Below, piece by piece: positions 1-64,000 of a stretch of 64,000 bases of DNA (the first letter of the stretch is position 1; each line of letters starts with the position of its first letter). The DNA lies in contig NZ_CP114283.1 of NCBI RefSeq assembly GCF_027107535.1, forward strand, positions 992,001-1,056,000, written 5' to 3'. The position numbers and the translations under genes were made by a program. This DNA is from Streptomyces aurantiacus (GTDB taxonomy: Bacteria; Actinomycetota; Actinomycetes; Streptomycetales; Streptomycetaceae). The notes under the pieces were generated by a model. The model saw only the letters and a program-made list of their open reading frames with translations, was not told where the DNA came from and searched no databases.

Positions 1-356
1 TCGTGGCCCCGCTCCTCGCCCCCCTGATCGACGTGTTCCTGCTCTACGGGCTGGTGTTCGGCCCCACCGAGCAGACGATCCTCGCGTGGTTCGGCGTCCT
101 GGCGGTCCAGGCGGTGTGCGCGGCGTACGCGTTCCGCCTCGACAAGGAACGCATGACGCACCTGCTCTCGCTCCCGCTCCAGCAGATCCTGTACCGCCAG
201 CTGATGTACGTCGTGCTGCTCCAGTCCTGGATCACGGCGCTGACCGGCGGCCGGCTGCGCTGGCAGAAACTCCGGCGCACGGGCGCGGTGGGCCTTCCCG
301 GAGCCGCGGGCGGAGTACCGCAGCAGCAGGAGATGGACCGGAGGCCGGTCGGATGA
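1..356 (+). CDS. C-terminal fragment of a membrane glycosyltransferase-like protein (partial at window edge)
   Basis: The window opens inside this gene; only about 117 C-terminal residues are visible, with a GTG at position 3 that is probably internal. The fragment has two hydrophobic helices (LIDVFLLYGLVFG and a following ILAWFGVLAVQAVCAAYAF) and then a QQILYRQLMYVVLLQSW segment, after which comes a basic tail. This resembles the C-terminal membrane part of Streptomyces bifunctional polysaccharide deacetylase/family 2 glycosyltransferases, but the catalytic domains lie outside the window, so the family call is an inference. Its stop (354-356) overlaps the ATG of the next gene by the ATGA arrangement, so the two are translationally coupled and probably act on the same envelope polysaccharide. 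Confidence 0.6.
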   Translation, partial: VAPLLAPLIDVFLLYGLVFGPTEQTILAWFGVLAVQAVCAAYAFRLDKERMTHLLSLPLQQILYRQLMYVVLLQSWITALTGGRLRWQKLRRTGAVGLPGAAGGVPQQQEMDRRPVG

Positions 357-1990
357 GCATCCCGCCTCCCCAGAACCCATGGCAGGACATGGGCGCACCC
401 CGCAACTCAGCTACAGGTACAGGTACGGGTGCGGCTGAAAGCGCCGGTACCGGTACGGGCCCGGACGCGGGTACATGGACCGGAGCCGGACAGGACCACT
501 CGATGCACGACTCGTACGGCGGCCCGAACGACGCACGGGACGCGCATGACGTGTACCGCGGGAGCTTCCCCGGTCCCGCGGCGGCACCGGGCTTCGCGGG
601 AGGTCCGGCCGGCACCGCGGCGCCGACCGCGACCACGGTGTGGCCGGAGCCGGCCGCGGACGCCCCGACAGCGGGCGTGGCAGCGGGAACCGGAGCGCCG
701 ACGGAAGAAGCGGCGACGCCGGGAGAAGGGACCTCGGCGGCCGAAGGAGTTGCGGCGACCGCCAAGCGCGGCCCCGTCCGCGACCGCTACTTCGACCTCC
801 TCCGAGCGGTCGCCCTCTTCCGGGTCGTCCTCTACCACCTCACCGGCTGGGCCTGGCTGCCCCTGGTGTTCCCGTCCATGGGCGTGATGTTCGCGCTGGC
901 CGGCAACCTGATGGCACGCTCCCTGAAGCGTCCGGCACCCCAGGTCATCCGGAGCCGCATCCGCCGCCTGGTGCCCCCGATCTGGCTCCTCGGCGCGATC
1001 GGCGTCACCGGCATGGTCCTTCAGGGCTGGGGACCGGACGCGGACGGCCACCCGGGCTGGTGGCTGCTCCACCTCACGTTCTGGATCATCCCCGTCAGCG
1101 ATCCGCCGTTCGCCGAGGGCCTGTCCGGGGTCCACGGCTTCATCGGCGACGGCTGGGCCGAGGAACTCGCGGGCCCGCTCTGGTACGTCCGCGCCTACCT
1201 CTGGTACGTGCTGCTGTCGCCCTTCCTGCTCCGGGCGCTGCGCGCGCTGCCCCTGGCGACGATCGCGGCGCCGATCCTCCTGTCGGCGGCGTTCCAGCTG
1301 GAGTACCTGTCGCTTCCGGGCGAGCGGATTCCGTCCGCGCTCACGGACTTCAGCACGTTCGGAGCCTGCTGGATCCTCGGCATGGCCCACCAGGAGGGCA
1401 TCCTCCAGCGCCTCCCGCGCTACGTGATCCCCTCGGTGGCCCCGGCCGTCGCCCTGCTGGGTCTGTGGTACGCCACGAACCAGAACTTCTCCGAGGGCCA
1501 CGACCTCGACAGCATCCCGCTGGCCCAGGCCCTCTGGTCCTGCGGAACCGTGCTGCTCCTGCTGCACTTCAGCCCGTCCTGGTCGGAATGGCCACGCAGG
1601 CTGCGCCGCTGGGACAAGCCGATCACCCTGCTCAACTCGCGTGCGGTGACGATCTACCTCTGGCACAACACGTGCATCCTCATCGCGGCGACGCAGTGGG
1701 ACCGTTTGTGGGACATCGACGTGATGTGGCGGAACTTCTCCTGGCTGCTGGAGAGCCCCTGGCCCGTCCTCGTCCTCACCTGGCTCCTGATCGGTGCCTG
1801 CGTCCTCTGCTTCGGCTGGGCGGAGGACCTGGCGGCCAAGCGCAAGCCGCAGCTGTGGCCGACGGGATCGAAGAAGGCGTCCCGTGCCGGTTCGCACTCC
1901 GGCTCCGGGCACGGCGCCGGGCTCGACGCGGGCGCCGGGGCAGGAGACCGCCCCCGTTCCCGGTCCAGGTCCCGGGCGAAGGCGAAGTAG
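353..1990 (+). CDS. Acyltransferase family 3 integral membrane protein
   Basis: The protein has 545 residues. The ATG at 353 overlaps the upstream stop (ATGA), so it was preferred over in-frame starts further upstream. About 140 N-terminal residues are low-complexity Gly/Ala/Thr/Pro sequence (GTGTGAAESAGTGTG). Then comes the acyltransferase-3 signature RDRYFDLLRAVALFRVVLYHL, followed by about ten hydrophobic helices. The LYHL segment holds the histidine position expected for this family, and RSRIRRLVPPIW fits the usual conserved basic loop. The C-terminus is a basic SRSRSR tail. Members of this family transfer acyl groups to cell-surface glycans or lipids. Coupling to the glycosyltransferase-like gene suggests acylation of the same polysaccharide; the substrate is unknown. 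Confidence 0.8.
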   Translation: MSIPPPQNPWQDMGAPRNSATGTGTGAAESAGTGTGPDAGTWTGAGQDHSMHDSYGGPNDARDAHDVYRGSFPGPAAAPGFAGGPAGTAAPTATTVWPEPAADAPTAGVAAGTGAPTEEAATPGEGTSAAEGVAATAKRGPVRDRYFDLLRAVALFRVVLYHLTGWAWLPLVFPSMGVMFALAGNLMARSLKRPAPQVIRSRIRRLVPPIWLLGAIGVTGMVLQGWGPDADGHPGWWLLHLTFWIIPVSDPPFAEGLSGVHGFIGDGWAEELAGPLWYVRAYLWYVLLSPFLLRALRALPLATIAAPILLSAAFQLEYLSLPGERIPSALTDFSTFGACWILGMAHQEGILQRLPRYVIPSVAPAVALLGLWYATNQNFSEGHDLDSIPLAQALWSCGTVLLLLHFSPSWSEWPRRLRRWDKPITLLNSRAVTIYLWHNTCILIAATQWDRLWDIDVMWRNFSWLLESPWPVLVLTWLLIGACVLCFGWAEDLAAKRKPQLWPTGSKKASRAGSHSGSGHGAGLDAGAGAGDRPRSRSRSRAKAK

Positions 1991-2311
1991 GAAGGGCGGA
2001 ACGCCGTCGGCGGCAGAACGGCAGCGGCCGACGGCAGCAGGGGAGAGCTTGGCGGCGGTACGGCGGAGCCTGACGGCAGCCCGCGAACGCGGCCGAACGG
2101 TCGGATGCGGAGCCGTGTGTTTCGTTTGCGCGGGCCAAGTCGGGTACTTGGCCCGCCACTTGTGACGGCTCTCTCGGTGGCGTGTTGTACCGGTATGAGG
2201 TCTTGGGTGCCCATTTGTTGATCACGTCGGCGTAATTCGCTCTGGTGTGGTCCCTGCACCCTCGGTAGCGTGGCTGCGCTCATGTCCCCCTCGCCCCACC
2301 GGGAGCCGTCC
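1991..2311. other. Intergenic region of about 320 bp
   Basis: No convincing gene is present. It contains a hairpin near 2131-2155 (listed separately) and, just upstream of the next gene, a TAGCGT hexamer that could be a -10 element. Confidence 0.5.
2131..2155 (+). terminator. Hairpin terminator after the acyltransferase gene
   Basis: Perfect 10-bp inverted repeat CGGGCCAAGT / ACTTGGCCCG with a 5-nt loop (CGGGT). It has no U-run, which is normal for Streptomyces terminators. Confidence 0.55.
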
Positions 2312-2971
2312 GTGAACCGCCGCCCCACTCTGCTCGCAGCGATCGCGCTGACGGCCGCCGCGGCCCTGTCGCTGTCCGCCTGCGGCAGCGACGACAGTTC
2401 CAAGGACAAGGCCAACGACAAGATCGCGGGCGCCGACACCGGCAAGGAGAAGTCGGCTTCGCCGAGCGCGCCTGCTTCGGCGGCGGCTGGCCGGCCGAAG
2501 ATCGAGTTGCCGTCGGACGTGACGCACTCGTTCAGCCCTGAAGAGTCCGAGGACGCCGTCAAGAACGCGGTCCTGAAGGACAACGCGGAATTCATCCGTG
2601 CGCTCGACGCCGCCATCGTTGCTCAGAACCCGCGTCTGCCCGCCTTGGAGTTCTACACGGAGGGCGAGGGTGCGGTGGCCGCGGAGGAGTGGGTCAAAGC
2701 GTTCACGGATGCGGGCTGGACGATCACCGGAGCTGTGCGCTACTTCGATCGCCAGGTCACGGTGAACTCCAAGAACGCCGCCTCCCTCAGCTACTGCGCG
2801 GACGAGAGCAAGGGCTTCAGCAAGGTCATCAAGACGGGCGAACGCAAAGGGACAAAGGTGACCAAGGACAGCTACGTCGCCTATGGCGTTCAGGTGGAGA
2901 AGAACAGTAAAGGGGTGTGGGAGCTCGTGAAGATCGTCTCCACCGAAGGGGCTGACAGGTGCCAGCCATGA
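2312..2971 (+). CDS. Secreted lipoprotein of unknown function
   Basis: The protein has 219 residues. The GTG at 2312 was chosen because GGGAG lies 7 nt upstream and translation there gives a clean lipoprotein signal: basic VNRR, a hydrophobic run (LLAAIALTAAAALS) and the lipobox LSAC-G. A charged linker rich in Asp, Lys and Ser (SDDSSKDKANDK) follows. The remainder is a soluble domain with the stretch EEWVKAFTDAGWTITGAVRYFD and two cysteines. I recognise no family. The stop overlaps the ATG of the next secreted gene (ATGA), so the two are co-translated. The protein is expected to be anchored on the outer face of the cytoplasmic membrane. Confidence 0.8.
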   Translation: MNRRPTLLAAIALTAAAALSLSACGSDDSSKDKANDKIAGADTGKEKSASPSAPASAAAGRPKIELPSDVTHSFSPEESEDAVKNAVLKDNAEFIRALDAAIVAQNPRLPALEFYTEGEGAVAAEEWVKAFTDAGWTITGAVRYFDRQVTVNSKNAASLSYCADESKGFSKVIKTGERKGTKVTKDSYVAYGVQVEKNSKGVWELVKIVSTEGADRCQP

Positions 2972-4005
2972 GCCGGATCCCTCGCCTCGCCGTAGCCGTG
3001 ATCGTGACGAGCTCGATTTGCATCGTGGTGGCCCCCGCCGCCAGCGCGAAGCGAACCCCTCCGGGGGCTGGGCCGATTGGCAGTGGAGCCGGCAACGGCC
3101 CATCGGGTGGCGTCGACGGCGACAAGCTCACCTCCGGCGTCGGCCGCATCGTCTACGACCGCTCCAAGAACGGCAGCGGAGATTCGGTCGGAGCCGTGAG
3201 GCCCGCCACCGCCTGGACCCCGCCTGCCTGCTGGTACGCCCCGAAGTACACCCCGGAACAGCTGGAGAAGTACCTGGAGCCGATCTGGGCGGCGGAGTCG
3301 ACGGGCTACGAGTGGGATGCGGAACAGCGCGAGACGTACGTCAAGGGTGATCCGTACAAGGACTTCAACAAGGACAAGACCGGCAAGGGCTATTTCTGGG
3401 ACTCGTACGTCAACGACTCGTACCCGCCCGGCTGGGACGGGTGCAAGGAGCCCCCGTTCTGGGTGAACACGGGCGATGCCCCGCCCCCCGAGATCGAGAA
3501 CGCCATCACCCCGGAGATGCTTGCCCAGCTCGCGTACGCGGAGATCCGGGTGCCCGGCACCGAGGTGACTCTGGCGCCCGAAGGCACGACCAAGGTGAAC
3601 CTGCCGACTTGGGCCTGGCTGGACGGAGCCGAGTTCAAGCCCGTCTCGGTCACGGCGTCCATCCCCGCGATCGGCATAGAGGCGACCACCACCGCCGAGC
3701 CGGTCTCGCTCAAGATCGAGCCGGGCACGGACAACGCGGAGACCTACCCCGCTTCCGGCGAGTGCGAGATCAACAACGGTCGCATCGGTGAGCCGTACGC
3801 GAAGGGCAAGGCCGGTGAGACCCCGCCGTGCGGTGTGAGGTACCTGCGTTCGTCGGGCGACAACTCGTACAAGCTCCAGGCGACAGTCACCTGGAAGATC
3901 CACTGGACCGGCACCGGCGTCGACGCGGACCAGCCGTTGCCTGACGGTGAGTTCGGGGCCGACCAGGACGTGATCGTGCAGGAGATCCAAGCCGTCAACC
4001 GCTGA
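2968..4005 (+). CDS. Secreted protein of unknown function
   Basis: The protein has 345 residues. The ATG overlaps the lipoprotein stop; an in-frame start 9 nt upstream is less likely. The N-terminus is a Sec-type signal peptide (MSRIPRLAVAVIVTSSICIV, cleavage after ASA). The mature part begins with a Gly-rich linker and contains a cysteine-containing segment (WTPPACWYAPKYTPEQLEKYLEP) and a C-terminal beta-rich portion with SGECEINNGRIG and TVTWKIHWTG. No catalytic motif is visible. Secreted proteins of this type in streptomycetes often sit next to ESX/WXG100 genes, as here, but a functional link is inference. Confidence 0.75.
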   Translation: MSRIPRLAVAVIVTSSICIVVAPAASAKRTPPGAGPIGSGAGNGPSGGVDGDKLTSGVGRIVYDRSKNGSGDSVGAVRPATAWTPPACWYAPKYTPEQLEKYLEPIWAAESTGYEWDAEQRETYVKGDPYKDFNKDKTGKGYFWDSYVNDSYPPGWDGCKEPPFWVNTGDAPPPEIENAITPEMLAQLAYAEIRVPGTEVTLAPEGTTKVNLPTWAWLDGAEFKPVSVTASIPAIGIEATTTAEPVSLKIEPGTDNAETYPASGECEINNGRIGEPYAKGKAGETPPCGVRYLRSSGDNSYKLQATVTWKIHWTGTGVDADQPLPDGEFGADQDVIVQEIQAVNR

Positions 4006-4027
4006 GTGCGGCGGTGGAGTCAGCCGG

Positions 4028-4062
4028 CGGCCGACCGCCCCTCCCGCAGGGGCGGTTGGCCG
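4028..4062 (+). terminator. Hairpin terminator between the secreted pair and the WXG cassette
   Basis: A 15-bp stem (4028-4042 pairing with 4048-4062, one G-U pair) with loop CCCGC separates the two transcription units. Confidence 0.6.
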
Positions 4063-4133
4063 AGTGCCCTGAAGAACGGATAGCGTGATTCCGCTTCAAG
4101 GAACGGTCGGCTGACGGGGAGAGGTAACGGGGC

Positions 4134-4451
4134 GTGGCGGAGCGGTTAGCGGTCGACGGCGACGAGCTCGGGCGCTTCATGAAGATGCTGAACAAATCGA
4201 CGGACTCGCTCAAGGGCGTCCGCAAAGCGCTGTCCGAAGCGACCATCACGGGCCTGGGCACCGATGATCTGGACGCCGCGTGCGAGGACTTCCAGGACGA
4301 CTGGAAGTTCGGCTCGGAGGAGATCGGCAAGCAGACCGAGGACCTTGCCGGGATCATCGAGAAGAGCCGGGACAGTTACCGCGAGGTCGACAAGGCCCTT
4401 GAAGAGGCGCTGAAAAAGGCCGGCAACGCCGAAGGCGGCGGCCAGAAGTGA
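4134..4451 (+). CDS. WXG100-like small helical protein
   Basis: The protein has 105 residues. The GTG start follows a GGGGAGAGG stretch at a long spacing. Size, all-helical composition and a central DDWKFG turn between two amphipathic helices fit the WXG100/ESAT-6 class of type VII secretion substrates, although the W-x-G motif is degenerate (W-K-F-G). The last residues are a flexible GGGQK tail. The stop (4449-4451) overlaps the GTG of the next gene. This is the usual position of a small partner that forms a helical pair with a larger T7SS cargo. No ESX core genes (eccC, eccD) are in the window, so any secretion machinery must be encoded elsewhere. Confidence 0.65.
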   Translation: MAERLAVDGDELGRFMKMLNKSTDSLKGVRKALSEATITGLGTDDLDAACEDFQDDWKFGSEEIGKQTEDLAGIIEKSRDSYREVDKALEEALKKAGNAEGGGQK

Positions 4452-5800
4452 CAGTGACACCGGGCCTTGAACCGTCGCCCTTGGCCGAATCCCAGGGCGC
4501 CAAGGAAGCACAGCTACCGCAAGGGCGGAAATCCTCGCCGAGGATGCCCAACCCCGACTATCCACACCTGGGCTTCAATCCTGTGCCGGGCAGCACCGAC
4601 ACGGTGAGTGACCTGCACAAGAAGCTCGCCGACTGCGCGAAGGTCCTCGCTGACACGCGTGACCTGGTCACCAAGCTGATGGACGGCAGCTACTGGAAGG
4701 GCGACGCGGCCGTCGCCTTCCGGGAGCAGCTCGATGGCGGCCCGCTGCCGCTGAACCTGAAGAACGCGGCGCGCTCCATCGGCAAGGCCGCCAAGCAACT
4801 GAGCCTCTGGGAGGGCGAGCTCGACGACTTCCAGCGCCGCGCGAAGCGTCTGGACGAGGAGGCGAAGGACGCGCGCGCCGTGGTCGACACCGCCAAGGGC
4901 AAGGCGACCACCGCGGGCGACGACCCGGCCCTGAACAAGAAGAAGGGCACCGCGCACGAGGACGCGGAGAAGGCTCTGACCCAGGCGAACACGGCCGTCG
5001 ACGAGGCGGAAGCAGACCTCGAGAAGATTTTGGGCCGGGCTCGAAAACTCGCCGAGGAGCATGAGAACCAGGCTCAATACCGCGCGGGCAAGATCCGCGA
5101 TGCGACGAAGAAGCTGGCGCCGCATGAGCCGGGGTTGTTCGACAGCGCTGTTGACTGGATCGCCGAGAACCTGCCGGACATCCTCAGCTGGACGGCGGCC
5201 GTGCTCGGCATCGTTGCGCTGTTCGTACTCTCGGGTGGGACTGCGGCTGCGGTGTTGCTCCTGGTGGCGGCGACGTTGAGTGCGGGAGCGTTTGCGGCAC
5301 GGTTGTCTGATCCGGAAGTACGTGCCTCCTTGTGGGACGGCGTGAGCAAGGGCGAGTTCGACGCGGATTTCTGGAGCAACGGGATCGGCTTGGCAGCCGA
5401 TGGGCTGGGGATGCTGCCGGGAGTGGGAGCGGCACTGAAGGGGGCGCCAGCCGCTTTCCGAGGAGTCGGAGCGGCGGGCGAGGTGCTCACCGCGGGGCAG
5501 AGAATAGTCGCCGCGGGGAGTAAAACCATGGAGACTGCCAAGGCGCTCACTGACTTGAGGAATCCATTGACGGAATGGGTGGTGAGCAAAGCGCCTCGGC
5601 TGACTACGGCGGTGGGGGCTGCTGAGACGGCCGCGCCTTGGGCTGGTCTTGCCACGGCGACCTACGGTCTGTCGGCGAGCATGGTCGACACGCTACAGAG
5701 TGATACGGCGGCGAACGTCGGTACCACAGTGGATGGCATGTTCCTGGGGCCGATCGATGCTGCTGAAACCGTTGATCTGGTTCGTCGAGTTTTCCAATGA
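4448..5800 (+). CDS. Putative type VII-secreted cargo with helical T7SS-signal domain and membrane segment
   Basis: The protein has 450 residues; the GTG is overlapped by the stop of the small WXG-like gene. Residues about 35-150 (LGFNPVPGSTDTVSDLHKKL ... YWKGDAAVAFREQLDG ... LWEGELDDFQRRAK) resemble the N-terminal T7SS-signal/WXG-like helical domain of large actinobacterial cargo proteins, including the Y-W-x-G turn. A coiled coil rich in Ala, Glu and Lys follows. A hydrophobic stretch (ILSWTAAVLGIVALFVLSGG and a second helix) comes next, then a Gly/Ala-rich C-terminal region ending in VDLVRRVFQ. No recognisable toxin domain is present, so the C-terminus is either a novel effector or a toxin-less carrier. 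The stop overlaps the next ATG. Confidence 0.65.
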   Translation: MTVTPGLEPSPLAESQGAKEAQLPQGRKSSPRMPNPDYPHLGFNPVPGSTDTVSDLHKKLADCAKVLADTRDLVTKLMDGSYWKGDAAVAFREQLDGGPLPLNLKNAARSIGKAAKQLSLWEGELDDFQRRAKRLDEEAKDARAVVDTAKGKATTAGDDPALNKKKGTAHEDAEKALTQANTAVDEAEADLEKILGRARKLAEEHENQAQYRAGKIRDATKKLAPHEPGLFDSAVDWIAENLPDILSWTAAVLGIVALFVLSGGTAAAVLLLVAATLSAGAFAARLSDPEVRASLWDGVSKGEFDADFWSNGIGLAADGLGMLPGVGAALKGAPAAFRGVGAAGEVLTAGQRIVAAGSKTMETAKALTDLRNPLTEWVVSKAPRLTTAVGAAETAAPWAGLATATYGLSASMVDTLQSDTAANVGTTVDGMFLGPIDAAETVDLVRRVFQ

Positions 5801-6528
5801 GCGCCGCGCTGACAGCGTTAACAATTCTAGACCGGAGAAGGCGACTTCGCATGCACCTTACTAACCAGCCCAGGGCCTGGGATCATCAGCCATCTCGCAA
5901 TGCCTGGATGAGACACATGGCGATGAACGTCGTTGGCCTCATCGGCTGGTCAGGGAGTTGGGTCGCGCTGCTTGGCATCTCGACCTACACGCCGAACTGG
6001 GCCGTGTGGATTTTCATGCCCTATTTCATTTACGGGTTCTACCGGTTCTTCAATCAACTCACCTACTTTCCCTGGGCCCTCCGCATGCGGAGCATCCTGC
6101 GTGAATATCCCTGGCAAACTCTCGAAGGCGTACCCAGCGGCCTCGGTAAGTATCCTGGATCCCGAGATGATGGGATCTGGTTCGAGTTCCGTGATCCGGC
6201 GGACCCGGATGAGAAGATTCCGTTGGTGTTCATCAAGAATCAGCGGTCGTACTGGTGGCTGAAGCGAATGGACGGTCCCCGCACCAAGCCCGAGCGAAGG
6301 GCGCAGATCGAGCCCCTCTGGTTCGCCGGAGACCCCCGTTTCCTCGGCGTGATCGCCGCACCGGATCGAGGAGGCAAGGCGCCGAAGCGCCTCCACGTCC
6401 TCTATCAACGTCCCGTCTTCGACAGCCGTTGTGTGCCCCAGACCTGGGGCGCCGATGCTGCTGACATCGAGCGCGCCCAGCGTGCCGGGGCCCGGTACCT
6501 GGACAACGCTCCGCAGCCCCACGCATAG
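5797..6528 (+). CDS. Two-helix membrane protein of the T7SS-like cassette; shares a motif with the gene at 7243
   Basis: The protein has 243 residues. The ATG at 5797 overlaps the upstream stop; an internal ATG at 5851 with GGAGAAGG upstream is the alternative start. Two hydrophobic helices occur at about residues 43-85 (NVVGLIGWSGSWVALLGIS, WAVWIFMPYFIYGFYRFF). A soluble domain with GIWFEFRD and the motif LWFAGDPRFLGVIAAP follows. The protein at 7243 has the same plan, with VWCAGDPRVRGVASEP at the equivalent place, so the two are probably distant paralogues. By position after a T7SS cargo they could be immunity or accessory membrane proteins. I do not recognise a named family. Confidence 0.65.
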   Translation: MSAALTALTILDRRRRLRMHLTNQPRAWDHQPSRNAWMRHMAMNVVGLIGWSGSWVALLGISTYTPNWAVWIFMPYFIYGFYRFFNQLTYFPWALRMRSILREYPWQTLEGVPSGLGKYPGSRDDGIWFEFRDPADPDEKIPLVFIKNQRSYWWLKRMDGPRTKPERRAQIEPLWFAGDPRFLGVIAAPDRGGKAPKRLHVLYQRPVFDSRCVPQTWGADAADIERAQRAGARYLDNAPQPHA

Positions 6529-6547
6529 CGACGAGCAGACACGAGTC

Positions 6548-7246
6548 ATGACGACGACACCCCCACCGCGCCTTCTTCTCGATCCCAGCGTCAACGCACC
6601 GGGAGAGGGCATCTGGTTCGCCACCCCGCCAGGATTCACGGACCTTCCCCTCGAAGCTCTCCTTGCGCCGCCCGATTCTCGTGAGGCGGAAAGGTCTCGC
6701 GAGGCATTGGCACCGTTCCTGGCTTCCGCTCCGGACGAGGTGACCCGCCAGCGATTCATCGCCCAACTGGCCACCGTGCAGCGGATGTTTCACACCCTGC
6801 GTTCGGAAGGCACCGTCCACTGTTCCCTGGGCCTGCACCGCGATGACACAGGCGACGGCGACGGAGGCGCGCTGATGTCCCTGTTCACCATCACCTGGGT
6901 GGGCACCGCTCGGGCACCGCGTGGAGTCACAGCCGCCCGGGCAGTGGCGTCGGCCGAGGGCCACACCCATATCGAGTACGCCGAACTCCCCTGCGGCCCC
7001 GCCACGTTCAGCGAGACGGTGCGTACCGCATCCGGCGAATCGGGTCTCCCGCAGGAGCCACTGCTTCAGCATCACGCTCACCTTCCGCACCCGGACGGTG
7101 CGGACCTGGCGCTGCTCACCCTCAGCACAACGGCCGTGGCCCACCGCGAGTACTACCGGGGGATCCTCCGGCGCATCGCGAACCTGGTCAGCTTCGACGA
7201 TCCGCTCGTGTCCGCATTCGAGCACGAAGAGCGCCGACGGCCGTGA
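6548..7246 (+). CDS. Hypothetical cytoplasmic protein of the T7SS-like cassette
   Basis: The protein has 232 residues. The ATG at 6548 was chosen over longer in-frame extensions because it begins just after the upstream stop (20-nt gap) and suits the compact operon. The N-terminal part (GEGIWFATPPGFTDLPLEAL) is followed by a helical stretch, a core with LMSLFTITWVGTARAPRGVTA, and a C-terminal helix (AHREYYRGILRRIANLVSFDDPL). There are no signal peptide, membrane helices or catalytic motif. Overall it looks like a small alpha/beta adaptor or chaperone-like protein. T7SS loci often encode cargo-specific chaperones, but nothing in the sequence proves this role. Confidence 0.6.
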   Translation: MTTTPPPRLLLDPSVNAPGEGIWFATPPGFTDLPLEALLAPPDSREAERSREALAPFLASAPDEVTRQRFIAQLATVQRMFHTLRSEGTVHCSLGLHRDDTGDGDGGALMSLFTITWVGTARAPRGVTAARAVASAEGHTHIEYAELPCGPATFSETVRTASGESGLPQEPLLQHHAHLPHPDGADLALLTLSTTAVAHREYYRGILRRIANLVSFDDPLVSAFEHEERRRP

Positions 7247-7806
7247 CCCCACCACCACTGCCCCGGGCCTCGCAGCCCGCCATCAAGCACCCGCCCACTC
7301 ACCGTGCGATGCGCCGACGTCTGCTTCGGCAGGCGACACTCATCCTGGTGGTGTGGCCGTCGCTCATCCTGATCCCCCCGCTTTCCGGAGACAAGGACCT
7401 CGTACCGCTGTGGGGCATGGTCATGTGCACAGGCGTGCCGGTTCTTCTCCCGCTGAACATCTGGGCCGCCGTCTCAGCCCGCAAGGCCTACAACACGCTC
7501 AGCATTCACTCCTGGCGACTCGTGGAGTGCGAAGTCGTGCCGGTCAGTTCACATGGGTGGCCCCTCAGAGGCTTCGAGCAACAGCCGCCGGGCCGGGAGG
7601 GCAGAGCGCAGGCCGTCCTGCGGATCAATGGCCTGGTGGTGACGGCCACGCCGTTCAAGCGCTACGTCGACGTCCGGATTGGCCAGGTGTGGTGCGCCGG
7701 AGATCCGCGTGTCCGAGGTGTTGCCTCGGAGCCGGGCGGGAGCCGTCCCTTCCGACTCGTCCGATACAGGGGCCGTCTCCCGGCGGAGGAGGTCCGCGGG
7801 ACGTGA
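7243..7806 (+). CDS. Two-helix membrane protein, second copy of the W-x-AGDPR motif family
   Basis: The protein has 187 residues. The GTG overlaps the upstream stop (GTGA). Two hydrophobic helices (ATLILVVWPSLILIPPL and PLWGMVMCTGVPVLLPLNIW) precede a soluble domain with VVTATPFKRYVDVRIGQ and VWCAGDPRVRGVASEP. The same order of elements and the same motif occur in the protein at 5797, suggesting duplication within the cassette. The soluble part is shorter than in the other copy. It is the last gene of a five-gene overlapping unit starting at 4134. Confidence 0.6.
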   Translation: MTPPPLPRASQPAIKHPPTHRAMRRRLLRQATLILVVWPSLILIPPLSGDKDLVPLWGMVMCTGVPVLLPLNIWAAVSARKAYNTLSIHSWRLVECEVVPVSSHGWPLRGFEQQPPGREGRAQAVLRINGLVVTATPFKRYVDVRIGQVWCAGDPRVRGVASEPGGSRPFRLVRYRGRLPAEEVRGT

Positions 7807-8055
7807 AGGCGTGTCGACGAGGATGACCTGGACGGTGACGCAGTCGGTTGCGGTGGCCTGCGACCCGGCACTCGTGCCAGCAGCGTGGCACCTGTGTGCG
7901 GGCAGCCGGACTCTTAGCGAGCCCTCACGTGCACCCGCAGACTCCCAGGGCCAGTCGCCGTGGCCAAGCCGCAGCCGAGGCCCGGCCCCGTCCCGCCGCT
8001 GTATAGGCTGCCCGTCCGAACAACGATCCCCGGTCCTCCATAGGGAAACCCAGCC

Positions 8056-9168
8056 ATGAGCAAACGCCACGTCCAGAAGTTGTTCCAGCTCATGGCCGGC
8101 GGGGGAGCCATCGAGTTCAGCAGTTCCATGGCCTCTCTGAAGAAGCTCACCCGGCTTGCCTTCGTCGCTCAGCAGTTCGGGTACGAGTACGCGGATGTGC
8201 GGCAGGGAGGTCGCGGGCAGGGGAGCGCCTTCACGATGCTCCTCGTTCCCGATCCGAGTCCCTTCGCCCAGCAGCGGGCCGCGCAGAACTGGGCTCAGTT
8301 CCCCCAGGCCGCGAGCGGTGGGCCCCTGCCTCCGTTCGTGCCCGATGCCCTGGCACTGCTCAAGACGCGGATGAACTTCGACCTGACGGGCAAGAACGGC
8401 GAGAAGCGGATCGGGTACGCGGCTGTCGGCGTCACCGTCGCGTGCCTGATTCTTGCCGTTCGGACGGGCGGGGACACCATCGCGTTCGCCGTCTCGGGCA
8501 TGTTGTGGGTGCTGCTCCTGGGGCTGCTCGGTATAGGTGTCCTCGTCACGCGTCGGCGGCACGCCAAGTTCGCGGTGCGGCTGCAGGCCGCCGGGTTCGT
8601 GGCTGTCACGGACGAGACGGGCAGGGTTCGCTATCTCCCGCCGGGCGGGCATGTGCCCGGGCACGGCAATCCCTTCGGGCCCGAGCAGAGTCGTTCCTTC
8701 TCCGGCCAGGGACATGCCTCCGGTGGCGCGCCGGGCCCCTACCCTCCGCCGGGCACCCCGGGCACCCTCGGCGCTCCAGGTGCATACGGCCCTCCGGCGG
8801 CACCCAGCCCTGCGGCGGCTTACGGCTCTCCCGCTGCCTACGGCCCCCCGGCGGCCCACGGCACCCCAGGTCCGTACCGCGGCACGGGCTCGTACAGCGG
8901 CACGGGCTCGTACAGCGCCCCAGGTCCATACAGCGCCCCAGGCCCCTACAGCAGTCCGCCCGCCCCCGGGCCCTACGGCGGCTTCCCGGCGGCCGCCGCA
9001 CCCCACGACGGCACTCCGCATGCTCCCGGCCCGTACGCGCCCCCAACCCCGAATCCGGACTCAGCCCTGAATCCAGGCTCAGCCTCGAATCCAGGCTCAG
9101 CCCCGGGCCCCGCCCCGGCCCCGGGCCCGTACGGCGGGCAGCCGCCGGCTTACCCTTCCCAGAGCTGA
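8056..9168 (+). CDS. Membrane protein with proline-rich repetitive C-terminus
   Basis: The protein has 370 residues; the ATG has GGGAAA upstream. Residues 1-105 form a soluble N-terminal domain (SKRHVQKLFQLMAGGGAIEF). Two membrane helices (YAAVGVTVACLILAV and FAVSGMLWVLLLGLLGIGVLV) and a short basic cytoplasmic segment follow. The last 170 residues are low-complexity Pro/Gly/Ser/Ala/Tyr sequence. In that tail, 8881-8952 is an in-frame 18-bp repeat present four times (GTGSYS, GTGSYS, APGPYS, APGPYS), followed by a shorter PGSA/NPGS series. The family is not recognised. The tail probably varies in length between strains. Confidence 0.7.
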   Translation: MSKRHVQKLFQLMAGGGAIEFSSSMASLKKLTRLAFVAQQFGYEYADVRQGGRGQGSAFTMLLVPDPSPFAQQRAAQNWAQFPQAASGGPLPPFVPDALALLKTRMNFDLTGKNGEKRIGYAAVGVTVACLILAVRTGGDTIAFAVSGMLWVLLLGLLGIGVLVTRRRHAKFAVRLQAAGFVAVTDETGRVRYLPPGGHVPGHGNPFGPEQSRSFSGQGHASGGAPGPYPPPGTPGTLGAPGAYGPPAAPSPAAAYGSPAAYGPPAAHGTPGPYRGTGSYSGTGSYSAPGPYSAPGPYSSPPAPGPYGGFPAAAAPHDGTPHAPGPYAPPTPNPDSALNPGSASNPGSAPGPAPAPGPYGGQPPAYPSQS

Positions 9169-9367
9169 ACCGGCGGACGTGCCGCCGACAGGAAGCGCGG
9201 GAACGCCGTGCGGTGTGCCTCGTGGGGCTCGGCGGGGAGAACCCTCACCACGCCTCCCGGCCCGGGGTGAGAGCAACGTTCCCCCGCGGTCACCCACAGG
9301 CACAGGCCGGAAACGCGCCATCCCTACCTTCGGGCATACCACCCGTAGAAATCGTGGAGGCGTGAAG

Positions 9368-10750
9368 ATGACAGCCCCGAGCAGCAGCATCACACCGCGC
9401 AAGGGGGGCCGCTGGATCGAGCAGTGGGACCCGGAGGACGAGACGTTCTGGAAGGAGACGGGGGAGAAGGTCGCCCGGCGCAACCTCTTCTTCTCGGTCC
9501 TTTCCGAGCACATCGGGTTCTCGATCTGGACCCTCTGGTCGGTCATGGTGCTCTTCATGGGGCCCGAGTACGGGCTCACCCCCGCCGACAAGTTCTTCCT
9601 CATCTCGATGGCCACGCTGGTCGGCGCCATCGTGCGGGTGCCGTACACCTTCGCGGTCGCCCGCTTCGGTGGCCGGAACTGGACCATCATCTCGGCGAGC
9701 ATGCTGCTCATCCCGACGATCGCGGCCTTTGCCGTCATGGAGCCCGGAACGTCCTTCGGGACCTTCCTCGTGTGCGCCATGCTCGCCGGTGTGGGAGGAG
9801 GGAACTTCGCCTCCTCCATGACGAACATCAACTCCTTCTTCCCGCTGCGCAAGAAGGGCTGGGCCCTCGGGCTCAACGCCGGTGGCGGCAACATCGGGGT
9901 GCCCGTCGTACAGCTCGTCGGGCTCGCCGTCATCGGGGCCGGCGGCGGTCCGCGCCTGCTGCTCGGGATCTACATCCCGCTCATCGTCGTCGCCGCCGTC
10001 CTCGGCGCCTTCTACATGGACAACATCACGTCCGTGAAGAACGACACCGGCGCCGCCAAGGAGGCCGTGAAGGACCCGCACACCTGGATCATGTCCTTCC
10101 TCTACATCGGGACGTTCGGGTCGTTCATCGGGTACAGCTTCGCCTTCGGCCTCGTCCTGCAGACGCAGTTCGGCCGTACGCCCCTGGAGTCGGCCTACGT
10201 CACCTTCATCGGGCCGCTCCTCGGCTCGCTGATCCGGCCCGTGGGTGGCTCGCTCGCCGACAAGTACGGCGGGGCGCGCATCACCCTGTGGAACTTCGTC
10301 GCCATGGGCGCCGCGACCGCCGTCATCGTGGTCGCCTCCATGCAGAAGTCGCTGCCGCTGTTCACCACCGCCTTCATCGTGCTGTTCGTACTGACCGGGC
10401 TCGGCAACGGCGCCACGTTCAAGATGATCCCCGGCATCTTCCATGCCAAGGCCGTCGCCATGGGGCTCACCGGGGAAGCGGCCGCGTCGTACGGGCGGCG
10501 GCTGTCCGGCGCCTCGATGGGGCTCATCGGGGCCGTGGGCGCGGTCGGCGGTCTCGGTATCAACCTGGCCTTCCGGCAGTCGTTCCTGAGCGTCGGTTCC
10601 GGCACCGGGGCCTTCGTCGCCTTCCTCGCCTTCTACGCGGTCTGCTTCGCGGTCACCTGGGCCGTATACCTTCGCCGCCCGGCGGCCGCCGGATCGCCCG
10701 CCACGACCGCCTCGGAGGCGAAGACGCAGCTCAGCTACGCCGAGGTGTGA
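9368..10750 (+). CDS. narK: NarK-type nitrate/nitrite MFS transporter
   Basis: The protein has 460 residues and about 12 transmembrane helices. The ATG at 9368 has GGAGG 7 nt upstream; the GTG at 9362 is too close to that site. The N-terminal WIEQWDPEDETFWKETGEKVARRNL is characteristic of nitrate/nitrite porters. The nitrate-signature-like stretches AGVGGGNFASSMTNINSFFP and KKGWALGLNAGGGNIGVPV are both present. These carry the conserved Gly-rich motifs of the NNP family. Adjacency to an nnaR-type regulator supports a role in nitrate import for assimilation or nitrite export. A transcription terminator follows at 10776-10809. Confidence 0.9.
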   Translation: MTAPSSSITPRKGGRWIEQWDPEDETFWKETGEKVARRNLFFSVLSEHIGFSIWTLWSVMVLFMGPEYGLTPADKFFLISMATLVGAIVRVPYTFAVARFGGRNWTIISASMLLIPTIAAFAVMEPGTSFGTFLVCAMLAGVGGGNFASSMTNINSFFPLRKKGWALGLNAGGGNIGVPVVQLVGLAVIGAGGGPRLLLGIYIPLIVVAAVLGAFYMDNITSVKNDTGAAKEAVKDPHTWIMSFLYIGTFGSFIGYSFAFGLVLQTQFGRTPLESAYVTFIGPLLGSLIRPVGGSLADKYGGARITLWNFVAMGAATAVIVVASMQKSLPLFTTAFIVLFVLTGLGNGATFKMIPGIFHAKAVAMGLTGEAAASYGRRLSGASMGLIGAVGAVGGLGINLAFRQSFLSVGSGTGAFVAFLAFYAVCFAVTWAVYLRRPAAAGSPATTASEAKTQLSYAEV

Positions 10751-10775
10751 CGTAACACGAGCGACATCAAGCGGA

Positions 10776-10809
10776 ACCGAGCCTGTCATGCACCATTGAC
10801 AGGCTCGGT
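10776..10809 (+). terminator. Terminator downstream of narK
   Basis: Perfect 13-bp stem (10776-10788 with 10797-10809) and 8-nt loop TGCACCAT, placed 25 bp after the narK stop. Confidence 0.7.
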
Positions 10810-10937
10810 CGTCCGCCATGAGGCGGGCAAGCGGGGCGTGCAGAGGACGCCCCGGAGTCCCGGACACGGGTACTCCAGCGGTACGCCCCAACCCAGCGGG
10901 TGACACGCACGAACACCACTCGAGCGGGACGAGAGCC

Positions 10938-12119
10938 ATGTACGAGGAACCGCAGCGACAAGAGCAGCGACCGGACCGACCGGACCAACAAGATCACGGC
11001 CCACTCGCGGGGTTCACCGTCGGTGTGACCGCCGCCCGCCGCGCTGACGAACTCGGAGTCCTGCTCCAGCGGCGCGGGGCCGCCGTCCTGCACGCTCCCG
11101 CCCTGCGCATCGTGCCCCTCGCCGACGACAGCGAACTCCTCGCGGCGACCAAACAGCTCCTCGACGAGGCACCGGACATCGTGGTCGCGACCACCGCGAT
11201 CGGGTTCCGTGGCTGGATCGAGGCCGCCGACGGATGGGGCCTCGGCGAGGAACTCCTCGCCGTGCTGCGCGGTGTCGAACTGCTCGCCCGTGGGCCCAAG
11301 GTCAAAGGCGCGGTACGGGCCCAAGGGCTGACCGAGGAATGGTCCCCCTCCTCCGAATCCATGGCCGAGGTGCTCGACCGGCTGCTGGACGAGGGGGTCG
11401 AGGGCCGCCGGATCGCGATCCAGCTGCACGGCGAGCCGCTGCCCGGCTTCGTGGAGTCGCTGCGGGCCGCGGGCGCGGAGGTCGTCGGTGTCCCCGTGTA
11501 CCGGTGGATGCCCCCGGAGGACATCGGCCCCATGGACCGCCTGCTCGACGCCACGGTCGCCCGCAGCCTGGACGCGCTGACCTTCACCAGCGCCCCGGCC
11601 GCGGCCTCACTGCTGGGCCGCGCCGAGGACCGCGGACTGCTGCCCGAACTGCTCGCCGCCCTCAGCCACGACGTGCTGCCCGCCTGCGTCGGCCCGGTCA
11701 CCGCCCTGCCTCTGCAGGCCCGGGGCATCGACACGGTCCAGCCCGAGCGCTTCCGGCTCGGCCCGCTCGTGCAGGTGCTGTGCAAGGAACTGCCGTCCAG
11801 GGCACGGACGTTGCCGATCGCCGGCCACCGGGTGGAGATCCGCGGGCACGCCGTGCTGGTGGACGACGCGCTGCGGCCCGTACCGCCCGCGGGGATGTCG
11901 CTGCTGCGCGCGCTGTCCCGGCGGCCCGGCTGGGTGGTGGCCCGGGCCGAGCTGCTGCGGGCCCTGCCCGGCGCCGGCAAGGACGAGCACGCCGTGGAGA
12001 CCGCGATGGCCCGGCTGCGTACGGCACTGGGGACGCCCAAGCTCATCCAGACCGTCGTCAAGCGCGGCTACCGGCTGGCGCTCGACCCGGCCGCCGACTC
12101 CAAGTACGCCGACGTCTGA
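10938..12119 (+). CDS. nnaR: HemD-like transcriptional regulator of nitrate/nitrite assimilation (NnaR type)
   Basis: The protein has 393 residues. The ATG at 10938 sits directly before the conserved part. Residues about 20-260 are a uroporphyrinogen-III synthase-like fold (GFTVGVTAARRADELGVLLQ, VATTAIGFRGWIEA, LDALTFTSAPAAASLL). Residues about 290-385 form an OmpR/PhoB-type winged helix (LSRRPGWVVARAELLRALPG, VETAMARLRTALG, IQTVVKRGYRL). Streptomyces NnaR has this HemD plus DNA-binding architecture and regulates nar/nir genes together with GlnR; that is established knowledge. The gene lies next to narK, as expected. It is therefore unlikely to be a housekeeping haem enzyme. Its 3' end overlaps the converging gene at 12068 by 52 bp. 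Confidence 0.85.
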   Translation: MYEEPQRQEQRPDRPDQQDHGPLAGFTVGVTAARRADELGVLLQRRGAAVLHAPALRIVPLADDSELLAATKQLLDEAPDIVVATTAIGFRGWIEAADGWGLGEELLAVLRGVELLARGPKVKGAVRAQGLTEEWSPSSESMAEVLDRLLDEGVEGRRIAIQLHGEPLPGFVESLRAAGAEVVGVPVYRWMPPEDIGPMDRLLDATVARSLDALTFTSAPAAASLLGRAEDRGLLPELLAALSHDVLPACVGPVTALPLQARGIDTVQPERFRLGPLVQVLCKELPSRARTLPIAGHRVEIRGHAVLVDDALRPVPPAGMSLLRALSRRPGWVVARAELLRALPGAGKDEHAVETAMARLRTALGTPKLIQTVVKRGYRLALDPAADSKYADV

Positions 12120-12649
12120 CCGCCACTCCCGCCGCGGCGCCCGTACAGCACCAGGGCGGGCGCCAGCAGGGCGAACGCAAGGGTGTGCAGCACGGTCCGT
12201 ACGACGTTCCAGGCCACCCACGGGTCCTCGAACCGCTCGCGCACGGCCGCCGGATCGGTCATCGTGGCCGGGTTCCCTGCGCCCACGATGTCCTCGTTCA
12301 GCGGGATGTTGAAGACGACGGTCACCAGGAACGCGAGCACATAGGTGACGAGTGCCGCGAACACCCACCCGCGCAGGCGCGGCGAGCCGCGCAACTGCCA
12401 GGCGGAGACGGCCGCCAGCAGCAGCGCGCCGCTGAAGGTCAGCAGGAACAGCGGGTTCTGGATGACGTCGTCGATGTTCTGCATGACCTCGACGTAGACC
12501 CGGTCGTCGCTGCGGGCCAGCGCCGGCATCACGCTGCACGCGTACGCGAAGAAGAGCCCGGCGATCAGGCCCGTGGCGACCGTGGCCGCGACCAGCACAC
12601 CCCCGGCGGTCGTACGCCGCCCCTTGCCGCTCTGTGCGAAAGCTGTCAT
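12068..12649 (-). CDS. DUF1772 family integral membrane protein
   Basis: The protein has 193 residues and four hydrophobic helices (GGVLVAATVATGLIAGLFFAY, PLFLLTFSGALLLAAVSAW, WVFAALVTYVLAFLVTVV, VVRTVLHTLAFALLAPALV). The conserved pattern FAYACSVMPALARSDDRVYVEVMQ and FNIPLNEDI near helix three is typical of DUF1772, a family that includes anthrone-oxygenase-like proteins. The catalytic function here is unknown. The gene converges on nnaR and the two coding regions overlap by 52 bp, so mutual antisense interference is possible. Confidence 0.8.
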   Translation of the reverse strand: MTAFAQSGKGRRTTAGGVLVAATVATGLIAGLFFAYACSVMPALARSDDRVYVEVMQNIDDVIQNPLFLLTFSGALLLAAVSAWQLRGSPRLRGWVFAALVTYVLAFLVTVVFNIPLNEDIVGAGNPATMTDPAAVRERFEDPWVAWNVVRTVLHTLAFALLAPALVLYGRRGGSGGQTSAYLESAAGSSASR

Positions 12650-12991
12650 GTCATCGAGTCAAGCGCCGGGCCGTCCCGCCCGACATGGCCCGGACGCGCG
12701 CGGGCATAAGCGGACGTCCAGCCCGCTCCGGGGACGAACGGCCCACCGTCCCGGTGAAGCGTCGGGGGCCGCACCCGGTGAGGCGTCCGGTGCGCCGCTC
12801 CGGCGGGACCTCCGGCGCACGGCAGGGGGCTGAACGGCGCGGGCGGGGGCGGGGACGGCGTGGGGCTTCCCGCCGCGCGCGGGGGAAGGCACTGTAGGGA
12901 GTACGGGCCCCCTTCGGCCCTCTCGCGGACCCCCACTTCACGATCCCTCACCGGCCCCTCAGGGCGGCAACCCCAAGGCGGTGACAGGCAC
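12650..12991. other. Divergent intergenic region of about 340 bp
   Basis: This is very GC-rich spacer between the divergent DUF1772 and CGNR genes. Open frames on both strands are Arg/Gly/Pro-rich and show no coding character. A short direct repeat (GGTGA-GCGTC motifs near 12760-12790) is the only structure noted. Confidence 0.5.
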
Positions 12992-13585
12992 ATGGCATTG
13001 GGCACGGCCACGGCCTCGTACGAGCTGCGGTTCGACTCCGGTCGGACCTGTCTCGATCTCCTGGCGACCACGCACCCCGAGGAGCGGCTCGATTCGGCCG
13101 GGCCGTTGCGGGCCTGGATCGCCGGATCCGGACTCGTCCCGGCGGGCACACCCCTCACCTCGGCCGATTCCTCGTGGCTCGTGAGCTTCCGTGAACTGCG
13201 GGGGCATATCGGACAGTTGGTGCGCGAAGAGCCCTCCCGGGACTCCCGGTCCTTCGGGGTAGCGTTGACCCGTGTCAACGAACTCTCCCTCGCCGCACCG
13301 CCCGTGCCGCTGGCGGTGTGGGGCACCGGCGGCTCGCTCGTCCGAGCCCTGGCAGCGCCTCCCACCTGCGGCGCACTCCTCGCGGCGGTCGCCCGTGACA
13401 CAGTGGAGCTCCTCACGGACCCGGCCGCTCGCGCGAGCATCCGGCAGTGTGAGGGAGACAACTGCCCTCTGGTGTACCTGGATACGTCCAGAGGGCGTCG
13501 TCGCAGGTGGTGCTCCAGTGAGGTGTGCGGAAACCGCGAACGGGTGGCCAGGCACCGGCGCAGAGCAGCCCTCGCGCGGGCTTAG
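12992..13585 (+). CDS. CGNR zinc-finger regulator with ABATE-type N-terminal domain
   Basis: The protein has 197 residues. The ATG at 12992 was chosen; a GTG at 12981 is out of frame. The N-terminal part (ELRFDSGRTCLDLLATTHPEERL) matches the start of the putative stress-induced/ABATE domain. The C-terminus has the CGNR zinc finger: RQCEGDNCPLVYLDTSRGRRRRWCSSEVCGNRERV, with four cysteines and the diagnostic CGNR box. Such proteins are presumed DNA-binding regulators; the target is unknown. It lies upstream of sigU in the same orientation with a 142-bp gap. Confidence 0.85.
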   Translation: MALGTATASYELRFDSGRTCLDLLATTHPEERLDSAGPLRAWIAGSGLVPAGTPLTSADSSWLVSFRELRGHIGQLVREEPSRDSRSFGVALTRVNELSLAAPPVPLAVWGTGGSLVRALAAPPTCGALLAAVARDTVELLTDPAARASIRQCEGDNCPLVYLDTSRGRRRRWCSSEVCGNRERVARHRRRAALARA

Positions 13586-13727
13586 AGTCTCTTCGTGAAG
13601 GAGACGCCCCCAAGTTCCCCACACTCTCCTCACAAAGATATTCCGTCACTTTGAACACAGCCGCGCCTGCACCCGTATCCCGGGATGAGCGACCGACTGG
13701 GGGATCCCCCGGACACCGGAGGTAGGC

Positions 13728-14303
13728 GTGCGCAAGGATTCCGCCGTGGCCGATGAACGATCGCCGAGGGCCCGACATCGCATGTCCCAGCCCTCGGAGC
13801 CTGACGAGGAGCTGATGCGTGCCCTGTACCGGGAACACGCCGGCCCTTTGCTCGCCTATGTGCTGCGGCTGGTTGCCGGGGACCGGCAGCGGGCGGAGGA
13901 CGTCGTACAGGAGACGCTCATCCGTGCCTGGAAGAACGCCGGTCAACTCAACAGAGCGACCGGTTCGGTGCGCCCCTGGCTTGTGACGGTCGCTCGGCGC
14001 ATCGTCATCGACGGGCACCGCAGCCGGCAGGCCCGGCCGCAGGAGGTGGACCCGTCGCCGCTGGAGGTCATTCCCGCGGAGGACGAGATCGACAAGGCGT
14101 TGTGGCTGATGACACTCTCTGACGCGCTCGAAGACCTGACCCCCGCCCACCGGGAGGTACTGGTCGAGACGTACTTCAAGGGGCGTACCGTGAATGAGGC
14201 CGCCGAGACCCTGGGAATACCCAGCGGCACGGTGCGATCACGGGTGTTCTATGCCCTGCGTTCGATGAAGCTCGCACTGGAGGAGCGGGGGGTGACAGCA
14301 TGA
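13728..14303 (+). CDS. sigU: ECF RNA polymerase sigma factor, SigU type
   Basis: The protein has 191 residues. The GTG at 13728 has GGAGG 5 nt upstream; GTG 13746 or ATG 13782 are shorter alternatives. Sigma region 2 is ELMRALYREHAGPLLAYVLR ... AEDVVQETLIRAWKN, with the core-binding and -10 recognition helices. Region 4 is LTPAHREVLVETYFKGRTVNEAAETLGIPSGTVRSRVFYALRSMKL, a helix-turn-helix for the -35 element. Its stop overlaps the anti-sigma ATG, the usual sigma/anti-sigma coupling. The symbol rests on the known S. coelicolor sigU-rsuA pair and matching gene order, which I could not check by search. SigU is described there as affecting secretion and differentiation. Confidence 0.8.
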   Translation: MRKDSAVADERSPRARHRMSQPSEPDEELMRALYREHAGPLLAYVLRLVAGDRQRAEDVVQETLIRAWKNAGQLNRATGSVRPWLVTVARRIVIDGHRSRQARPQEVDPSPLEVIPAEDEIDKALWLMTLSDALEDLTPAHREVLVETYFKGRTVNEAAETLGIPSGTVRSRVFYALRSMKLALEERGVTA

Positions 14304-15112
14304 GCACATACGGGGGATACGGAACGGGTAGTCCTGGATCCATGCAAAGTTCGCAGGGGCAGGGCGATCTGCACGAAACAGTGGGTGCCTACGCGCTGGG
14401 CATCCTCGACGACGCCGAAGCGACCCAGTTCGAGGCGCACCTCGCGACGTGCGAATGGTGCGCGCAGCAGCTCGACGAACTCGCGGGCATGGAGCCGATG
14501 CTCGCCGCCCTCGCGGATCTTCCGGGCACCCGGGGCACACCGGCCATCGGTGAGTCACTGGGCGTCCGCCCGAGCACAGGGCTCTCGGACCGGCTGGTCG
14601 GCGAAGTCGTCGAGCGCCGCGTCCGCGCCAAGAGGAGCCGGCGTGCCTTCTTCGGGCTCGCGGCCTCGCTGATCATCGGCGCTCCGATCGCCGCGATCGC
14701 GGTCACCGGCGGGGACTCCGACTCGAAGCAGCCGCAGACGCTCTCCTCCAGCCCGGCCAAGGACGCGTTCACGCACATGACCGACAAGGTCGAGTCCACG
14801 GACCCGAGCACCAAGGTCAGCGCCACGGTCGGCGTGGAGAGCAAGGCCTGGGGCACCCACGCGGTCCTGGAGCTCAAGAACGTCAAGGGCCCCGAGAAGT
14901 GCTCCCTCATCGCCGTCGGCAAGAACGGCGAGCGGGAGACGGCGACCACCTGGGCGGTCCCGAAGTGGGGCTACGGCATCAAGAACGCCACCACCGAGCA
15001 GGCGAAGAACCCGCTCTACGTACACGGTGGCGTGGCGATGAACCCGGCGGACATCGACCACTGGGAGATCGCGACCTTCGGCGGCAAGAAGCTGGTCGAG
15101 GTCGACGTGTAA
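14300..15112 (+). CDS. rsuA: Membrane-anchored ZAS anti-sigma factor, RsuA type
   Basis: The protein has 270 residues. The ATG overlaps the sigU stop. The N-terminal cytoplasmic domain carries the zinc-binding anti-sigma motif H47-x3-C51-x2-C54 (HLATCEWC). One transmembrane helix follows at about 116-136 (RAFFGLAASLIIGAPIAAIAV). The extracytoplasmic part of about 135 residues (DAFTHMTDKVESTDPSTKVS ... HWEIATFGGKKLVEVDV) is an anti-sigma-K/RskA C-like sensor domain. Membrane anchoring implies that SigU is held inactive until an envelope signal releases it, as known for this class. Confidence 0.85.
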   Translation: MSTYGGYGTGSPGSMQSSQGQGDLHETVGAYALGILDDAEATQFEAHLATCEWCAQQLDELAGMEPMLAALADLPGTRGTPAIGESLGVRPSTGLSDRLVGEVVERRVRAKRSRRAFFGLAASLIIGAPIAAIAVTGGDSDSKQPQTLSSSPAKDAFTHMTDKVESTDPSTKVSATVGVESKAWGTHAVLELKNVKGPEKCSLIAVGKNGERETATTWAVPKWGYGIKNATTEQAKNPLYVHGGVAMNPADIDHWEIATFGGKKLVEVDV

Positions 15113-15195
15113 GCGGTTCAAGAGCGGAAACGTAGCCTCACGGGCTCCCCTTCGCGTACGGTTGACGGCTGCCATGCACGTCAGAAGGGGGCCCG

Positions 15196-17616
15196 GTGGC
15201 CGCTCAGGTTCAGCAGGAAATGGCGCTCGATCCGGTAGGCGATTCCGTGCGCGACCGGGAGATCGGCGTCGAACAGGAACACCTGGACCGGGTGTACCAG
15301 CGCCTTGAGGAAAAGATCCACGAGGCGGAGTTCCTGATGAACGACGCCGCCCAGCGCGGCCAGGTCGGTACACCCGGAGCACTCGCGGAGCGTGACGCGC
15401 AGGTGTTCCGGGCGGGGATCCACCTCAACCGCCTGAACAACGAGTTCGAGGACTTCCTCTTCGGACGGATCGACCTCCTCCTCGGCAAGGACGGCAAGAA
15501 GGGGCCCGACGGCGCGTACACCGCGGTCGAGCCCGCCGAGGGCGCCGTACACGCCGACAACACCGCCGAGATCGCCGAGACACTCCACATCGGCCGTATC
15601 GGCGTCCTCGACGCGGACTACGCGCCGCTGGTCATCGACTGGCGGGCCCCGGCGGCCGCGCCGTTCTACCGCTCCACGCCGGTCGACCCGGGCCGGGTCG
15701 TACGCCGACGGGTCATCCGGTCCAAGGGCCGCAAGGTCCTCGGTGTCGAGGACGACCTCATGCGCCCGGAACTGAAGGCCACGCTCGCCGGGAACGAACT
15801 CGCGGTGATCGGCGACGGCGCACTGATGGCCGCGCTCGGCCAGGCCCGCAGCCACACCATGCGGGACATCGTCGCGTCCATCCAGGCCGAGCAGGACCAG
15901 GTCATCCGGGCGCCCGCCGCGTCCGTGACGTACGTGGAGGGCGGCCCCGGCACGGGCAAGACGGCGGTCGCCCTGCACCGGGCCGCCTACCTGCTCTACC
16001 AGGACCGCAGGCGGTACGCGGGCGGCATCCTGATCGTCTCGCCCACGCCGCTGCTGGTGGCGTACACCGAGGGCGTCCTGCCGTCCCTCGGCGAGGAGGG
16101 CCAGGTCGCCATCCGCGCGGTCGGCTCCCTGGTCGACGGCGCCGAGGCCACGCTGTACGACGCACCGGCGGTGGCCCGCGCCAAGGGGTCCCACCGGATG
16201 CTGAGCGTGCTGCGGAAGGCGGCACGGGGGGCATTGGAGACGCCGGGCGCACCCGGCCGGTCCGCCGGTGCCGCGCAGGCCGGGCAGCTCGCGTTCGGAG
16301 ACGAGGCCGAGGACGGCGACGAGCCCGGCACACAGGCCCCCGCGGTCACGACCACCCGCCTGCGCGTCGTCGCCTTCGGGCGCCGGCTGGAGCTGGAGGC
16401 GCCCGAGCTGGACCGCATCCGGCAGAGCGCGCTCTCCGGAACCGCGCCGGTGAACCTGCTGCGCCCGCGCGCCCGCAAGCTGCTCCTCGACGCCCTGTGG
16501 TCGCGCTCCGGCGCCGGCACCCGGCACACCGACCCCGAGCTGGCCGCCGAACTGCGCTCGTCGTTCGACGAGGACGTCAGCTCCGAGGACGCCTTCATCG
16601 CGTTCCTCGACGCCTGGTGGCCCGAGCTGACGCCGCGCGCCGTGCTGGCGGCCATGGCCGACGAGAGACGCCTCGGGCGCTGGGCGCGGCGGATCCTCAA
16701 CCCCGGCGAGGTGCGGCGGGTGGCCCGCTCCCTCAAGCGGGAAGGGCTCTCCGTGCACGACGTGGCCATGCTCGACGAACTGGAGGCGATCGTCGGCACC
16801 CCGGCCCGCCCCCGCAGGAAGCGCGACCTCGACCCGCTCGACCATCTGACGGGCCTCGAGGAGCTCATGCCCCAGCGTGAGGAGACACAGCGCGAGCGGG
16901 CCGAGCGGCTGGCCCAGGAGCGCACGGAGTACGCGCACGTGATCGTCGACGAGGCGCAGGACCTCACGCCCATGCAGTGGCGCATGGTCGGCCGCCGGGG
17001 CCGGCACGCGACCTGGACGGTGGTCGGCGACCCCGCCCAGTCGTCGTGGTCGGACCCGGACGAGGCCGCCGCGGCCCGTGACGAGGCTCTCGGCTCCCGC
17101 CCGCGCCGCCGCTTCACGCTCACCGTCAACTACCGCAACCCCGCCGAGATCGCCGAACTCGCCGCGAAGGTCCTGGCCCTCGCGATGCCCGGCTCCGCGT
17201 CCCCGTCCGCGGTCCGCTCCACGGGCGTACGGCCGCGCTTTGTGGCAACGGACCATGGACAAGGCGCCGTGGTGCGGGAGTCCCTGGCCAAGACCGTGCG
17301 GGAGGAGGCCGCCCATCTGCTCGACCAGGTCGACGGCACGGTCGGTGTCGTCGTCGCGATGAACCGCCGCGCCGAGGCCGCCCGGTGGCTCGCCGGACTC
17401 GGGGACCGCGTGGTGGCGCTCGGCAGCCTGGAGGCGAAGGGCCTGGAGTACGACGCCACGGTGGTCGTCTCCCCGGCGGAGATCGCCGACGAGTCGCCGG
17501 CCGGGCTGCGTGTGCTGTACGTGGCGCTGACCCGGGCGACGCAGCAGCTCACCGTCGTCTCGGCGGACCGCGACGAGCCGGACGCCAACGGCGTACCGGA
17601 CCTCCTGCGGGACTGA
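15196..17616 (+). CDS. HelD/HelR-type RNA polymerase-recycling ATPase (UvrD-like superfamily 1)
   Basis: The protein has 806 residues with a GTG start. Residues 1-100 are a long helical arm (EQEHLDRVYQRLEEKIHEAE). The IDWRAPAAAPFYR motif follows, and it is diagnostic of HelD proteins. Walker A GGPGTGKT is at 249-256 and Walker B DEAQD begins at D585; the later motif V box is GLEYDATVVVSPAEI. In established cases HelD/HelR remodels and recycles stalled RNA polymerase, and in Streptomyces the HelR form also gives rifamycin tolerance. Which subclass this is cannot be decided by eye. It sits directly downstream of sigU-rsuA, an interesting neighbourhood for an RNA polymerase factor. Confidence 0.8.
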   Translation: MAAQVQQEMALDPVGDSVRDREIGVEQEHLDRVYQRLEEKIHEAEFLMNDAAQRGQVGTPGALAERDAQVFRAGIHLNRLNNEFEDFLFGRIDLLLGKDGKKGPDGAYTAVEPAEGAVHADNTAEIAETLHIGRIGVLDADYAPLVIDWRAPAAAPFYRSTPVDPGRVVRRRVIRSKGRKVLGVEDDLMRPELKATLAGNELAVIGDGALMAALGQARSHTMRDIVASIQAEQDQVIRAPAASVTYVEGGPGTGKTAVALHRAAYLLYQDRRRYAGGILIVSPTPLLVAYTEGVLPSLGEEGQVAIRAVGSLVDGAEATLYDAPAVARAKGSHRMLSVLRKAARGALETPGAPGRSAGAAQAGQLAFGDEAEDGDEPGTQAPAVTTTRLRVVAFGRRLELEAPELDRIRQSALSGTAPVNLLRPRARKLLLDALWSRSGAGTRHTDPELAAELRSSFDEDVSSEDAFIAFLDAWWPELTPRAVLAAMADERRLGRWARRILNPGEVRRVARSLKREGLSVHDVAMLDELEAIVGTPARPRRKRDLDPLDHLTGLEELMPQREETQRERAERLAQERTEYAHVIVDEAQDLTPMQWRMVGRRGRHATWTVVGDPAQSSWSDPDEAAAARDEALGSRPRRRFTLTVNYRNPAEIAELAAKVLALAMPGSASPSAVRSTGVRPRFVATDHGQGAVVRESLAKTVREEAAHLLDQVDGTVGVVVAMNRRAEAARWLAGLGDRVVALGSLEAKGLEYDATVVVSPAEIADESPAGLRVLYVALTRATQQLTVVSADRDEPDANGVPDLLRD

Positions 17617-17668
17617 GCGGGTGAACGGGGCCGGGACGGGCCGGAGCGGCCCGGGCGGCGCCGGACCC

Positions 17669-17707
17669 GTGAACCGGCGGGCCCGGCGGCGTGAACCGGC
17701 GGGCCCG
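17669..17707 (+). repeat. Short tandem direct repeat
   Basis: GTGAACCGGCGGGCCCG occurs twice (17669-17685, 17691-17707) with a 22-bp period in the spacer after the helicase gene. Confidence 0.7.
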
Positions 17708-17745
17708 TCCTCGTGAAGGTTCTCTGTGAACCCACGGTGCGGGAA

Positions 17746-17773
17746 TTGCCTTACGGGGATCGTTTGTTACCGT
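17746..17773 (+). promoter_or_regulatory. Candidate promoter of the structured RNA
   Basis: A -35-like TTGCCT (17746-17751), a 16-nt spacer and a -10-like TACCGT (17768-17773) would start transcription at about 17779-17781. That is exactly where the closing stem of the downstream structure begins. Neither hexamer is perfect. Confidence 0.45.
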
Positions 17774-17778
17774 TGATG

Positions 17779-17920
17779 TGACACCGGCCCGATCCAAGCC
17801 CCCGGGCCCAACCTTCGTCGCTACGAGCGACCACTTGCCGCGAGGCGAGCATGGCGGGTCGGTGTCATTGAACGTGTAGGGCACGCGAGAGGTCCACGTC
17901 ACCCGGTGACGTGGACCTCT
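17779..17920 (+). ncRNA. Candidate structured small RNA or riboswitch-like leader upstream of malic enzyme
   Basis: The first 13 nt (17779-17791) pair with 17855-17867 (12 Watson-Crick pairs and one G-U), enclosing a domain with two clear hairpins. One is GTCGCT-ACG-AGCGAC (17817-17831). The other is CTTGCC-GCGA-GGCGAG (17834-17849), which has a GNRA tetraloop. GGCCCG at 17786-17791 can alternatively pair with CGGGCC at 17803-17808, which would open the closing stem. A 16-bp terminator hairpin follows at 17888-17920. The layout fits either an independent RNA of about 140 nt or a metabolite-sensing leader. The malic enzyme ATG is 130 bp beyond the terminator. The family is not recognised. Confidence 0.55.
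17888..17920 (+). terminator. Strong hairpin terminator
   Basis: Perfect 16-bp inverted repeat (17888-17903 with 17905-17920; in practice a few central bases form the loop) followed by TTTC. It ends the candidate RNA before the malic enzyme gene. Confidence 0.75.
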
Positions 17921-18049
17921 TTCGTCATGAACAAAAGGTTCGCAATCCGGGGTGGCTACCACGTACTCCGCGGTAGGTGCGACGATCGGACGGCAAACCC
18001 GCGAACCAGTAGTGCTCGCAGTACCCGGTGAAAGCAGAGGAAGTCGGCC

Positions 18050-19465
18050 ATGGCAACGGCGCCCAGCGTCTCCTACTCGATTACGGTCCGGTTGGAGGTG
18101 CCCGCGAGCGGTACCGCGGTCTCCCAGATCACCACGGCCGTGGAATCACACGGAGGCTCGGTCACCGGCCTCGACGTGACGGCCTCCGGCCACGAGAAGC
18201 TCCGGATCGACGTCACCATCGCGGCGTCGTCCACGGCGCACGCCGAGGAGATCGTCGAGCAGCTGCGCGGCATCGAGGACGTCACGCTCGGCAAGGTCTC
18301 CGACCGTACGTTCCTGATGCACCTCGGCGGCAAGATCGAGATGGCGTCCAAGCACCCCATCCGCAACCGTGACGACCTCTCGATGATCTACACGCCGGGC
18401 GTGGCCCGCGTGTGCATGGCGATCGCCGAGAACCCCGAGGACGCCCGCCGCCTCACCATCAAGCGCAACACCGTCGCGGTCGTGACGGACGGCTCCGCGG
18501 TCCTGGGCCTCGGCAACATCGGCCCGATGGCCGCCATGCCGGTCATGGAGGGCAAGGCGGCCCTCTTCAAGCGCTTCGCCGACATCGACGCCTGGCCGCT
18601 GTGCCTGGACACCCAGGACACCGACGAGATCGTCGCGATCGTCAAGGCGATCGCCCCGGGCTTCGCCGGCATCAACCTCGAGGACATCTCGGCCCCGCGC
18701 TGCTTCGAGATCGAGGCCCGCCTCCGTGAGGCCCTCGACATCCCGGTCTTCCACGACGACCAGCACGGCACCGCGATCGTCGTGCTCGCCGCGCTCACGA
18801 ACGCCCTGCGCGTGACCGGCAAGGCCATCGGCGACATCCGCGTCGTCATGTCCGGCGCGGGCGCGGCCGGTACGGCCATCCTGAAGCTGCTGCTCGCCGC
18901 GGGCGTCAAGCACGCCGTCGTGGCCGACATCCACGGTGTCGTGCACGCGGGCCGGGAGGACCTGGTGAAGGCCGCCGCGGACTCGCCGCTGCGGTGGATC
19001 GCCGACAACACCAACCCCGAGGGCGTCACGGGGACGCTGAAGCAGGCCGTGGCCGGCTCGGACGTCTTCATCGGCGTCTCGGCCCCGAACGTGCTGGACG
19101 GCGACGACCTGGCCACCATGGCCGACGGCGCGATCGTGTTCGCACTCGCGAACCCCGACCCCGAGGTCGACCCGGCCATCGCCCGGCTGACGGCGGCGGT
19201 CGTGGCCACCGGCCGCTCGGACTTCCCGAACCAGATCAACAACGTGCTGGTCTTCCCCGGTGTCTTCCGCGGCCTGCTGGACGCCCAGTCCCGCACGGTC
19301 AACACCGAGATGATGCTTGCGGCCGCAACGGCACTGGCGGACGTGGTGACGGAGGACGAGCTCAACCCGAACTACATCATCCCCAGCGTCTTCAACGACA
19401 AGGTCGCCGGCGCGGTCGCCGGAGCGGTCCGCAACGCGGCGAAGGCCGCGGGCGTGACGGTCTGA
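18050..19465 (+). CDS. NAD-type malic enzyme with N-terminal ACT-like domain
   Basis: The protein has 471 residues. The ATG has GAGGAAG upstream. Residues 1-85 form an ACT-like regulatory domain (SYSITVRLEVPASGTAVSQI ... EEIVEQLRGIEDVTLGKV). The catalytic part begins at SKHPIRNRDDLSMIYTPGVA, with the tyrosine/proline signature. It includes FAGINLEDISAPRCFEIE with the metal-binding acidic residues, VFHDDQHGTAIV, and a Rossmann GAGAAGTAI dinucleotide site. It decarboxylates malate to pyruvate and CO2. Streptomyces has one NAD- and one NADP-dependent enzyme; assignment to the NAD form rests on remembered gene order. The upstream RNA structure may regulate it. Confidence 0.85.
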   Translation: MATAPSVSYSITVRLEVPASGTAVSQITTAVESHGGSVTGLDVTASGHEKLRIDVTIAASSTAHAEEIVEQLRGIEDVTLGKVSDRTFLMHLGGKIEMASKHPIRNRDDLSMIYTPGVARVCMAIAENPEDARRLTIKRNTVAVVTDGSAVLGLGNIGPMAAMPVMEGKAALFKRFADIDAWPLCLDTQDTDEIVAIVKAIAPGFAGINLEDISAPRCFEIEARLREALDIPVFHDDQHGTAIVVLAALTNALRVTGKAIGDIRVVMSGAGAAGTAILKLLLAAGVKHAVVADIHGVVHAGREDLVKAAADSPLRWIADNTNPEGVTGTLKQAVAGSDVFIGVSAPNVLDGDDLATMADGAIVFALANPDPEVDPAIARLTAAVVATGRSDFPNQINNVLVFPGVFRGLLDAQSRTVNTEMMLAAATALADVVTEDELNPNYIIPSVFNDKVAGAVAGAVRNAAKAAGVTV

Positions 19466-19998
19466 ACCCTCGGACGGGCCCCTCAGGGGGCGCCGTGCCG
19501 GCCCTCGCTCCCGGCCCGGACGCCCTCGCCCGGGCCGTCGCAGGGGCCGAAGCGGCGGCCCGTGCCTGAAAGGGGCGGGAGCGGGTAGAGGCGGTGAGGG
19601 CGGAGAAAACGCCCGGGCCGGTGGCGGCTGTGACGGTTGCCACCCGGCCCTCGTACCGGCGCGTCGCCGGACACCGGGCCTCGCGCCGCCTCTAGGGTGG
19701 CGGCCATGGCTCAGTCCCTGCGGGCCCACCAGGCCTCCAGGCCCTGCGGTCCGCCGCCGGGAGCGGACGGAGCGTCACCAATTCGAGGCCGTGGCGCTTT
19801 TCGTGTGACTCCCAGGGGTACCGGATTGGCTTTCCCGCCGCAGGTGGGGGCAGGATGCGTCTTCGGGCGCGAGGGTCCGGTCACGGACCCGGGTCCGGGG
19901 ACCGCCGAGGACCCTGGCAGCATCGGCTTCGACGTGCCCGATATGCGGCTCCGCCGCGTGGCACGCCTCAACGGCAAGAAGAACACGGGAGTAACAAC
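19466..19998. other. Intergenic region of about 530 bp before hupA
   Basis: No gene is supported; frames through it are shadow-like. Only weak GC-rich inverted repeats are seen after the malic enzyme stop. The hupA ribosome binding site GGGAG is at 19987-19991. The hupA promoter must lie here, but I could not fix it. Confidence 0.5.
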
Positions 19999-20280
19999 AT
20001 GAACCGCAGTGAGCTGGTGGCCGCGCTGGCCGACCGTGCCGAGGTGACCCGCAAGGACGCCGACGCCGTTCTGGCCGCCTTCGCCGAGACCGTCGGCGAG
20101 ATCGTCGCCAAGGGCGACGAGAAGGTCACCATCCCCGGCTTCCTGACCTTCGAGCGCACCCACCGTGCCGCTCGCACCGCCCGCAACCCGCAGACCGGTG
20201 AGCCGATCCAGATCCCGGCCGGCTACAGCGTCAAGGTCTCCGCGGGCAGCAAGCTCAAGGAAGCCGCCAAGGGCAAGTAG
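19999..20280 (+). CDS. hupA: HU-family nucleoid protein
   Basis: The protein has 93 residues, the usual length for HU. The ATG at 19999 has GGGAG 7 nt upstream. MNRSELVAALADRAEVTRKDADAVLAAF is the helical dimerisation region, GDEKVTIPGFLTFE is the conserved core, and RTARNPQTGEPIQIPA is the DNA-binding arm with the proline that kinks DNA. It lacks the long Lys/Ala tail of the second Streptomyces HU (HupS), so it is the HupA vegetative form. It binds DNA non-specifically as a homodimer. It is monocistronic, with a strong terminator downstream. Confidence 0.95.
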   Translation: MNRSELVAALADRAEVTRKDADAVLAAFAETVGEIVAKGDEKVTIPGFLTFERTHRAARTARNPQTGEPIQIPAGYSVKVSAGSKLKEAAKGK

Positions 20281-20329
20281 TCAGGCCTTCCCGTACGTCC
20301 CGGGACGACGTACGAGGTCACACGACGCC

Positions 20330-20367
20330 GATGGGGCGGTCACCCGGTTACGGGTGACCGCCCCATC
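20330..20367 (+). terminator. hupA terminator
   Basis: Perfect 17-bp stem (20330-20346 with 20351-20367) closed by the loop GTTA. Confidence 0.85.
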
Positions 20368-20372
20368 GCGTG

Positions 20373-20408
20373 CGTGAGGGGGCTCCGGACATCCGGAGCC
20401 CCCTCACG
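20373..20408 (-). terminator. murA terminator
   Basis: Perfect 17-bp inverted repeat (20373-20389 with 20392-20408) lies 8 bp beyond the murA stop and abuts the hupA terminator, so convergent transcription is separated by two hairpins. Confidence 0.8.
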
Positions 20409-20416
20409 TGAATCCG

Positions 20417-21763
20417 CTAGCCGAGGGCCTTCCCCGGCAGTTCCACCTTCGCGCCCAGCTCGACGAGCTTCTCCATGAAGTTCTCGTAGCCGCGGTTGAT
20501 CAGGTCGATGCCGTGGACCCGGGAGGTGCCCTGGGCCGCCAGCGCCGCGATGAGGTACGAGAAACCGCCGCGCAGGTCGGGGATGACCAGGTCGGCGCCC
20601 TGGAGCTTCGTGGGGCCCGACACGACCGCCGAATGGAGGAAGTTGCGCTGCCCGAAACGGCAGTGGGAGCCGCCGAGGCACTCGCGGTAGAGCTGGATGT
20701 GTGCGCCCATCTGGTTGAGCGCGGAGGTGAAGCCGAGGCGGGACTCGTACACCGTCTCGTGGACGATGGAGAGGCCGGTGGCCTGCGTCAGGGCGACCAC
20801 CAGGGGCTGCTGCCAGTCGGTCTGGAAGCCGGGGTGCACGTCCGTCTCCAGCGCGATCGACTTGAGCTGGCCGCCGGGGTGCCAGAAGCGGATGCCCTCG
20901 TCGTCGATCTCGAAGGCGCCGCCCACCTTCCGGTAGGTGTTCAGGAACGTCATCATCGAGCGCTGCTGGGCGCCGCGGACGTAGATGTTGCCTTCGGTCG
21001 CCAGCGCCGCGGAAGCCCACGAGGCGGCCTCCAGGCGGTCCGGCAGGGCCGCATGGGTGTAGCCGCCGAGCTTGTCGACGCCCGTGACGCGGATGGTGCG
21101 GTCCGTGTCCATCGCGATGATCGCGCCCATTTTCTGCAGGACGCAGATCAGGTCCTCGATCTCCGGCTCCACCGCGGCGTTCGCGAGCTCCGTGACGCCC
21201 TCCGCGAGGACGGCCGTCAGGAGCACCTGCTCGGTCGCGCCGACGGACGGGTACGGCAGCTCGATCTTGGTGCCGCGCAGCCGCTGCGGAGCCTCCAGGT
21301 ACTGCCCGTCCGCGCGCTTCTCGATCTTCGCGCCGAACTGCCGCAGCACCTCGAAGTGGAAGTCGATGGGCCGGCCGCCGATGTCGCAGCCGCCGAGGCC
21401 CGGGATGAACGCGTGACCGAGGCGGTGCAGCAGGGGGCCGCAGAACAGGATCGGGATGCGCGACGAACCCGCGTGCGCGTCGATGTCCGCGACGTTGGCG
21501 CTCTCCACGTGCGACGGGTCCATGATGAGCTCGCCCGGCTCCTCACCCGGACGGACCGTCACACCGTGCAGCTGCAGCAGGCCGCGTACGACCCGCACGT
21601 CACGGATGTCCGGGACGTTGCGCAGCCGACTCGGAGCACTGCCGAGCAGCGCGGCGACCATGGCCTTCGGTACGAGGTTCTTCGCACCGCGGACACGGAT
21701 CTCACCCTCGAGCGGGGTTCCGCCGTGGACAAGGAGTACGTCGTCTGAGCCGTTGACGGTCAT
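20417..21763 (-). CDS. murA: UDP-N-acetylglucosamine 1-carboxyvinyltransferase
   Basis: The protein has 448 residues. The ATG at 21763 was chosen because the family consensus starts there (DDVLLVHGGTPLEGEIRVRGAKNLVPKAMVAALL); the upstream frame has no similarity to it. It catalyses the first committed step of peptidoglycan precursor synthesis, adding enolpyruvate to UDP-GlcNAc. The active-site loop PGLGGCDIGGRPID contains the catalytic cysteine (C126), the residue alkylated by fosfomycin. The Asp-rich start of the second domain and the DLRGGFSYLIAALAA C-terminal motif are intact. It is transcribed divergently from yqgE. Confidence 0.92.
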   Translation of the reverse strand: MTVNGSDDVLLVHGGTPLEGEIRVRGAKNLVPKAMVAALLGSAPSRLRNVPDIRDVRVVRGLLQLHGVTVRPGEEPGELIMDPSHVESANVADIDAHAGSSRIPILFCGPLLHRLGHAFIPGLGGCDIGGRPIDFHFEVLRQFGAKIEKRADGQYLEAPQRLRGTKIELPYPSVGATEQVLLTAVLAEGVTELANAAVEPEIEDLICVLQKMGAIIAMDTDRTIRVTGVDKLGGYTHAALPDRLEAASWASAALATEGNIYVRGAQQRSMMTFLNTYRKVGGAFEIDDEGIRFWHPGGQLKSIALETDVHPGFQTDWQQPLVVALTQATGLSIVHETVYESRLGFTSALNQMGAHIQLYRECLGGSHCRFGQRNFLHSAVVSGPTKLQGADLVIPDLRGGFSYLIAALAAQGTSRVHGIDLINRGYENFMEKLVELGAKVELPGKALG

Positions 21764-21995
21764 GTATCTCGCGTTCCGGTTGGTGGGGCAGGGCCGAAGA
21801 AGCAAGCGTAATGGCCGCCTACCCCCCTTCAGTAAGCCCAAGGGTGCCCCGAGGACGTCATAGCTTTGCCACAACACGAACCGCTGCGAATCGGACACAC
21901 GGGGTCACCGGCCGGTCCGTGCGCTCTGCCTGCATCTGTACGCCCTGAGCTGCATACGGCCATTGCCTCCCCTCATGCAGGGAAGATGCGAGATC

Positions 21996-22577
21996 ATGTC
22001 TGGCATGACCGAGGTGTCCTCGCTCACAGGGCGGCTGCTCGTGGCCGCACCCGCCCTGTCGGACCCCAACTTCGACCGCGCTGTGGTGCTGCTCCTCGAC
22101 CACGACGAGCAGGGCTCCCTCGGCGTCGTCCTCAACCGCCCCACCCCGGTGGACGTCGGCGACATCCTCGCGGGCTGGGCGGAACTGGCGGGGGAGCCCG
22201 GGGTCGTCTTCCAGGGCGGTCCTGTCTCGCTGGACTCGGCGCTCGGCGTGGCGGTCATCCCGGGGGGCGCCTCCGGGGAGCGCACGCCGCTCGGCTGGCG
22301 CCGTGTGCACGGCGCGATAGGGCTTGTCGACCTGGAGGCCCCGCCGGAGCTGCTCGCCTCGGCGCTCGGCTCGCTCAGGATCTTCGCGGGGTACGCGGGC
22401 TGGGGGCCCGGGCAGCTGGAGGACGAACTGGTCGAGGGCGCCTGGTACGTGGTCGAGTCCGAGCCCGGGGACGTCTCCTCGCCCGCTCCGGAGCGGCTGT
22501 GGCGCGAGGTGCTGCGCCGCCAGCGCAGCGAACTGGCGATGGTGGCCACCTATCCGGACGACCCTTCGCTGAACTGA
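21996..22577 (+). CDS. YqgE/AlgH family protein
   Basis: The protein has 193 residues. The ATG at 21996 was chosen; ATG 22005 is possible. Family hallmarks are SLTGRLLVAAPALSDPNFDRAVVLLLDHDEQGSLGVVLNRP near the N-terminus, VVFQGGPVSLDSALGVAV in the middle, and FAGYAGWGPGQLEDELVEGAWYVV near the end. The biochemical role of this conserved cytoplasmic family is not established. The next gene follows after 29 bp and may be co-transcribed. Confidence 0.88.
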   Translation: MSGMTEVSSLTGRLLVAAPALSDPNFDRAVVLLLDHDEQGSLGVVLNRPTPVDVGDILAGWAELAGEPGVVFQGGPVSLDSALGVAVIPGGASGERTPLGWRRVHGAIGLVDLEAPPELLASALGSLRIFAGYAGWGPGQLEDELVEGAWYVVESEPGDVSSPAPERLWREVLRRQRSELAMVATYPDDPSLN

Positions 22578-22606
22578 TGCCGCCGGCCTTCAGTACTCTT
22601 GCGTTC

Positions 22607-22906
22607 ATGAGCACTCTTGAGCCTGAAACCCAGCCCCAGCGAGGCACTGGGACGGGAACCCTCGTAGAGCCGACGCCGCAGACGTCGCACGGCGACGGGG
22701 ACCACGAGCGCTTCGCCCACTACGTCCAGAAGGACAAGATCATGGCGAGCGCGCTCGACGGCACACCCGTCGTCGCGCTCTGCGGCAAGGTGTGGGTCCC
22801 GGGCCGGGACCCGAAGAAGTACCCCGTGTGTCCCATGTGCAAGGAGATCTACGAGTCCATGGGCGCGGGCGGCGACGACGGCAAGGGCAAGGGCGGCGAC
22901 AAGTAG
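22607..22906 (+). CDS. DUF3039 family small zinc-ribbon-like protein
   Basis: The protein has 99 residues with an ATG start. After a disordered N-terminus it contains HERFAHYVQKDKIMASALDGTPVVALCGKVWVPGRDPKKYPVCPMCKEIYE, with three cysteines around the C-P-M-C knuckle, the core of actinobacterial DUF3039. It ends in a GKGKGGDK tail. The function is unknown; the metal site is inferred from the cysteine spacing. It lies directly after yqgE. Confidence 0.8.
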   Translation: MSTLEPETQPQRGTGTGTLVEPTPQTSHGDGDHERFAHYVQKDKIMASALDGTPVVALCGKVWVPGRDPKKYPVCPMCKEIYESMGAGGDDGKGKGGDK

Positions 22907-23245
22907 CGCCTCCGGTGGCCTTACGGGCGCCGCGTAGACGGAGTACGGCCGCGGGCCCCGGTGCGGGGTGCCGCGGCCGAGTCGTGCCCGGAGCCTCCCG
23001 CCTCCGCCGGCCGGCCGGTTCGTGCGGGTGTCCCTCCCCGGCGGGTGAACCCGGCGTGCCGGGGCGCGCTCTCGGCGCATCCGGGGCCTTTGTCCTGCCC
23101 GTCCGTTGCACGGAGTGCTTCCGCCGGTCACAGAGTGGTTGAGACCTCTTGTGGGCATGTTCCTGTACTCCATAGCCTCCGACGTGTTGTGCAGCGCAAA
23201 ACCCCCATTGCACAGGCTGCAACGCGCTCCCCCGGAGGACGCCCC
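22907..23245. other. Promoter region of the aminosugar operon
   Basis: About 340 bp without a gene. It holds the candidate dre operator (23134-23149), an overlapping -35-like TTGTGG (23149-23154) with TAGCCT 18 nt further on (23173-23178), and a strong GGAGG ribosome binding site before 23246. Confidence 0.6.
23134..23149 (+). promoter_or_regulatory. Candidate DasR-responsive element (dre)
   Basis: AGTGGTTGAGACCTCT matches 12 of 16 bases of the dre consensus ACTGGTCTAGACCACT, including both conserved TGGT and AGACC cores. It sits at the upstream edge of a plausible promoter for an aminosugar ABC transporter and hexosaminidase, the expected type of DasR target. Confidence 0.7.
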
Positions 23246-24559
23246 ATGAAGCTCTCTCATCTCTCTGCCCGCATGGCCGCACCGATCGCCGCGCTCGTCG
23301 TCGCCGGGCTCACGGCGACCGCCTGCGCCCCGGAGTCCTCCGACAACTCCGGTGGCAAGGACGAGAAGAGCGGCACCCTGCGCGTGTGGCTCTTCCAGGA
23401 GGTCACCAACGCGCCCAAGGAGAAGGTGGTCGACGGGGTCGTCACCGCCTTCGAGAAGGCCCACAAGGGCACGAAGGTCGACGTCCAGTACATCCCCGTC
23501 GAGACCCGCGCCGAGAAGATAAAGGCCGCCTTCAACGACCCCAAGAGCGCCCCCGACCTCATCGAGTACGGGAACACGGACACCGCCGGCTACGTCAAGG
23601 ACGGCGGACTCGCGGACGTCACCAAGGAGTTCGCGGACTGGAACGAGTCGAAGGACACCGACCCGACGGCCCGGCAGTCCGTCACGGTCGACGGCAGGAT
23701 CTACGGGGCCCCGTACTTCGTCGGCGTCCGCGCTCTCTACTACCGCACCGACGTCTTCAAGGAACTGGATCTCGAAGTACCGAAGACCCAGAACGAGTTG
23801 ATCGCCAAGGCCAAGGCGATCCGGCAGGCGAAGCCGGAGCTGTACGGTCTCGCGGTCGGCGGCGCCTACACGTACGGCGCGATGCCGTTCATCTGGGCCA
23901 ACGGCGGCGAGATCGCCCAGGGCAGGGGCGGATCGTACGCCTCGACGATCGACACCGCGGCGGCCCAGAAGGGAATCAAGGCGTACACCTCTCTCTTCGG
24001 TGACGACAACTGTCCGGCGGCCAAGTGCGCGGGCATGGGCGGCAACGACACCGTCACTGCGTTCGCCTCCGGCAAGGCCGGCATGGCCATCGGCGGCGAC
24101 TTCAGCCACGCGGCGATCGAGGCGGGGAAGGTCAAGGGGAAGTACGCCGTCGTGCCGCTGCCGGGCGTCACGTCGGGTGAGATCGCACCCGCCTTCGCGG
24201 GCGGCAACAACCTCGGCGTGCTCGACAGCACCTCGCACCGCACGCTCGCCGTCGACCTGATGGAGCAGCTCGCGTCCAAGAAGACGCAGGGCGCGCTCTT
24301 CGACGCGATGGGCTTCCTGCCGACGTTCACGGACGTGCGCCAGGACGTCGCGAAGCGCGAGCCGTTCGTCGGGCCCTTCGTGAAGACCCTGGGCGCGGGC
24401 GCCAAGTTCGTCCCGGCCTCACCCGCCTGGTCCCAGATCGACGCGTCCCTGGTCCTGCCGACGATGTTCCAGGAGGTCGTCAGCGGACGCAAGGACGTGG
24501 CGGCCGCCTCGAAGGACGCGGCCAAGAAGATGAACGCCGCGTTCAGCTCCGCGGGATGA
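23246..24559 (+). CDS. Aminosugar/oligosaccharide ABC transporter solute-binding lipoprotein
   Basis: The protein has 437 residues. The ATG at 23246 has GGAGG upstream. A lipoprotein signal ends in the lipobox TATAC-AP. The mature part is a type 1 extracellular solute-binding protein (TLRVWLFQEVTNAPKEKVVDGVVTAFEK, DLIEYGNTDTAGYVKDG, ALYYRTDVFKELDLEVPKT, ASGKAGMAIGGDFSHA). It would capture N-acetylglucosamine or chitobiose-like sugars; the substrate is inferred from the dre site and the GH20 gene in the same operon. No ATPase gene is present, so energy is probably supplied by the shared MsiK ATPase, as is known for such Streptomyces systems. Confidence 0.85.
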   Translation: MKLSHLSARMAAPIAALVVAGLTATACAPESSDNSGGKDEKSGTLRVWLFQEVTNAPKEKVVDGVVTAFEKAHKGTKVDVQYIPVETRAEKIKAAFNDPKSAPDLIEYGNTDTAGYVKDGGLADVTKEFADWNESKDTDPTARQSVTVDGRIYGAPYFVGVRALYYRTDVFKELDLEVPKTQNELIAKAKAIRQAKPELYGLAVGGAYTYGAMPFIWANGGEIAQGRGGSYASTIDTAAAQKGIKAYTSLFGDDNCPAAKCAGMGGNDTVTAFASGKAGMAIGGDFSHAAIEAGKVKGKYAVVPLPGVTSGEIAPAFAGGNNLGVLDSTSHRTLAVDLMEQLASKKTQGALFDAMGFLPTFTDVRQDVAKREPFVGPFVKTLGAGAKFVPASPAWSQIDASLVLPTMFQEVVSGRKDVAAASKDAAKKMNAAFSSAG

Positions 24560-25701
24560 GCCGGATGACGAACCGTCCGCTTCCGGGGCCCGTACCGCCG
24601 CCCGGCGGCGAACAGGCCCCGAAGGAGCCCGGACCGACGACACCGGGCGGGCTCCGGGAAGCAGGACCGGCGCCCGCCTCCGCGCCGGGCTCCTCCGAGG
24701 CCGCGACCGCGGTCGCGGTCCGCCGGGCCGGCGGACCCGGCCCGGTGAAGGGCGCCCCGGCCCGGGGCGCCCGCGGGGCGCCCCGGCCCGGACGCGGCGC
24801 GACGACGGGACGCAGGTCACCGCTCGCCCGCGGCGGCTGGACGCCCTGGCTCTATCTCGCCCCCGCCCTCGTGGTCATCGGCGGGCTGCTCGTCTATCCC
24901 GTCTACCAGCTCGGCCTGATCTCGTTCCTCGAGTACACACAGGCCCAGGTCAGTGGTGGGGAGCCGACGACCTTCGAGGGTTTCGGGAACTACGCGACGC
25001 TCTTCGGGGACGAGCAGTTCTGGCAGGTCCTGCTGGCGACGGTGGTGTTCGCGACGGCGTGTGTCATGTCGACGCTGGCGGTCGGCTGCGCGCTCGCCGT
25101 CCTCCTGACACGTGTCCGTGCCGTGCCGCGGCTCGCCCTGATGCTGGCCGCGCTCGGCGCCTGGGCGACACCCGCGGTCACCGGGTCGACGGTGTGGCTG
25201 CTCCTGTTCGACCCCGACTTCGGGCCGGTCAACCGGATCCTGGGACTCGGCGACCATTCGTGGACGTACGGCCGGTACAGCGCCTTCGCCCTCGTCCTGC
25301 TCGAAGTGGTGTGGTGCTCCTTCCCGTTCGTGATGGTCACGGTGTACGCGGGCATCCGGGCCGTGCCCTCCGAGGTCCTGGAAGCCGCGTCCCTCGACGG
25401 CGCCTCCCAGTGGCGGATCTGGCGCTCGGTGCTGGCGCCGATGCTCCGCCCGATCCTCGTGGTCGTCACCATCCAGTCGGTCATCTGGGACTTCAAGGTA
25501 TTCACGCAGATCTACGTCATGACGAACGGCGGCGGCATCGCCGGCCAGAACCTCGTGCTGAACGTGTACGCCTACCAGAAGGCCTTCGCGTCCTCCCAGT
25601 ACAGCCTCGGGTCGGCGATCGGAGTGGTGATGCTGCTGATTCTGCTGGCGGTCACGCTCGTATATCTGAGACTGCTGCGAAGGCAGGGGGAAGAGCTGTG
25701 A
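24556..25701 (+). CDS. ABC sugar transporter permease (MalF-like)
   Basis: The protein has 381 residues. The ATG overlaps the binding-protein stop. About 95 N-terminal residues are a Pro/Gly/Ala/Arg-rich disordered cytoplasmic extension, unusual for this family. Six transmembrane helices follow (WLYLAPALVVIGGLLVYPVYQ onwards). The EAA loop is VPSEVLEAASLDGASQWRIWRSVLAPML. It forms the translocation pore with the next gene product. Confidence 0.88.
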   Translation: MSRMTNRPLPGPVPPPGGEQAPKEPGPTTPGGLREAGPAPASAPGSSEAATAVAVRRAGGPGPVKGAPARGARGAPRPGRGATTGRRSPLARGGWTPWLYLAPALVVIGGLLVYPVYQLGLISFLEYTQAQVSGGEPTTFEGFGNYATLFGDEQFWQVLLATVVFATACVMSTLAVGCALAVLLTRVRAVPRLALMLAALGAWATPAVTGSTVWLLLFDPDFGPVNRILGLGDHSWTYGRYSAFALVLLEVVWCSFPFVMVTVYAGIRAVPSEVLEAASLDGASQWRIWRSVLAPMLRPILVVVTIQSVIWDFKVFTQIYVMTNGGGIAGQNLVLNVYAYQKAFASSQYSLGSAIGVVMLLILLAVTLVYLRLLRRQGEEL

Positions 25702-26627
25702 GTTCCGTGACGTCCAGGCATTCCGTGGCATCCGCGAGTTCGCCGGGATCCCCGAGTCCCGTACGGCGAACGGGATTCGTACGAGGATTCGTACGCCGTT
25801 CCGTACGGCGGCCGTGGCGGCTGGCCGCGGAGGTCTCGGCGCTGTTGATCGCGGCGGTCGTCGCATTCCCCCTCTACTGGATGGCGCTCAGCGCCTTCAA
25901 GCCCGCCGGGGAGATCGAGTCGACCGAGCCGCGGCCCTGGACGCTGTCCCCGACCCTGGATTCCTTCCGGCGTGTCTTCGGGCAGCAGGAATTCGGCCGT
26001 TACTTCCTCAACAGTGTCGTCGTGGCGGTCACCGTGGTCGCCGTGTCGGCGCTCATCGCGTTTCTCGCGGCGACCGCCGTGACACGCTTCCGCTTCCGGT
26101 TCCGGACCACCCTGCTGATCATGTTCCTGGTCGCGCAGATGGTGCCCATCGAAGCCCTGACGATCCCCCTCTTCTTCCAGATGCGGGACTTCGGACAGCT
26201 CAACACGCTGGGCTCGCTGATCCTGCCGCACATCGCCTTCTCGCTGCCCTTCGCGATCTGGATGCTGCGGGGTTTCGTGAAAGCCGTCCCCGAGGCGCTG
26301 GAGGAGGCCGCCTACATCGACGGGGCGAGCCGGACGCGGTTCCTGTGGCAGATCCTTTTCCCACTGGTCTTTCCGGGGCTCGTCGCCACCAGCGTCTTCT
26401 CGTTCATCTCCGCCTGGAACGACTTCCTGTTCGCCAAGTCCTTCATCATCAGCGACACCTCCCAGTCCACGCTGCCGATGGCCCTCCTCGTCTTCTACAA
26501 GCCCGACGACCCGGACTGGGGCGGCGTGATGGCCGCGTCCACGGTGATGACCATTCCGGTGCTGATCTTCTTCGTACTCGTACAGCGGCGCCTGGTCTCC
26601 GGACTGGGCGGCGCGGTGAAGGACTGA
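25698..26627 (+). CDS. ABC sugar transporter permease (MalG-like)
   Basis: The protein has 309 residues. The GTG overlaps the upstream stop (GTGA). After an Arg-rich start (VRRTGFVRGFVRRSVRRPWR) come six helices, from LIAAVVAFPLYWMALSAFKP. The EAA motif is VPEALEEAAYIDGASRTRFLWQILFPLVFPG, and the end is VQRRLVSGLGGAVKD. This is the standard partner of the preceding permease in sugar uptake. The hexosaminidase start follows after 1 bp. Confidence 0.9.
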   Translation: MSSVTSRHSVASASSPGSPSPVRRTGFVRGFVRRSVRRPWRLAAEVSALLIAAVVAFPLYWMALSAFKPAGEIESTEPRPWTLSPTLDSFRRVFGQQEFGRYFLNSVVVAVTVVAVSALIAFLAATAVTRFRFRFRTTLLIMFLVAQMVPIEALTIPLFFQMRDFGQLNTLGSLILPHIAFSLPFAIWMLRGFVKAVPEALEEAAYIDGASRTRFLWQILFPLVFPGLVATSVFSFISAWNDFLFAKSFIISDTSQSTLPMALLVFYKPDDPDWGGVMAASTVMTIPVLIFFVLVQRRLVSGLGGAVKD

Positions 26628-26628
26628 C

Positions 26629-28371
26629 GTGAGCGACGCGATGCCGAACGGCCCGACCTCGCCCGGTGTGATTCCGGCGCCCCGATCGGTGCGGGAGTCC
26701 GCGGGCGGCGGCGTCCCGCTCGACGCGGGCACCACCCTGTGGGCCGGACCCGGTACGGGCACCACCGAACGCTGGCTGCGCCTCACCCTCGGCGCCGCCC
26801 TGGGCCTCTCGCTGCCGCCGGGCGACGAGAATCCAGAGCACGCGGAGAACGCGGAGAACGCGGAGAACGCAGCGAACACGGAGAACGCAGCGAACACGGA
26901 GGGCGCGGAGTGCGGTGAAAACGCCGTGAGCACCGTGCGGTTGCGCATCGACGACTCGCTGGGGGCGGAGGCGTACGTACTCGACATCGACGCCGGACAC
27001 GGAATCGAGATCCGGGGCGGAGGTCCCGCCGGAGTGTTCTGGGGTGCCCAGACGCTGCGTCAGCTCATCGGCCCGGACGCTTTCCGGCGAGCTCCCGTAC
27101 GGCCCGGTGTCACCCATGTCGTCCCGCGGCAAACCGTCGAGGACGCGCCGCGATTCGGCTGGCGCGGGCTCATGCTCGACGTCTCGCGGCACTTCATGCC
27201 GAAGGACGGCGTACTGCGCTGTCTCGACCTGATGGCCGCGCACAAGCTGAACGTCTTCCACTTCCATCTCACGGACGACCAGGGCTGGCGAATCGAGATC
27301 CAGCGGTATCCGAAGCTCACGGAGACCGGATCATGGCGGGCGCGCACCAAATTCGGCCATCGCGCCTCGCCCCACTGGGAGGAGAAGCCGCACGGGGGCT
27401 TCTACACCCAGGACGACATCCGCGAGATCGTCGCGTACGCCGCCGAGCGGCATATCGCCGTCGTCCCCGAAATCGACATCCCGGGGCACTCGCAGGCCGC
27501 CGTCGCCGCATATCCGGAACTCGGCAACACCGATGTCGTCGACACGCTCTCCCTCTCCGTCTGGGACACCTGGGGCGTCTCCAAAAACGTACTCGCCCCC
27601 ACTGACAACGTCCTTCGCTTCTACGAGGGCGTCTTCGAGGAACTCCTCGGCCTGTTCCCCTCGGAGTTCGTCCACGTCGGCGGCGACGAGTGCGCCAAGG
27701 ACCAGTGGAAGGCGTCCCCCGCCGCGCAGGCACGGATCAGGGAACTGGGCCTTGCGGACGAGGACGCGCTGCAGTCCTGGTTCATCCGCCACTTCGACGC
27801 CTGGCTGAGCGCGCGAGGGCGCCGGCTCATCGGCTGGGACGAGATCCTGGAGGGCGGGCTGGCCCCGGGCGCCGCCGTCTCCTCCTGGCGCGGCTACCAG
27901 GGCGGCATCACGGCCGCCCGGGCAGGCCACGACGTCGTCATGTGCCCCGAGCAGCAGGTGTACCTGGACCACCGCCAGGCCGACGGGCCGAACGAGCCGG
28001 TGCCCATCGGCTACGTCCGCACCCTGGAGGACGTCTACCGCTTCGAGCCCGTGCCACCGGAGTTGACCCCCGGGCAGGCGCGGCACGTGCTGGGCACCCA
28101 GGCCAACCTGTGGACCGAGGTGATGGAGGACCGGTCACGCGTGGACTACCAGGCCTTCCCGCGGCTTGCGGCCTTCGCCGAGGTCGCCTGGAGCGCCCTG
28201 CCCGCGCCCGTGGAACGCGACTTCGCGGACTTCGAACGGCGGATGACCGGCCACTACCCGCGACTTGACGCCCTGGGGGTCGACTACCGGCCGCCCACCG
28301 GGCCGTTGCCGTGGCAGCGGCGTCCCGGAGTGCTCGGACGCCCGATCGAGGGAGCGCCCCCGAACGTGTGA
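26629..28371 (+). CDS. Family GH20 beta-N-acetylhexosaminidase
   Basis: The protein has 580 residues with a GTG start. An N-terminal GH20b-like domain (GVIPAPRSVRESAGGGVPLD) is followed by the TIM barrel: FGWRGLMLDVSRHFMPKDGVLRCLDLMA, HLTDDQGWRIEI, PEIDIPGHSQAA, and HVGGDE with the catalytic pair D353-E354, then SSWRGYQGG and NLWTEVMEDRS. It releases N-acetylhexosamine from chito-oligosaccharides. No signal peptide is seen, so it should act in the cytoplasm on sugars imported by the transporter. Residues about 70-95 are an inserted Glu/Asn/Ala repeat (ENAENAENAANTENAANTEG) not expected in the family. It forms one operon with the ABC genes. Confidence 0.92.
   Translation: MSDAMPNGPTSPGVIPAPRSVRESAGGGVPLDAGTTLWAGPGTGTTERWLRLTLGAALGLSLPPGDENPEHAENAENAENAANTENAANTEGAECGENAVSTVRLRIDDSLGAEAYVLDIDAGHGIEIRGGGPAGVFWGAQTLRQLIGPDAFRRAPVRPGVTHVVPRQTVEDAPRFGWRGLMLDVSRHFMPKDGVLRCLDLMAAHKLNVFHFHLTDDQGWRIEIQRYPKLTETGSWRARTKFGHRASPHWEEKPHGGFYTQDDIREIVAYAAERHIAVVPEIDIPGHSQAAVAAYPELGNTDVVDTLSLSVWDTWGVSKNVLAPTDNVLRFYEGVFEELLGLFPSEFVHVGGDECAKDQWKASPAAQARIRELGLADEDALQSWFIRHFDAWLSARGRRLIGWDEILEGGLAPGAAVSSWRGYQGGITAARAGHDVVMCPEQQVYLDHRQADGPNEPVPIGYVRTLEDVYRFEPVPPELTPGQARHVLGTQANLWTEVMEDRSRVDYQAFPRLAAFAEVAWSALPAPVERDFADFERRMTGHYPRLDALGVDYRPPTGPLPWQRRPGVLGRPIEGAPPNV
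26842..26904 (+). repeat. In-frame minisatellite inside the hexosaminidase gene
   Basis: Three copies of GCGGAGAAC (26842-26868) are followed by two 18-bp units starting GCAGCGAACACGGAG (26869-26886, 26887-26904). They encode an Ala-Glu-Asn repeat in a loop of the N-terminal domain. Confidence 0.85.
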
Positions 28372-28433
28372 GGCGGCTTCCAGGGGGTGTCGTCCGATGC
28401 GGTTGCCCTGGGACGGTGGCCCCGAAGGAGAAA

Positions 28434-28450
28434 GGTGCCCAAGGGGCACC
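28434..28450 (+). terminator. Weak hairpin after the hexosaminidase gene
   Basis: Seven-bp stem GGTGCCC/GGGCACC with loop AAG, 62 bp after the stop. Confidence 0.4.
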
Positions 28451-28649
28451 GAAGACTGTCAATGTGCGCTGACGGGCGATGTGGTGCGAAAACGGACCAT
28501 CCGTCGAGGGTGGGCAGGAATGCCTCCTAGCGGACCCCCGCGTCGAGGGGCGGGGAAGATGTGCCAGAGTTGCCACGTCCGCCCTGTCAGCACGTACCGT
28601 ACGGCAACACAGGTGGGACCAGGTGGGGCAGCGGGAAGGGGCAGCCGGT

Positions 28650-29543
28650 TTGACCACGCACGCACCGCAGGCGGCGCAGGCCGTGACGCTGCCCGCCTCG
28701 CTGGACGAGGCCGTGGCGGCGCTCGCCGCCATGCCCGCAGCCGTTCCCGTGGCCGGCGGCACCGATCTCATGGCCTCCGTCAACTCCGGGCAGCTGAGGC
28801 CCGCCGCGCTCGTCGGCCTCGGCCGGATCAGCGAGATCCGCGGCTGGCAGTACCAGGACGGCCACGCGCTCCTCGGCGCGGGCCTCACCCACGCCCGTAT
28901 GGGACGCCCCGACTTCGCCGCCCTCATCCCCGCCCTCGCGGCGGCCTCGAGGGCTGCCGGACCGCCGCAGATCCGCAACGCGGGCACCCTGGGCGGCAAC
29001 ATCGCCTCCGCGTCCCCCACCGGGGACGCGCTGCCCGTGCTGGCCGCCCTGGAGGCGACCCTCATCATCGCGGGCCCGGGCGGCGCCCGCCGTGAGATCC
29101 CCGTCTCGCACCTGCTCGCGGGCATGGAGATGCTCCGCGGCGGCGAACTCATCGGGTATGTGCGCGTGCCGCTGCTGCACGCGCCGCAGGTCTTCCTGAA
29201 GGCGACCGGACGCACCGGCCCCGGGCGCGCCATCGCGTCCGTGTCGCTCGTCCTCGACCCCGCCCGGCGCGGAGTGCGGTGTGCCGTGGGCGCCATAGCG
29301 CCGATGCCGCTGCGGCCCCTGGACGCCGAGCAGTGGGTCGCGTCGCTGATCGACTGGGACAACAACCGTGCGATCGTCCCCGAGGCGCTGAACGCCTTCG
29401 GGGAGTACGTCGCCGCGGCCTGCATCCCCGATCCGGTACCCGCCGAGGACGGTTCCGTGCCGCAGCTGCCGCCCGCCGTACTGCACCTGCGGCGCACCGT
29501 CGCCGCGCTGGCCCGACGAGCACTGGGGAGGGCACTTTCGTGA
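28650..29543 (+). CDS. Molybdenum hydroxylase FAD-binding subunit
   Basis: The protein has 297 residues. The start is taken as TTG 28650, with GGGAAGG upstream, because the family homology (VTLPASLDEAVAALAAMP) begins shortly after and upstream frames look non-coding. FAD-binding motifs are AVPVAGGTDLMASVNSGQLRP and AGPPQIRNAGTLGGNIASASPTGDALP, both diagnostic of the xanthine dehydrogenase/CO dehydrogenase medium chain. The stop overlaps the GTG of the 2Fe-2S subunit. The three genes encode one complex oxidising a purine or another N-heterocycle or aldehyde; the substrate is not determinable here. Confidence 0.85.
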   Translation: MTTHAPQAAQAVTLPASLDEAVAALAAMPAAVPVAGGTDLMASVNSGQLRPAALVGLGRISEIRGWQYQDGHALLGAGLTHARMGRPDFAALIPALAAASRAAGPPQIRNAGTLGGNIASASPTGDALPVLAALEATLIIAGPGGARREIPVSHLLAGMEMLRGGELIGYVRVPLLHAPQVFLKATGRTGPGRAIASVSLVLDPARRGVRCAVGAIAPMPLRPLDAEQWVASLIDWDNNRAIVPEALNAFGEYVAAACIPDPVPAEDGSVPQLPPAVLHLRRTVAALARRALGRALS

Positions 29544-31054
29544 CCGACGACCAGCACGGCGAGAGCACGCCCCCGGGGGGCAGCCGCTGGGATCCGCTGC
29601 CCCAGGGCGACTACGACGACGGCGCCACCGCCTTCGTCAAGCTCCCCGAAGGCGGCATCGACGCCCTGCTCGCGGACTCGCCGCTCGCCGCGCCCGGCCA
29701 CGGCTACGTACCGCCGCCGATAACGGTCGCGCCCGGCGACCCGTCGTCCACCGGCTCCTGGGCCGTACCGCCCGAGGTGGCCGGCTCCGGGCAGCCGCAG
29801 CCCGTGCAGTGGCCCGACCCGAACGCCCTCCCCGAGGAGCACCGGCAGCCCGCTCAGGACTCGTTCGCGTACAACCCCGGGTCCACCGGCCAGTGGACTT
29901 TCGACCAGCCCGCACAGGACGGCCCGGCCGCGCCCGGCCACGACGTGACCGGACAGTGGTCCATTCCCGTCGCCGACGGTGATCTGCCCGACGAGTCCGG
30001 CGAGTTCACCACGTCGTCGCTGGTCGAGCAGTGGGGCGGAACCCCGCCCGCCACGCTGCCCGGAGGGGCCGCCGCGCCCTGGGCCGACGAGCCGTGGGCG
30101 CAGCAGCCCGCCGAGGCTCTGCCGCCGCCCGCCGAGGAGGCCGCGCCCCACGCCGGGGACGGCGCCCTCGGCCCCGCACCCGCCGAGCACGGTGCCGCCG
30201 AGATCATCGACGTCTCCGGAGAGCACGCCGACGAGATCGCGGTCTCCGTGGAGCGCGATCCGGAGCACGGGGAGGCGGCCGAGGCCCGTCACGACCTCCC
30301 GGAGCCCGCCGGTGAATCGGCCCCCGAGCCGGAGACGGCCTCTTCGGAGGAGCCCGGCGAGGACCCCGCGGACGTCGCGGAGACCGGCGCCGCCGCCGAG
30401 GTGCCCCCCGCCGACGACTCCCAGGGCATCCCCCCGCACAACGACCACCCCCTGGCCTCGTACGTCCTGCGGGTGAACGGTGTCGAACGGCCCGTGACCG
30501 ACGCCTGGATCGGCGAGTCCCTGCTCTACGTCCTGCGTGAACGGCTCGGCCTCGCGGGCGCCAAGGACGGCTGCTCGCAGGGCGAGTGCGGGGCCTGCAA
30601 CGTGCAGGTGGACGGACGGCTCGTGGCGTCCTGCCTCGTGCCCGGCGTGACCGCCGCCGGGAGCGAGGTACGCACCGTCGAAGGACTCGCCGCCGACGGG
30701 CAGCCCTCGGACGTCCAGCGGGCCCTCGCGAAGTGCGGCGCCGTCCAGTGCGGCTTCTGCATCCCCGGCATGGCGATGACCGTGCACGACCTCCTCGAGG
30801 GCAATCCCGCGCCGACCGAGCTGGAGACCCGCCAGGCGCTGTGCGGCAACCTGTGCCGGTGCTCCGGCTACCGGGGCGTCCTGGACGCCGTCCGCGACGT
30901 CGTGTCCGAGCGCGAGACCCACGCGGCGGCGGACAGCGCCGCGGACGCCGACGAGGCCCGTATCCCGCACCAGGCGGGCCCGGGGGCCGGAGGCGTCAAC
31001 CCGTCCGCGTTCGAGCCCCACCAGCCCTACGGCCAGGACGGAGGCCAGGCGTGA
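29540..31054 (+). CDS. Molybdenum hydroxylase 2Fe-2S subunit with long disordered N-terminal extension
   Basis: The protein has 504 residues, against about 160-200 for a normal small subunit. The GTG overlaps the upstream stop. The first roughly 300 residues are acidic, Pro/Ala-rich and probably disordered, with repeated TG-x-W motifs (STGSW, STGQW, VTGQW). From about residue 303 the canonical subunit begins: SYVLRVNGVERPVTDAW. The first cluster is GCSQGECGACNVQVDGRLVASC, and the second is CGAVQCGFCIPGM with LCGNLCRCSGY. All eight cluster cysteines are present. It passes electrons from the Mo site to FAD. Confidence 0.88.
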   Translation: MTDDQHGESTPPGGSRWDPLPQGDYDDGATAFVKLPEGGIDALLADSPLAAPGHGYVPPPITVAPGDPSSTGSWAVPPEVAGSGQPQPVQWPDPNALPEEHRQPAQDSFAYNPGSTGQWTFDQPAQDGPAAPGHDVTGQWSIPVADGDLPDESGEFTTSSLVEQWGGTPPATLPGGAAAPWADEPWAQQPAEALPPPAEEAAPHAGDGALGPAPAEHGAAEIIDVSGEHADEIAVSVERDPEHGEAAEARHDLPEPAGESAPEPETASSEEPGEDPADVAETGAAAEVPPADDSQGIPPHNDHPLASYVLRVNGVERPVTDAWIGESLLYVLRERLGLAGAKDGCSQGECGACNVQVDGRLVASCLVPGVTAAGSEVRTVEGLAADGQPSDVQRALAKCGAVQCGFCIPGMAMTVHDLLEGNPAPTELETRQALCGNLCRCSGYRGVLDAVRDVVSERETHAAADSAADADEARIPHQAGPGAGGVNPSAFEPHQPYGQDGGQA

Positions 31055-33360
31055 GCAACGACACCGCCACCGCGACCACCGCGGAGCCCGGCACCGCTCC
31101 CGAGCCGCCCCCGCACGGCCTCGGCGTGTCCCTGCCGACCGCGGAGGCCCGTGCCAAGACGGAGGGCACCTTCCCGTACGCGGCGGACCTGTGGGCCGAG
31201 GGCCTCCTGTGGGCGGCCGTCCTCAGATCGCCGCACCCGCACGCGCGCATCCTGTCCGTCGACACGACCCACGCGCGCGAGATGCCCGGCGTACGGGCCG
31301 TCATCACGCACGAGGACGTGCCCGGAGCCGCGCTGCACGGCCGCGGCAGGGCCGACCGCCCGGTGTTCGCCTCCGACGTCGTACGCCACCACGGCGAGCC
31401 CATCGCCGCCGTCGCCGCGGACCACCCCGACACCGCGCGCATGGCCGCCGCCGCCGTCATCGTCGAGTACGAGGTCCTCGACCCGGTGACGGACCCGGAG
31501 CAGGCCTTCGAGGCCGAACCCCTGCACCCCGACGGCAACCTGATCCGCCACATCCCGCTGCGTCACGGCGACCCGGACGCGGCGGGCGACATCGTCGTCG
31601 AGGGCCTGTACCGCATCGGCCGCCAGGACCCGGCCCCGATCGGCGCGGAGGCCGGCCTCGCCGTGCCCCGCCCCGACGGCGGGGTCGAGCTCTACGTGGC
31701 CTCCACCGACCCGCACACCGACCGGGACACGGCCGCCGCCTGCTACGGGCTGGAACCGGAGCGCGTGAAGGTCGTCGTCACCGGCGTGCCCGGCGCCACC
31801 GCGGACCGCGAGGACCAGGGTTTCCAGCTCCCCCTGGGACTGCTTGCCCTGAAGACAGGATGTCCTGTCAAAATCACCGCAACGCGCGAAGAATCCTTCC
31901 TCGGGCACGTCCACCGCCACCCCACCCTCCTGCGCTACCGCCACCACGCGGACGCCGAGGGCAGGCTGGTGAAGGTCGAGGCGCAGATCCTCCTCGACGC
32001 GGGGGCGTACGCGGACACCTCGTCGGAGGCCCTCGCCGCCGCCGTCTCCTTCGCCTGCGGCCCGTACGTCGTCCCGAACGCCTTCATCGAGGGCTGGGTC
32101 GTGCGCACCAACAACCCGCCCTCCGGCCACGTGCGCGGTGAGGGCGCCATGCAGGTGTGCGCCGCCTACGAGGCCCAGATGGACAAGCTGGCGAAGAAGC
32201 TGGGCGCCGACCCGGCCGAACTGCGCCTGCGCAACGTACTGGCCACCGGGGACGTGCTGCCCACCGGTCAGACGGTGACGTGCCCCGCCCCGGTCGCCGA
32301 ACTGCTGCAGGCCGTCCAGGACTTCCCGCTGCCCGCCCTCCCGAAGGACACCCCCGAGGAGGAGTGGCTGCTCCCGGGCGGCCCCGAGGGCGCCGGTGAG
32401 CCCGGCGCCGTACGGCGTGGCGTCGGCTACGCGCTGGGCATGGTCCACATGCTCGGCGCCGAGGGCACGGACGAGGTCTCGACCGCCACCGTGAAGGTCC
32501 ACGACGGCATCGCCACCGTGCTCTGCGCGGCCGTGGAGACCGGACAGGGCTTCACCACGCTGGCCCGCCAGATCGTCCAGGAGACGCTCGGCATCGAAGA
32601 GGTGCACGTCGCCTCCGTGGACACCGATCAGCCCCCGGCCGGCCCCAGCTGCCGCGGCCGCCACACCTGGGTGTCCGGCGGCGCCGTCGAGCGGGCCGCC
32701 AAGATGGTCCGCACACAGCTGCTGCAGCCCCTGGCGCACAAGTTCGGCATGTCCACCGAGCTCCTCCAGATCACCGACGGCAAGATCACCTCGTACGACG
32801 GTGTGCTGTCGACCACCGTCATGGAGGCGATGGACGGCAAGGAGCTGTGGGCCACCGCGCAGTGCCGCCCGCACCCCACCGAGCCGCTGGACGGCACGGG
32901 CCAGGGTGACGCCTTCGTGGGCCTGGCCTTCTGCGCGATCCGCGCGGTCGTGGACGTGGACATCGAACTCGGCTCGGTACGGGTGGTCGAACTGGCGCTC
33001 GCCCAGGACGTGGGCCGCATTCTGAACCCCGCACAGCTCACCGCACGGATCGAGGCGGGCGTCACACAGGGCATCGGCGTCGCCCTCACGGAGAACCTGC
33101 GCACCGCGCGCGGGCTGGTGCGCCACCCCGACCTCACCGGGTACGCGCTGCCGACCGCCCTCGACGCCCCCGACATCCGCATCGTCAAGCTCGTCGAGGA
33201 GCGCGACGTGGTCGCGCCCTTCGGCGCGAAGGCCGTCAGCGCGGTACCGGTGGTCACGTCCCCCGCCGCGGTCGCTTCCGCGGTACGGGCGGCCACGGGG
33301 CGCCCGGTGAACCGGCTGCCGATAAGGCCACAGGCGGCTGTGGTGACGGCGGCACAGTGA
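31051..33360 (+). CDS. Molybdenum hydroxylase large (molybdopterin-binding) subunit
   Basis: The protein has 769 residues. The GTG overlaps the upstream stop. It starts with the a/b hammerhead domain (GVSLPTAEARAKTEGTFPYAADL) and continues into the molybdopterin-binding domain: GATADREDQGFQLPLGLLAL, NPPSGHVRGEGAMQVCAAYEAQMD, AVETGQGFTTLARQIVQETLGI, GPSCRGRHTWVSGGAVERA and GTGQGDAFVGLAFCAIRAVVDVD. The late active-site glutamate region is PFGAKAVSAVPVVTSPAAVASA. It is the catalytic subunit of the xanthine dehydrogenase-like complex; the exact substrate is unknown. Confidence 0.88.
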   Translation: MSNDTATATTAEPGTAPEPPPHGLGVSLPTAEARAKTEGTFPYAADLWAEGLLWAAVLRSPHPHARILSVDTTHAREMPGVRAVITHEDVPGAALHGRGRADRPVFASDVVRHHGEPIAAVAADHPDTARMAAAAVIVEYEVLDPVTDPEQAFEAEPLHPDGNLIRHIPLRHGDPDAAGDIVVEGLYRIGRQDPAPIGAEAGLAVPRPDGGVELYVASTDPHTDRDTAAACYGLEPERVKVVVTGVPGATADREDQGFQLPLGLLALKTGCPVKITATREESFLGHVHRHPTLLRYRHHADAEGRLVKVEAQILLDAGAYADTSSEALAAAVSFACGPYVVPNAFIEGWVVRTNNPPSGHVRGEGAMQVCAAYEAQMDKLAKKLGADPAELRLRNVLATGDVLPTGQTVTCPAPVAELLQAVQDFPLPALPKDTPEEEWLLPGGPEGAGEPGAVRRGVGYALGMVHMLGAEGTDEVSTATVKVHDGIATVLCAAVETGQGFTTLARQIVQETLGIEEVHVASVDTDQPPAGPSCRGRHTWVSGGAVERAAKMVRTQLLQPLAHKFGMSTELLQITDGKITSYDGVLSTTVMEAMDGKELWATAQCRPHPTEPLDGTGQGDAFVGLAFCAIRAVVDVDIELGSVRVVELALAQDVGRILNPAQLTARIEAGVTQGIGVALTENLRTARGLVRHPDLTGYALPTALDAPDIRIVKLVEERDVVAPFGAKAVSAVPVVTSPAAVASAVRAATGRPVNRLPIRPQAAVVTAAQ

Positions 33361-33494
33361 CGGGGCACGCGCCTGGGGAGGGCGAGCCGCCGCGCTACGA
33401 ACCCGCGCCCGGTACCGGCAGGCCGCTGCTGTGGGCGCTGGTCTTCGTGCTGGCCGCGGTCGTGGTCGTCGTGGGCGGCGTGTATCTCTCCTGA
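33357..33494 (+). CDS. 45-residue single-pass membrane protein
   Basis: The GTG overlaps the stop of the large subunit (GTGA), the same coupling used throughout this operon, which argues that it is real. The peptide has a soluble Pro/Glu-rich N-terminus (TGHAPGEGEPPRYEPAPGTG) and one hydrophobic helix (LLWALVFVLAAVVVVVGGVYL) reaching the C-terminus. It may be a tail-anchored protein attached to the molybdenum hydroxylase operon, perhaps holding a partner at the membrane. No family is recognised. Confidence 0.6.
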   Translation: MTGHAPGEGEPPRYEPAPGTGRPLLWALVFVLAAVVVVVGGVYLS

Positions 33495-33520
33495 GGGCTC
33501 GACGGGCTGCGAGGTGTGAC

Positions 33521-34054
33521 GTGGACGGTGTCATCCTGATCACCGGCATCATGGCCGCCGGGAAGTCCACGGTCGCGCAGGCACTGGCCGAGCGGCTGCC
33601 GCGGGCCGCCCACGTGCGCGGTGACGCATTCCGGCGGATGCTCGTGTCCGGCCGCGCGGAGTACGAGCCCGGCGCCGGACCGGGGAGCGAGGCCGAGGCC
33701 CAACTCCGGCTGCGGTACAGCCTGTCGGCGGCGACGGCCGACGCGTACGCGCGAGCGGGCTTCACAGCCGTCGTGCAGGACGTGGTGCTGGGGGAGAACC
33801 TGGCGGCGTACGTCGAACTCGTGCGGACACGGCCCCTGTACGTCGTCGTGCTGGCCCCGCGGCCCGAGGCCGTGGCGGAGCGGGAGGCCGGGCGGGCCAA
33901 GACGGGCTACGGCGCGTGGACCGTCGGGGACCTCGACCGCGGTCTGCGCGCCGACACCCCGCGCGTCGGCCTGTGGCTGGACACCTCCGAGCAGACCGTG
34001 GGACAGACGGTGGACGCGATCCTGACGGAACGGGAACGGGCGCGCATCCGCTGA
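33521..34054 (+). CDS. P-loop kinase (zeta-toxin/phosphotransferase-like)
   Basis: The protein has 177 residues. The GTG at 33521 has GAGG upstream. Walker A is GIMAAGKST at residues 9-17, right after the first strand (VILITG). HVRGDAFRRMLVSGR resembles the Asp-containing segment that positions the hydroxyl acceptor in zeta-toxin and chloramphenicol-phosphotransferase-like kinases. LYVVVLAPRPEAVAEREAGR is the lid region, with YGAWTVGDLDRGL after it. The phosphate acceptor cannot be told from sequence. It is not coupled to an epsilon-like antitoxin, so a metabolic or resistance kinase is as likely as a toxin. Confidence 0.7.
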   Translation: MDGVILITGIMAAGKSTVAQALAERLPRAAHVRGDAFRRMLVSGRAEYEPGAGPGSEAEAQLRLRYSLSAATADAYARAGFTAVVQDVVLGENLAAYVELVRTRPLYVVVLAPRPEAVAEREAGRAKTGYGAWTVGDLDRGLRADTPRVGLWLDTSEQTVGQTVDAILTERERARIR

Positions 34055-34264
34055 GCCCGGGCGTCTCGCGGCGGCCGCCGCGCACGGCGGACCCGCAGGT
34101 CACCGCAGGCCCGGGGCGTTGTCAGTGGTGCCGCGTAGTGTTCTGGGCAGTGGGGGAGGACCGCTGGGCGGCGGGACGTTTTCCGGCTGTTCCCGGACGT
34201 CTGCGTGCGCGCCGCCCGGTCCGGTCCTGCCTGGGGGACGTGAACAACCATGCGCGGGGGAACG

Positions 34265-35491
34265 ATGAGCACGACGGACACCGGCACCAGGACGATCACA
34301 GACACCGAGGCGGCCACCGGCACGGAGACGATCACCGGCACGGAGACGATCACGCTGACCGAGGACGCACTGGGTCCGCATGTCACGCACACACCGACAC
34401 GACGCTGGCTGACGGGGCCCGGACTGCCCGCCGACAGCGGCCTGTTGACCTTCGAGGCGTTGCGCACGGACGGGCTGCGTACCGTGGCGGACTCGACGGG
34501 AGACCCGGCCCGCCTCCCCGCGGACCTGCGCGACCAGTTGGTGATCGGCGCGCTGCGGGACCCCGTCGCCGCGGAGACGGAGTCGGTCCTGCTCGACGGA
34601 GCGACGGGCGAGGTGTCCACCACCTGCTTCCTCCACGACCGCCCCGACCTGATGGAGCGCCGCCCGTTCGCGCCTTCGCTCCGGACCCTCGTCGGCTTCG
34701 TGACGGCGACGGAGGAGATGTCCGCGAGAAGCGGCCGGTTCGCCTCCTACGAAGGCCGGTTCGGGCCGAAGGCCGTCACGGGAATGTCGCACCGGCTGCT
34801 TACGGAGTTCGAGGCGGGCGTCGACGGCGAGGTCCCGCCCTTCTGGAAGATGGCCGCGCTGATCCGCCCGTTGGCCCTCGTCGCGGGCCCGCCCGAGGAC
34901 TCGGCGCTCACCCTCGACCTGCCCGCCCGCCTGCTGGACCAGGAGTTCGGTCAGGGCCGCGTCGTCCGCTACGAGGACGTCGACTTCCCCGTGGCGCTCG
35001 CGCACGAGCCGACCCGGCGCTTCCTGCGCGAGACGGGCCTGCCCGAGGACGGCTTCCTGTTCCAGCTGGACACGGACGTGCCGTTGCCGACCCTCGCCGA
35101 GTACTACGAGGACGAGCGCCCCGACGTGCTCACCGCCGACCAACTACCCGACGGCGCCGACCACTTGATACGCCTGGGTCATCTCGTCGAGGACAACAGC
35201 CTGGTCGTCGACGGCGCGACGGGCGCGATCCTCGACTGGAGCGAGCCCGAGGCGACCCTGCGCGCGCTGAACACGGACGTCTCCACGCTGGCCTTCACAC
35301 TGTGGCTGCTCCACCGCGAGAGGACGATCGACGAGTCCCTGTCCCACGAGCTGACGGCGGGGGCCTACGACCAGCTGGCGGCGACGATGACGCAGACCCT
35401 GTCGGCGGTCGACCCGACGGGCTCCGCCCCGCTGGGCGAGTGGCACTACTGGACGGAGATGTTCCAGGACGAGGCGGCCGGAGTGCTCTGA
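34265..35491 (+). CDS. Duplicated SUKH-4-like protein (immunity-protein fold)
   Basis: The protein has 408 residues. ATG 34265 was chosen because GGGGGAACG precedes it; ATG 34250 is the alternative. The N-terminus is a Thr/Glu repeat (GTRTITDTEAATGTETITGT). The body is two related halves. HTPTRRWLTGPGLPADSGLLTF is matched by HEPTRRFLRETGLPEDGFLFQL, and SVLLDGATGEVSTT is matched by SLVVDGATGAILDW. This pattern fits the SUKH-4 family, whose members often protect against nuclease toxins of polymorphic or contact systems. No cognate toxin is adjacent, so it may be an orphan or protect against toxins from other strains. Confidence 0.65.
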   Translation: MSTTDTGTRTITDTEAATGTETITGTETITLTEDALGPHVTHTPTRRWLTGPGLPADSGLLTFEALRTDGLRTVADSTGDPARLPADLRDQLVIGALRDPVAAETESVLLDGATGEVSTTCFLHDRPDLMERRPFAPSLRTLVGFVTATEEMSARSGRFASYEGRFGPKAVTGMSHRLLTEFEAGVDGEVPPFWKMAALIRPLALVAGPPEDSALTLDLPARLLDQEFGQGRVVRYEDVDFPVALAHEPTRRFLRETGLPEDGFLFQLDTDVPLPTLAEYYEDERPDVLTADQLPDGADHLIRLGHLVEDNSLVVDGATGAILDWSEPEATLRALNTDVSTLAFTLWLLHRERTIDESLSHELTAGAYDQLAATMTQTLSAVDPTGSAPLGEWHYWTEMFQDEAAGVL

Positions 35492-35676
35492 CCCCGCACT
35501 GCTCCGACCGCTGTGCGATGCGAGCGATCAGCTGCCCCGCGGGGGCGGCCCGGGGCGGGGCCGAGCGCGAGGGCAGGGCCGCGGCCGACCGATCCCGCCG
35601 CTCCCGTGGCACCCGTCCGAGGAGAAGAATAGGCTGGTCACAGGGGATCGACCAGGTTCGATCCGAGGAGCCTCCC

Positions 35677-36081
35677 ATGAGAACGAACAGACGCCGCGCC
35701 TGGCGCGCGACGGGAGTCGTCACCGCCCTCGCCACGGCCGCCGCGATCGCTTCGGTCGCCCCGGCCCAGGCTCAGACCGCTCAGCTCTCCGCGTGGATCA
35801 GCGACGGCTGGGGCGGCGGCACCGTCACCAGCCAGCCCGCCGGGATCAACTGTCACACGACGGCGTGGGATCCGTATGCGAGCACCGAACCGCCGCTGAA
35901 CCCGACAGGCGCCTGTACGGCCGCCTTCGAGGTCGGAACGACGGTCACGTTCACCGCCACGCCCGACGAGGGGTCCTACACCAACTTCGACCCCACGCCG
36001 AATCCCGTGACCATACGTGCCGGTTACAACTTCACGTGGGCCATGTTCTGCCCGAGCGACGGCCTCTGCTCGGCGGGTTAG
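35677..36081 (+). CDS. Small secreted protein of unknown function
   Basis: The protein has 134 residues. The ATG has GAGGAG upstream. A twin-arginine-rich signal peptide (MRTNRRRAWRATGVVTALAT ... cleavage near AQA) precedes a mature domain of about 100 residues. It has four cysteines (NCHTT, GACTAAF, MFCPSDGLCSAG) and beta-strand-like segments (TVTFTATPDEGSYTNF), consistent with a small disulfide-bonded extracellular beta domain. No family is recognised. Confidence 0.7.
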   Translation: MRTNRRRAWRATGVVTALATAAAIASVAPAQAQTAQLSAWISDGWGGGTVTSQPAGINCHTTAWDPYASTEPPLNPTGACTAAFEVGTTVTFTATPDEGSYTNFDPTPNPVTIRAGYNFTWAMFCPSDGLCSAG

Positions 36082-36179
36082 TGGGTGAAGCCCTTTTGGG
36101 GCTGCAGCCAGCGGCAACGGCCGGCCATCACGGATGCCCGGGCTGCGACCGAGACGGACAGTGCGACGGACGGCCAGAA

Positions 36180-36206
36180 GGGTGGCACCTCGACGAGGTG
36201 CCACCC
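36180..36206 (-). terminator. tRNA-Cys terminator
   Basis: Perfect 13-bp inverted repeat (36180-36192 with 36194-36206) lies 28 bp beyond the tRNA 3' end on the minus strand. Confidence 0.65.
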
Positions 36207-36233
36207 TTCCGTACTGCCTGGTCAGGCCACCAG

Positions 36234-36305
36234 AGGCCGTGGCGGGAATCGAACCCACGTGCCTCGCTTTGCAGGCGAGTCCCTAAGCCACTCGGGCACA
36301 CGGCC
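36234..36305 (-). tRNA. tRNA-Cys (anticodon GCA)
   Basis: On the minus strand the 7-bp acceptor stem GGCCGTG/CACGGCC encloses a D arm. The anticodon stem is CTCGC/GCGAG with loop CTGCAAA (anticodon GCA), and the T arm contains GGTTCGATTCC. The discriminator base is U, as expected for cysteine tRNA. No CCA end is encoded. The length is about 72 nt. Confidence 0.93.
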
Positions 36306-36455
36306 ATTCACAGAGTCCGATGTTCCGGACCCGTTGCACCGACCGTAGGCCCCCGGCCGGACGGGACTCAAGGAACGGGCCGGTGCCGCAACGGGACTGC
36401 CACACCGCGTTCACAAAGGGCGCCGGGCCGAAGTCGGCGGGGGAGGGGCCGATGC

Positions 36456-36469
36456 TGGTCGTACGACCA
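36456..36469 (+). promoter_or_regulatory. Perfect 14-bp palindrome upstream of the MFS transporter (possible repressor operator)
   Basis: TGGTCGTACGACCA lies 66 bp upstream of the transporter ATG, a common place for a TetR or other dimeric repressor operator. No regulator gene is adjacent. Confidence 0.5.
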
Positions 36470-36534
36470 AGGTCCCGGTCGAGGACCGTCTTCCGACAGG
36501 GGTCAATGTCAGTCTCGTTCCTTACTCTGACGGC

Positions 36535-37986
36535 ATGACCACCCTGGAGCCGGGCGACACCGGCGTCGCCGAGAGCCCGAGCGCACCGACCGGAGCCGCC
36601 CCCCAGGAGGGCGTCCTCGGCCGCTCCCACCGGGCGCTGAGCATCGGGATCGTCTCCGTCGTGCTGCTGATCGCCTTCGAGGCGACGGCCGTCGGGACGG
36701 CGATGCCCGTCGCGGCGCGCGAACTCGACGGGATCCCGCTGTACGCGTTCGCGTTCTCCGGGTACTTCACGACGAGCCTGTTCGGCATGGTGCTGGCCGG
36801 GCAGTGGTCGGACCGGGCGGGCCCGCTCGGATCGCTCACCGCGGGGATCGGCGCGTTCGCGGCGGGGCTGCTGCTGTCCGGGACGGCCGGGGTCATGTGG
36901 CTGTTCATCCTCGGGCGGGCCGTACAGGGCCTGGGCGGCGGCCTGGTGATCGTCGCGCTGTACGTCGTCGTGGGACGGGCCTATCCGGAACGGCTGCGGC
37001 CGTCGATCATGGCGGCGTTCGCGGCGAGCTGGGTGCTCCCGTCCGTCGTCGGCCCGCTGGCCTCCGGCGCGGTGACCGAACACCTCGGCTGGCGCTGGGT
37101 GTTCGTCGGGGTGCCGGTGCTGGTGGTCCTTCCCCTGGCACTCGCGCTGCCGCAGATCCGCCGTCGGGCGTCCGGTCCGGCGGAGGGGACCGTCGCCGCG
37201 CCCTTCGACCGGCGGCGCATCCGGCTGGCGCTGGGCATCTCCCTGGGCGCCGGTCTGCTGCAGTACGCCGCACAGGACCTGGGGTGGCTGTCCGTGATCC
37301 CGGGCGCGGCGGGGGCGGCGCTGCTCGTCCCGGCGGTGCTCGGGCTGCTGCCGCGGGGGACCTACCGGGCGGCGCGCGGCCTGCCGTCCGTGGTGCTGCT
37401 GCGCGGGGTCGCGGCCGGGTCCTTCATCTCGGCGGAGTCGTTCGTGCCGCTGATGCTGGTCACCGAGCGGGGGCTGTCGCCGACCATGGCCGGGTTCTCG
37501 CTGGCGGCGAGCGGGCTCACCTGGGCGCTGGGTTCCTTCGTGCAGGCGAGGGCGCGGGTGGAGCCGTACCGGGAGCGGCTCATGGCGCTGGGAATGGTGC
37601 TGACCGCGGCCTCCATCGCCGCCGTGCCGACGGTGCTGATCGACGGGGTCCCCGTGTGGACGGTGGCGGTGGCCTGGGCGATCGGCTGCTTCGGCATGGG
37701 CCTGGTGATCTCCTCCACCAGCGTCCTCCTGCTGCAGCTCTCCGCCCCGGGCCAGGCCGGCAACAACTCCGCCGCCCTCCAGATATCCGACGGCCTCGCC
37801 AACGCCATGCTGCTCGCCGTCGGCGGCGCGGCCTTCGCGGCGCTGGGCGGCGGCACGGTCGCCCACGCGGCCACGCAGGCCTCCGGCGGCCACCCGGCGG
37901 CCTTCGTCGCGGTGTTCCTGCCGATGGCGGGGGTGGCGTTGGTGGGGGCTTGGGTGACTACTCGGCTGCGGGCCGATTCCACATGA
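36535..37986 (+). CDS. MFS multidrug-type transporter
   Basis: The protein has 483 residues and about 14 hydrophobic segments. MFS motif A is present as GQWSDRAGPLGSLTAGIG, and the motif C region is GRAVQGLGGGLVIVALYVVV. The start is SIGIVSVVLLIAFEATAVGTAMP, where the conserved acidic residue in helix one is characteristic of drug/proton antiporters. The substrate is unknown. It stands alone, downstream of a palindrome that may be its operator. Confidence 0.82.
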   Translation: MTTLEPGDTGVAESPSAPTGAAPQEGVLGRSHRALSIGIVSVVLLIAFEATAVGTAMPVAARELDGIPLYAFAFSGYFTTSLFGMVLAGQWSDRAGPLGSLTAGIGAFAAGLLLSGTAGVMWLFILGRAVQGLGGGLVIVALYVVVGRAYPERLRPSIMAAFAASWVLPSVVGPLASGAVTEHLGWRWVFVGVPVLVVLPLALALPQIRRRASGPAEGTVAAPFDRRRIRLALGISLGAGLLQYAAQDLGWLSVIPGAAGAALLVPAVLGLLPRGTYRAARGLPSVVLLRGVAAGSFISAESFVPLMLVTERGLSPTMAGFSLAASGLTWALGSFVQARARVEPYRERLMALGMVLTAASIAAVPTVLIDGVPVWTVAVAWAIGCFGMGLVISSTSVLLLQLSAPGQAGNNSAALQISDGLANAMLLAVGGAAFAALGGGTVAHAATQASGGHPAAFVAVFLPMAGVALVGAWVTTRLRADST

Positions 37987-38168
37987 CACTGAGTGGTACC
38001 ACGCAGTACCGTCGACGCCTTTCGCGCGCTGACCCGAGGCGATGTGACCTGAGTCCCATCCAAGGGGGACCCGGCGCAGTCCGCGCGTTGACGCGCGCGG
38101 GCCGCCGGTAGGGTGGCCCGGTTGTCATACCCAGCCGATGCCGGACCCGGCCGACGTCGGATACAACC

Positions 38169-39995
38169 GTGCCGCTCAACCACCCCACGGAGACCGTGAC
38201 TACCACCGCCGCCTCAGCGTCCTCTTCGCACCACCTGTCACCCGCGTTTCCCGGGCGGGCCCCCTGGGGTACCGCCAGCAAGCTGCGCGCCTGGCAGCAG
38301 GGGGCGATGGAGAGGTACCTCCAGGAGCAGCCGCGTGACTTCCTTGCCGTCGCCACGCCCGGAGCCGGCAAGACGACCTTCGCGCTGACCCTCGCGTCGT
38401 GGCTGCTGCACCACCACGTCGTGCAGCAGGTGACCGTGGTCGCGCCGACCGAGCATCTGAAGAAGCAGTGGGCGGAGGCGGCCGCGCGGATAGGGATCAA
38501 GCTGGATCCCGAGTACAGCGCGGGCCCGCTCAGCAAGGAGTACCAGGGCGTCGCCGTGACCTACGCCGGCGTCGGCGTGCGGCCCATGCTGCACCGCAAC
38601 CGCTGCGAGCAGCGCAAGACCCTCGTCATCCTCGACGAGATCCACCACGCCGGTGACTCCAAGTCCTGGGGCGAGGCGTGCCTGGAGGCCTTCGAGCCCG
38701 CCACCCGGCGCCTCGCGCTCACCGGTACGCCCTTCAGGTCCGACACGAACCCCATCCCCTTCGTCGCGTACGAGGAGGGCAACGACGGGATCCGCAGGTC
38801 CGCCGCCGACTACACCTACGGCTACGGCTCCGCCCTCGGTGACGGTGTCGTGCGGCCCGTCATCTTCCTCTCCTACAGCGGCAACATGCGGTGGCGTACG
38901 AAGGCGGGGGACGAGATCGCCGCCCGGCTCGGCGAGCCGATGACCAAGGACGCCGTCAGCCAGGCCTGGCGCACGGCCCTCGACCCGCGCGGCGAGTGGA
39001 TGCCCAGCGTGCTGCGCGCCGCCGACCAGCGCCTGACCGAGGTGCGCAAGGGCATCCCGGACGCCGGCGCCCTCGTCATCGCCTCCGACCAGGAGTCGGC
39101 CCGCGCCTACGCCAAGCTCATCCGCGACATCACCGGCAGCAAGGCCACCCTCGTCCTCTCCGACGACACGGGCGCGTCCAACCGGATCGACGAGTTCAGC
39201 CACAGCGACGACCGCTGGATGGTCGCCGTCCGGATGGTGTCCGAGGGCGTCGACGTGCCCCGCCTCGCCGTCGGTGTGTACGCGACCACCATCTCGACCC
39301 CCCTCTTCTTCGCGCAGGCCGTCGGCCGTTTCGTACGGTCCAGGCGGCGCGGCGAGACCGCCTCCGTCTTCCTGCCGACCGTCCCCGACCTCCTCACCTT
39401 CGCCAACGAGATGGAGGTCGAGCGCGACCACGCCCTCGACAAGCCCAAGAAGGAGGGCGAGGAGGACCCGTACGCCGAATCCGAGAAGGAGATGGAGGAG
39501 GCGAACCGGGAGGAGGACGAGGACACCGGGGAGCAGGAGCAGTTCTCCTTCGAGGCGCTGGAGTCCGAGGCCGTCTTCGACCGGGTCCTCTACGACGGCG
39601 CCGAGTTCGGCATGCAGGCCCACCCGGGGAGCGCGGAGGAGCAGGACTACCTGGGAATTCCGGGGCTGCTGGAGCCCGACCAGGTCCAGCTCCTCCTCCA
39701 GAAGCGCCAGGCCCGGCAGATCGCGCACAGCCGCAAGAAGCCGGACGACGAGGCGGACCTGCTCGAACTGCCCGCCGAGCGTCGTCCCGTGGTCTCCCAC
39801 AAGGAGATGCTGGAGCTCAGGAAGCAGCTCAACACGATGGTCGGCGCGTACGTCCACCAGAGCGGCAAACCGCACGGCGTGATCCACACCGAACTGCGCC
39901 GCGTGTGCGGCGGTCCGCCGAGCGCGGAGGCGACGGCCGGACAGCTGCGCCAGCGGATCGCCAAGGTGCAGGAGTGGGCCACCCGCATGCGGTGA
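38169..39995 (+). CDS. DEAD/DEAH-box superfamily 2 helicase
   Basis: The protein has 608 residues from GTG 38169; GTG 38196 is a possible shorter start, but its GGAG is only 3 nt away. Motif I is ATPGAGKTTFALTLA, motif II LVILDEIHHAGDS, motif III LALTGTPFRSD. The C-terminal helicase domain has SEGVDVPRLAVGVYATT and QAVGRFVRSRRRGE. A very acidic linker at about 425-460 (EGEEDPYAESEKEMEEANRE) and a helical C-terminal domain follow. The arrangement resembles RAD25/XPB-like bacterial helicases. The nucleic-acid substrate is not known. It is conserved in streptomycetes. Confidence 0.85.
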   Translation: MPLNHPTETVTTTAASASSSHHLSPAFPGRAPWGTASKLRAWQQGAMERYLQEQPRDFLAVATPGAGKTTFALTLASWLLHHHVVQQVTVVAPTEHLKKQWAEAAARIGIKLDPEYSAGPLSKEYQGVAVTYAGVGVRPMLHRNRCEQRKTLVILDEIHHAGDSKSWGEACLEAFEPATRRLALTGTPFRSDTNPIPFVAYEEGNDGIRRSAADYTYGYGSALGDGVVRPVIFLSYSGNMRWRTKAGDEIAARLGEPMTKDAVSQAWRTALDPRGEWMPSVLRAADQRLTEVRKGIPDAGALVIASDQESARAYAKLIRDITGSKATLVLSDDTGASNRIDEFSHSDDRWMVAVRMVSEGVDVPRLAVGVYATTISTPLFFAQAVGRFVRSRRRGETASVFLPTVPDLLTFANEMEVERDHALDKPKKEGEEDPYAESEKEMEEANREEDEDTGEQEQFSFEALESEAVFDRVLYDGAEFGMQAHPGSAEEQDYLGIPGLLEPDQVQLLLQKRQARQIAHSRKKPDDEADLLELPAERRPVVSHKEMLELRKQLNTMVGAYVHQSGKPHGVIHTELRRVCGGPPSAEATAGQLRQRIAKVQEWATRMR

Positions 39996-40428
39996 CCCGG
40001 TGACCGCGTGACCGACCACGGTCGCACTCGCAGACGTCCGCGTCTGCCGGCCGTACGCCGAAACGGGCGCCGGTGCCGTCAGGGCACCGGCGCCCGTTCG
40101 CATGCGCGCTCGTGCGGGGGTGGTGCACGCCCGTGGCCCGCGCCGCTCACATCCGGCCAAAACTGGATCAAACCCGGGGTAACCGGGAACGGTCCGTACC
40201 TGCACCTGACCGGATTCTGGACGGAGACTTCCGCTGAGCGAACCGGCTCGCTACTGTCCCGCTACGCACACGCCCCGTGGCAGCGCCGCCGCGGAGCGCA
40301 GCCGGTGCCCGCCCGGGAGTGCCCGGGACGCTGCCGACCGGCGGCCTCTGACGCGCGTCGCCGATGGGACCGGTGACGCATCCGCCGCACAAGGGGCCGT
40401 CGACCCTCACCACTAAGGAGTGGGCGTC
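39996..40428. other. Intergenic region of about 430 bp
   Basis: It contains the helicase terminator at 40062-40098 and the promoter region of the IclR gene, whose ribosome binding site AAGGAG is at 40415-40420. No gene was identified. Confidence 0.5.
40062..40098 (+). terminator. Terminator after the helicase gene
   Basis: Perfect 16-bp stem (40062-40077 with 40083-40098), loop GTCAG. Confidence 0.75.
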
Positions 40429-41070
40429 GTGACCGCGGAAACCTCCCAGACGCTCGACCGGGGACTGCGTGTCCTCAAGCTGCTCGCCGACACCGACCAC
40501 GGTCTGACCGTCACCGAGCTGTCCAACAAACTCGGAGTCAACCGGACCGTCGTGTACCGGTTGCTCGCCACCCTGGAGCAGCACGCCCTCGTGCGCCGCG
40601 ACCTCGGCGGCCGTGCCCGCGTCGGGCTCGGCGTGCTGCGGCTCGGCCGCCAGGTGCATCCGCTCGTCCGCGAGGCCGCGCTGCCCGCCCTGCGGTCGCT
40701 GGCCGAGGACATAGGCGCGACCGCCCACCTCACGCTGGTCGACGGCACGGAGGCGCTCGCCGTCGCCGTGGTCGAGCCGACGTGGACCGACTACCACGTG
40801 GCCTACCGCGCCGGGTTCCGGCATCCGCTGGAGCGGGGCGCGGCCGGAAAGGCGATCCTCGCCGCGCGGACCGCGACCGCGGACGAGCCCGGCTACACCC
40901 TCACGCACGGCGAGCTTGAGGCCGGCGCGAGCGGGGCGGCGGCGGCACTGATCGGCGTCACGGGCGTGGAGGGCAGCGTGGGCGTGGTCATGCTCGCGGA
41001 CGCCGTACCGGAACGGGTGGGCCCGCGTGTCGTGGACGCGGCCCGGGAGGTGGCCGACGCCCTGCGGTGA
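40429..41070 (+). CDS. IclR-family transcriptional regulator
   Basis: The protein has 213 residues, somewhat short for the family (about 250). The GTG at 40429 has AAGGAG 8 nt upstream; GTG 40420 overlaps that site. The winged helix is TLDRGLRVLKLLADTDHGLTVTELSNKLGVNRTVVYRLLATLEQHALVRR. The effector domain begins at AALPALRSLAEDIGATAHLTLVDG, with RAGFRHPLERGAAGKAILAA as the ligand pocket region, and it is compact near the C-terminus. Target and ligand are unknown. Confidence 0.88.
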   Translation: MTAETSQTLDRGLRVLKLLADTDHGLTVTELSNKLGVNRTVVYRLLATLEQHALVRRDLGGRARVGLGVLRLGRQVHPLVREAALPALRSLAEDIGATAHLTLVDGTEALAVAVVEPTWTDYHVAYRAGFRHPLERGAAGKAILAARTATADEPGYTLTHGELEAGASGAAAALIGVTGVEGSVGVVMLADAVPERVGPRVVDAAREVADALR

Positions 41071-41145
41071 CCCCGCGGCCGGGCCCTGCCGGGCGTTGCT
41101 CGGCTGGGGCCGGTACGGAGTCCGCGGACCCGTCGTGGCCGACCG

Positions 41146-41165
41146 CGCAGTTCCCCGCACCCCTG
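41146..41165 (+). repeat. Degenerate copy of dispersed repeat GCGCAGTTCCCCGCGCCCCT
   Basis: CGCGCAGTTCCCCGCACCCC lies in the spacer after the IclR gene. It is related to the copies at about 58092 and 58778. Confidence 0.6.
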
Positions 41166-41215
41166 CAGGGCACACGCCTCTGCGGCGCCCACGCCCCTGA
41201 GGGGCACGCACCCTT

Positions 41216-41281
41216 CCGAAGCCGAAGCCGAAGCCGAAGCCGAAGCCGAAGCCGAAGCCGAAGCCGAAGCCGAAGCCGAAG
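41216..41281 (+). repeat. Hexanucleotide microsatellite (CCGAAG) x 11
   Basis: Eleven perfect tandem copies of CCGAAG occupy the spacer between the IclR and Lon-like genes. Frames through it give simple dipeptides (Phe-Gly or Arg-Ser) and are not judged to be genes. Confidence 0.95.
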
Positions 41282-41350
41282 GGGGAGACGGGGCGCGGAG
41301 GCGGGGCGTGGGGCGGTGCCCGGCGGGCGCGGGCGGATATCACCGGCGCG

Positions 41351-41357
41351 TTAGATT
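41351..41357 (+). promoter_or_regulatory. Candidate -10 element for a leaderless transcript
   Basis: TTAGATT ends 6 nt before the GTG at 41364. This places the likely transcription start at or next to the first base of the start codon, and no Shine-Dalgarno sequence is present. Confidence 0.5.
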
Positions 41358-41363
41358 GATCCC

Positions 41364-42164
41364 GTGCCTCCTCGCCTCTCGCGTCTCTCCCGCCCCCGGG
41401 CTGTCGCCGTCTGCGCGCTGCCCGTCGTGGCGCTGCTCGCCACGGCCGCGTTCGCGCCGTTGCCGTTCGCGCTGGCCCAGCCCGGCATGACGGCGAACGT
41501 CCTGGGCGAGAACCGCGGCGACCCGGTGATCACGATCTCCGGCGCGGACACCCGCAGGACGAGCGGGCAGCTGCGGATGACGACCATCGAGGCGACGGGC
41601 CCGGACGCGGACGTGAGCCTGGGTGACGTGCTCGGCGGCTGGTTCCGTACGGACCGTGCCGTGATGCCGCGCGACGCGGTCTACCCGAACGGGGACAGCG
41701 TCAAGGAGATCGAGAAGTACAACTCCGAGGAGATGAGGAAGTCCCAGGACACCGCCACCGAGGCGGCCCTGGACCACCTCGGCGAGCAGGGGGACGGCAT
41801 CGAGGTCACCCTGAAGCTCGCCGATGTGGGAGGCCCGAGCGCCGGGCTCCTCTTCTCCCTCGGCATCGTCGACAAACTGGACGGCGACGGCAGCGGCGGC
41901 GACCTCACGGGCGGCCGGGTCGTCGCGGGTACGGGAACGATCGACGCCGACGGGAAGGTCGGCGCGGTCGGGGGAGTGGCCCTCAAGACACAGGCCGCCC
42001 GGCGCGACGGTGCGACGGTCTTCCTGGTCCCGAAGGCGGAGTGCTCGGACGCGGAGTCGGAGCTGCCGAAGGGACTCCGACTCATTCCGGTGACGACGCT
42101 GAAGAGCGCGGTCAGTGCTCTGGTGGCACTGGAGAAGGGGCAGGGCTCCGTCCCCACCTGTTAG
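41364..42164 (+). CDS. Secreted or membrane-anchored Lon-like (S16) serine protease
   Basis: The protein has 266 residues with a GTG start. An N-terminal hydrophobic signal or anchor is AVAVCALPVVALLATAAFAPLPFALA. The C-terminal half is an S16 protease domain. LADVGGPSAGLLFSLGIVDKL holds the catalytic serine (PSAG), and AVGGVALKTQAARRDGATVFLVP holds the catalytic lysine. ATPase and PDZ domains are absent, so this is a short Lon-C-like protease expected to act outside the membrane. Substrates are unknown. The start codon seems to lack a leader. Confidence 0.8.
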   Translation: MPPRLSRLSRPRAVAVCALPVVALLATAAFAPLPFALAQPGMTANVLGENRGDPVITISGADTRRTSGQLRMTTIEATGPDADVSLGDVLGGWFRTDRAVMPRDAVYPNGDSVKEIEKYNSEEMRKSQDTATEAALDHLGEQGDGIEVTLKLADVGGPSAGLLFSLGIVDKLDGDGSGGDLTGGRVVAGTGTIDADGKVGAVGGVALKTQAARRDGATVFLVPKAECSDAESELPKGLRLIPVTTLKSAVSALVALEKGQGSVPTC

Positions 42165-42193
42165 GGGACGAGAGCTGTCGTGCGTACGAGGGC

Positions 42194-43162
42194 TCAGCCC
42201 TCCTTCACGAACCCTTCCGCCTTCATCCAGTCCAGTGCCACCGCGTGCGGGTCCTCGCCGTCGACGTCCACCCTGGCGTTCAGCTCCTGCGCCACGTCGT
42301 TGTCCAGCCGCCTGGTGATCGGGTCGAGGACGTCGGCGATCGCCGGATACTTCTTCAGGGTCCTGGAGTTGATCTCGGGAGCCACGTTGTAGTTGGGGAA
42401 GAACTTCTTGTCGTCCTTCATCACCGCGAGGTTCATGGACCGGATGCGTCCGTCGGTGGTGAAGACCTCCCCGTAGGTGCAGCTCCCCTTGGCGACCTGG
42501 GTGTAGATGATCCCGGTGTCCATCTGTGTGATGTTCCCGCCGGGCAGTTCCATGCCGTAGGCCTTCTCCATGCCCGGCAGCCCGTCCGCCCGGTTGGCGA
42601 ACTCGCTCTCCACGCACACCGTGACGGCCCCGGGGTCGGACTTCGCGAGGGCGGCCACGTCGGAGAGCGTCTTCGTGCCGTACTTCCTGGAGTCGGCCTG
42701 GTTCATGGCGAGCGCGTACGTGTTGTTGAGCGCCGAGGGCGCCAGCCAGGTCAGCCCGTTCTTCAGGTCGGCCTCGCGCACGGCCTCCCACTGCCTGTCC
42801 GGTTCCGGGATGGGCTCGCTGTTGCCCTGGTAGGTGATCCAGGCGGTGCCCGTGTACTCGTACATGGCGTCCGCGTCCCCGCCCTTGACGGCCTCCCGGG
42901 CGCCGATGGAACCCTGGATGCCCGTGCGGTCGAGGACGTCGGCGCCGGCGGCCTGGAAGGCGATGCCCATGATCGCGCCGAGCACGAGCTGCTCGGTGAA
43001 CTCCTTGGACGTCACGGTGAGATCGGCGCCCTTGAGTGGCAGCCCCTGCCCGACCGACCCCGGCTTCACGTCGTCCACCATGGGGGAACCGCTGGTCAGC
43101 CCGCAGCCGGAGGCCGCCACCAGCACCGACCCCGCCGCCAGCAGACCCGTACGCCGTCTCAT
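42194..43162 (-). CDS. Glycine betaine/choline-type ABC transporter substrate-binding lipoprotein (OpuCC/OsmF-like)
   Basis: The protein has 322 residues. ATG 43162 overlaps the permease stop. It has a lipoprotein signal with lipobox AASGC-GL. The mature protein starts with LTVTSKEFTEQLVLGAIMGIAFQAAGADV, the standard opening of the QAT-family OpuAC domain. YEYTGTAWITYQG and SALNNTYALAMNQADSRKYGTKTLSD form the ligand site region, including aromatic residues for quaternary ammonium binding. It is the last gene of the operon. Confidence 0.9.
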   Translation of the reverse strand: MRRRTGLLAAGSVLVAASGCGLTSGSPMVDDVKPGSVGQGLPLKGADLTVTSKEFTEQLVLGAIMGIAFQAAGADVLDRTGIQGSIGAREAVKGGDADAMYEYTGTAWITYQGNSEPIPEPDRQWEAVREADLKNGLTWLAPSALNNTYALAMNQADSRKYGTKTLSDVAALAKSDPGAVTVCVESEFANRADGLPGMEKAYGMELPGGNITQMDTGIIYTQVAKGSCTYGEVFTTDGRIRSMNLAVMKDDKKFFPNYNVAPEINSRTLKKYPAIADVLDPITRRLDNDVAQELNARVDVDGEDPHAVALDWMKAEGFVKEG

Positions 43163-44088
43163 GTTCCCGCCTTCAGCCCGCGCGGACCGAGCAGCAGTTC
43201 GGCCAGCGACGCGAGCCAGTCGACCAGCAGCGCCAGCGCGACGGTCAGGATCGAGCCGAGGATCAGCACCGGCATCCGCTGGTTGGTGATGCCGGTCGTG
43301 ATCAGCACGCCGAGACCACCGCCCCCGCCGAACGTGGCGAGCGTCGCCGTGCCCACGTTCAGGACGAGCGCGGTACGTACACCCGCGAGGATCAGCGGTA
43401 CGGCGAGGGGGAGTTCGACGCGGGCCAGCACGCCCAGCGGCGCCATGCCGATGCCCCGGGCGGCCTCCAGGAGCGTCGGGTCGTTCGCCTTCAGCCCGGC
43501 GATCGTGTTCGACAGGACCGGCAGGACGGCGTACGCGATGATGCCGATCAGCGCCGCCCTGCGGCCGATGCCCAGCCAGATCACCAGCAGGGCCAGCAGG
43601 CCGATCGCGGGTGTCGCCTGCCCCATGTTGGCGAAGGTCATCGCCACCGGCGTGGCCCTGCGAAAGGCCCTGCGTGTCAGGAGGATGCCCAGCGGGATCG
43701 CGATGATCAGCACGAAGAAGGTGGAGATCACGGTCAGCTCGATGTGCTGCCGCAGCGCCTTCCACACCTGGCCGTTCGACAGCGCGTTCTCGGAGAGCGG
43801 GTCCAGGTCCGCCTGCCGGAACCACAACCAGGTGGCGAGCAGCCCGGCGGCGAGCACGGCGGGCAGAAAGGTCAGCTTCCGCCAACCGACCCTGGGCGCC
43901 CGCGAGACGGACGCGGCCCCGGAAGCACCTCCGTCGGACCCGGCCTCCCGGCCGGCCTCCTGCCCGTCGTCCTCGAAGCCCGTGTCACCGTCCTCGAATC
44001 CGGTGTCACCGTCCCCGGACCCCTTACCGGCACCCGAGGACCCCGTACAGGTGTCGCGGCCCGCTCGGCCGGTCCCGGGAGGCCTCAC
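43159..44088 (-). CDS. Osmoprotectant ABC transporter permease (OpuCB/OpuCD-like) with acidic N-terminal tail
   Basis: The protein has 309 residues. GTG 44088 overlaps the ATPase stop and was chosen over upstream frames, which lie inside the ATPase gene. An N-terminal disordered tail carries a short duplicated motif (DGDTGFEDGDTGFED). Helices then begin at LTFLPAVLAAGLLATWLWF, and the conserved cytoplasmic loop is GLKANDPTLLEAARGIGMAPLGVLARVELPLAVPLILAGVR. It forms the pore with the product of 45391-46038. Confidence 0.88.
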   Translation of the reverse strand: MRPPGTGRAGRDTCTGSSGAGKGSGDGDTGFEDGDTGFEDDGQEAGREAGSDGGASGAASVSRAPRVGWRKLTFLPAVLAAGLLATWLWFRQADLDPLSENALSNGQVWKALRQHIELTVISTFFVLIIAIPLGILLTRRAFRRATPVAMTFANMGQATPAIGLLALLVIWLGIGRRAALIGIIAYAVLPVLSNTIAGLKANDPTLLEAARGIGMAPLGVLARVELPLAVPLILAGVRTALVLNVGTATLATFGGGGGLGVLITTGITNQRMPVLILGSILTVALALLVDWLASLAELLLGPRGLKAGT

Positions 44089-45398
44089 GCCTTCGCCTCC
44101 CCGCCGGCCGCGCCCTCCTGCTCGTGATGGGTCTGCCCGGCGCGTGCCTCCTCCAGCTCGTGCTGGTGCTCCATCGCGTCGAGCCGGTCGGCCTCCAGCA
44201 TCTCGTGCACGGAGTTCATCAGCGTCTCCACGTCCACCACGCCGGTGTACTCGCCGCGCCGACCGGTCACCACGACCCGCCCCGCGTTGTCCGTGAGCAC
44301 GGCCTCCAGCGCGTCCCGCAGCGTCGCGTCCCGGGTCACGGTGTCGTGCACCAACGTGCCGGCCCTGGCCAACGAGCCCCGGGCACGCATCAGATCCCCG
44401 CGTCGCAGCCACTTGTAGGGCCGCCCCCGCCGGTCGAGCAGCAGGATCTCGTTGGTACCGCTCGCCCTGATCTTGTTGAAGATCTCCTGCAGCGGATCGT
44501 CGACGGTCACGGTCGGATAGCCGGTGATCTCCACATCCCGCACGCGCGTCAGGTTCAGCCGCTTCAGGGCGGCGCCCGCGCCCACGAACCCGGACACGAA
44601 GTCGTCGGCCGGATTGGTGAGGATCGCCTCCGGGGTGTCGAACTGCGCGATGTGCGACCGCTCCCGCAGCACGGCGATGCGGTCGCCCAGCTTGATGGCC
44701 TCGTCGAAGTCGTGGGTGACGAAGACGATGGTCTTGTGCAGCTCGTGCTGCAGCCGGATCAGTTCGTCCTGGAGGTGATCACGGGTGATGGGATCGACGG
44801 CCCCGAACGGCTCGTCCATCAACAGCACGGGCGGATCGGCGGCCAACGCCCGCGCGACTCCCACCCGTTGCTGCTGCCCGCCGGACAACTGCCGCGGATA
44901 GCGCCCGTGGAACTCGCCGGGATCCAGCCCGACCAGATCGAGCATCTCCTCGATCCGGTCCGCGATCCGCCGCTTCGGCCACCCCACCATCCTCGGCACG
45001 AGTCCGATGTTCTGGGCGACCGTCATGTGCGGGAAGAGCCCCGAGGACTGGATGGCGTACCCGATCTTCCGCCGCAGCTTCACGGGATCCATGTGGGTGA
45101 CGTCCTCACCGCCGATCCGGATCCGCCCGCCGGTGGGCTCGATCAGCCGGTTGATCATCTTCAGGGTGGTGGACTTCCCGCACCCCGAGGGCCCCACGAA
45201 GACGACGAGCTCACCGGCGTCGATCTCCATGCTGACGCTGTCCACCGCGGGGGCGGAACTCCCCGGATACCGCTTGGTGAGGTTCTCCAGCCGGATGGTG
45301 GCCCCGGTCGCGTCCCGCTCCCGCGTCCCTGCGGACGCAGACACCTCGGGTGTCTCAGATGTCGCAGGCGTCTCAAATGCCTCGGGTGTCTCAGGCAC
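44085..45398 (-). CDS. Osmoprotectant ABC transporter ATP-binding protein with CBS domains (OpuCA-like)
   Basis: The protein has 437 residues with a GTG start. A short Thr/Glu/Pro repeat leads (ETPEAFETPATSETPE). Then come Walker A GPSGCGKST, Q-loop GYAIQSSGLFPHMTV, signature LSGGQQQRVGVARALA, Walker B VLLMDEPFGAVD and H-loop THDFDEA. The C-terminus holds a CBS pair (VTVDDPLQEIFNKIRASGTNE and DATLRDALEAVLTDNAGRVVVT), which in OpuA-type systems senses ionic strength or c-di-AMP. It couples ATP hydrolysis to uptake of betaine-like solutes. Confidence 0.92.
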   Translation of the reverse strand: MPETPEAFETPATSETPEVSASAGTRERDATGATIRLENLTKRYPGSSAPAVDSVSMEIDAGELVVFVGPSGCGKSTTLKMINRLIEPTGGRIRIGGEDVTHMDPVKLRRKIGYAIQSSGLFPHMTVAQNIGLVPRMVGWPKRRIADRIEEMLDLVGLDPGEFHGRYPRQLSGGQQQRVGVARALAADPPVLLMDEPFGAVDPITRDHLQDELIRLQHELHKTIVFVTHDFDEAIKLGDRIAVLRERSHIAQFDTPEAILTNPADDFVSGFVGAGAALKRLNLTRVRDVEITGYPTVTVDDPLQEIFNKIRASGTNEILLLDRRGRPYKWLRRGDLMRARGSLARAGTLVHDTVTRDATLRDALEAVLTDNAGRVVVTGRRGEYTGVVDVETLMNSVHEMLEADRLDAMEHQHELEEARAGQTHHEQEGAAGGEAKA

Positions 45399-46038
45399 GA
45401 ATCCCCCTGGGGATGGTCAGCCGCCCGACGAGGACGTACGCGGCGTCGAACAGCAACGCCAGGACGATGATCCCGAGCGTGCCCGCGAGCACTTGGTTGA
45501 GCGCGTTCTTGCTGCCCAGTGAGGCGATGCCGCGGAAGATCTCATTGCCGAGGCCGGGCCCGGAGGCGTAGGCGGCGATGGCGGCGATGCCCATCAGCAT
45601 CTGCGTCGAGACCCGGATGCCCGTCAGGATCGGCGGCCAGGCCAGCGGCAGCTCGACCCGCACCAGACGGGCGAGCCGCGACATCCCGATGCCCGTCGCC
45701 GCGTCCACCAGCGACGGGTCGACCCCGCGCAGCCCGACGATCGAGTTGCGGACGATCGGCAGCAGCCCGTACAGGGTCAGGGCGATGACCGTGGGAGGGA
45801 CACCGAGCCCCACGATGGGGATCAGCAGGCCGATCATGGCGAGCGAGGGGATGGTCAGCAGGGTCGAGGTCGCGGTCGTCGCGAGGCTCCCGCCCCATTC
45901 GCTGCGGTAGGCGACGACACCGATGGTCACCCCCACCACCGTCGCGACGACCATGCACTGGAATACGGCGCTGGCGTGCTGGTAGGCGTCGGCGAGGAGC
46001 TGCTGATGGCGGCTGTCGAGGTACTCCCAGAAGTTCAC
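45391..46038 (-). CDS. Osmoprotectant ABC transporter permease
   Basis: The protein has 215 residues with a GTG start, and it is the first gene of the four-gene operon. Five or six helices are present (FQCMVVATVVGVTIGVVAY onwards). The family loop is GLRGVDPSLVDAATGIGMSRLARLVRVELPLAWPPILTGIR, then IAAYASGPGLGNEIFRGIA. It overlaps the ATPase gene by 8 bp. Start region MNFWEYLDSRHQQLLADAYQHA is typical of OpuCB proteins. Confidence 0.9.
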   Translation of the reverse strand: MNFWEYLDSRHQQLLADAYQHASAVFQCMVVATVVGVTIGVVAYRSEWGGSLATTATSTLLTIPSLAMIGLLIPIVGLGVPPTVIALTLYGLLPIVRNSIVGLRGVDPSLVDAATGIGMSRLARLVRVELPLAWPPILTGIRVSTQMLMGIAAIAAYASGPGLGNEIFRGIASLGSKNALNQVLAGTLGIIVLALLFDAAYVLVGRLTIPRGIRA

Positions 46039-46062
46039 CCGCCGTCACCCCGCTCGGTCGCC

Positions 46063-46557
46063 TCAGTCGTCGTCCTGCGCTGCCTGCTCCACCAGCGGGA
46101 TGATCCGCAGCGGCACGGGGTTCTCCATGACGATCGCCGTGGAGGCCCGGACGATGCCATCAAAACCGACAACCCGGTCGATCACGCGTTGAAGGTCGGC
46201 GTTGGACCGGGCCACGAGCCGGCACATCATGTCCCCACCGCCCGTGGTCGTGTGCAGCTCCAGCACCTCGGGCACGGTCGCCAAGTGCGCCCGGACGTCC
46301 GCCCCTTGCCCCTGCCGGATCTGGAGGGTCGCGAAGGCGGTGACGGGATATCCGAGGGCCGTGGGATCCACCTGCGGCCCGAACCCCCGGATGACGCCAT
46401 TCGACTGAAGCCGGTCCAGCCGCGCCTGCACGGTCCCGCGTGCGACACCGAGCCGACGGGACATCTCGAGCACGCCGATTCGCGGCTCCTCGGCGAGCAG
46501 CACGATGAGCCGGCCGTCCAGATGATCGATCGCCACAAGGACCTCCGCAATGGTCAT
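46063..46557 (-). CDS. Lrp/AsnC-family transcriptional regulator
   Basis: The protein has 164 residues. ATG 46557 was chosen because the family begins with AIDHLDGRLIVLLAEEPRIGVLEMSRRLGVARGTVQARLDRLQSNGVI. The C-terminal RAM domain is TAFATLQIRQGQGADVRAHLATVPEVLELHTTTGGGDMMCRLVARS, with the conserved G-x-G-D-x-x ligand loop. It is divergent from hppD across 101 bp containing a TTTGC/GCAAA inverted repeat, so it very probably regulates tyrosine catabolism. Confidence 0.9.
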   Translation of the reverse strand: MTIAEVLVAIDHLDGRLIVLLAEEPRIGVLEMSRRLGVARGTVQARLDRLQSNGVIRGFGPQVDPTALGYPVTAFATLQIRQGQGADVRAHLATVPEVLELHTTTGGGDMMCRLVARSNADLQRVIDRVVGFDGIVRASTAIVMENPVPLRIIPLVEQAAQDDD

Positions 46558-46595
46558 CCTGTACAGAACGCCCGACAGTACGGGTATTCCACTGA

Positions 46596-47804
<1,209 letters not shown>

Positions 47805-47822
47805 CACCCAGCACGCCCCAGG

Positions 47823-47856
47823 GAGGCCCCCTCCACCACCCAGGCGGAGGGGCCCC
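47823..47856 (+). terminator. Hairpin after hppD
   Basis: GGCCCCCTCC pairs with GGAGGGGCC with one bulge, across an 11-nt loop, just after the stop. Confidence 0.5.
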
Positions 47857-47864
47857 CGAGACCG

Positions 47865-48009
47865 CCGACGCACGGGAGCGGGCCGTACAGACACGGCGCG
47901 GGCCGTACAGACACGGCGCGGGCCGTACCGACACGGTGAGGGCCGGTACCGACACGGCGCGGGCCCTGCCGACACGGCCCGAGGCCGCGGACGCACGGGA
48001 GCGGGCCGT
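47865..48009. repeat. 20-bp minisatellite flanked by a direct repeat, between hppD and the TPR gene
   Basis: Five units of about 20 bp based on CGGGCCGTACAGACACGGCG run from 47879 to 47979. The first two are identical; the others carry substitutions and one insertion. The array lies between two copies of CGCACGGGAGCGGGCCGT (near 47869 and 47992). The 386-bp spacer holds no supported gene. Confidence 0.85.
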
Positions 48010-48190
48010 GCCGGTACGTCGCAGCCCGCCGCATAGGGCTCCTCCAGGCAACCCCAACGATTCCGTCTTGGGGCGGTACACCCGGAAGGCGGCGGGCGCG
48101 ACGTACCGGCACGGCCCCGACCCCCCACCTGGCAGCCCGCACCCACCAGCAACCACCCGCCTACCAGCAACCACCCACCCGCCCCAAGGG

Positions 48191-49630
48191 TCAGGCGGTC
48201 CGGGGCTCCCCCAACTCCTCCAACGCCGCAGAAGCCAACGGCGCAAACAGCGGCGAGAACGCGGGATTGACCCGCAACGCCTCCCCAAGATGCCGCCGAG
48301 CCGCCCCGAACCTCCCCAACTCCCGCTCGATCACGCCCCGGTGATACGCGTACAGCGCGACCCGCACCTCACCCCCGTGCTCCCTGTCCATCGCCTTCGT
48401 GGCGAAGCCGAGAGCCTCCTCGTCCTCCCCGGCACGATGCAACGCCCACCCCAGGGCGTCCGCGACGGCCACGGACGGATGCCGCGCCCACTCACCCCGC
48501 AACCGCCGCACCGCGGACCCGGCATCCCCGTGATCCGCCTCGAGGAGACCGAGCACGAGCTCGTCGTCCACACCCCCCGCGGCCCCCTCCCGCACCCGAG
48601 CCCGCACCACCTCGTACTGCGCCCGAGCGGCCCCACCCCGCCCCAGCGACTCGTACAACTCGCCCAGCTCCAGCGCGTACCACGGCAACGGCCGCCCGGC
48701 CAGCGCGGACCGGTACGCCCGAAGAGCCTCGGACGTCCGTCCCAGCGCGGCCAGCGCCCTGCCCTGCCCCGCCCGCGCCGCGTACGCACCGGGATCGGCC
48801 CGCAACGCGGCCTCGAAGGCGCGCAGCGACTCGGCGGGCTCCCCGCGTTCCCAGGCCAGCTCCCCGGCCCGGACGAGACAGTCGGCGCGCTCGGCCGGAG
48901 CGGAGGCGAGTGCCGCCGCGTCGGAGAAGGCGGCCGCGGAGTCCTCCCGCCGGCCCTGGTCCCGGTACACGAGCCCGGCCCGCGTCAACACCTGGGCCTT
49001 CGAGGCCCGGCTCCCCGAGGGGAGCCGGACGAGCTCGGCGAGCGTCCTGCGCGCGGCCTTGTGGTCACCGAGCCCCCGGTACGCGTCGATCAGCGGCGGA
49101 TAGGCCGTCCACCGTTTCGGTGAGGCCGCCACCGCGGCCTCGCCCCACTTCCGCGCGGTCCGGAAGTCGTGCCGGGCGTTGGCGAGCGCGGCGAGCCCGT
49201 CGAGCGCCTCCGCGTTCCCCTTCGGCCTCGCCTTCAGCGAGGTGCGCAGGGCCTTCTCGGCCCGCGGGTAGTACCGCGACTGAGAGGCCCGCTCGCCCCG
49301 CTCCACGTACGCCGCGCCGAGCACGGCCCACGATCGGACATCACCCGGATGGGCCCGCAGATGCGTCTCGTGGTCACCGATCAGCGCGTCCAGGTCGGGC
49401 AGCGAGGCGGGTGCCCCGGCCCCGACGGCGGTCTCGGCCCGTGCCACGGGCCCCGGGGAGGGCGGCGGCCGGTGCTGCCCGGCGGGCATCGTCATCAGCG
49501 CGCCACCGAGTACGACACAGCCCGTGAGGGCCCCGGTCAGAACCCACCACTGGACGACCGCACGCCTGTCCGGGCGGGCCGCCGGCCTCGGGGTCAGGTC
49601 TTTCTCCACGCCGCTCTCCATGCCGCTCAC
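48191..49630 (-). CDS. Membrane-anchored TPR-repeat protein
   Basis: The protein has 479 residues from GTG 49630; ATG 49621 is an alternative. One N-terminal transmembrane helix (WWVLTGALTGCVVLGGALMT) is followed by a Pro-rich linker. About nine tetratricopeptide repeats follow, such as WAVLGAAYVERGERASQSRYYPRAEKAL, AYRGLGDHKAARRTLAELVRL and GQGRALAALGRTSEALRAYRSALAG. TPR arrays are protein-binding scaffolds; the partner is unknown. The repeats probably face the outside of the cell. The gene is divergent from the glcD-like gene. Confidence 0.82.
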   Translation of the reverse strand: MSGMESGVEKDLTPRPAARPDRRAVVQWWVLTGALTGCVVLGGALMTMPAGQHRPPPSPGPVARAETAVGAGAPASLPDLDALIGDHETHLRAHPGDVRSWAVLGAAYVERGERASQSRYYPRAEKALRTSLKARPKGNAEALDGLAALANARHDFRTARKWGEAAVAASPKRWTAYPPLIDAYRGLGDHKAARRTLAELVRLPSGSRASKAQVLTRAGLVYRDQGRREDSAAAFSDAAALASAPAERADCLVRAGELAWERGEPAESLRAFEAALRADPGAYAARAGQGRALAALGRTSEALRAYRSALAGRPLPWYALELGELYESLGRGGAARAQYEVVRARVREGAAGGVDDELVLGLLEADHGDAGSAVRRLRGEWARHPSVAVADALGWALHRAGEDEEALGFATKAMDREHGGEVRVALYAYHRGVIERELGRFGAARRHLGEALRVNPAFSPLFAPLASAALEELGEPRTA

Positions 49631-49730
49631 TGTGCGTCAATACGAAGAGCACATTCGTCCACCACCCCGGCACGGAAAGCCTGGCGCGGACGGGGTTCAC
49701 ACCGATGGCCCCGAGTGCGACGCTGTGATC

Positions 49731-51140
49731 ATGAGCCGTATCGAAGCCCGACCCGACGAAGACATCGTGGCGACGGGCAGCCTCGCCGAGCGTCTCCTCG
49801 TGGGGCTGCCGGCCGAGGCGGTCCTCACCGACCCGGACGTCACCAGCTCGTACGCCAACGACATGGCCAGCTTCTGCGAGGCGGGTACCCCCGCCGTCGT
49901 CGTGCTGCCGCGCACCGTCGAGCAGGTCCAGCACGTCATGCGCGTCGCCACAGAACTACGCGTACCGGTCGTCCCGCAGGGCGCCCGCACGGGCCTGTCG
50001 GGCGCGGCCAACGCCTCCGAGGGCTGCATCGTGCTGTCCCTGGTCAAGATGGACCGGATCCTGGAGATCAGCCCCGTCGACCGGATCGCGGTGGTGGAAC
50101 CGGGCGTCGTCAACGCCACGCTCTCCCGGGCCGTCAACGAACTGGGCCTCTACTACCCGCCGGATCCCTCCAGCTGGGAGATGTGCACCATCGGCGGCAA
50201 CATCGGCACGGCCTCCGGCGGCCTGTGCTGTGTGAAGTACGGGGTGACGGCCGAGTACGTCCTCGGCCTGGACGTCGTCCTCGCCGACGGACGCCTGATG
50301 TCCACGGGCCGCCGCACGGCGAAGGGCGTCGCCGGTTACGACCTGACGCGTCTCTTCGTCGGCTCGGAGGGCTCGCTCGGGATCGTGGTCGGAGCGACCC
50401 TGACCCTGAAGCCCCGGCCTCCCCAGCAACTCGTCCTGGCAGCCGAGTTCGCGTCCGGGGCGGCCGCCTGCGACGCGGTCTGCCGGATCATGGAGGGCGG
50501 CCATGTGCCGTCCCTCCTGGAACTGATGGACCGCACGACGGTGAAGGCCGTCAACGACATGGCCGCCATGGGCCTCCCGGAGAGCACGGAGGCCCTGCTC
50601 CTCGCCGCCTTCGACACGCTCGACCCGGCCGCCGACCTCGCCGCCGTGGGCGCGCTGTGCGAGGCGGCCGGCGCCACCCAGGTCGTACCGGCGGAGGACG
50701 CGGCCGAGTCGGAACTGCTTCTCCAGGCCCGCCGGCTGTCGCTCACCGGGCTGGAGGCCGTCAAGGGCACGACGATGATCGACGACGTGTGCGTACCGCG
50801 CTCCAGGCTCGCCGAGATGCTCGAAGGGGTGGACCGGATCGCCGCGAAGTACCGGCTGACCATCGGCGTCGTCGCGCACGCGGGTGACGGCAACACCCAC
50901 CCGACGGTCTGCTTCGACGCGGGCGATCCGGACGAGTCCCGGCGTGCCCGGGAGTCCTTCGACGAGATCATGGCCCTGGGTCTGGAACTCGGCGGGACGA
51001 TCACCGGCGAGCACGGCGTGGGCGTCCTCAAGAAGGAGTGGCTGGCACGGGAGATCGGCCCGGTCGGTGTCGAGATGCAGCAGGCGGTCAAGACAGCCTT
51101 CGACCCGCTGGGCATCCTCAACCCGGGCAAGCTCTTCTGA
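49731..51140 (+). CDS. FAD-linked 2-hydroxyacid oxidase (GlcD / D-lactate dehydrogenase-like)
   Basis: The protein has 469 residues. ATG 49731 was chosen; GTG 49725 is in frame. The FAD_binding_4 domain spans about 50-190: AVVVLPRTVEQVQHVMRVA, VVPQGARTGLSGAANAS, MCTIGGNIGTASGGLCCVKYG. The C-terminal FAD-oxidase domain has VAHAGDGNTHPTV, GGTITGEHGVGVLKKEWL and FDPLGILNPGKLF, the family signature. It would oxidise glycolate or D-lactate to the 2-oxo acid. No GlcE/GlcF partner is adjacent. Confidence 0.88.
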   Translation: MSRIEARPDEDIVATGSLAERLLVGLPAEAVLTDPDVTSSYANDMASFCEAGTPAVVVLPRTVEQVQHVMRVATELRVPVVPQGARTGLSGAANASEGCIVLSLVKMDRILEISPVDRIAVVEPGVVNATLSRAVNELGLYYPPDPSSWEMCTIGGNIGTASGGLCCVKYGVTAEYVLGLDVVLADGRLMSTGRRTAKGVAGYDLTRLFVGSEGSLGIVVGATLTLKPRPPQQLVLAAEFASGAAACDAVCRIMEGGHVPSLLELMDRTTVKAVNDMAAMGLPESTEALLLAAFDTLDPAADLAAVGALCEAAGATQVVPAEDAAESELLLQARRLSLTGLEAVKGTTMIDDVCVPRSRLAEMLEGVDRIAAKYRLTIGVVAHAGDGNTHPTVCFDAGDPDESRRARESFDEIMALGLELGGTITGEHGVGVLKKEWLAREIGPVGVEMQQAVKTAFDPLGILNPGKLF

Positions 51141-51187
51141 GCCACCACCCCCTCCGCCCCCGGGTGGTCCCATCCCCCCGCGGGGTC

Positions 51188-51661
51188 TCACTCCCCGTCC
51201 CTGGACTCGTCCGAGGGCCACGGGTCGCGCAGCCACAGGTCGTCGGCGGGGGTCGGCGCGAGCAGCTCGGCGAGCCCGTCGTCGATACCGAGCTGCTCGG
51301 CCTCGGAGCCCGGTGGAACCGCCCGCAGGGTGCGCTCCAGCCAGGCCGACACCTGCGCGGCGGGCGCTTCGAGCAGGGCGTCCCCGTCGGGTGAACTCAG
51401 CGCCATCAGGACGACGCTGCGACCGGCGACCTTCGTCGGCCACACCCGCACATCCCCGTGCCCGCACGGCCGGAACACCCCCTCGACGAGCAGTTCGCGC
51501 GCGAACGTCCACTTCACGGGATGGTCGGTGCCGATGTGGAAGGTGACGTGCACGGCGTACGGATCGTCGGTGCGGTAGATCAGCAGAGCCGGGACCGGGA
51601 TGCTGCGCTCGGGGGACAGGACCAGCTTGAGCTCGAGCTCGCGTTCCACCACGGTGTACAT
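51188..51661 (-). CDS. ssgG: SsgA-like sporulation/cell-division regulator (SALP), probably SsgG
   Basis: The protein has 157 residues with an ATG start. VERELELKLVLSPERSIPVPALLIYRTDDPYAVHVTFHIG and VKWTFARELLVEGVFRPCGHGDVRVWP are the invariant core of the SALP family, found only in morphologically complex actinomycetes. These proteins control septum placement and sporulation. Assignment to ssgG rests on remembered gene order next to the glcD-like and TPR genes in S. coelicolor. The C-terminus is longer and more acidic than in SsgB. Confidence 0.85.
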   Translation of the reverse strand: MYTVVERELELKLVLSPERSIPVPALLIYRTDDPYAVHVTFHIGTDHPVKWTFARELLVEGVFRPCGHGDVRVWPTKVAGRSVVLMALSSPDGDALLEAPAAQVSAWLERTLRAVPPGSEAEQLGIDDGLAELLAPTPADDLWLRDPWPSDESRDGE

Positions 51662-51925
51662 GTCGCGGGTTTCCTCTCGTGTCCGGGGCCCTGTGGGCGG
51701 GCCCGTACGAGTGGAGAGGGCTCGGAGCGCGCAGCATTACGCCGGTTCGGAGAAGTTTTTCCGAGGGCTCGCGCGTAGGGCGCCCCTATACCTCGTGGCG
51801 GCCGGAAAACGTGGCGGAACCTTGCCCGAAGGGGGTAGGTACGCGAGGAGGGGCGGTGGTGGTTGCGCCGGTCTGATAGATGTGGACGCTCAACACGACC
51901 CCCGAGCAGATACGGGACGACGGAC

Positions 51926-53521
51926 ATGAGCGCCCCAACCCCGGCCCCCGGTGACGACAGGCCCCGCGAAGGGTATTACCCGGACCCGTCCATTCCTGGA
52001 TATGTCCGGTACTGGAACGGTGCCGCGTGGGTACCGGGCACCAGTCGGCCTTCGCCGGACGGCGGCGCACAGCTCTCGTCGTCCGCGGACGCGCAGCCCG
52101 CGCCCCTGTCCACGGAGGAGACGGGCCCGCACTTCTTCGACGAGGACCCGCCCGCCGCGGGCCCGTCACCGGCCGAGGCGCAGCACGGCAGCCGGCCCGA
52201 GCCGGCCACCGCGTGGGGCGCCGACCGTTCCCGGCAGAGCGGCTTCGGCGGCGATCCGGACCGCCGGGTCCGCTGGGGTTCACCGGACCCGCGCGTCCCG
52301 TCGGAGCCGGCCCCGTCCACGCAGCCCGAGGGCAGGTTGGACCACACGGACGGCACGGCCACGTTCCACCCGTCCGACTCCGAGGAGGACACCGGGGCGC
52401 CCACGCCTCCCGCCTCCGGCGGCACCGTGGTGTTCCGCAGGCCCAAGGGGCCGGTACGTCCCACCGGGGCGGCGGGGTCTTCGGGGACCGCGGGAGCGGC
52501 CGGTGCCATGGGCGCCGGGCGCGCGCACGTCGCGGGCACGCCCGGTGGGGCACGCGCCAACAACCCGGGCACGGACGCCGCGGCCGCGGCTCCGGCCGGC
52601 GCCGACGGCTCCGCCGGTCCCGGCGTACCCGGCTCCCGCGAACCCCTCGCGTCCGAGGGCACGATGGCCTTCCGGGCCATGACGCCGCGAGCGGGACAGC
52701 AGCGCGGGGCACAGCCCTCCACGGCCCAGAAAGCAGCGGCCCAGGGCCCAGCGGCCCAGACACCGACCAGCCCTGCTCCGGGAGCCGCCGCCCAGGGAGC
52801 CGCCGCCCAGGCCTCCGTGGCAGCCTCCCCGGCCGCTCCGGCCGCCCCCCAGCAGTCCGCTGCCGGTGTGCCCCCGCAGTCCGGTGCCCAGGCGCCCATG
52901 AGCGCGGGCCTCGGCGGCGGACAGCCCTCCTGGGCCCAGCAGGTGCACCGGCTGGCCGGGCCGGACGAGGAGCAGCCCGTCGTGCCGTGGAAGCCGGTGC
53001 GGGAGGACCCGTTCCAGGCGGTCGCCCGCTCCCAGGCGAACGCGCGCCCGGCGGGGCTCGGGAAGCGCTTCGCCGCCCGGCTCGTGGACACGCTCGTACT
53101 GGCCGCGGTCACCGGCGCGGCCGCCGTTCCCCTGGGGACCAGAGCTCTCGACCACGTCAACGAGAAGATCGACGCGGCCAAGCTCTCCGGCGAGACGGTC
53201 ACGGTCTGGCTGCTGGACGGCACGACCGCCCTCTACCTCGGCGCCGTCCTGGGCGTGCTGATCGTCTTCGGCGTCCTCTACGAGGCGCTGCCCACCGCCA
53301 AGTGGGGCCGCACCCTCGGCAAGAAGCTGTGCGGCCTGCAGGTGCGGGACATCGAGGGCGGCGACCCGCCGTCGTTCGGCCTGGCCCTGCGCCGCTGGCT
53401 CGTCTACAGCGTCCCGGGTGTCCTCGTCATCGGTGTCGTGGGTGTCGTGTGGGGTCTGTTCGACCGTCCGTGGCGCCAGTGCTGGCACGACAAGGCGGCC
53501 CACACGTTCGTCGCCGGCTGA
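51926..53521 (+). CDS. RDD-family membrane protein with DUF2510 and long disordered linker
   Basis: The protein has 531 residues. ATG 51926 starts a DUF2510-type segment (GYYPDPSIPGYVRYWNGAAWV). About 330 residues of Ala/Pro/Gly-rich linker with repeated AAAQG/AAQ elements follow. The C-terminal RDD domain begins at ARPAGLGKRFAARLVDTLVLAAVTGAA, continues through PTAKWGRTLGKKLCGLQVRDIEGG, and ends with DRPWRQCWHDKAAHTFVAG. RDD proteins are small integral membrane proteins, some acting in ion transport. The next RDD gene follows in the same direction after 61 bp. Confidence 0.85.
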   Translation: MSAPTPAPGDDRPREGYYPDPSIPGYVRYWNGAAWVPGTSRPSPDGGAQLSSSADAQPAPLSTEETGPHFFDEDPPAAGPSPAEAQHGSRPEPATAWGADRSRQSGFGGDPDRRVRWGSPDPRVPSEPAPSTQPEGRLDHTDGTATFHPSDSEEDTGAPTPPASGGTVVFRRPKGPVRPTGAAGSSGTAGAAGAMGAGRAHVAGTPGGARANNPGTDAAAAAPAGADGSAGPGVPGSREPLASEGTMAFRAMTPRAGQQRGAQPSTAQKAAAQGPAAQTPTSPAPGAAAQGAAAQASVAASPAAPAAPQQSAAGVPPQSGAQAPMSAGLGGGQPSWAQQVHRLAGPDEEQPVVPWKPVREDPFQAVARSQANARPAGLGKRFAARLVDTLVLAAVTGAAAVPLGTRALDHVNEKIDAAKLSGETVTVWLLDGTTALYLGAVLGVLIVFGVLYEALPTAKWGRTLGKKLCGLQVRDIEGGDPPSFGLALRRWLVYSVPGVLVIGVVGVVWGLFDRPWRQCWHDKAAHTFVAG

Positions 53522-53582
53522 CAGGTACTCCGGACGGCCGTCCCCCATTGCGCAGTCGCGGGGTTCGCGGTCGACTCGGGGC

Positions 53583-54353
53583 ATGACGACCGAGCCGCCG
53601 CCCCCGCCGGACGACGATCCGTTCAGGAAGCCGCCGGACGACGATCCGTTTCAGAAGCAGCCGCCGGCGCCCGGACAGGGCGACGGCACCCCGCACGGCA
53701 CCCCGCCGCCCGGCTCCCCGGGCGCGGGCGGCGACGCCGGCGGCGCGGGCCAGGGCCCCCCGTACGGCAGTCCCCCGTACGGCAGTCCCCCGTACGGTGA
53801 ACAGCCCCCGCAGGGCGGTGACCCCTACGGCGCCACACCACCGCCCTACGGGGGCGGAGGTGACCCCTACGGCGGTGGCCCGTACGCCAACGACCCGCTG
53901 GCCGGGATGCCACCGCTCGCCGACAGCGGCAAGCGCGTGCTCGCGCGGATCATCGACATGGTCCTCGTCATCATCGTGGTGTGGCTGCTGACGTGGGGCT
54001 TCGGCGTCAACGAGTACGACGTCGACACGGACAAGATCGAGTACGGCAAGTCCTTCGGGCAGTCCCTGATCGCCCTGCTGCTCTACGTCGGCTACGACAC
54101 CTTCATGACCACCAGGTCGGGACAGACCCTCGGCAAGAAGTGGCTGCATCTGCGGGTGGCGAACCTCGACAACGGCTCCACGCCCTCCACGCAGACCTCA
54201 CTGGTCCGAGCGCTGGTGCTGTGGGTGCCGTTCGCGTTCTGCTGCGCGTGCATCTGGACCGCCATCACGGGCGGCTGGAGCTTCTTCGACAAGCCGTACA
54301 AGCAGGGCCTGCACGACAAGGCGGCGAAAACAGTGGTGGTCAGCACCGACTGA
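53583..54353 (+). CDS. RDD-family membrane protein with Pro/Gly-rich N-terminus
   Basis: The protein has 256 residues. The first roughly 110 are disordered, with DDDPF repeats and PPYGS repeats. The RDD domain then starts at SGKRVLARIIDMVLVIIVVWLL, includes TTRSGQTLGKKWLHLRVANLDNG, and ends at FFDKPYKQGLHDKAAKTVVVS. It is a smaller relative of the preceding protein and probably arose by duplication. The function is unknown. Confidence 0.85.
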   Translation: MTTEPPPPPDDDPFRKPPDDDPFQKQPPAPGQGDGTPHGTPPPGSPGAGGDAGGAGQGPPYGSPPYGSPPYGEQPPQGGDPYGATPPPYGGGGDPYGGGPYANDPLAGMPPLADSGKRVLARIIDMVLVIIVVWLLTWGFGVNEYDVDTDKIEYGKSFGQSLIALLLYVGYDTFMTTRSGQTLGKKWLHLRVANLDNGSTPSTQTSLVRALVLWVPFAFCCACIWTAITGGWSFFDKPYKQGLHDKAAKTVVVSTD

Positions 54354-54378
54354 GCCGACGGGCGGCGGCCGACGGACG

Positions 54379-54430
54379 GCGGCACGGAACCGGCGGGCCC
54401 GTGAGAACGGGACCGCCGGTTCCGTGCCGC
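54379..54430. terminator. Long bidirectional terminator between the RDD gene and the small membrane gene
   Basis: An 18-bp stem (54379-54396 with 54413-54430) continues, after a 1x1 mismatch, into CCCGT/ACGGG with a GAGA tetraloop. Confidence 0.8.
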
Positions 54431-54490
54431 TTCATGCCACTTGGTGCCGCTACGTGTCGAGGAATCGGTGACCCGGTGGCGGGCGCCGCG

Positions 54491-54796
54491 TCAGGCGCGC
54501 TCGCGGACCGGTTCGGGCGCGCCGGCGACGCTGACGGTCTCGCGCCGCGCCGGAACACGCTGTTCCGTGACGGCGACGGGCGAGGGGCGGGCGACGGACG
54601 CCGCCGGGGCGACGGCCGCGGCGGGTTTCGGGACGGGAACCGTCATGGCCACGAGGAGTCCGAGCACGAGGGCGGAGAGCGTGATGACCACGATCCCCAG
54701 GCCTGAACTCGTCTGTGACAGCAGCAGCATGGCGAGCGTGGAGAAGATCACGGTGCAGGAACCGTAGGCGAGCTGTGCGGCGGTCGGACGAGGCAT
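54491..54796 (-). CDS. Small membrane protein of unknown function
   Basis: The protein has 101 residues. ATG 54796 was chosen over an upstream in-frame start lacking coding character. Two hydrophobic helices (QLAYGSCTVIFSTLAMLLLS and GLGIVVITLSALVLGLLVAMTV) are followed by an Ala/Pro/Val-rich cytoplasmic tail. Similar small membrane proteins are common in streptomycetes. No function is recognised. Confidence 0.7.
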   Translation of the reverse strand: MPRPTAAQLAYGSCTVIFSTLAMLLLSQTSSGLGIVVITLSALVLGLLVAMTVPVPKPAAAVAPAASVARPSPVAVTEQRVPARRETVSVAGAPEPVRERA

Positions 54797-55265
54797 GGCA
54801 GTTCCGTCCTCGGGATGGGGGTCTCCCCCCGTGCCTCTCGCGATGGGGGAGGGTGCGGATAGGAATCTGGGGTGCGACAACGGTGTCCGCTTGGCAAATC
54901 ACCGGAAATCCGGCGCGCCGCCAACCGACTCTATTCGGCTGTCTGCCCTAGCGGAACGAGCAGTAAGCGTGACCTAACCCACGGTGCCGGTGCACAGGGG
55001 GCGCACGGAGTCATGACGCCTGCCAACCCGACTGTCGAACGCGCCTGTTGAGCGCTGTACGGATGGGCCGTGAGCGGACGGGTGCCAGTGCGCGGCGCGC
55101 GGCCGCCGGTGCATAGCTCACTTGACCTGTGCAAGTCAAGGTCTGTCTTTTCTCCTTCAACTCCGATCGAATGTCGTCACTTGTGACGCGCATAGAGCGC
55201 GCGCGGACTCCATAACCTGGACACCCTCCTTCCGCGCGCCCGTGCGCAAGGGAGGACTGCCTCAA
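54797..55265. other. Regulatory region of about 470 bp upstream of the M6 metalloprotease gene
   Basis: No gene is seen. There are two inverted repeats. CTTGAC-n8-GTCAAG lies at 55121-55140, and CGTCAC-TT-GTGACG lies at 55175-55188. A GGAGGA ribosome binding site is at 55251-55256. The repeats are candidate operators for the protease gene. Confidence 0.5.
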
Positions 55266-57614
55266 GTGACCAGCAGACCATGGACGTTCAGAGCTGCCGC
55301 AGTGGGTGTGGCGCTCGCAGCGGCCGCGGCCACGTTCTCGACCTTCGCGGTGGCGCAGGCCGCCGACGGCGACCAGCCGACGGCAGCCGCGAACCGGCAG
55401 GACCCGGCACGTGCCGACGACCACGCCGACCACGAGCACGACCTCAAGGGCCCGCTGACCGATCGTCAGGAAGCCCAGCGGGAAGAGGCCCTCAAGAGGG
55501 TCATAGCCGGTGACGCCAAGGTCACCGATCGCGGCGGCTCGCAGGTCGTGAAGCTCCAGAACGGCAAGTACGTGGAGCTCGGCCGGGAGAAGACCGACCA
55601 GATCTTCACGGTTCTCGTGGAGTTCGGCGACAAGGTGGACAGCCGCTACGGCGGCACCCCCGGCCCGCTGCACAACCAGATAGCCAAGCCGGACCGTGCC
55701 GAGGACAACAGCACGGCCTGGCAGGCGGACTACAACAAGAAGCACTTCGAAGAGCTCTACTTCGGCACCGGCAAGGGTGTCGAGTCGATGAAGAAGTACT
55801 ACGAGAAGCAGTCCTCGGGCCGCTACTCCATCGCCGGCGCGGTCTCCGACTGGGTGAAGGTGCCCTACAACGAGGCCCGCTACGGCTCCAACAAGTGCGA
55901 CCCCGACACCTGCGCGTGGAACGCCGTCGCCGACGGTGTCACCGCCTGGGTCGACGCCCAGAAGGCCGCGGGCAAGTCCGACGCCGCCATCAAGTCCGAG
56001 CTGGCCGCCTACGACAAGTGGGACCGCAACGACTTCGACGGCGACGGCAACTTCAACGAGCCCGACGGCTACATCGACCACTTCCAGATCGTGCACGCCG
56101 GTGAGGACGAGTCCGCGGGCGGCGGCGCACAGGGCGAGGACGCCATCTGGGCCCACCGCTGGTACGCGTTCGGCACGGACGCCGGTGCCACCGGCCCCGC
56201 GGGCAACAAGATGGGTGGCGCGCCGATCGGCGACTCCGGCATCTGGGTCGGCGACTACACGATCCAGCCGGAGAACGGCGGACTCGGTGTCTTCGCCCAC
56301 GAGTACGGCCACGACCTGGGTCTGCCGGACCACTACGACACCACCAACACCGCCGAGAACTCCACCGCCTTCTGGACCCTCATGTCCTCCGGTTCCTGGC
56401 TCGGCACCGGCAAGGACAACATCGGTGACCTGCCCGGCGACATGACCGCCTGGGACAAGCTCCAGCTCGGCTGGCTGAAGTACGACACGGCCAAGGCCGC
56501 GACGCGCTCCACCCACAAGCTGGGCGTGGCGGAGTACAACACGAAGAACGCGCAGGCGCTGGTGGTCGAGCTGCCGAAGAAGGCGGTCGCCACCGAGGTC
56601 GTCACCCCGGCTCAGGGCGCCACCCAGTGGTGGAGCGGCAGCGCGAACAACCTCAAGAACACGCTGACCCGTTCCGTGGACCTCACCGGCAAGTCCTCGG
56701 CCACGCTGACCCTCGACGGCTGGTACGACATCGAGACGGACTTCGACTACCTCTACACCGAGGTCTCCACCGACGGCGGCGCCAAGTGGACGCCGGTCGA
56801 CGGCACGGTCGACGGCGAGGCCATCCCGCGTGACGCCAGCGGCAGCCCCGCGCTGACCGGCACCGTGGACGCGTACAAGAAGCTGTCGTACCCGCTCGAC
56901 GCCTACGCGGGCAAGAAGATCGACCTGCGCTTCCGCTACTCCACCGACGGCGGCGTGGCCCAGAAGGGCTTCGCGGCGGACCGGATCACCGTCACCGCCG
57001 ACGGCAGCGCGGTCTTCTCGGACAACGCCGAGACCGCCGACGCCGCGTGGAAGGCCACCGGGTTCTCCCGGATCGGCGCGTCCTTCACCAAGGACTACGC
57101 GCAGTACTACATCGCCGAGAACCGCCAGTACGTGTCGTACGACAAGACCCTCAAGGTCGGCCCGTACAACTTCGGCTTCGCGAACACGCGTCCGTCCTGG
57201 GTGGAGCACTTCCCGTACCAGAACGGTCTGCTGATCTGGAAGTGGGACACCTCCCAGCGGGACAACAACGTCAGCCAGCACAAGGGCACCGGCCTGCTGC
57301 TGCCGGTCGACGCCCACCCGAAGGCGATGAAGTGGGCCGACGGCACGGTGATGCGCAACCGCATCCAGTCGTACGACTCGCCCTTCAGCAAGTACCGCAC
57401 GGACGGCTTCACGCTGCACAAGGCGGACGTCGCCACGAAGATCAAGTCGCTCCCGGGCAACCGGATCTTCAACGACCGCACGAACACCTACTACGACGAG
57501 ACCAACCCGACCGCGGGTGTCAAGATCACTGACACCAACACCAAGATCGCGATCGTCCGGGAGCCCCGCGACGGCTCGTCGATCACGGTGAAGGTCTCGG
57601 CCGCGACGAAGTAG
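55266..57614 (+). CDS. Secreted M6 metalloprotease (immune inhibitor A family)
   Basis: The protein has 782 residues. GTG 55266 was chosen, with GGAGGA upstream. Signal peptide SRPWTFRAAAVGVALAAAAA is cleaved near AQA. A propeptide-like segment (HEHDLKGPLTDRQEAQREEALKR) and the conserved VLVEFGDKVDSRYGG follow. The zinc site HEYGHDLGLPDHYD (H345, E346, H349) is intact. The downstream beta domain (WWSGSANNLKNTLTRSVDLTGKSSATL) and an immune-inhibitor-A C-terminal region complete the family architecture. It degrades extracellular protein. It is monocistronic, with a strong terminator. Confidence 0.92.
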   Translation: MTSRPWTFRAAAVGVALAAAAATFSTFAVAQAADGDQPTAAANRQDPARADDHADHEHDLKGPLTDRQEAQREEALKRVIAGDAKVTDRGGSQVVKLQNGKYVELGREKTDQIFTVLVEFGDKVDSRYGGTPGPLHNQIAKPDRAEDNSTAWQADYNKKHFEELYFGTGKGVESMKKYYEKQSSGRYSIAGAVSDWVKVPYNEARYGSNKCDPDTCAWNAVADGVTAWVDAQKAAGKSDAAIKSELAAYDKWDRNDFDGDGNFNEPDGYIDHFQIVHAGEDESAGGGAQGEDAIWAHRWYAFGTDAGATGPAGNKMGGAPIGDSGIWVGDYTIQPENGGLGVFAHEYGHDLGLPDHYDTTNTAENSTAFWTLMSSGSWLGTGKDNIGDLPGDMTAWDKLQLGWLKYDTAKAATRSTHKLGVAEYNTKNAQALVVELPKKAVATEVVTPAQGATQWWSGSANNLKNTLTRSVDLTGKSSATLTLDGWYDIETDFDYLYTEVSTDGGAKWTPVDGTVDGEAIPRDASGSPALTGTVDAYKKLSYPLDAYAGKKIDLRFRYSTDGGVAQKGFAADRITVTADGSAVFSDNAETADAAWKATGFSRIGASFTKDYAQYYIAENRQYVSYDKTLKVGPYNFGFANTRPSWVEHFPYQNGLLIWKWDTSQRDNNVSQHKGTGLLLPVDAHPKAMKWADGTVMRNRIQSYDSPFSKYRTDGFTLHKADVATKIKSLPGNRIFNDRTNTYYDETNPTAGVKITDTNTKIAIVREPRDGSSITVKVSAATK

Positions 57615-57636
57615 ACAGCGTTTTCGCAGGTCAAAC

Positions 57637-57678
57637 CATGATCGGCCGCAACCCTCTGGCGGGTTGCGGCCGATCGTG
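57637..57678 (+). terminator. Terminator after the M6 protease gene
   Basis: Perfect 15-bp stem (57640-57654 with 57661-57675) plus weaker outer pairs, loop TCTGGC, followed by GTGTTT. Confidence 0.85.
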
Positions 57679-57735
57679 TTTAGGTGCGTCCTGTGGCTCT
57701 CTTATTGACACCGAATCTCACGGGGGTGTGACTGC

Positions 57736-58044
57736 ATGGCCGCAGGAGGTTTCTGCAAGCTGCCGAACGGGATGGTGGTGGTGGCGTTGAACCTGCCCAG
57801 CCCGTCCGCCGCGGGCAGCGGCTCGGTACGCGTCCTCGTGCATGCCCACAACCGCGCCCGCGCCCTGACGCGACTGCGCAACCTGGGCATGCGGGCGGTG
57901 TACCTGCGTGGCAACGCGGAGCCTCCGACCCCGGACGAGATCACCGCGGTCCTGCACCACCCCGACGGCCTCATATGGCGCACGGCACCGGGCGCCGAAG
58001 CCCGCGCCGAGCTCTGGCATCCGATCCGCGCACTGATGCGGTAG
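57736..58044 (+). CDS. Conserved small hypothetical protein
   Basis: The protein has 102 residues with an ATG start. It shows an alternating alpha/beta composition (GGFCKLPNGMVVVALNLPSP, VRVLVHAHNRARALTRLRNLGMRAVYLRGNAEPPTPDEI) with no membrane segment or signal. Nothing identifies its function. Coding quality and isolation between a terminator and the pncA gene suggest a genuine single gene. Confidence 0.6.
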   Translation: MAAGGFCKLPNGMVVVALNLPSPSAAGSGSVRVLVHAHNRARALTRLRNLGMRAVYLRGNAEPPTPDEITAVLHHPDGLIWRTAPGAEARAELWHPIRALMR

Positions 58045-58091
58045 CGCTCCGCTCGGCCGGGTGCTTCGTCTGCGGGTTCGTCGGGGCTGGG

Positions 58092-58111
58092 CGCGCAGTT
58101 CCCCGCGCCCC
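58092..58111 (+). repeat. Dispersed repeat copy flanking the 3' end of pncA
   Basis: GCGCAGTTCCCCGCGCCCCT preceded by GGGGCTGGGC, just beyond the pncA stop. A second copy lies on the other side of pncA at about 58778. Confidence 0.8.
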
Positions 58112-58124
58112 TGTCGGGCCCCGG

Positions 58125-58709
58125 TCAGACGACCGGCTTGCCGCTCAGCTCCACGCCCGCCTCGCGCAGCTCCTCCAGGGCCCGCGCGGTGGTCTCCTCG
58201 GCCACACCCGCCGTCAGGTCGAGCAGCACCTGCGTACGGAAGCCCTCGCGGGCCGCGTCCAGGGCGGTGGCGCGGACGCAGTGGTCGGTGGCGATGCCCA
58301 CGACGTCGACCTCGGTGATCTCACGGGCGCGCAGCCAGTCGCCCAGCGGGACGCCGTTCTCGTCGGCACCCTCGAAGCCGCTGTAGGCCGCCGAGTACGC
58401 GCCCTTGTCGAAGACGGTGTCGATCGCGCCGGACGCGACCGCCGGAGCGAAGTTCGGGTGGAAGCCCACGCCCTCGGTGCCGGCCACGCAGTGCGCGGGC
58501 CAGGAGTGGACGTAGTCGGGGTTGTCGGCGAAGTGGCCGCCGGGCGCGATGTGGTGGTCCCGGGTGGCCACCACATGGCGGTAGCCGGCGGGGGCCTGCC
58601 CGATCAGTTCCGTGATCGCGGCGGCGACGTCGGCGCCGCCGGGCACCGCGAGGCTGCCTCCCTCGCAGAAGTCGTTCTGGACGTCTACGACGATCAGGGC
58701 GCGGCGCAT
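58125..58709 (-). CDS. pncA: Nicotinamidase
   Basis: The protein has 194 residues. ATG 58709 starts the family motif RRALIVVDVQNDF. The catalytic triad is D9 (VVDVQND), K102 (FDKGAYS) and C144 (ATDHCVRATA). Metal-binding residues are D51 and nearby His residues in RDHHIAPGGH. It hydrolyses nicotinamide to nicotinate for NAD salvage, feeding pncB, which lies just upstream on the same strand. The gene is bracketed by two copies of a dispersed repeat. Confidence 0.93.
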   Translation of the reverse strand: MRRALIVVDVQNDFCEGGSLAVPGGADVAAAITELIGQAPAGYRHVVATRDHHIAPGGHFADNPDYVHSWPAHCVAGTEGVGFHPNFAPAVASGAIDTVFDKGAYSAAYSGFEGADENGVPLGDWLRAREITEVDVVGIATDHCVRATALDAAREGFRTQVLLDLTAGVAEETTARALEELREAGVELSGKPVV

Positions 58710-58775
58710 GTCGGTGTCCTTCTGCCTGGCGCTCCGCGGGGAGCGGTTCGTGGTCTGCGGGTGCATGGGGGCTGG

Positions 58776-58795
58776 TCGCGCAGTTACCCGCGCCC
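58776..58795 (+). repeat. Dispersed repeat copy upstream of pncA
   Basis: GCGCAGTTACCCGCGCCCCT, preceded by TCTGCGGGTGCATGGGGGCTGG; it differs from the 58092 copy by one base in the core and shares its upstream TCTGCGGGT and GGGGCTGG blocks. Confidence 0.8.
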
Positions 58796-58960
58796 CTGGC
58801 GGGGCGCGACCGTGTGACCGGGCCCGGAGCGTTCACGATGTGGGCGGGAGGGGCGGTCGTTGCCGTTGCCTTTCCCGGCTCACCGCCCGTTCATGCCCGT
58901 TCGGACCCGGGGTGGCCTGAGGCGTGCCCCGGCCACGCCTCGGGCCCGGGCACACCCGTC

Positions 58961-60289
58961 TCACACGTACTCGGTCGGAATGACGGCTTCCCCCCGCGAC
59001 AGCTGCGTCGCCGAGAGGGGCAGGTTCGCGCGGGCCGCCGCATGCCGTTCGCGTACGACGTCCAGTGGCTCGCGGGCGACGACCTGGCCGCCCTTGACGA
59101 GCTCCACCAGGAGCTGACGGTCGCTGAGCTCGGCCGGGACCGCCCCCGTGCCGATCACCTCGGCCTCGGCGGTCCCGTACGCGTCCAGCCGCCGCGCGGC
59201 CCACTTGCGGCCGCCGACGGACGTCTTGCCGCCGGACGACTTCTTGGCCACCGGCACCAGCGGAGCCTTCGGGTCCGCCGACTCGGCACGCGCGACGAGC
59301 TTGTAGACCATCGAAGCGGTCGGATGGCCGGATCCCGTCACCAGCTGGGTGCCCACGCCGTACGCGTCCACGGGCGCCGCGGCCATCGAGGCGATCGCGT
59401 ACTCGTCCAGGTCCGAGGTCACGATGATCCGCGTCTTCGTGGCGCCCAGCTCGTCCAGCTGCTGACGCACCCGGTGCGCGACGAGCAGCAGGTCACCGGA
59501 GTCGATGCGGACGGCGCCGAGCTCGGGGCCCGCCACCTCGACGGCCAGCCGGACGGCCTCGGCGACGTCGTACGTGTCCACCAGCAGCGTGGTGCCCCGG
59601 CCGAGCGAGTCCACCTGGGCGCGGAAGGCGTCCCGCTCGCTGTCGTGCAGGAGGGTGAAGGCGTGGGCGGAGGTCCCGACCGTCGGAATGCCGTAGCGGA
59701 AGCCCGCGGCCAGGTCCGAGGTGGTCGTGAAGCCACCGACGTACGCGGCCCGGGACGCCGCCACCGCGGCCAGCTCGTGGGTGCGCCGGGCGCCCATCTC
59801 GATCAGCGGGCGTCCTCCGGCGGCCGAGGCCATCCGGGAGGCGGCGGCCGCGATCGCCGAGTCGTGGTTGAGGATGGAGAGGATCACGGTCTCCAGGAGC
59901 ACGCACTCCGCGAAGGAGCCCTCGACCCGCAGGATGGGTGATCCGGGGAAGTACACCTCGCCCTCCGGGTAGCCCCAGACGTCACCGCCGAAGCGGTACG
60001 AGGCCAGCCACTCCAGCGTCGGCTCGTCCACCACGCGGCGCTCGCGGAGGAAGCCGAGGACGTCCGGGTCGAAGCGGAAGTTCTCGACCGCGTCCAGGAC
60101 CCGCCCGGTCCCCGCGACCACGCCGTACCGGCGGCCCTCGGGCAGTCTGCGCGTGAAAACCTCGAAGACCGAACGCCGGTCGGCGGTACCGCCCTTGAGG
60201 GCGGCCTGCAGCATGGTGAGCTCGTAGTGGTCCGTGAAGAGCGCTGTCGACGGCACGTCCACCGGCAGCCCCAGGTCCGCAGTGTTCAT
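58961..60289 (-). CDS. pncB: Nicotinate phosphoribosyltransferase
   Basis: The protein has 442 residues with an ATG start. [21 protein letters not shown] is the family N-terminus; [19 protein letters not shown] and [33 protein letters not shown] are substrate-site regions, and [20 protein letters not shown] is the phosphoribosyl-binding part. It makes nicotinate mononucleotide from nicotinate and PRPP. It is oriented towards pncA with about 250 bp between them, so the two salvage steps are adjacent. Confidence 0.93.
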
Positions 60290-60385
60290 GGCAGGGATGC
60301 TACCCCCTATCTCGTCACTCTGACGATTTGTAGGGTTCGTGATTTGTGGGGCTCGTTTGGCCGGGCACCCGCCTGTGGTGGCAGC

Positions 60386-60703
60386 ATGGGCCGTGTGACG
60401 GCTCCCGCACCCCTAGAGACCGAAAAGACCGAGTCGGCGGAGGAGGTATTCGCCGTACCCGAGCCCGACGTCCCGTGGGTGACCATCGTCCACAACGATC
60501 CGGTCAACCTCATGAGCTACGTGACCTACGTCTTCCAGTCGTACTTCGGCTACTCGAAGGACAAGGCCACCAAGCTGATGATGGACGTCCACCACAAAGG
60601 CCGGGCCGTTGTCTCCAGCGGCACCCGTGAGGAGATGGAGCGCGATGTGCAGGCCATGCACGGCTACGGTCTGTGGGCCACCCTCCAGCACGACCGGAAA
60701 TGA
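60386..60703 (+). CDS. clpS: ATP-dependent Clp protease adaptor
   Basis: The protein has 105 residues from ATG 60386; GTG 60395 is possible. The core [60 protein letters not shown] contains the N-degron-binding Asn-Asp and the helix with the HHKG motif. ClpS delivers N-end-rule substrates to the ClpAP/ClpCP protease. It is divergent from pncB and followed by a DUF2017 gene. Confidence 0.93.
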
Positions 60704-60710
60704 CCGGCGT

Positions 60711-60754
60711 CCCGGCACGACCGGGGACGACCCGGCCCGACCCGGCACGACCGG
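60711..60754 (+). repeat. Direct repeat between clpS and the DUF2017 gene
   Basis: CCCGGCACGACCGG occurs at 60711-60724 and 60741-60754 (30-bp period) with degenerate copies between. Confidence 0.75.
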
Positions 60755-60800
60755 CACCTGCCCGACACCCGCGCAGTACTGGAAGTAGCGACGCAACCTG

Positions 60801-61406
60801 ATGCCAGGACACTTCGAACCGCTCCCCGGCGGCGGCGCGGCCGTCGCGCTCGACGAGGTCGAGATCTCCATCATCCGCTCCCTCGCCGTACAGCTCCTGG
60901 AGCTCATCGGGCCGGGGCCGGGCGAGGACGTCTCCGACGATCCGCTCGCCGAACTGTTCGCGGAGGGGCCGAGCGAGCCGCCCTCCGACCCCGTGCTCAA
61001 GCGCCTCTTCCCGGACGCGTACAGCGGGCCCGACGTCGAGGCCGCCTCGCCCGAGCAGGCCGAGGAGCAGCGCGCGTACTCCGCGGAGTTCCGCCGCTTC
61101 ACCGAGAACGACCTGCGGGCCGGCAAGCGGGACAACGCCCTCGTGGTGATCCGCTCCCTGGACACCCTCGCCGCCGCGCGGGAGGGCGGGGCGGTCCTGA
61201 AGCTGACGCCCGAGGAGTCGAAGCAGTGGCTCAGCTCCCTCAACGACCTGCGGCTGGCGATCGGCTCGCGGCTGGACGTCGTCGACGAGGAGGACACGGA
61301 CCTCCTCTACCGGCTGCCGGACGAGGACCCGCGCAAGCCGATGGTGATGGCGTACCTGTGGCTCGGCGGACTGCAGGAAACGTTGGTTGAAACGTTGATG
61401 AAGTGA
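60801..61406 (+). CDS. DUF2017 domain protein
   Basis: The protein has 201 residues with an ATG start. Recognisable family segments are MPGHFEPLPGGGAAVALDEVEISIIRSLAVQLLELIG and LTPEESKQWLSSLNDLRLAIGSRLDV, ending in YLWLGGLQETLVETLMK. The family is restricted to actinobacteria and is regularly found next to clpS, suggesting a link to proteolysis. Biochemistry is not known. It is followed by a terminator. Confidence 0.85.
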   Translation: MPGHFEPLPGGGAAVALDEVEISIIRSLAVQLLELIGPGPGEDVSDDPLAELFAEGPSEPPSDPVLKRLFPDAYSGPDVEAASPEQAEEQRAYSAEFRRFTENDLRAGKRDNALVVIRSLDTLAAAREGGAVLKLTPEESKQWLSSLNDLRLAIGSRLDVVDEEDTDLLYRLPDEDPRKPMVMAYLWLGGLQETLVETLMK

Positions 61407-61759
61407 CATGAAGCGTTCGCTCAGCGGACGCTCAAATCCGGATAACGATCACATCACCACCCGGGCCTGCTATGGGGGCCCGGGTGTTCTATGTCCGCTT
61501 CTTCCTGTGGCATGCGCTACAAGCACCTCGGGTGATCAATGCCGCGGCCGTGATAGATCTTCACGACCGCCCGGCCAGGACACCACCCACGTCCTGCCGG
61601 GTGCGCCACCGAGCCGGCGACCGCCGGCCAGGCACGAGCGGCCCCGGGAAGGCCGCTCGGCGGGCTCGCAGAGCCCGTTCAACTCCAGGAATCCGGGGGG
61701 ATCGGAAACGGTCCGAGGCCGACGACGGCTCGGACCGGCGTGGAGAAAGGCGCACGGAC
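61407..61759. other. Intergenic region of about 350 bp before the amino-acid permease
   Basis: Apart from the terminator at 61458-61486 and some GC-rich inverted repeats near 61640-61670, nothing is recognisable. No leader ORF is supported. Confidence 0.5.
61458..61486 (+). terminator. Terminator after clpS-DUF2017
   Basis: CACCCGGGCC pairs perfectly with GGCCCGGGTG across the loop TGCTATGGG and is followed by TTCT. Confidence 0.75.
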
Positions 61760-63220
61760 ATGACCTCGGTGCAGGTCGGAAAGCACGACGACGAGCGCGG
61801 CGGCAGCGGTGCCGCCGGCAGCGACACCTCCGAAGAGGGCTACGAACGCGGGCTCGGCAGCCGTCAGGTCCAGATGATCGCGATCGGCGGCGCCATCGGC
61901 GTCGGCCTCTTCCTGGGTGCTGGGGCGAACATCGCCAAGGCCGGCCCCAGCCTCATCCTCATGTACGCCCTCGCGGGCGTCATCATCTTCTTCATCATGC
62001 GGGCCCTCGGAGAGCTGCTGCTCTACCGTCCGGTCTCGGGCTCCTTCGCGGAGTACTCCCGCGAGTTCCTCGGCCCGTTCTTCGGCTACTTCACCGGCTG
62101 GACGTACTGGCTGATGTGGGTCGTCACCGGCATGGCGGAACTCACCGCCGCCGCGATCTACGTCAACTACTGGTTCCCGCAGATCCCGCAGTGGGTCACG
62201 GCCCTGGTCTTCCTGCTCGTGCTGTTCACGGCGAACCTGATCTCCGTCAAGCTCTTCGGCGAGATCGAGTTCTGGTTCTCGATGGTCAAGGTCACCGCCC
62301 TCATCGGCATGATCGTGATCGGCCTGGGCGTCCTCACCTTCGGCTTCAGCGCCGCCGGTGACACCGCCGCCGTGTCCAACCTCTGGGCCTTCGACGGCTT
62401 CTTCCCCAAGGGCATCGGCTCGTCCCTCATGACCCTGCAGGGCGTCATGTTCGCCTACCTGGCCGTCGAACTCGTCGGCGTCACCGCCGGTGAGTCCGAG
62501 AACCCGGAGAAGACGCTCCCCAAGGCGATCAACACCCTGCCCTGGCGCATCGCCCTCTTCTACGTCGGCGCGCTCACCGTCATCCTCTGCGTCGTGAAGT
62601 GGACGGAGTTCGCACCGGGCGTCAGCCCCTTCGTCGCTGCCTTCGCGAAGATCGGCATCCCCGCAGGCGCCGGCATCGTCAACTTCGTCGTCCTGACGGC
62701 GGCGCTCTCCTCCTGCAACTCCGGCATGTACTCCACCGGTCGCATGCTGCGCACCCTGGCGGACAACGGCGAGGCGCCGAGGATCTTCAACAAGCTGTCC
62801 GCCACCAGGACGCCCGCGTTCGGCATCACCGTCTCCATGCTCTTCATGGGCATCGGCGTGGTCCTGAACTACATCGTCCCGGAGAAGGCCTTCGGCTATG
62901 TCGTCTCGGTCGCCACGGCGGCAGGCATCTGGACCTGGCTCATGATCCTCGTCAGCCACATCCTGTACCGCCGCGCCGTCGACGCCGGCCGCCTGCCCGC
63001 CTCGTCCTTCCCGGCGCCCGGCGGCTCGAAGTTCAGCTGGGTCGCGGTCGCGTTCCTCCTCTTCGTCACCGGCCTCATCGCCTACGACGCCGACTCCCGC
63101 GTCTGCCTGTACGTGATGGCGGGCTGGGCCGCCGCACTGGGCATCGGCTGGGCCGTACTGAAGTCACGGAACCCCGAGGTCACCGAACGCCGCGACCCGG
63201 AGTTCGAGAAGGTCGGCTGA
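61760..63220 (+). CDS. Amino-acid permease (APC superfamily, AnsP/CycA/GabP-like)
   Basis: The protein has 486 residues and 12 helices. ATG 61760 with GGAGAAAGG upstream. The signature GLGSRQVQMIAIGGAIGVGLFLGAGANIAKAGPSLIL contains the G-x-G substrate-binding kink of helix one. SFAEYSREFLGPFFGYFTGWTYW, FAYLAVELVGVTAGESENPEKTLPKAI and SSCNSGMYSTGRML are family blocks. It imports a neutral amino acid by proton symport; the specific substrate is not predictable. Confidence 0.9.
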   Translation: MTSVQVGKHDDERGGSGAAGSDTSEEGYERGLGSRQVQMIAIGGAIGVGLFLGAGANIAKAGPSLILMYALAGVIIFFIMRALGELLLYRPVSGSFAEYSREFLGPFFGYFTGWTYWLMWVVTGMAELTAAAIYVNYWFPQIPQWVTALVFLLVLFTANLISVKLFGEIEFWFSMVKVTALIGMIVIGLGVLTFGFSAAGDTAAVSNLWAFDGFFPKGIGSSLMTLQGVMFAYLAVELVGVTAGESENPEKTLPKAINTLPWRIALFYVGALTVILCVVKWTEFAPGVSPFVAAFAKIGIPAGAGIVNFVVLTAALSSCNSGMYSTGRMLRTLADNGEAPRIFNKLSATRTPAFGITVSMLFMGIGVVLNYIVPEKAFGYVVSVATAAGIWTWLMILVSHILYRRAVDAGRLPASSFPAPGGSKFSWVAVAFLLFVTGLIAYDADSRVCLYVMAGWAAALGIGWAVLKSRNPEVTERRDPEFEKVG

Positions 63221-63308
63221 CCGGAGCCCGCGACGGCCGGCCGGCCGCGGCCACCCGGACCGACCCCGGTCCCACCCCCGGCATGCAGGGCTCGTGGCCC
63301 ACCATGTG

Positions 63309-63343
63309 GGCAGCCCCGTACCACCCTTCGGTACGGGGCTGCC
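63309..63343 (+). terminator. Terminator after the permease
   Basis: Perfect stem of at least 13 bp (63310-63322 with 63330-63342), loop ACCCTTC. Confidence 0.8.
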
Positions 63344-63363
63344 GTCTGCTTATCCTGACCACC

Positions 63364-63786
63364 ATGCTGACCATCACCCAGACCCTCGTCGACCAGATCG
63401 TCGCGCACGCGCGCCGGGACCACCCCGACGAGGCGTGCGGCGTGATCGCGGGCCCGGAGGGCACCGGCCGCCCCGAGCGCTTCGTCCCCATGCTGAACGC
63501 GGCGATGTCGCCCACGTTCTACGAGTTCGACTCGGGCGACCTGTTCAAGCTCTACCGCGAGATGGACGACCGCGACGAGGAGCCGGTGGTCGTCTACCAC
63601 TCCCACACGTCGACCGAGGCCTACCCGTCCCGCACGGACATCTCCCTGGCGTCCGAGCCGAACGCGCACTACGTCCTCGTCTCGACCGCGGACACCGACG
63701 GGCTCGGCGACTTCCAGTTCCGCTCGTACCGCATCGTCGACGGCGAGGTCACGGAGGAGGAGGTCGCGGTGGTGGAGGCCTACTGA
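63364..63786 (+). CDS. mec: JAMM/Mov34 metallopeptidase, Mec type
   Basis: The protein has 140 residues with an ATG start. The zinc-binding JAMM motif is complete: E23 (DEACGV), H79-S80-H81 (YHSHT), S89 and D92 (PSRTD). In actinobacteria Mec cleaves the cysteine-charged sulphur carrier CysO to release cysteine. The leader peptide with cysteine codons just downstream supports a sulphur-metabolism locus, with cysO and cysM expected beyond the window edge. Confidence 0.85.
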   Translation: MLTITQTLVDQIVAHARRDHPDEACGVIAGPEGTGRPERFVPMLNAAMSPTFYEFDSGDLFKLYREMDDRDEEPVVVYHSHTSTEAYPSRTDISLASEPNAHYVLVSTADTDGLGDFQFRSYRIVDGEVTEEEVAVVEAY

Positions 63787-63874
63787 CCCGCACGATCCCA
63801 CATTTCGGTCAGAATTCATCCATCATCTGAGATCACATTCCAGGACCCGGGCCGGGAATCGATACGATGAGCCC

Positions 63875-63976
63875 ATGGTTTCCCACGACGTGAGCGACAA
63901 GACGCCGGGCATGCTGCTCGTGGCGCGGCTGCACGTCGACCTGTGCAGGCTGCAGAGCGCCATCTGTACGCGCTGA
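63875..63976 (+). CDS. Cysteine-containing putative leader peptide (33 residues)
   Basis: The ATG at 63875 begins a 33-codon ORF. Its C-terminal half, LLVARLHVDLCRLQSAICTR, matches the pattern of actinobacterial leader peptides (R-x-H-V-D-L-x-R-x-x-S-A-x-C). Such peptides precede sulphur-assimilation and cysteine genes. Codons for two cysteines (C24, C31) lie near the end, as expected if ribosome stalling under cysteine shortage controls a downstream gene. The short gap after mec and the likely cysO beyond the edge fit. The window ends before the regulated gene. Confidence 0.75.
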   Translation: MVSHDVSDKTPGMLLVARLHVDLCRLQSAICTR

Positions 63977-64000
63977 TTCCTGCCGCCGTACGGCCCTGAG

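What the first reader, a model, noticed from the sequence alone, without database searches (positions are those of the whole stretch)
17746..17920. Candidate riboswitch-like or 6S-like structured RNA upstream of malic enzyme
The RNA seems to begin at its own promoter and its 5' end pairs over 13 bp with a distal segment, closing a domain with two hairpins (one with a GNRA loop). One strand of the closing stem has a perfect 6-bp competitor just downstream, and a strong terminator ends the unit. Mutually exclusive stems plus a terminator are the hallmark of a conditional switch, while a closed long-range stem with internal hairpins also recalls 6S-type RNAs. It does not match any class I recognise.
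Basis: partly seen in the sequence, partly recalled or inferred. Interest (0 to 1): 0.85.

Follow-up and report, generated by a model that had tools for sequence, protein, structure and literature searches.

The report
Conserved stress-linked small RNA of actinomycetes
The structure is real: a compact, independently transcribed small RNA, kept across many actinomycete genera yet not found in the RNA family database, whose promoters look like those of the oxidative-stress response; it is not a switch for the neighbouring malic enzyme gene.

Summary
In detail: promoter, 13-bp closing stem, GNRA hairpin and terminator are all there. The interpretation changes. The 88-nt core (17779-17866) is 97% identical across 30 Streptomyces-group loci. 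Covariance models find relatives in 171 of 345 genomes of the class and in no other class among 396 phylum genomes. Across 78 diverse members 92.8% of pair cells form pairs, with 323 double-sided changes against 32-54 in slid controls. No Rfam 15 family reaches its cut-off.

It is neither a riboswitch of malic enzyme nor a 6S RNA. Malic enzyme and HelD flank it in 30 of 30 Streptomyces-group loci but in 0 of 39 other loci, and in 4 of 60 loci the RNA is inverted between them. The core is far shorter than 6S/Ms1 and is a junction, not a bubble.

Upstream lies GGGAAT-N19-GTT, the published SigR (thiol-stress sigma factor) consensus. Such promoters precede 51 of 58 Streptomyces-group, 25 of 39 outgroup and 45 of 114 named loci, against 52 of 18,623 background windows. 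Most likely it is a trans-acting RNA under SigR/SigH-type control; its partner is unknown. In S. coelicolor it is probably scr2952, not checked by sequence.

The parts
17741..17746 (+). -35 element GGGAAT of a SigR-type promoter
   Evidence: mean identity to the window 0.91 over 30 aligned Streptomyces-group loci, flanks 0.24-0.42; matches GGAAT-N18-19-GTT of PMC9205884 and GGAATN18GTT of PMC2375139
17766..17769 (+). -10 element GTTA (overlapping TACCGT 17768-17773)
   Evidence: identical in all 30 aligned loci
17779..17867 (+). structured RNA core (P1-closed junction); the RNA probably starts within a few nt of 17779 (inferred from the promoter spacing)
17779..17791 (+). P1 5' strand (pairs with 17855-17867)
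   Evidence: all 12 P1 pairs modelled have double-sided compensatory changes in 78 sequences
17799..17813 (+). C-rich segment CCCCCGGGCCCAACC between P1 and H2, largely unpaired
   Evidence: CCCC.GG and a following A invariant in 76 of 76 aligned sequences; the weak hairpin H1 is predicted within it
17817..17831 (+). hairpin H2
   Evidence: compensatory G-C/C-G within the genus and C-G/U-A class-wide
17834..17849 (+). hairpin H3 with GNRA tetraloop GCGA
   Evidence: loop GAGA, GCGA or GTGA in 217 of 217 loci found by a motif that itself requires G-any-GA; inner pairs invariant, an outer pair covaries
17855..17867 (+). P1 3' strand
17887..17921 (+). terminator hairpin, 16 pairs
   Evidence: a stem of 8 or more pairs follows the RNA in 57 of 58 Streptomyces-group loci against 37 of 245 background windows
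15196..17616 (+). upstream gene: HelD/HelR-like RNA polymerase recycling ATPase (context, not part of the RNA)
   Evidence: best NCBIfam matches are HelR/HelD models, below their cut-offs
18050..19465 (+). downstream gene: malic enzyme (context, not part of the RNA)

Best explanation
A free-standing small regulatory RNA of about 145 nt, made from a SigR/SigH-type ECF sigma promoter and ended by a strong hairpin. Its conserved part is an 88-nt junction: a 12-13 bp closing stem that starts at or near the transcript's first base, an invariant C-rich segment, and two conserved hairpins, one with a GNRA loop. It acts in trans, as a non-coding output of the thiol-oxidative/antibiotic stress response. 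Shown here: structure with covariation, class-wide conservation, promoter motif, loss of gene linkage, inversion of the unit between the same two genes. Inferred: actual transcription and its length, SigR dependence, stress induction, trans action. Least certain: the last step, in which the invariant C-rich segment and hairpins present a binding surface to one conserved partner (a protein, or G-rich translation start sites).
For: Conservation concentrated in promoter elements, core and terminator (-35 0.91, -10 1.00, core 0.96, terminator 0.74; spacer 0.68, discriminator 0.58, outer flanks and linker 0.24-0.42). Covariation: 24 distinct Streptomyces-group sequences, 100% of cells paired, 2 compensatory pairs; 78 diverse sequences, 323 double-sided cells against 32-54 in slid controls; part of it also on a sequence-only alignment. 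Distribution: 37 of 37 genus members by DNA search; 171 of 345 class genomes at E 0.1 or less; 132 of 132 of the own family within the own-order sample; 128 of 200 in another order; 31 of 396 in a phylum sample, all 31 inside the class. Promoter type: 51 of 58, 25 of 39 and 45 of 114 loci against 52 of 18,623 background windows; in the own genome GGGAAT-N18-19-GTTA occurs 6 times against 1 for the reversed control, once at this RNA; a GGAAT-N18-GTT site also lies in the own rsrA locus. Independence from neighbours: 0 of 39 outgroup loci with malic enzyme or HelD, RNA inverted in 4 of 60 Streptomyces-group loci, unrelated neighbours on four plasmids.
Against: No expression data were available to me. 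7 of 58 Streptomyces-group, 14 of 39 outgroup and 69 of 114 named loci lack the ECF-type promoter by this pattern; many of these have a -10 of the primary-sigma kind, so stress control is not universal, and the Streptomyces-group -10 also fits that kind (58 of 58). RsrA, the SigR partner, matches in 337 of 345 class genomes while the RNA is found in about half, so co-occurrence does not tie them. Terminator-like stems are clear in the Streptomyces group but only modestly enriched elsewhere (17 of 39 and 38 of 111; background 34 of 180 and 90 of 513). Within lineages the same neighbours recur (74 and 24 neighbour genes in two clusters), so a local role there is not excluded. Complementarity of the C-rich segment to rRNA is no better than shuffles, and near-perfect genomic complements show no excess (9 including self, against 14 for the control).
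Confidence: 0.73

Rival explanations
1. A structured RNA that works mainly by binding one conserved protein or machine (a housekeeping ribonucleoprotein), not by pairing with mRNAs. This differs from the best explanation only in the last step.
For: The C-rich segment and the inner parts of both hairpins are nearly invariant over many genera, which fits one conserved partner better than drifting mRNA targets; no excess of near-perfect complements.
Against: No partner identified; RNA polymerase is unlikely in unstressed S. coelicolor (PMC11077062 passages); no rRNA complementarity beyond shuffles.
Confidence: 0.4
2. A cis-acting riboswitch or attenuator of malic enzyme: the aptamer folds and decides terminator readthrough.
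For: In the window and in 56 of 60 Streptomyces-group loci it lies upstream of malic enzyme in the same direction, with a terminator between them.
Against: In 4 of 60 Streptomyces-group loci the RNA points away from malic enzyme; in the one read in full, promoter and terminator are turned with it. Malic enzyme not found at 39 of 39 outgroup loci, most of which reach about 3 kb to each side (positive control 30 of 30). Competitor stem near shuffle level. Plasmid copies with unrelated neighbours.
Confidence: 0.02
3. A 6S or Ms1 type RNA polymerase-binding RNA.
For: Long-range closing stem; HelD, an RNA polymerase recycling factor, is the upstream neighbour in the Streptomyces group.
Against: Core 88 nt, transcript about 145 nt, below the shortest 6S (~160 nt, PMC9130861); junction of hairpins, no central bubble; Ms1 of S. 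coelicolor is scr3559 at another locus; no Rfam 6S match.
Confidence: 0.04
4. A mobile or repeated DNA element rather than a functional RNA gene.
For: Two or three matches in some genomes, close copies (L077, L240, L241), inversions in place, Rhodococcus plasmid copies with an IS30 transposase gene beside one.
Against: Most genomes with a match have one; same intergenic region throughout the Streptomyces-group loci examined; P1, H2 and H3 show compensatory changes; 15 of 21 copies inspected carry an ECF-type promoter of their own; no phage match.
Confidence: 0.03

Closest known systems
scr2952 of Streptomyces coelicolor (Vockenhuber et al. 2011, not held; seen only as cited in PMC8388888)
   Same: By the naming rule (scr0792 comes from SCO0791_SCO0792; scr3559 lies between sco3558 and sco3559) it lies between SCO2951 (malic enzyme, PMC7494193) and SCO2952 (HelD, PMC8655204); reported expressed and conserved in more than 50% of Streptomyces tested
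   Different: Sequence and strand were not compared; in the passages read no structure, class-wide family or sigma factor is described for it. PMC8388888 says it is in Rfam, but cmscan finds no family here
ECF sigma-dependent regulatory small RNAs (MicA, RybB of E. coli; recalled, no call)
   Same: Small RNA with its own terminator under an ECF-type stress promoter; no fixed gene neighbour
   Different: More compact and more invariant structure; C-rich segment kept class-wide; no known target
6C RNA (structure recalled, no call)
   Same: Actinomycete small RNA with a conserved C-rich segment
   Different: No Rfam 6C match at this locus
Ms1 / 6S RNA
   Same: Long-range closing stem
   Different: Length, central bubble, locus and published RNA polymerase association all differ

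Membership tests
riboswitch of malic enzyme | conserved location and direction upstream of the regulated gene | tested here: not met
   0 of 39 outgroup loci carry malic enzyme nearby (control 30 of 30); inverted in 4 of 60 Streptomyces-group loci
riboswitch of malic enzyme | conserved mutually exclusive stems coupling aptamer to terminator | tested here: not met
   competitor of 6 bp or more in 10 of 78, shuffles 7.5%
riboswitch of malic enzyme | ligand-dependent conformational change | not testable with these tools
   needs in-line probing
6S RNA | length about 160-200 nt | tested here: not met
   88-nt core, about 145 nt to the terminator end; criterion from PMC9130861
6S RNA | double-stranded rod with central open bubble | tested here: not met
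   junction closed by P1 with two conserved hairpins
6S RNA | binds primary-sigma RNA polymerase | not tested
   published RIP-seq summary names only scr3559 and scr0792 on RNA polymerase (PMC11077062 passages), exponential and stationary phase only
Rfam families (4227) | covariance model match at the gathering score | tested here: not met
   none at this RNA or at 19 relatives' loci; lax scans of the window and three relatives give only weak matches far below cut-off, lowest E 0.11
SigR/SigH-dependent transcript | GGAAT-N18-19-GTT (or GGAAC..GTT) just upstream of the start | tested here: met
   window 17742-17768; 51 of 58, 25 of 39, 45 of 114 loci against 52 of 18,623 windows
SigR/SigH-dependent transcript | transcription lost in a sigR mutant, induced by diamide | not testable with these tools
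   needs RNA data
trans-acting small RNA | own transcription unit without fixed neighbour | tested here: met
   by sequence only; many loci outside the Streptomyces group lack a clear terminator or ECF promoter, and some neighbours recur within lineages
trans-acting base-pairing sRNA | complementary mRNA targets | tested here: inconclusive
   only 14-nt complements of the C-rich segment with up to one mismatch in the own genome were tested, no excess

The most novel reading that the evidence does not exclude
An ancient RNA of the class Actinomycetes that is the non-coding arm of the SigR/SigH disulfide-stress regulon and works as a small ribonucleoprotein with one conserved partner (comparable in standing to 6S RNA or tmRNA), with a second form that has a lengthened H2 and, in some lineages, multiplied stress-promoter copies.
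Probability: 0.35. Interest if true: 0.9.

Novelty: new variant of a known kind. Interest (0 to 1): 0.75.

Why it matters
To my knowledge few actinomycete small RNAs are followed beyond a genus. This one is found in 57 of the 126 genera sampled in the class, and named carriers include Nocardia, Mycobacterium, Microbacterium, Rothia and Nocardioides. It has strong covariation, no Rfam match, and a promoter that predicts when it is made. It offers an entry point to RNA-level control in the thiol-stress response of antibiotic producers and their relatives, and the prediction (induction by diamide, dependence on sigR) is directly testable in S. coelicolor.

Tried and rejected
Rejected: riboswitch for malic enzyme and 6S/Ms1 (see rivals). 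The sigma-70/terminator consensus scan found neither. The conserved-competitor idea failed. rRNA as a partner: longest complementarity 8 nt, shuffle means 7.8 and 8.3. Genomic complements: no excess. Co-occurrence with RsrA is uninformative because RsrA is nearly universal. RNAalifold on the sequence-only alignment recovered part of P1 and H2 but paired the C-rich segment with H3; most of those columns are invariant, so that alternative cannot be judged. H1 is weak: at one of its three pairs 32 of 78 cells are unpaired.

Literature: 10 searches. One listed paper holds the name scr2952; I saw none describing a SigR/SigH-dependent conserved small RNA. Papers were seen as listings, abstracts or passages, one short section in full (PMC9130861 section 18). 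Supplementary files could not be read, so an unnamed listing in Moody 2013 (PMC3765725), Romero 2014 (PMC4681348) or the 50-genome survey (PMC11109978, which covers S. avermitilis) is possible.

Rows dropped or partly used: one search aligned only 14 of 30 loci because of strand and was replaced; one search used 211 of 217 motif loci (identical or near a contig edge dropped) and 111 of 114 named loci for terminators; one search covered 46 of 118 named loci; the 78 sequences of A4 come from 77 loci that I picked for diversity. Among the 60 loci, at least one place is held twice (L001 and L033).

Full report
1. Check of the observation. RNA folding of 17774-17928 gives -83.3 kcal/mol, z = -6.3; the core 17779-17867 has z = -4.05. 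P1 is 13 bp, H2 and H3 are present, and H3 has a GCGA (GNRA) loop. The terminator hairpin is 17887-17921. The local 6-bp competitor is also there.

2. It is more than chance. A DNA search found the element in 37 of 37 genomes of the window's genus and in one more distant genome (38 of 61 in all). In an alignment of 30 loci, mean identity to the window is 0.96 over the 88-nt core, 0.91 and 1.00 over the two promoter elements, 0.74 over the terminator, 0.68 and 0.58 in spacer and discriminator, and 0.24-0.42 in outer flanks and linker. All 30 modelled pairs are kept in all 24 distinct sequences, with two pairs changed on both sides.

3. It is class-wide. A covariance model from those sequences (R1) matched 171 of 345 genomes of the class at E 0.1 or less, in 57 of 126 genera. 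A model rebuilt from 78 diverse members (R2) matched, at E 0.01 or less, 137 of 147 genomes of the own order: all 132 of the own family, 5 others weakly, and none of 10 genomes of one other genus. It matched 128 of 200 genomes of another order. In a phylum-wide sample 31 of 396 matched, all 31 inside the class.

4. Covariation. On 78 sequences 92.8% of pair cells are paired; 22 pairs and 323 cells carry double-sided changes, against 10-15 pairs and 32-54 cells when the partner is slid (a first set of 48 sequences agreed). All 12 pairs of P1 covary. That alignment was fitted to the structure, which favours it; but a sequence-only alignment also gives P1 and H2 pairs with many double-sided changes. 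H1 is poorly supported. CCCC.GG, the inner pairs of H2 and H3 and the GNRA loop are essentially invariant, so no covariation can be expected there.

5. Not in Rfam. No family reached its gathering score at this RNA in the window or at 19 relatives' loci (two tRNA matches lie elsewhere). Lax scans around the RNA in the window and three relatives gave only weak matches far below the cut-offs, the lowest E being 0.11.

6. Promoter. GGGAAT-N19-GTT lies at 17741-17768, 10 nt before the core. The published SigR consensus is GGAAT-N18-GTT (PMC2375139 passages) or GGAAT-N18-19-GTT (PMC9205884 passages). In the 30 loci, 28 have the motif; the two misses, L019 and L021, read GGGATT. In the larger set the GGAA-type motif precedes 51 of 58 Streptomyces-group, 25 of 39 outgroup and 45 of 114 named loci, against 52 of 18,623 random windows. 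The own genome has six GGGAAT-N18-19-GTTA sites against one for the reversed pattern, and a GGAAT-N18-GTT site in its rsrA locus. In the 64-kb window itself two GGAAT-N18-19-GTT sites occur, 0.74 expected, so a single site alone would prove little; the conservation does. Many loci without the motif show a primary-sigma-like -10, and the Streptomyces-group -10 also fits TANNNT (58 of 58), so dual recognition is possible.

7. Gene context. HelD and malic enzyme flank the RNA in 30 of 30 Streptomyces-group loci, and neither is found at 39 of 39 outgroup loci, most of which reach about 3 kb to each side. In a set of 60 Streptomyces-group loci the RNA runs with both genes in 56 and against both in 4: L021, L042, L043, L050. 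In L021, read in full, promoter and terminator are turned together with the RNA, so transcription runs away from malic enzyme. Elsewhere neighbours are lineage-specific: an unnamed ~200-aa protein (74 neighbour genes) and a PhoU_div (DUF47) protein (24). Neighbour strands over 175 loci are mixed. Four Rhodococcus plasmids carry unannotated partial matches with unrelated neighbours. This argues for action in trans, or at least against control of malic enzyme.

8. A longer form. Matches of 109-115 nt keep P1, the C-rich segment and H3 but have a lengthened H2. They are extra copies in some members of the genus and the listed form in families f39 and f48. Of 21 matches inspected, 13 of 15 long and 2 of 6 short ones have a GGAA-type promoter 5-17 nt upstream. 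Close copies occur in L077, L240 and L241.

9. What is known. PMC8388888 (passage) reports scr2952 as an expressed, conserved S. coelicolor small RNA. By the naming rule seen in PMC11077062 and PMC9130861 it lies in this intergenic region, between SCO2951 malic enzyme (PMC7494193) and SCO2952 HelD (PMC8655204). I could not open the original report, so identity is likely, not shown. PMC11077062 reports only scr3559 (Ms1) and scr0792 on RNA polymerase in S. coelicolor (passages).

10. Mechanism. Most likely the RNA is made by RNA polymerase with SigR/SigH-type factors when thiols are oxidised or, since PMC4921905 shows antibiotics inducing SigR (abstract and passages), when translation is inhibited; P1 protects the 5' end, and the invariant C-rich segment with two hairpins is the working surface. 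Only anatomy, conservation and promoter motif are shown. Searches for a partner gave nothing: rRNA complementarity at shuffle level, no excess of genomic complements.

11. Verdict. A conserved RNA family without an Rfam match and with a stress-type promoter; the switch and 6S readings are not supported.

Noticed in passing
window 17929-17946: Between terminator and malic enzyme, several relatives (L011, L012, L016, L018; similar in L007, L015) share an inverted repeat like CGAACAAAACGTTCGCAAT, others instead TCTCGTATGGTGGAA...TTTTCCGAAA; possibly the malic enzyme promoter/operator.
   Followed up: no
window 18050-19465: Malic enzyme carries a weak N-terminal ACT-domain match (Pfam ACT_4, below cut-off).
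   Followed up: no
L069, L106, L137 and other loci: An uncharacterised ~200-aa protein (two members scanned, no Pfam or NCBIfam match) makes up 74 of the neighbour genes; a PhoU_div gene makes up 24.
   Followed up: partly
L231-L242, L244: A long-H2 form of the RNA, mostly with ECF-type promoters; two close copies each at L240 and L241.
   Followed up: partly
L021, L042, L043, L050: The RNA is inverted in place between HelD and malic enzyme in four Streptomyces-group loci.
   Followed up: partly
L256-L259 (Rhodococcus plasmids): Unannotated matches to the RNA on four plasmids; one next to an IS30 transposase gene, one between actinobacterial IHF and Lsr2 genes.
   Followed up: partly
   Followed up: no
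window 17549-17962: A 137-aa ORF runs antisense through the RNA locus; read as a chance ORF in high-GC DNA.
   Followed up: no
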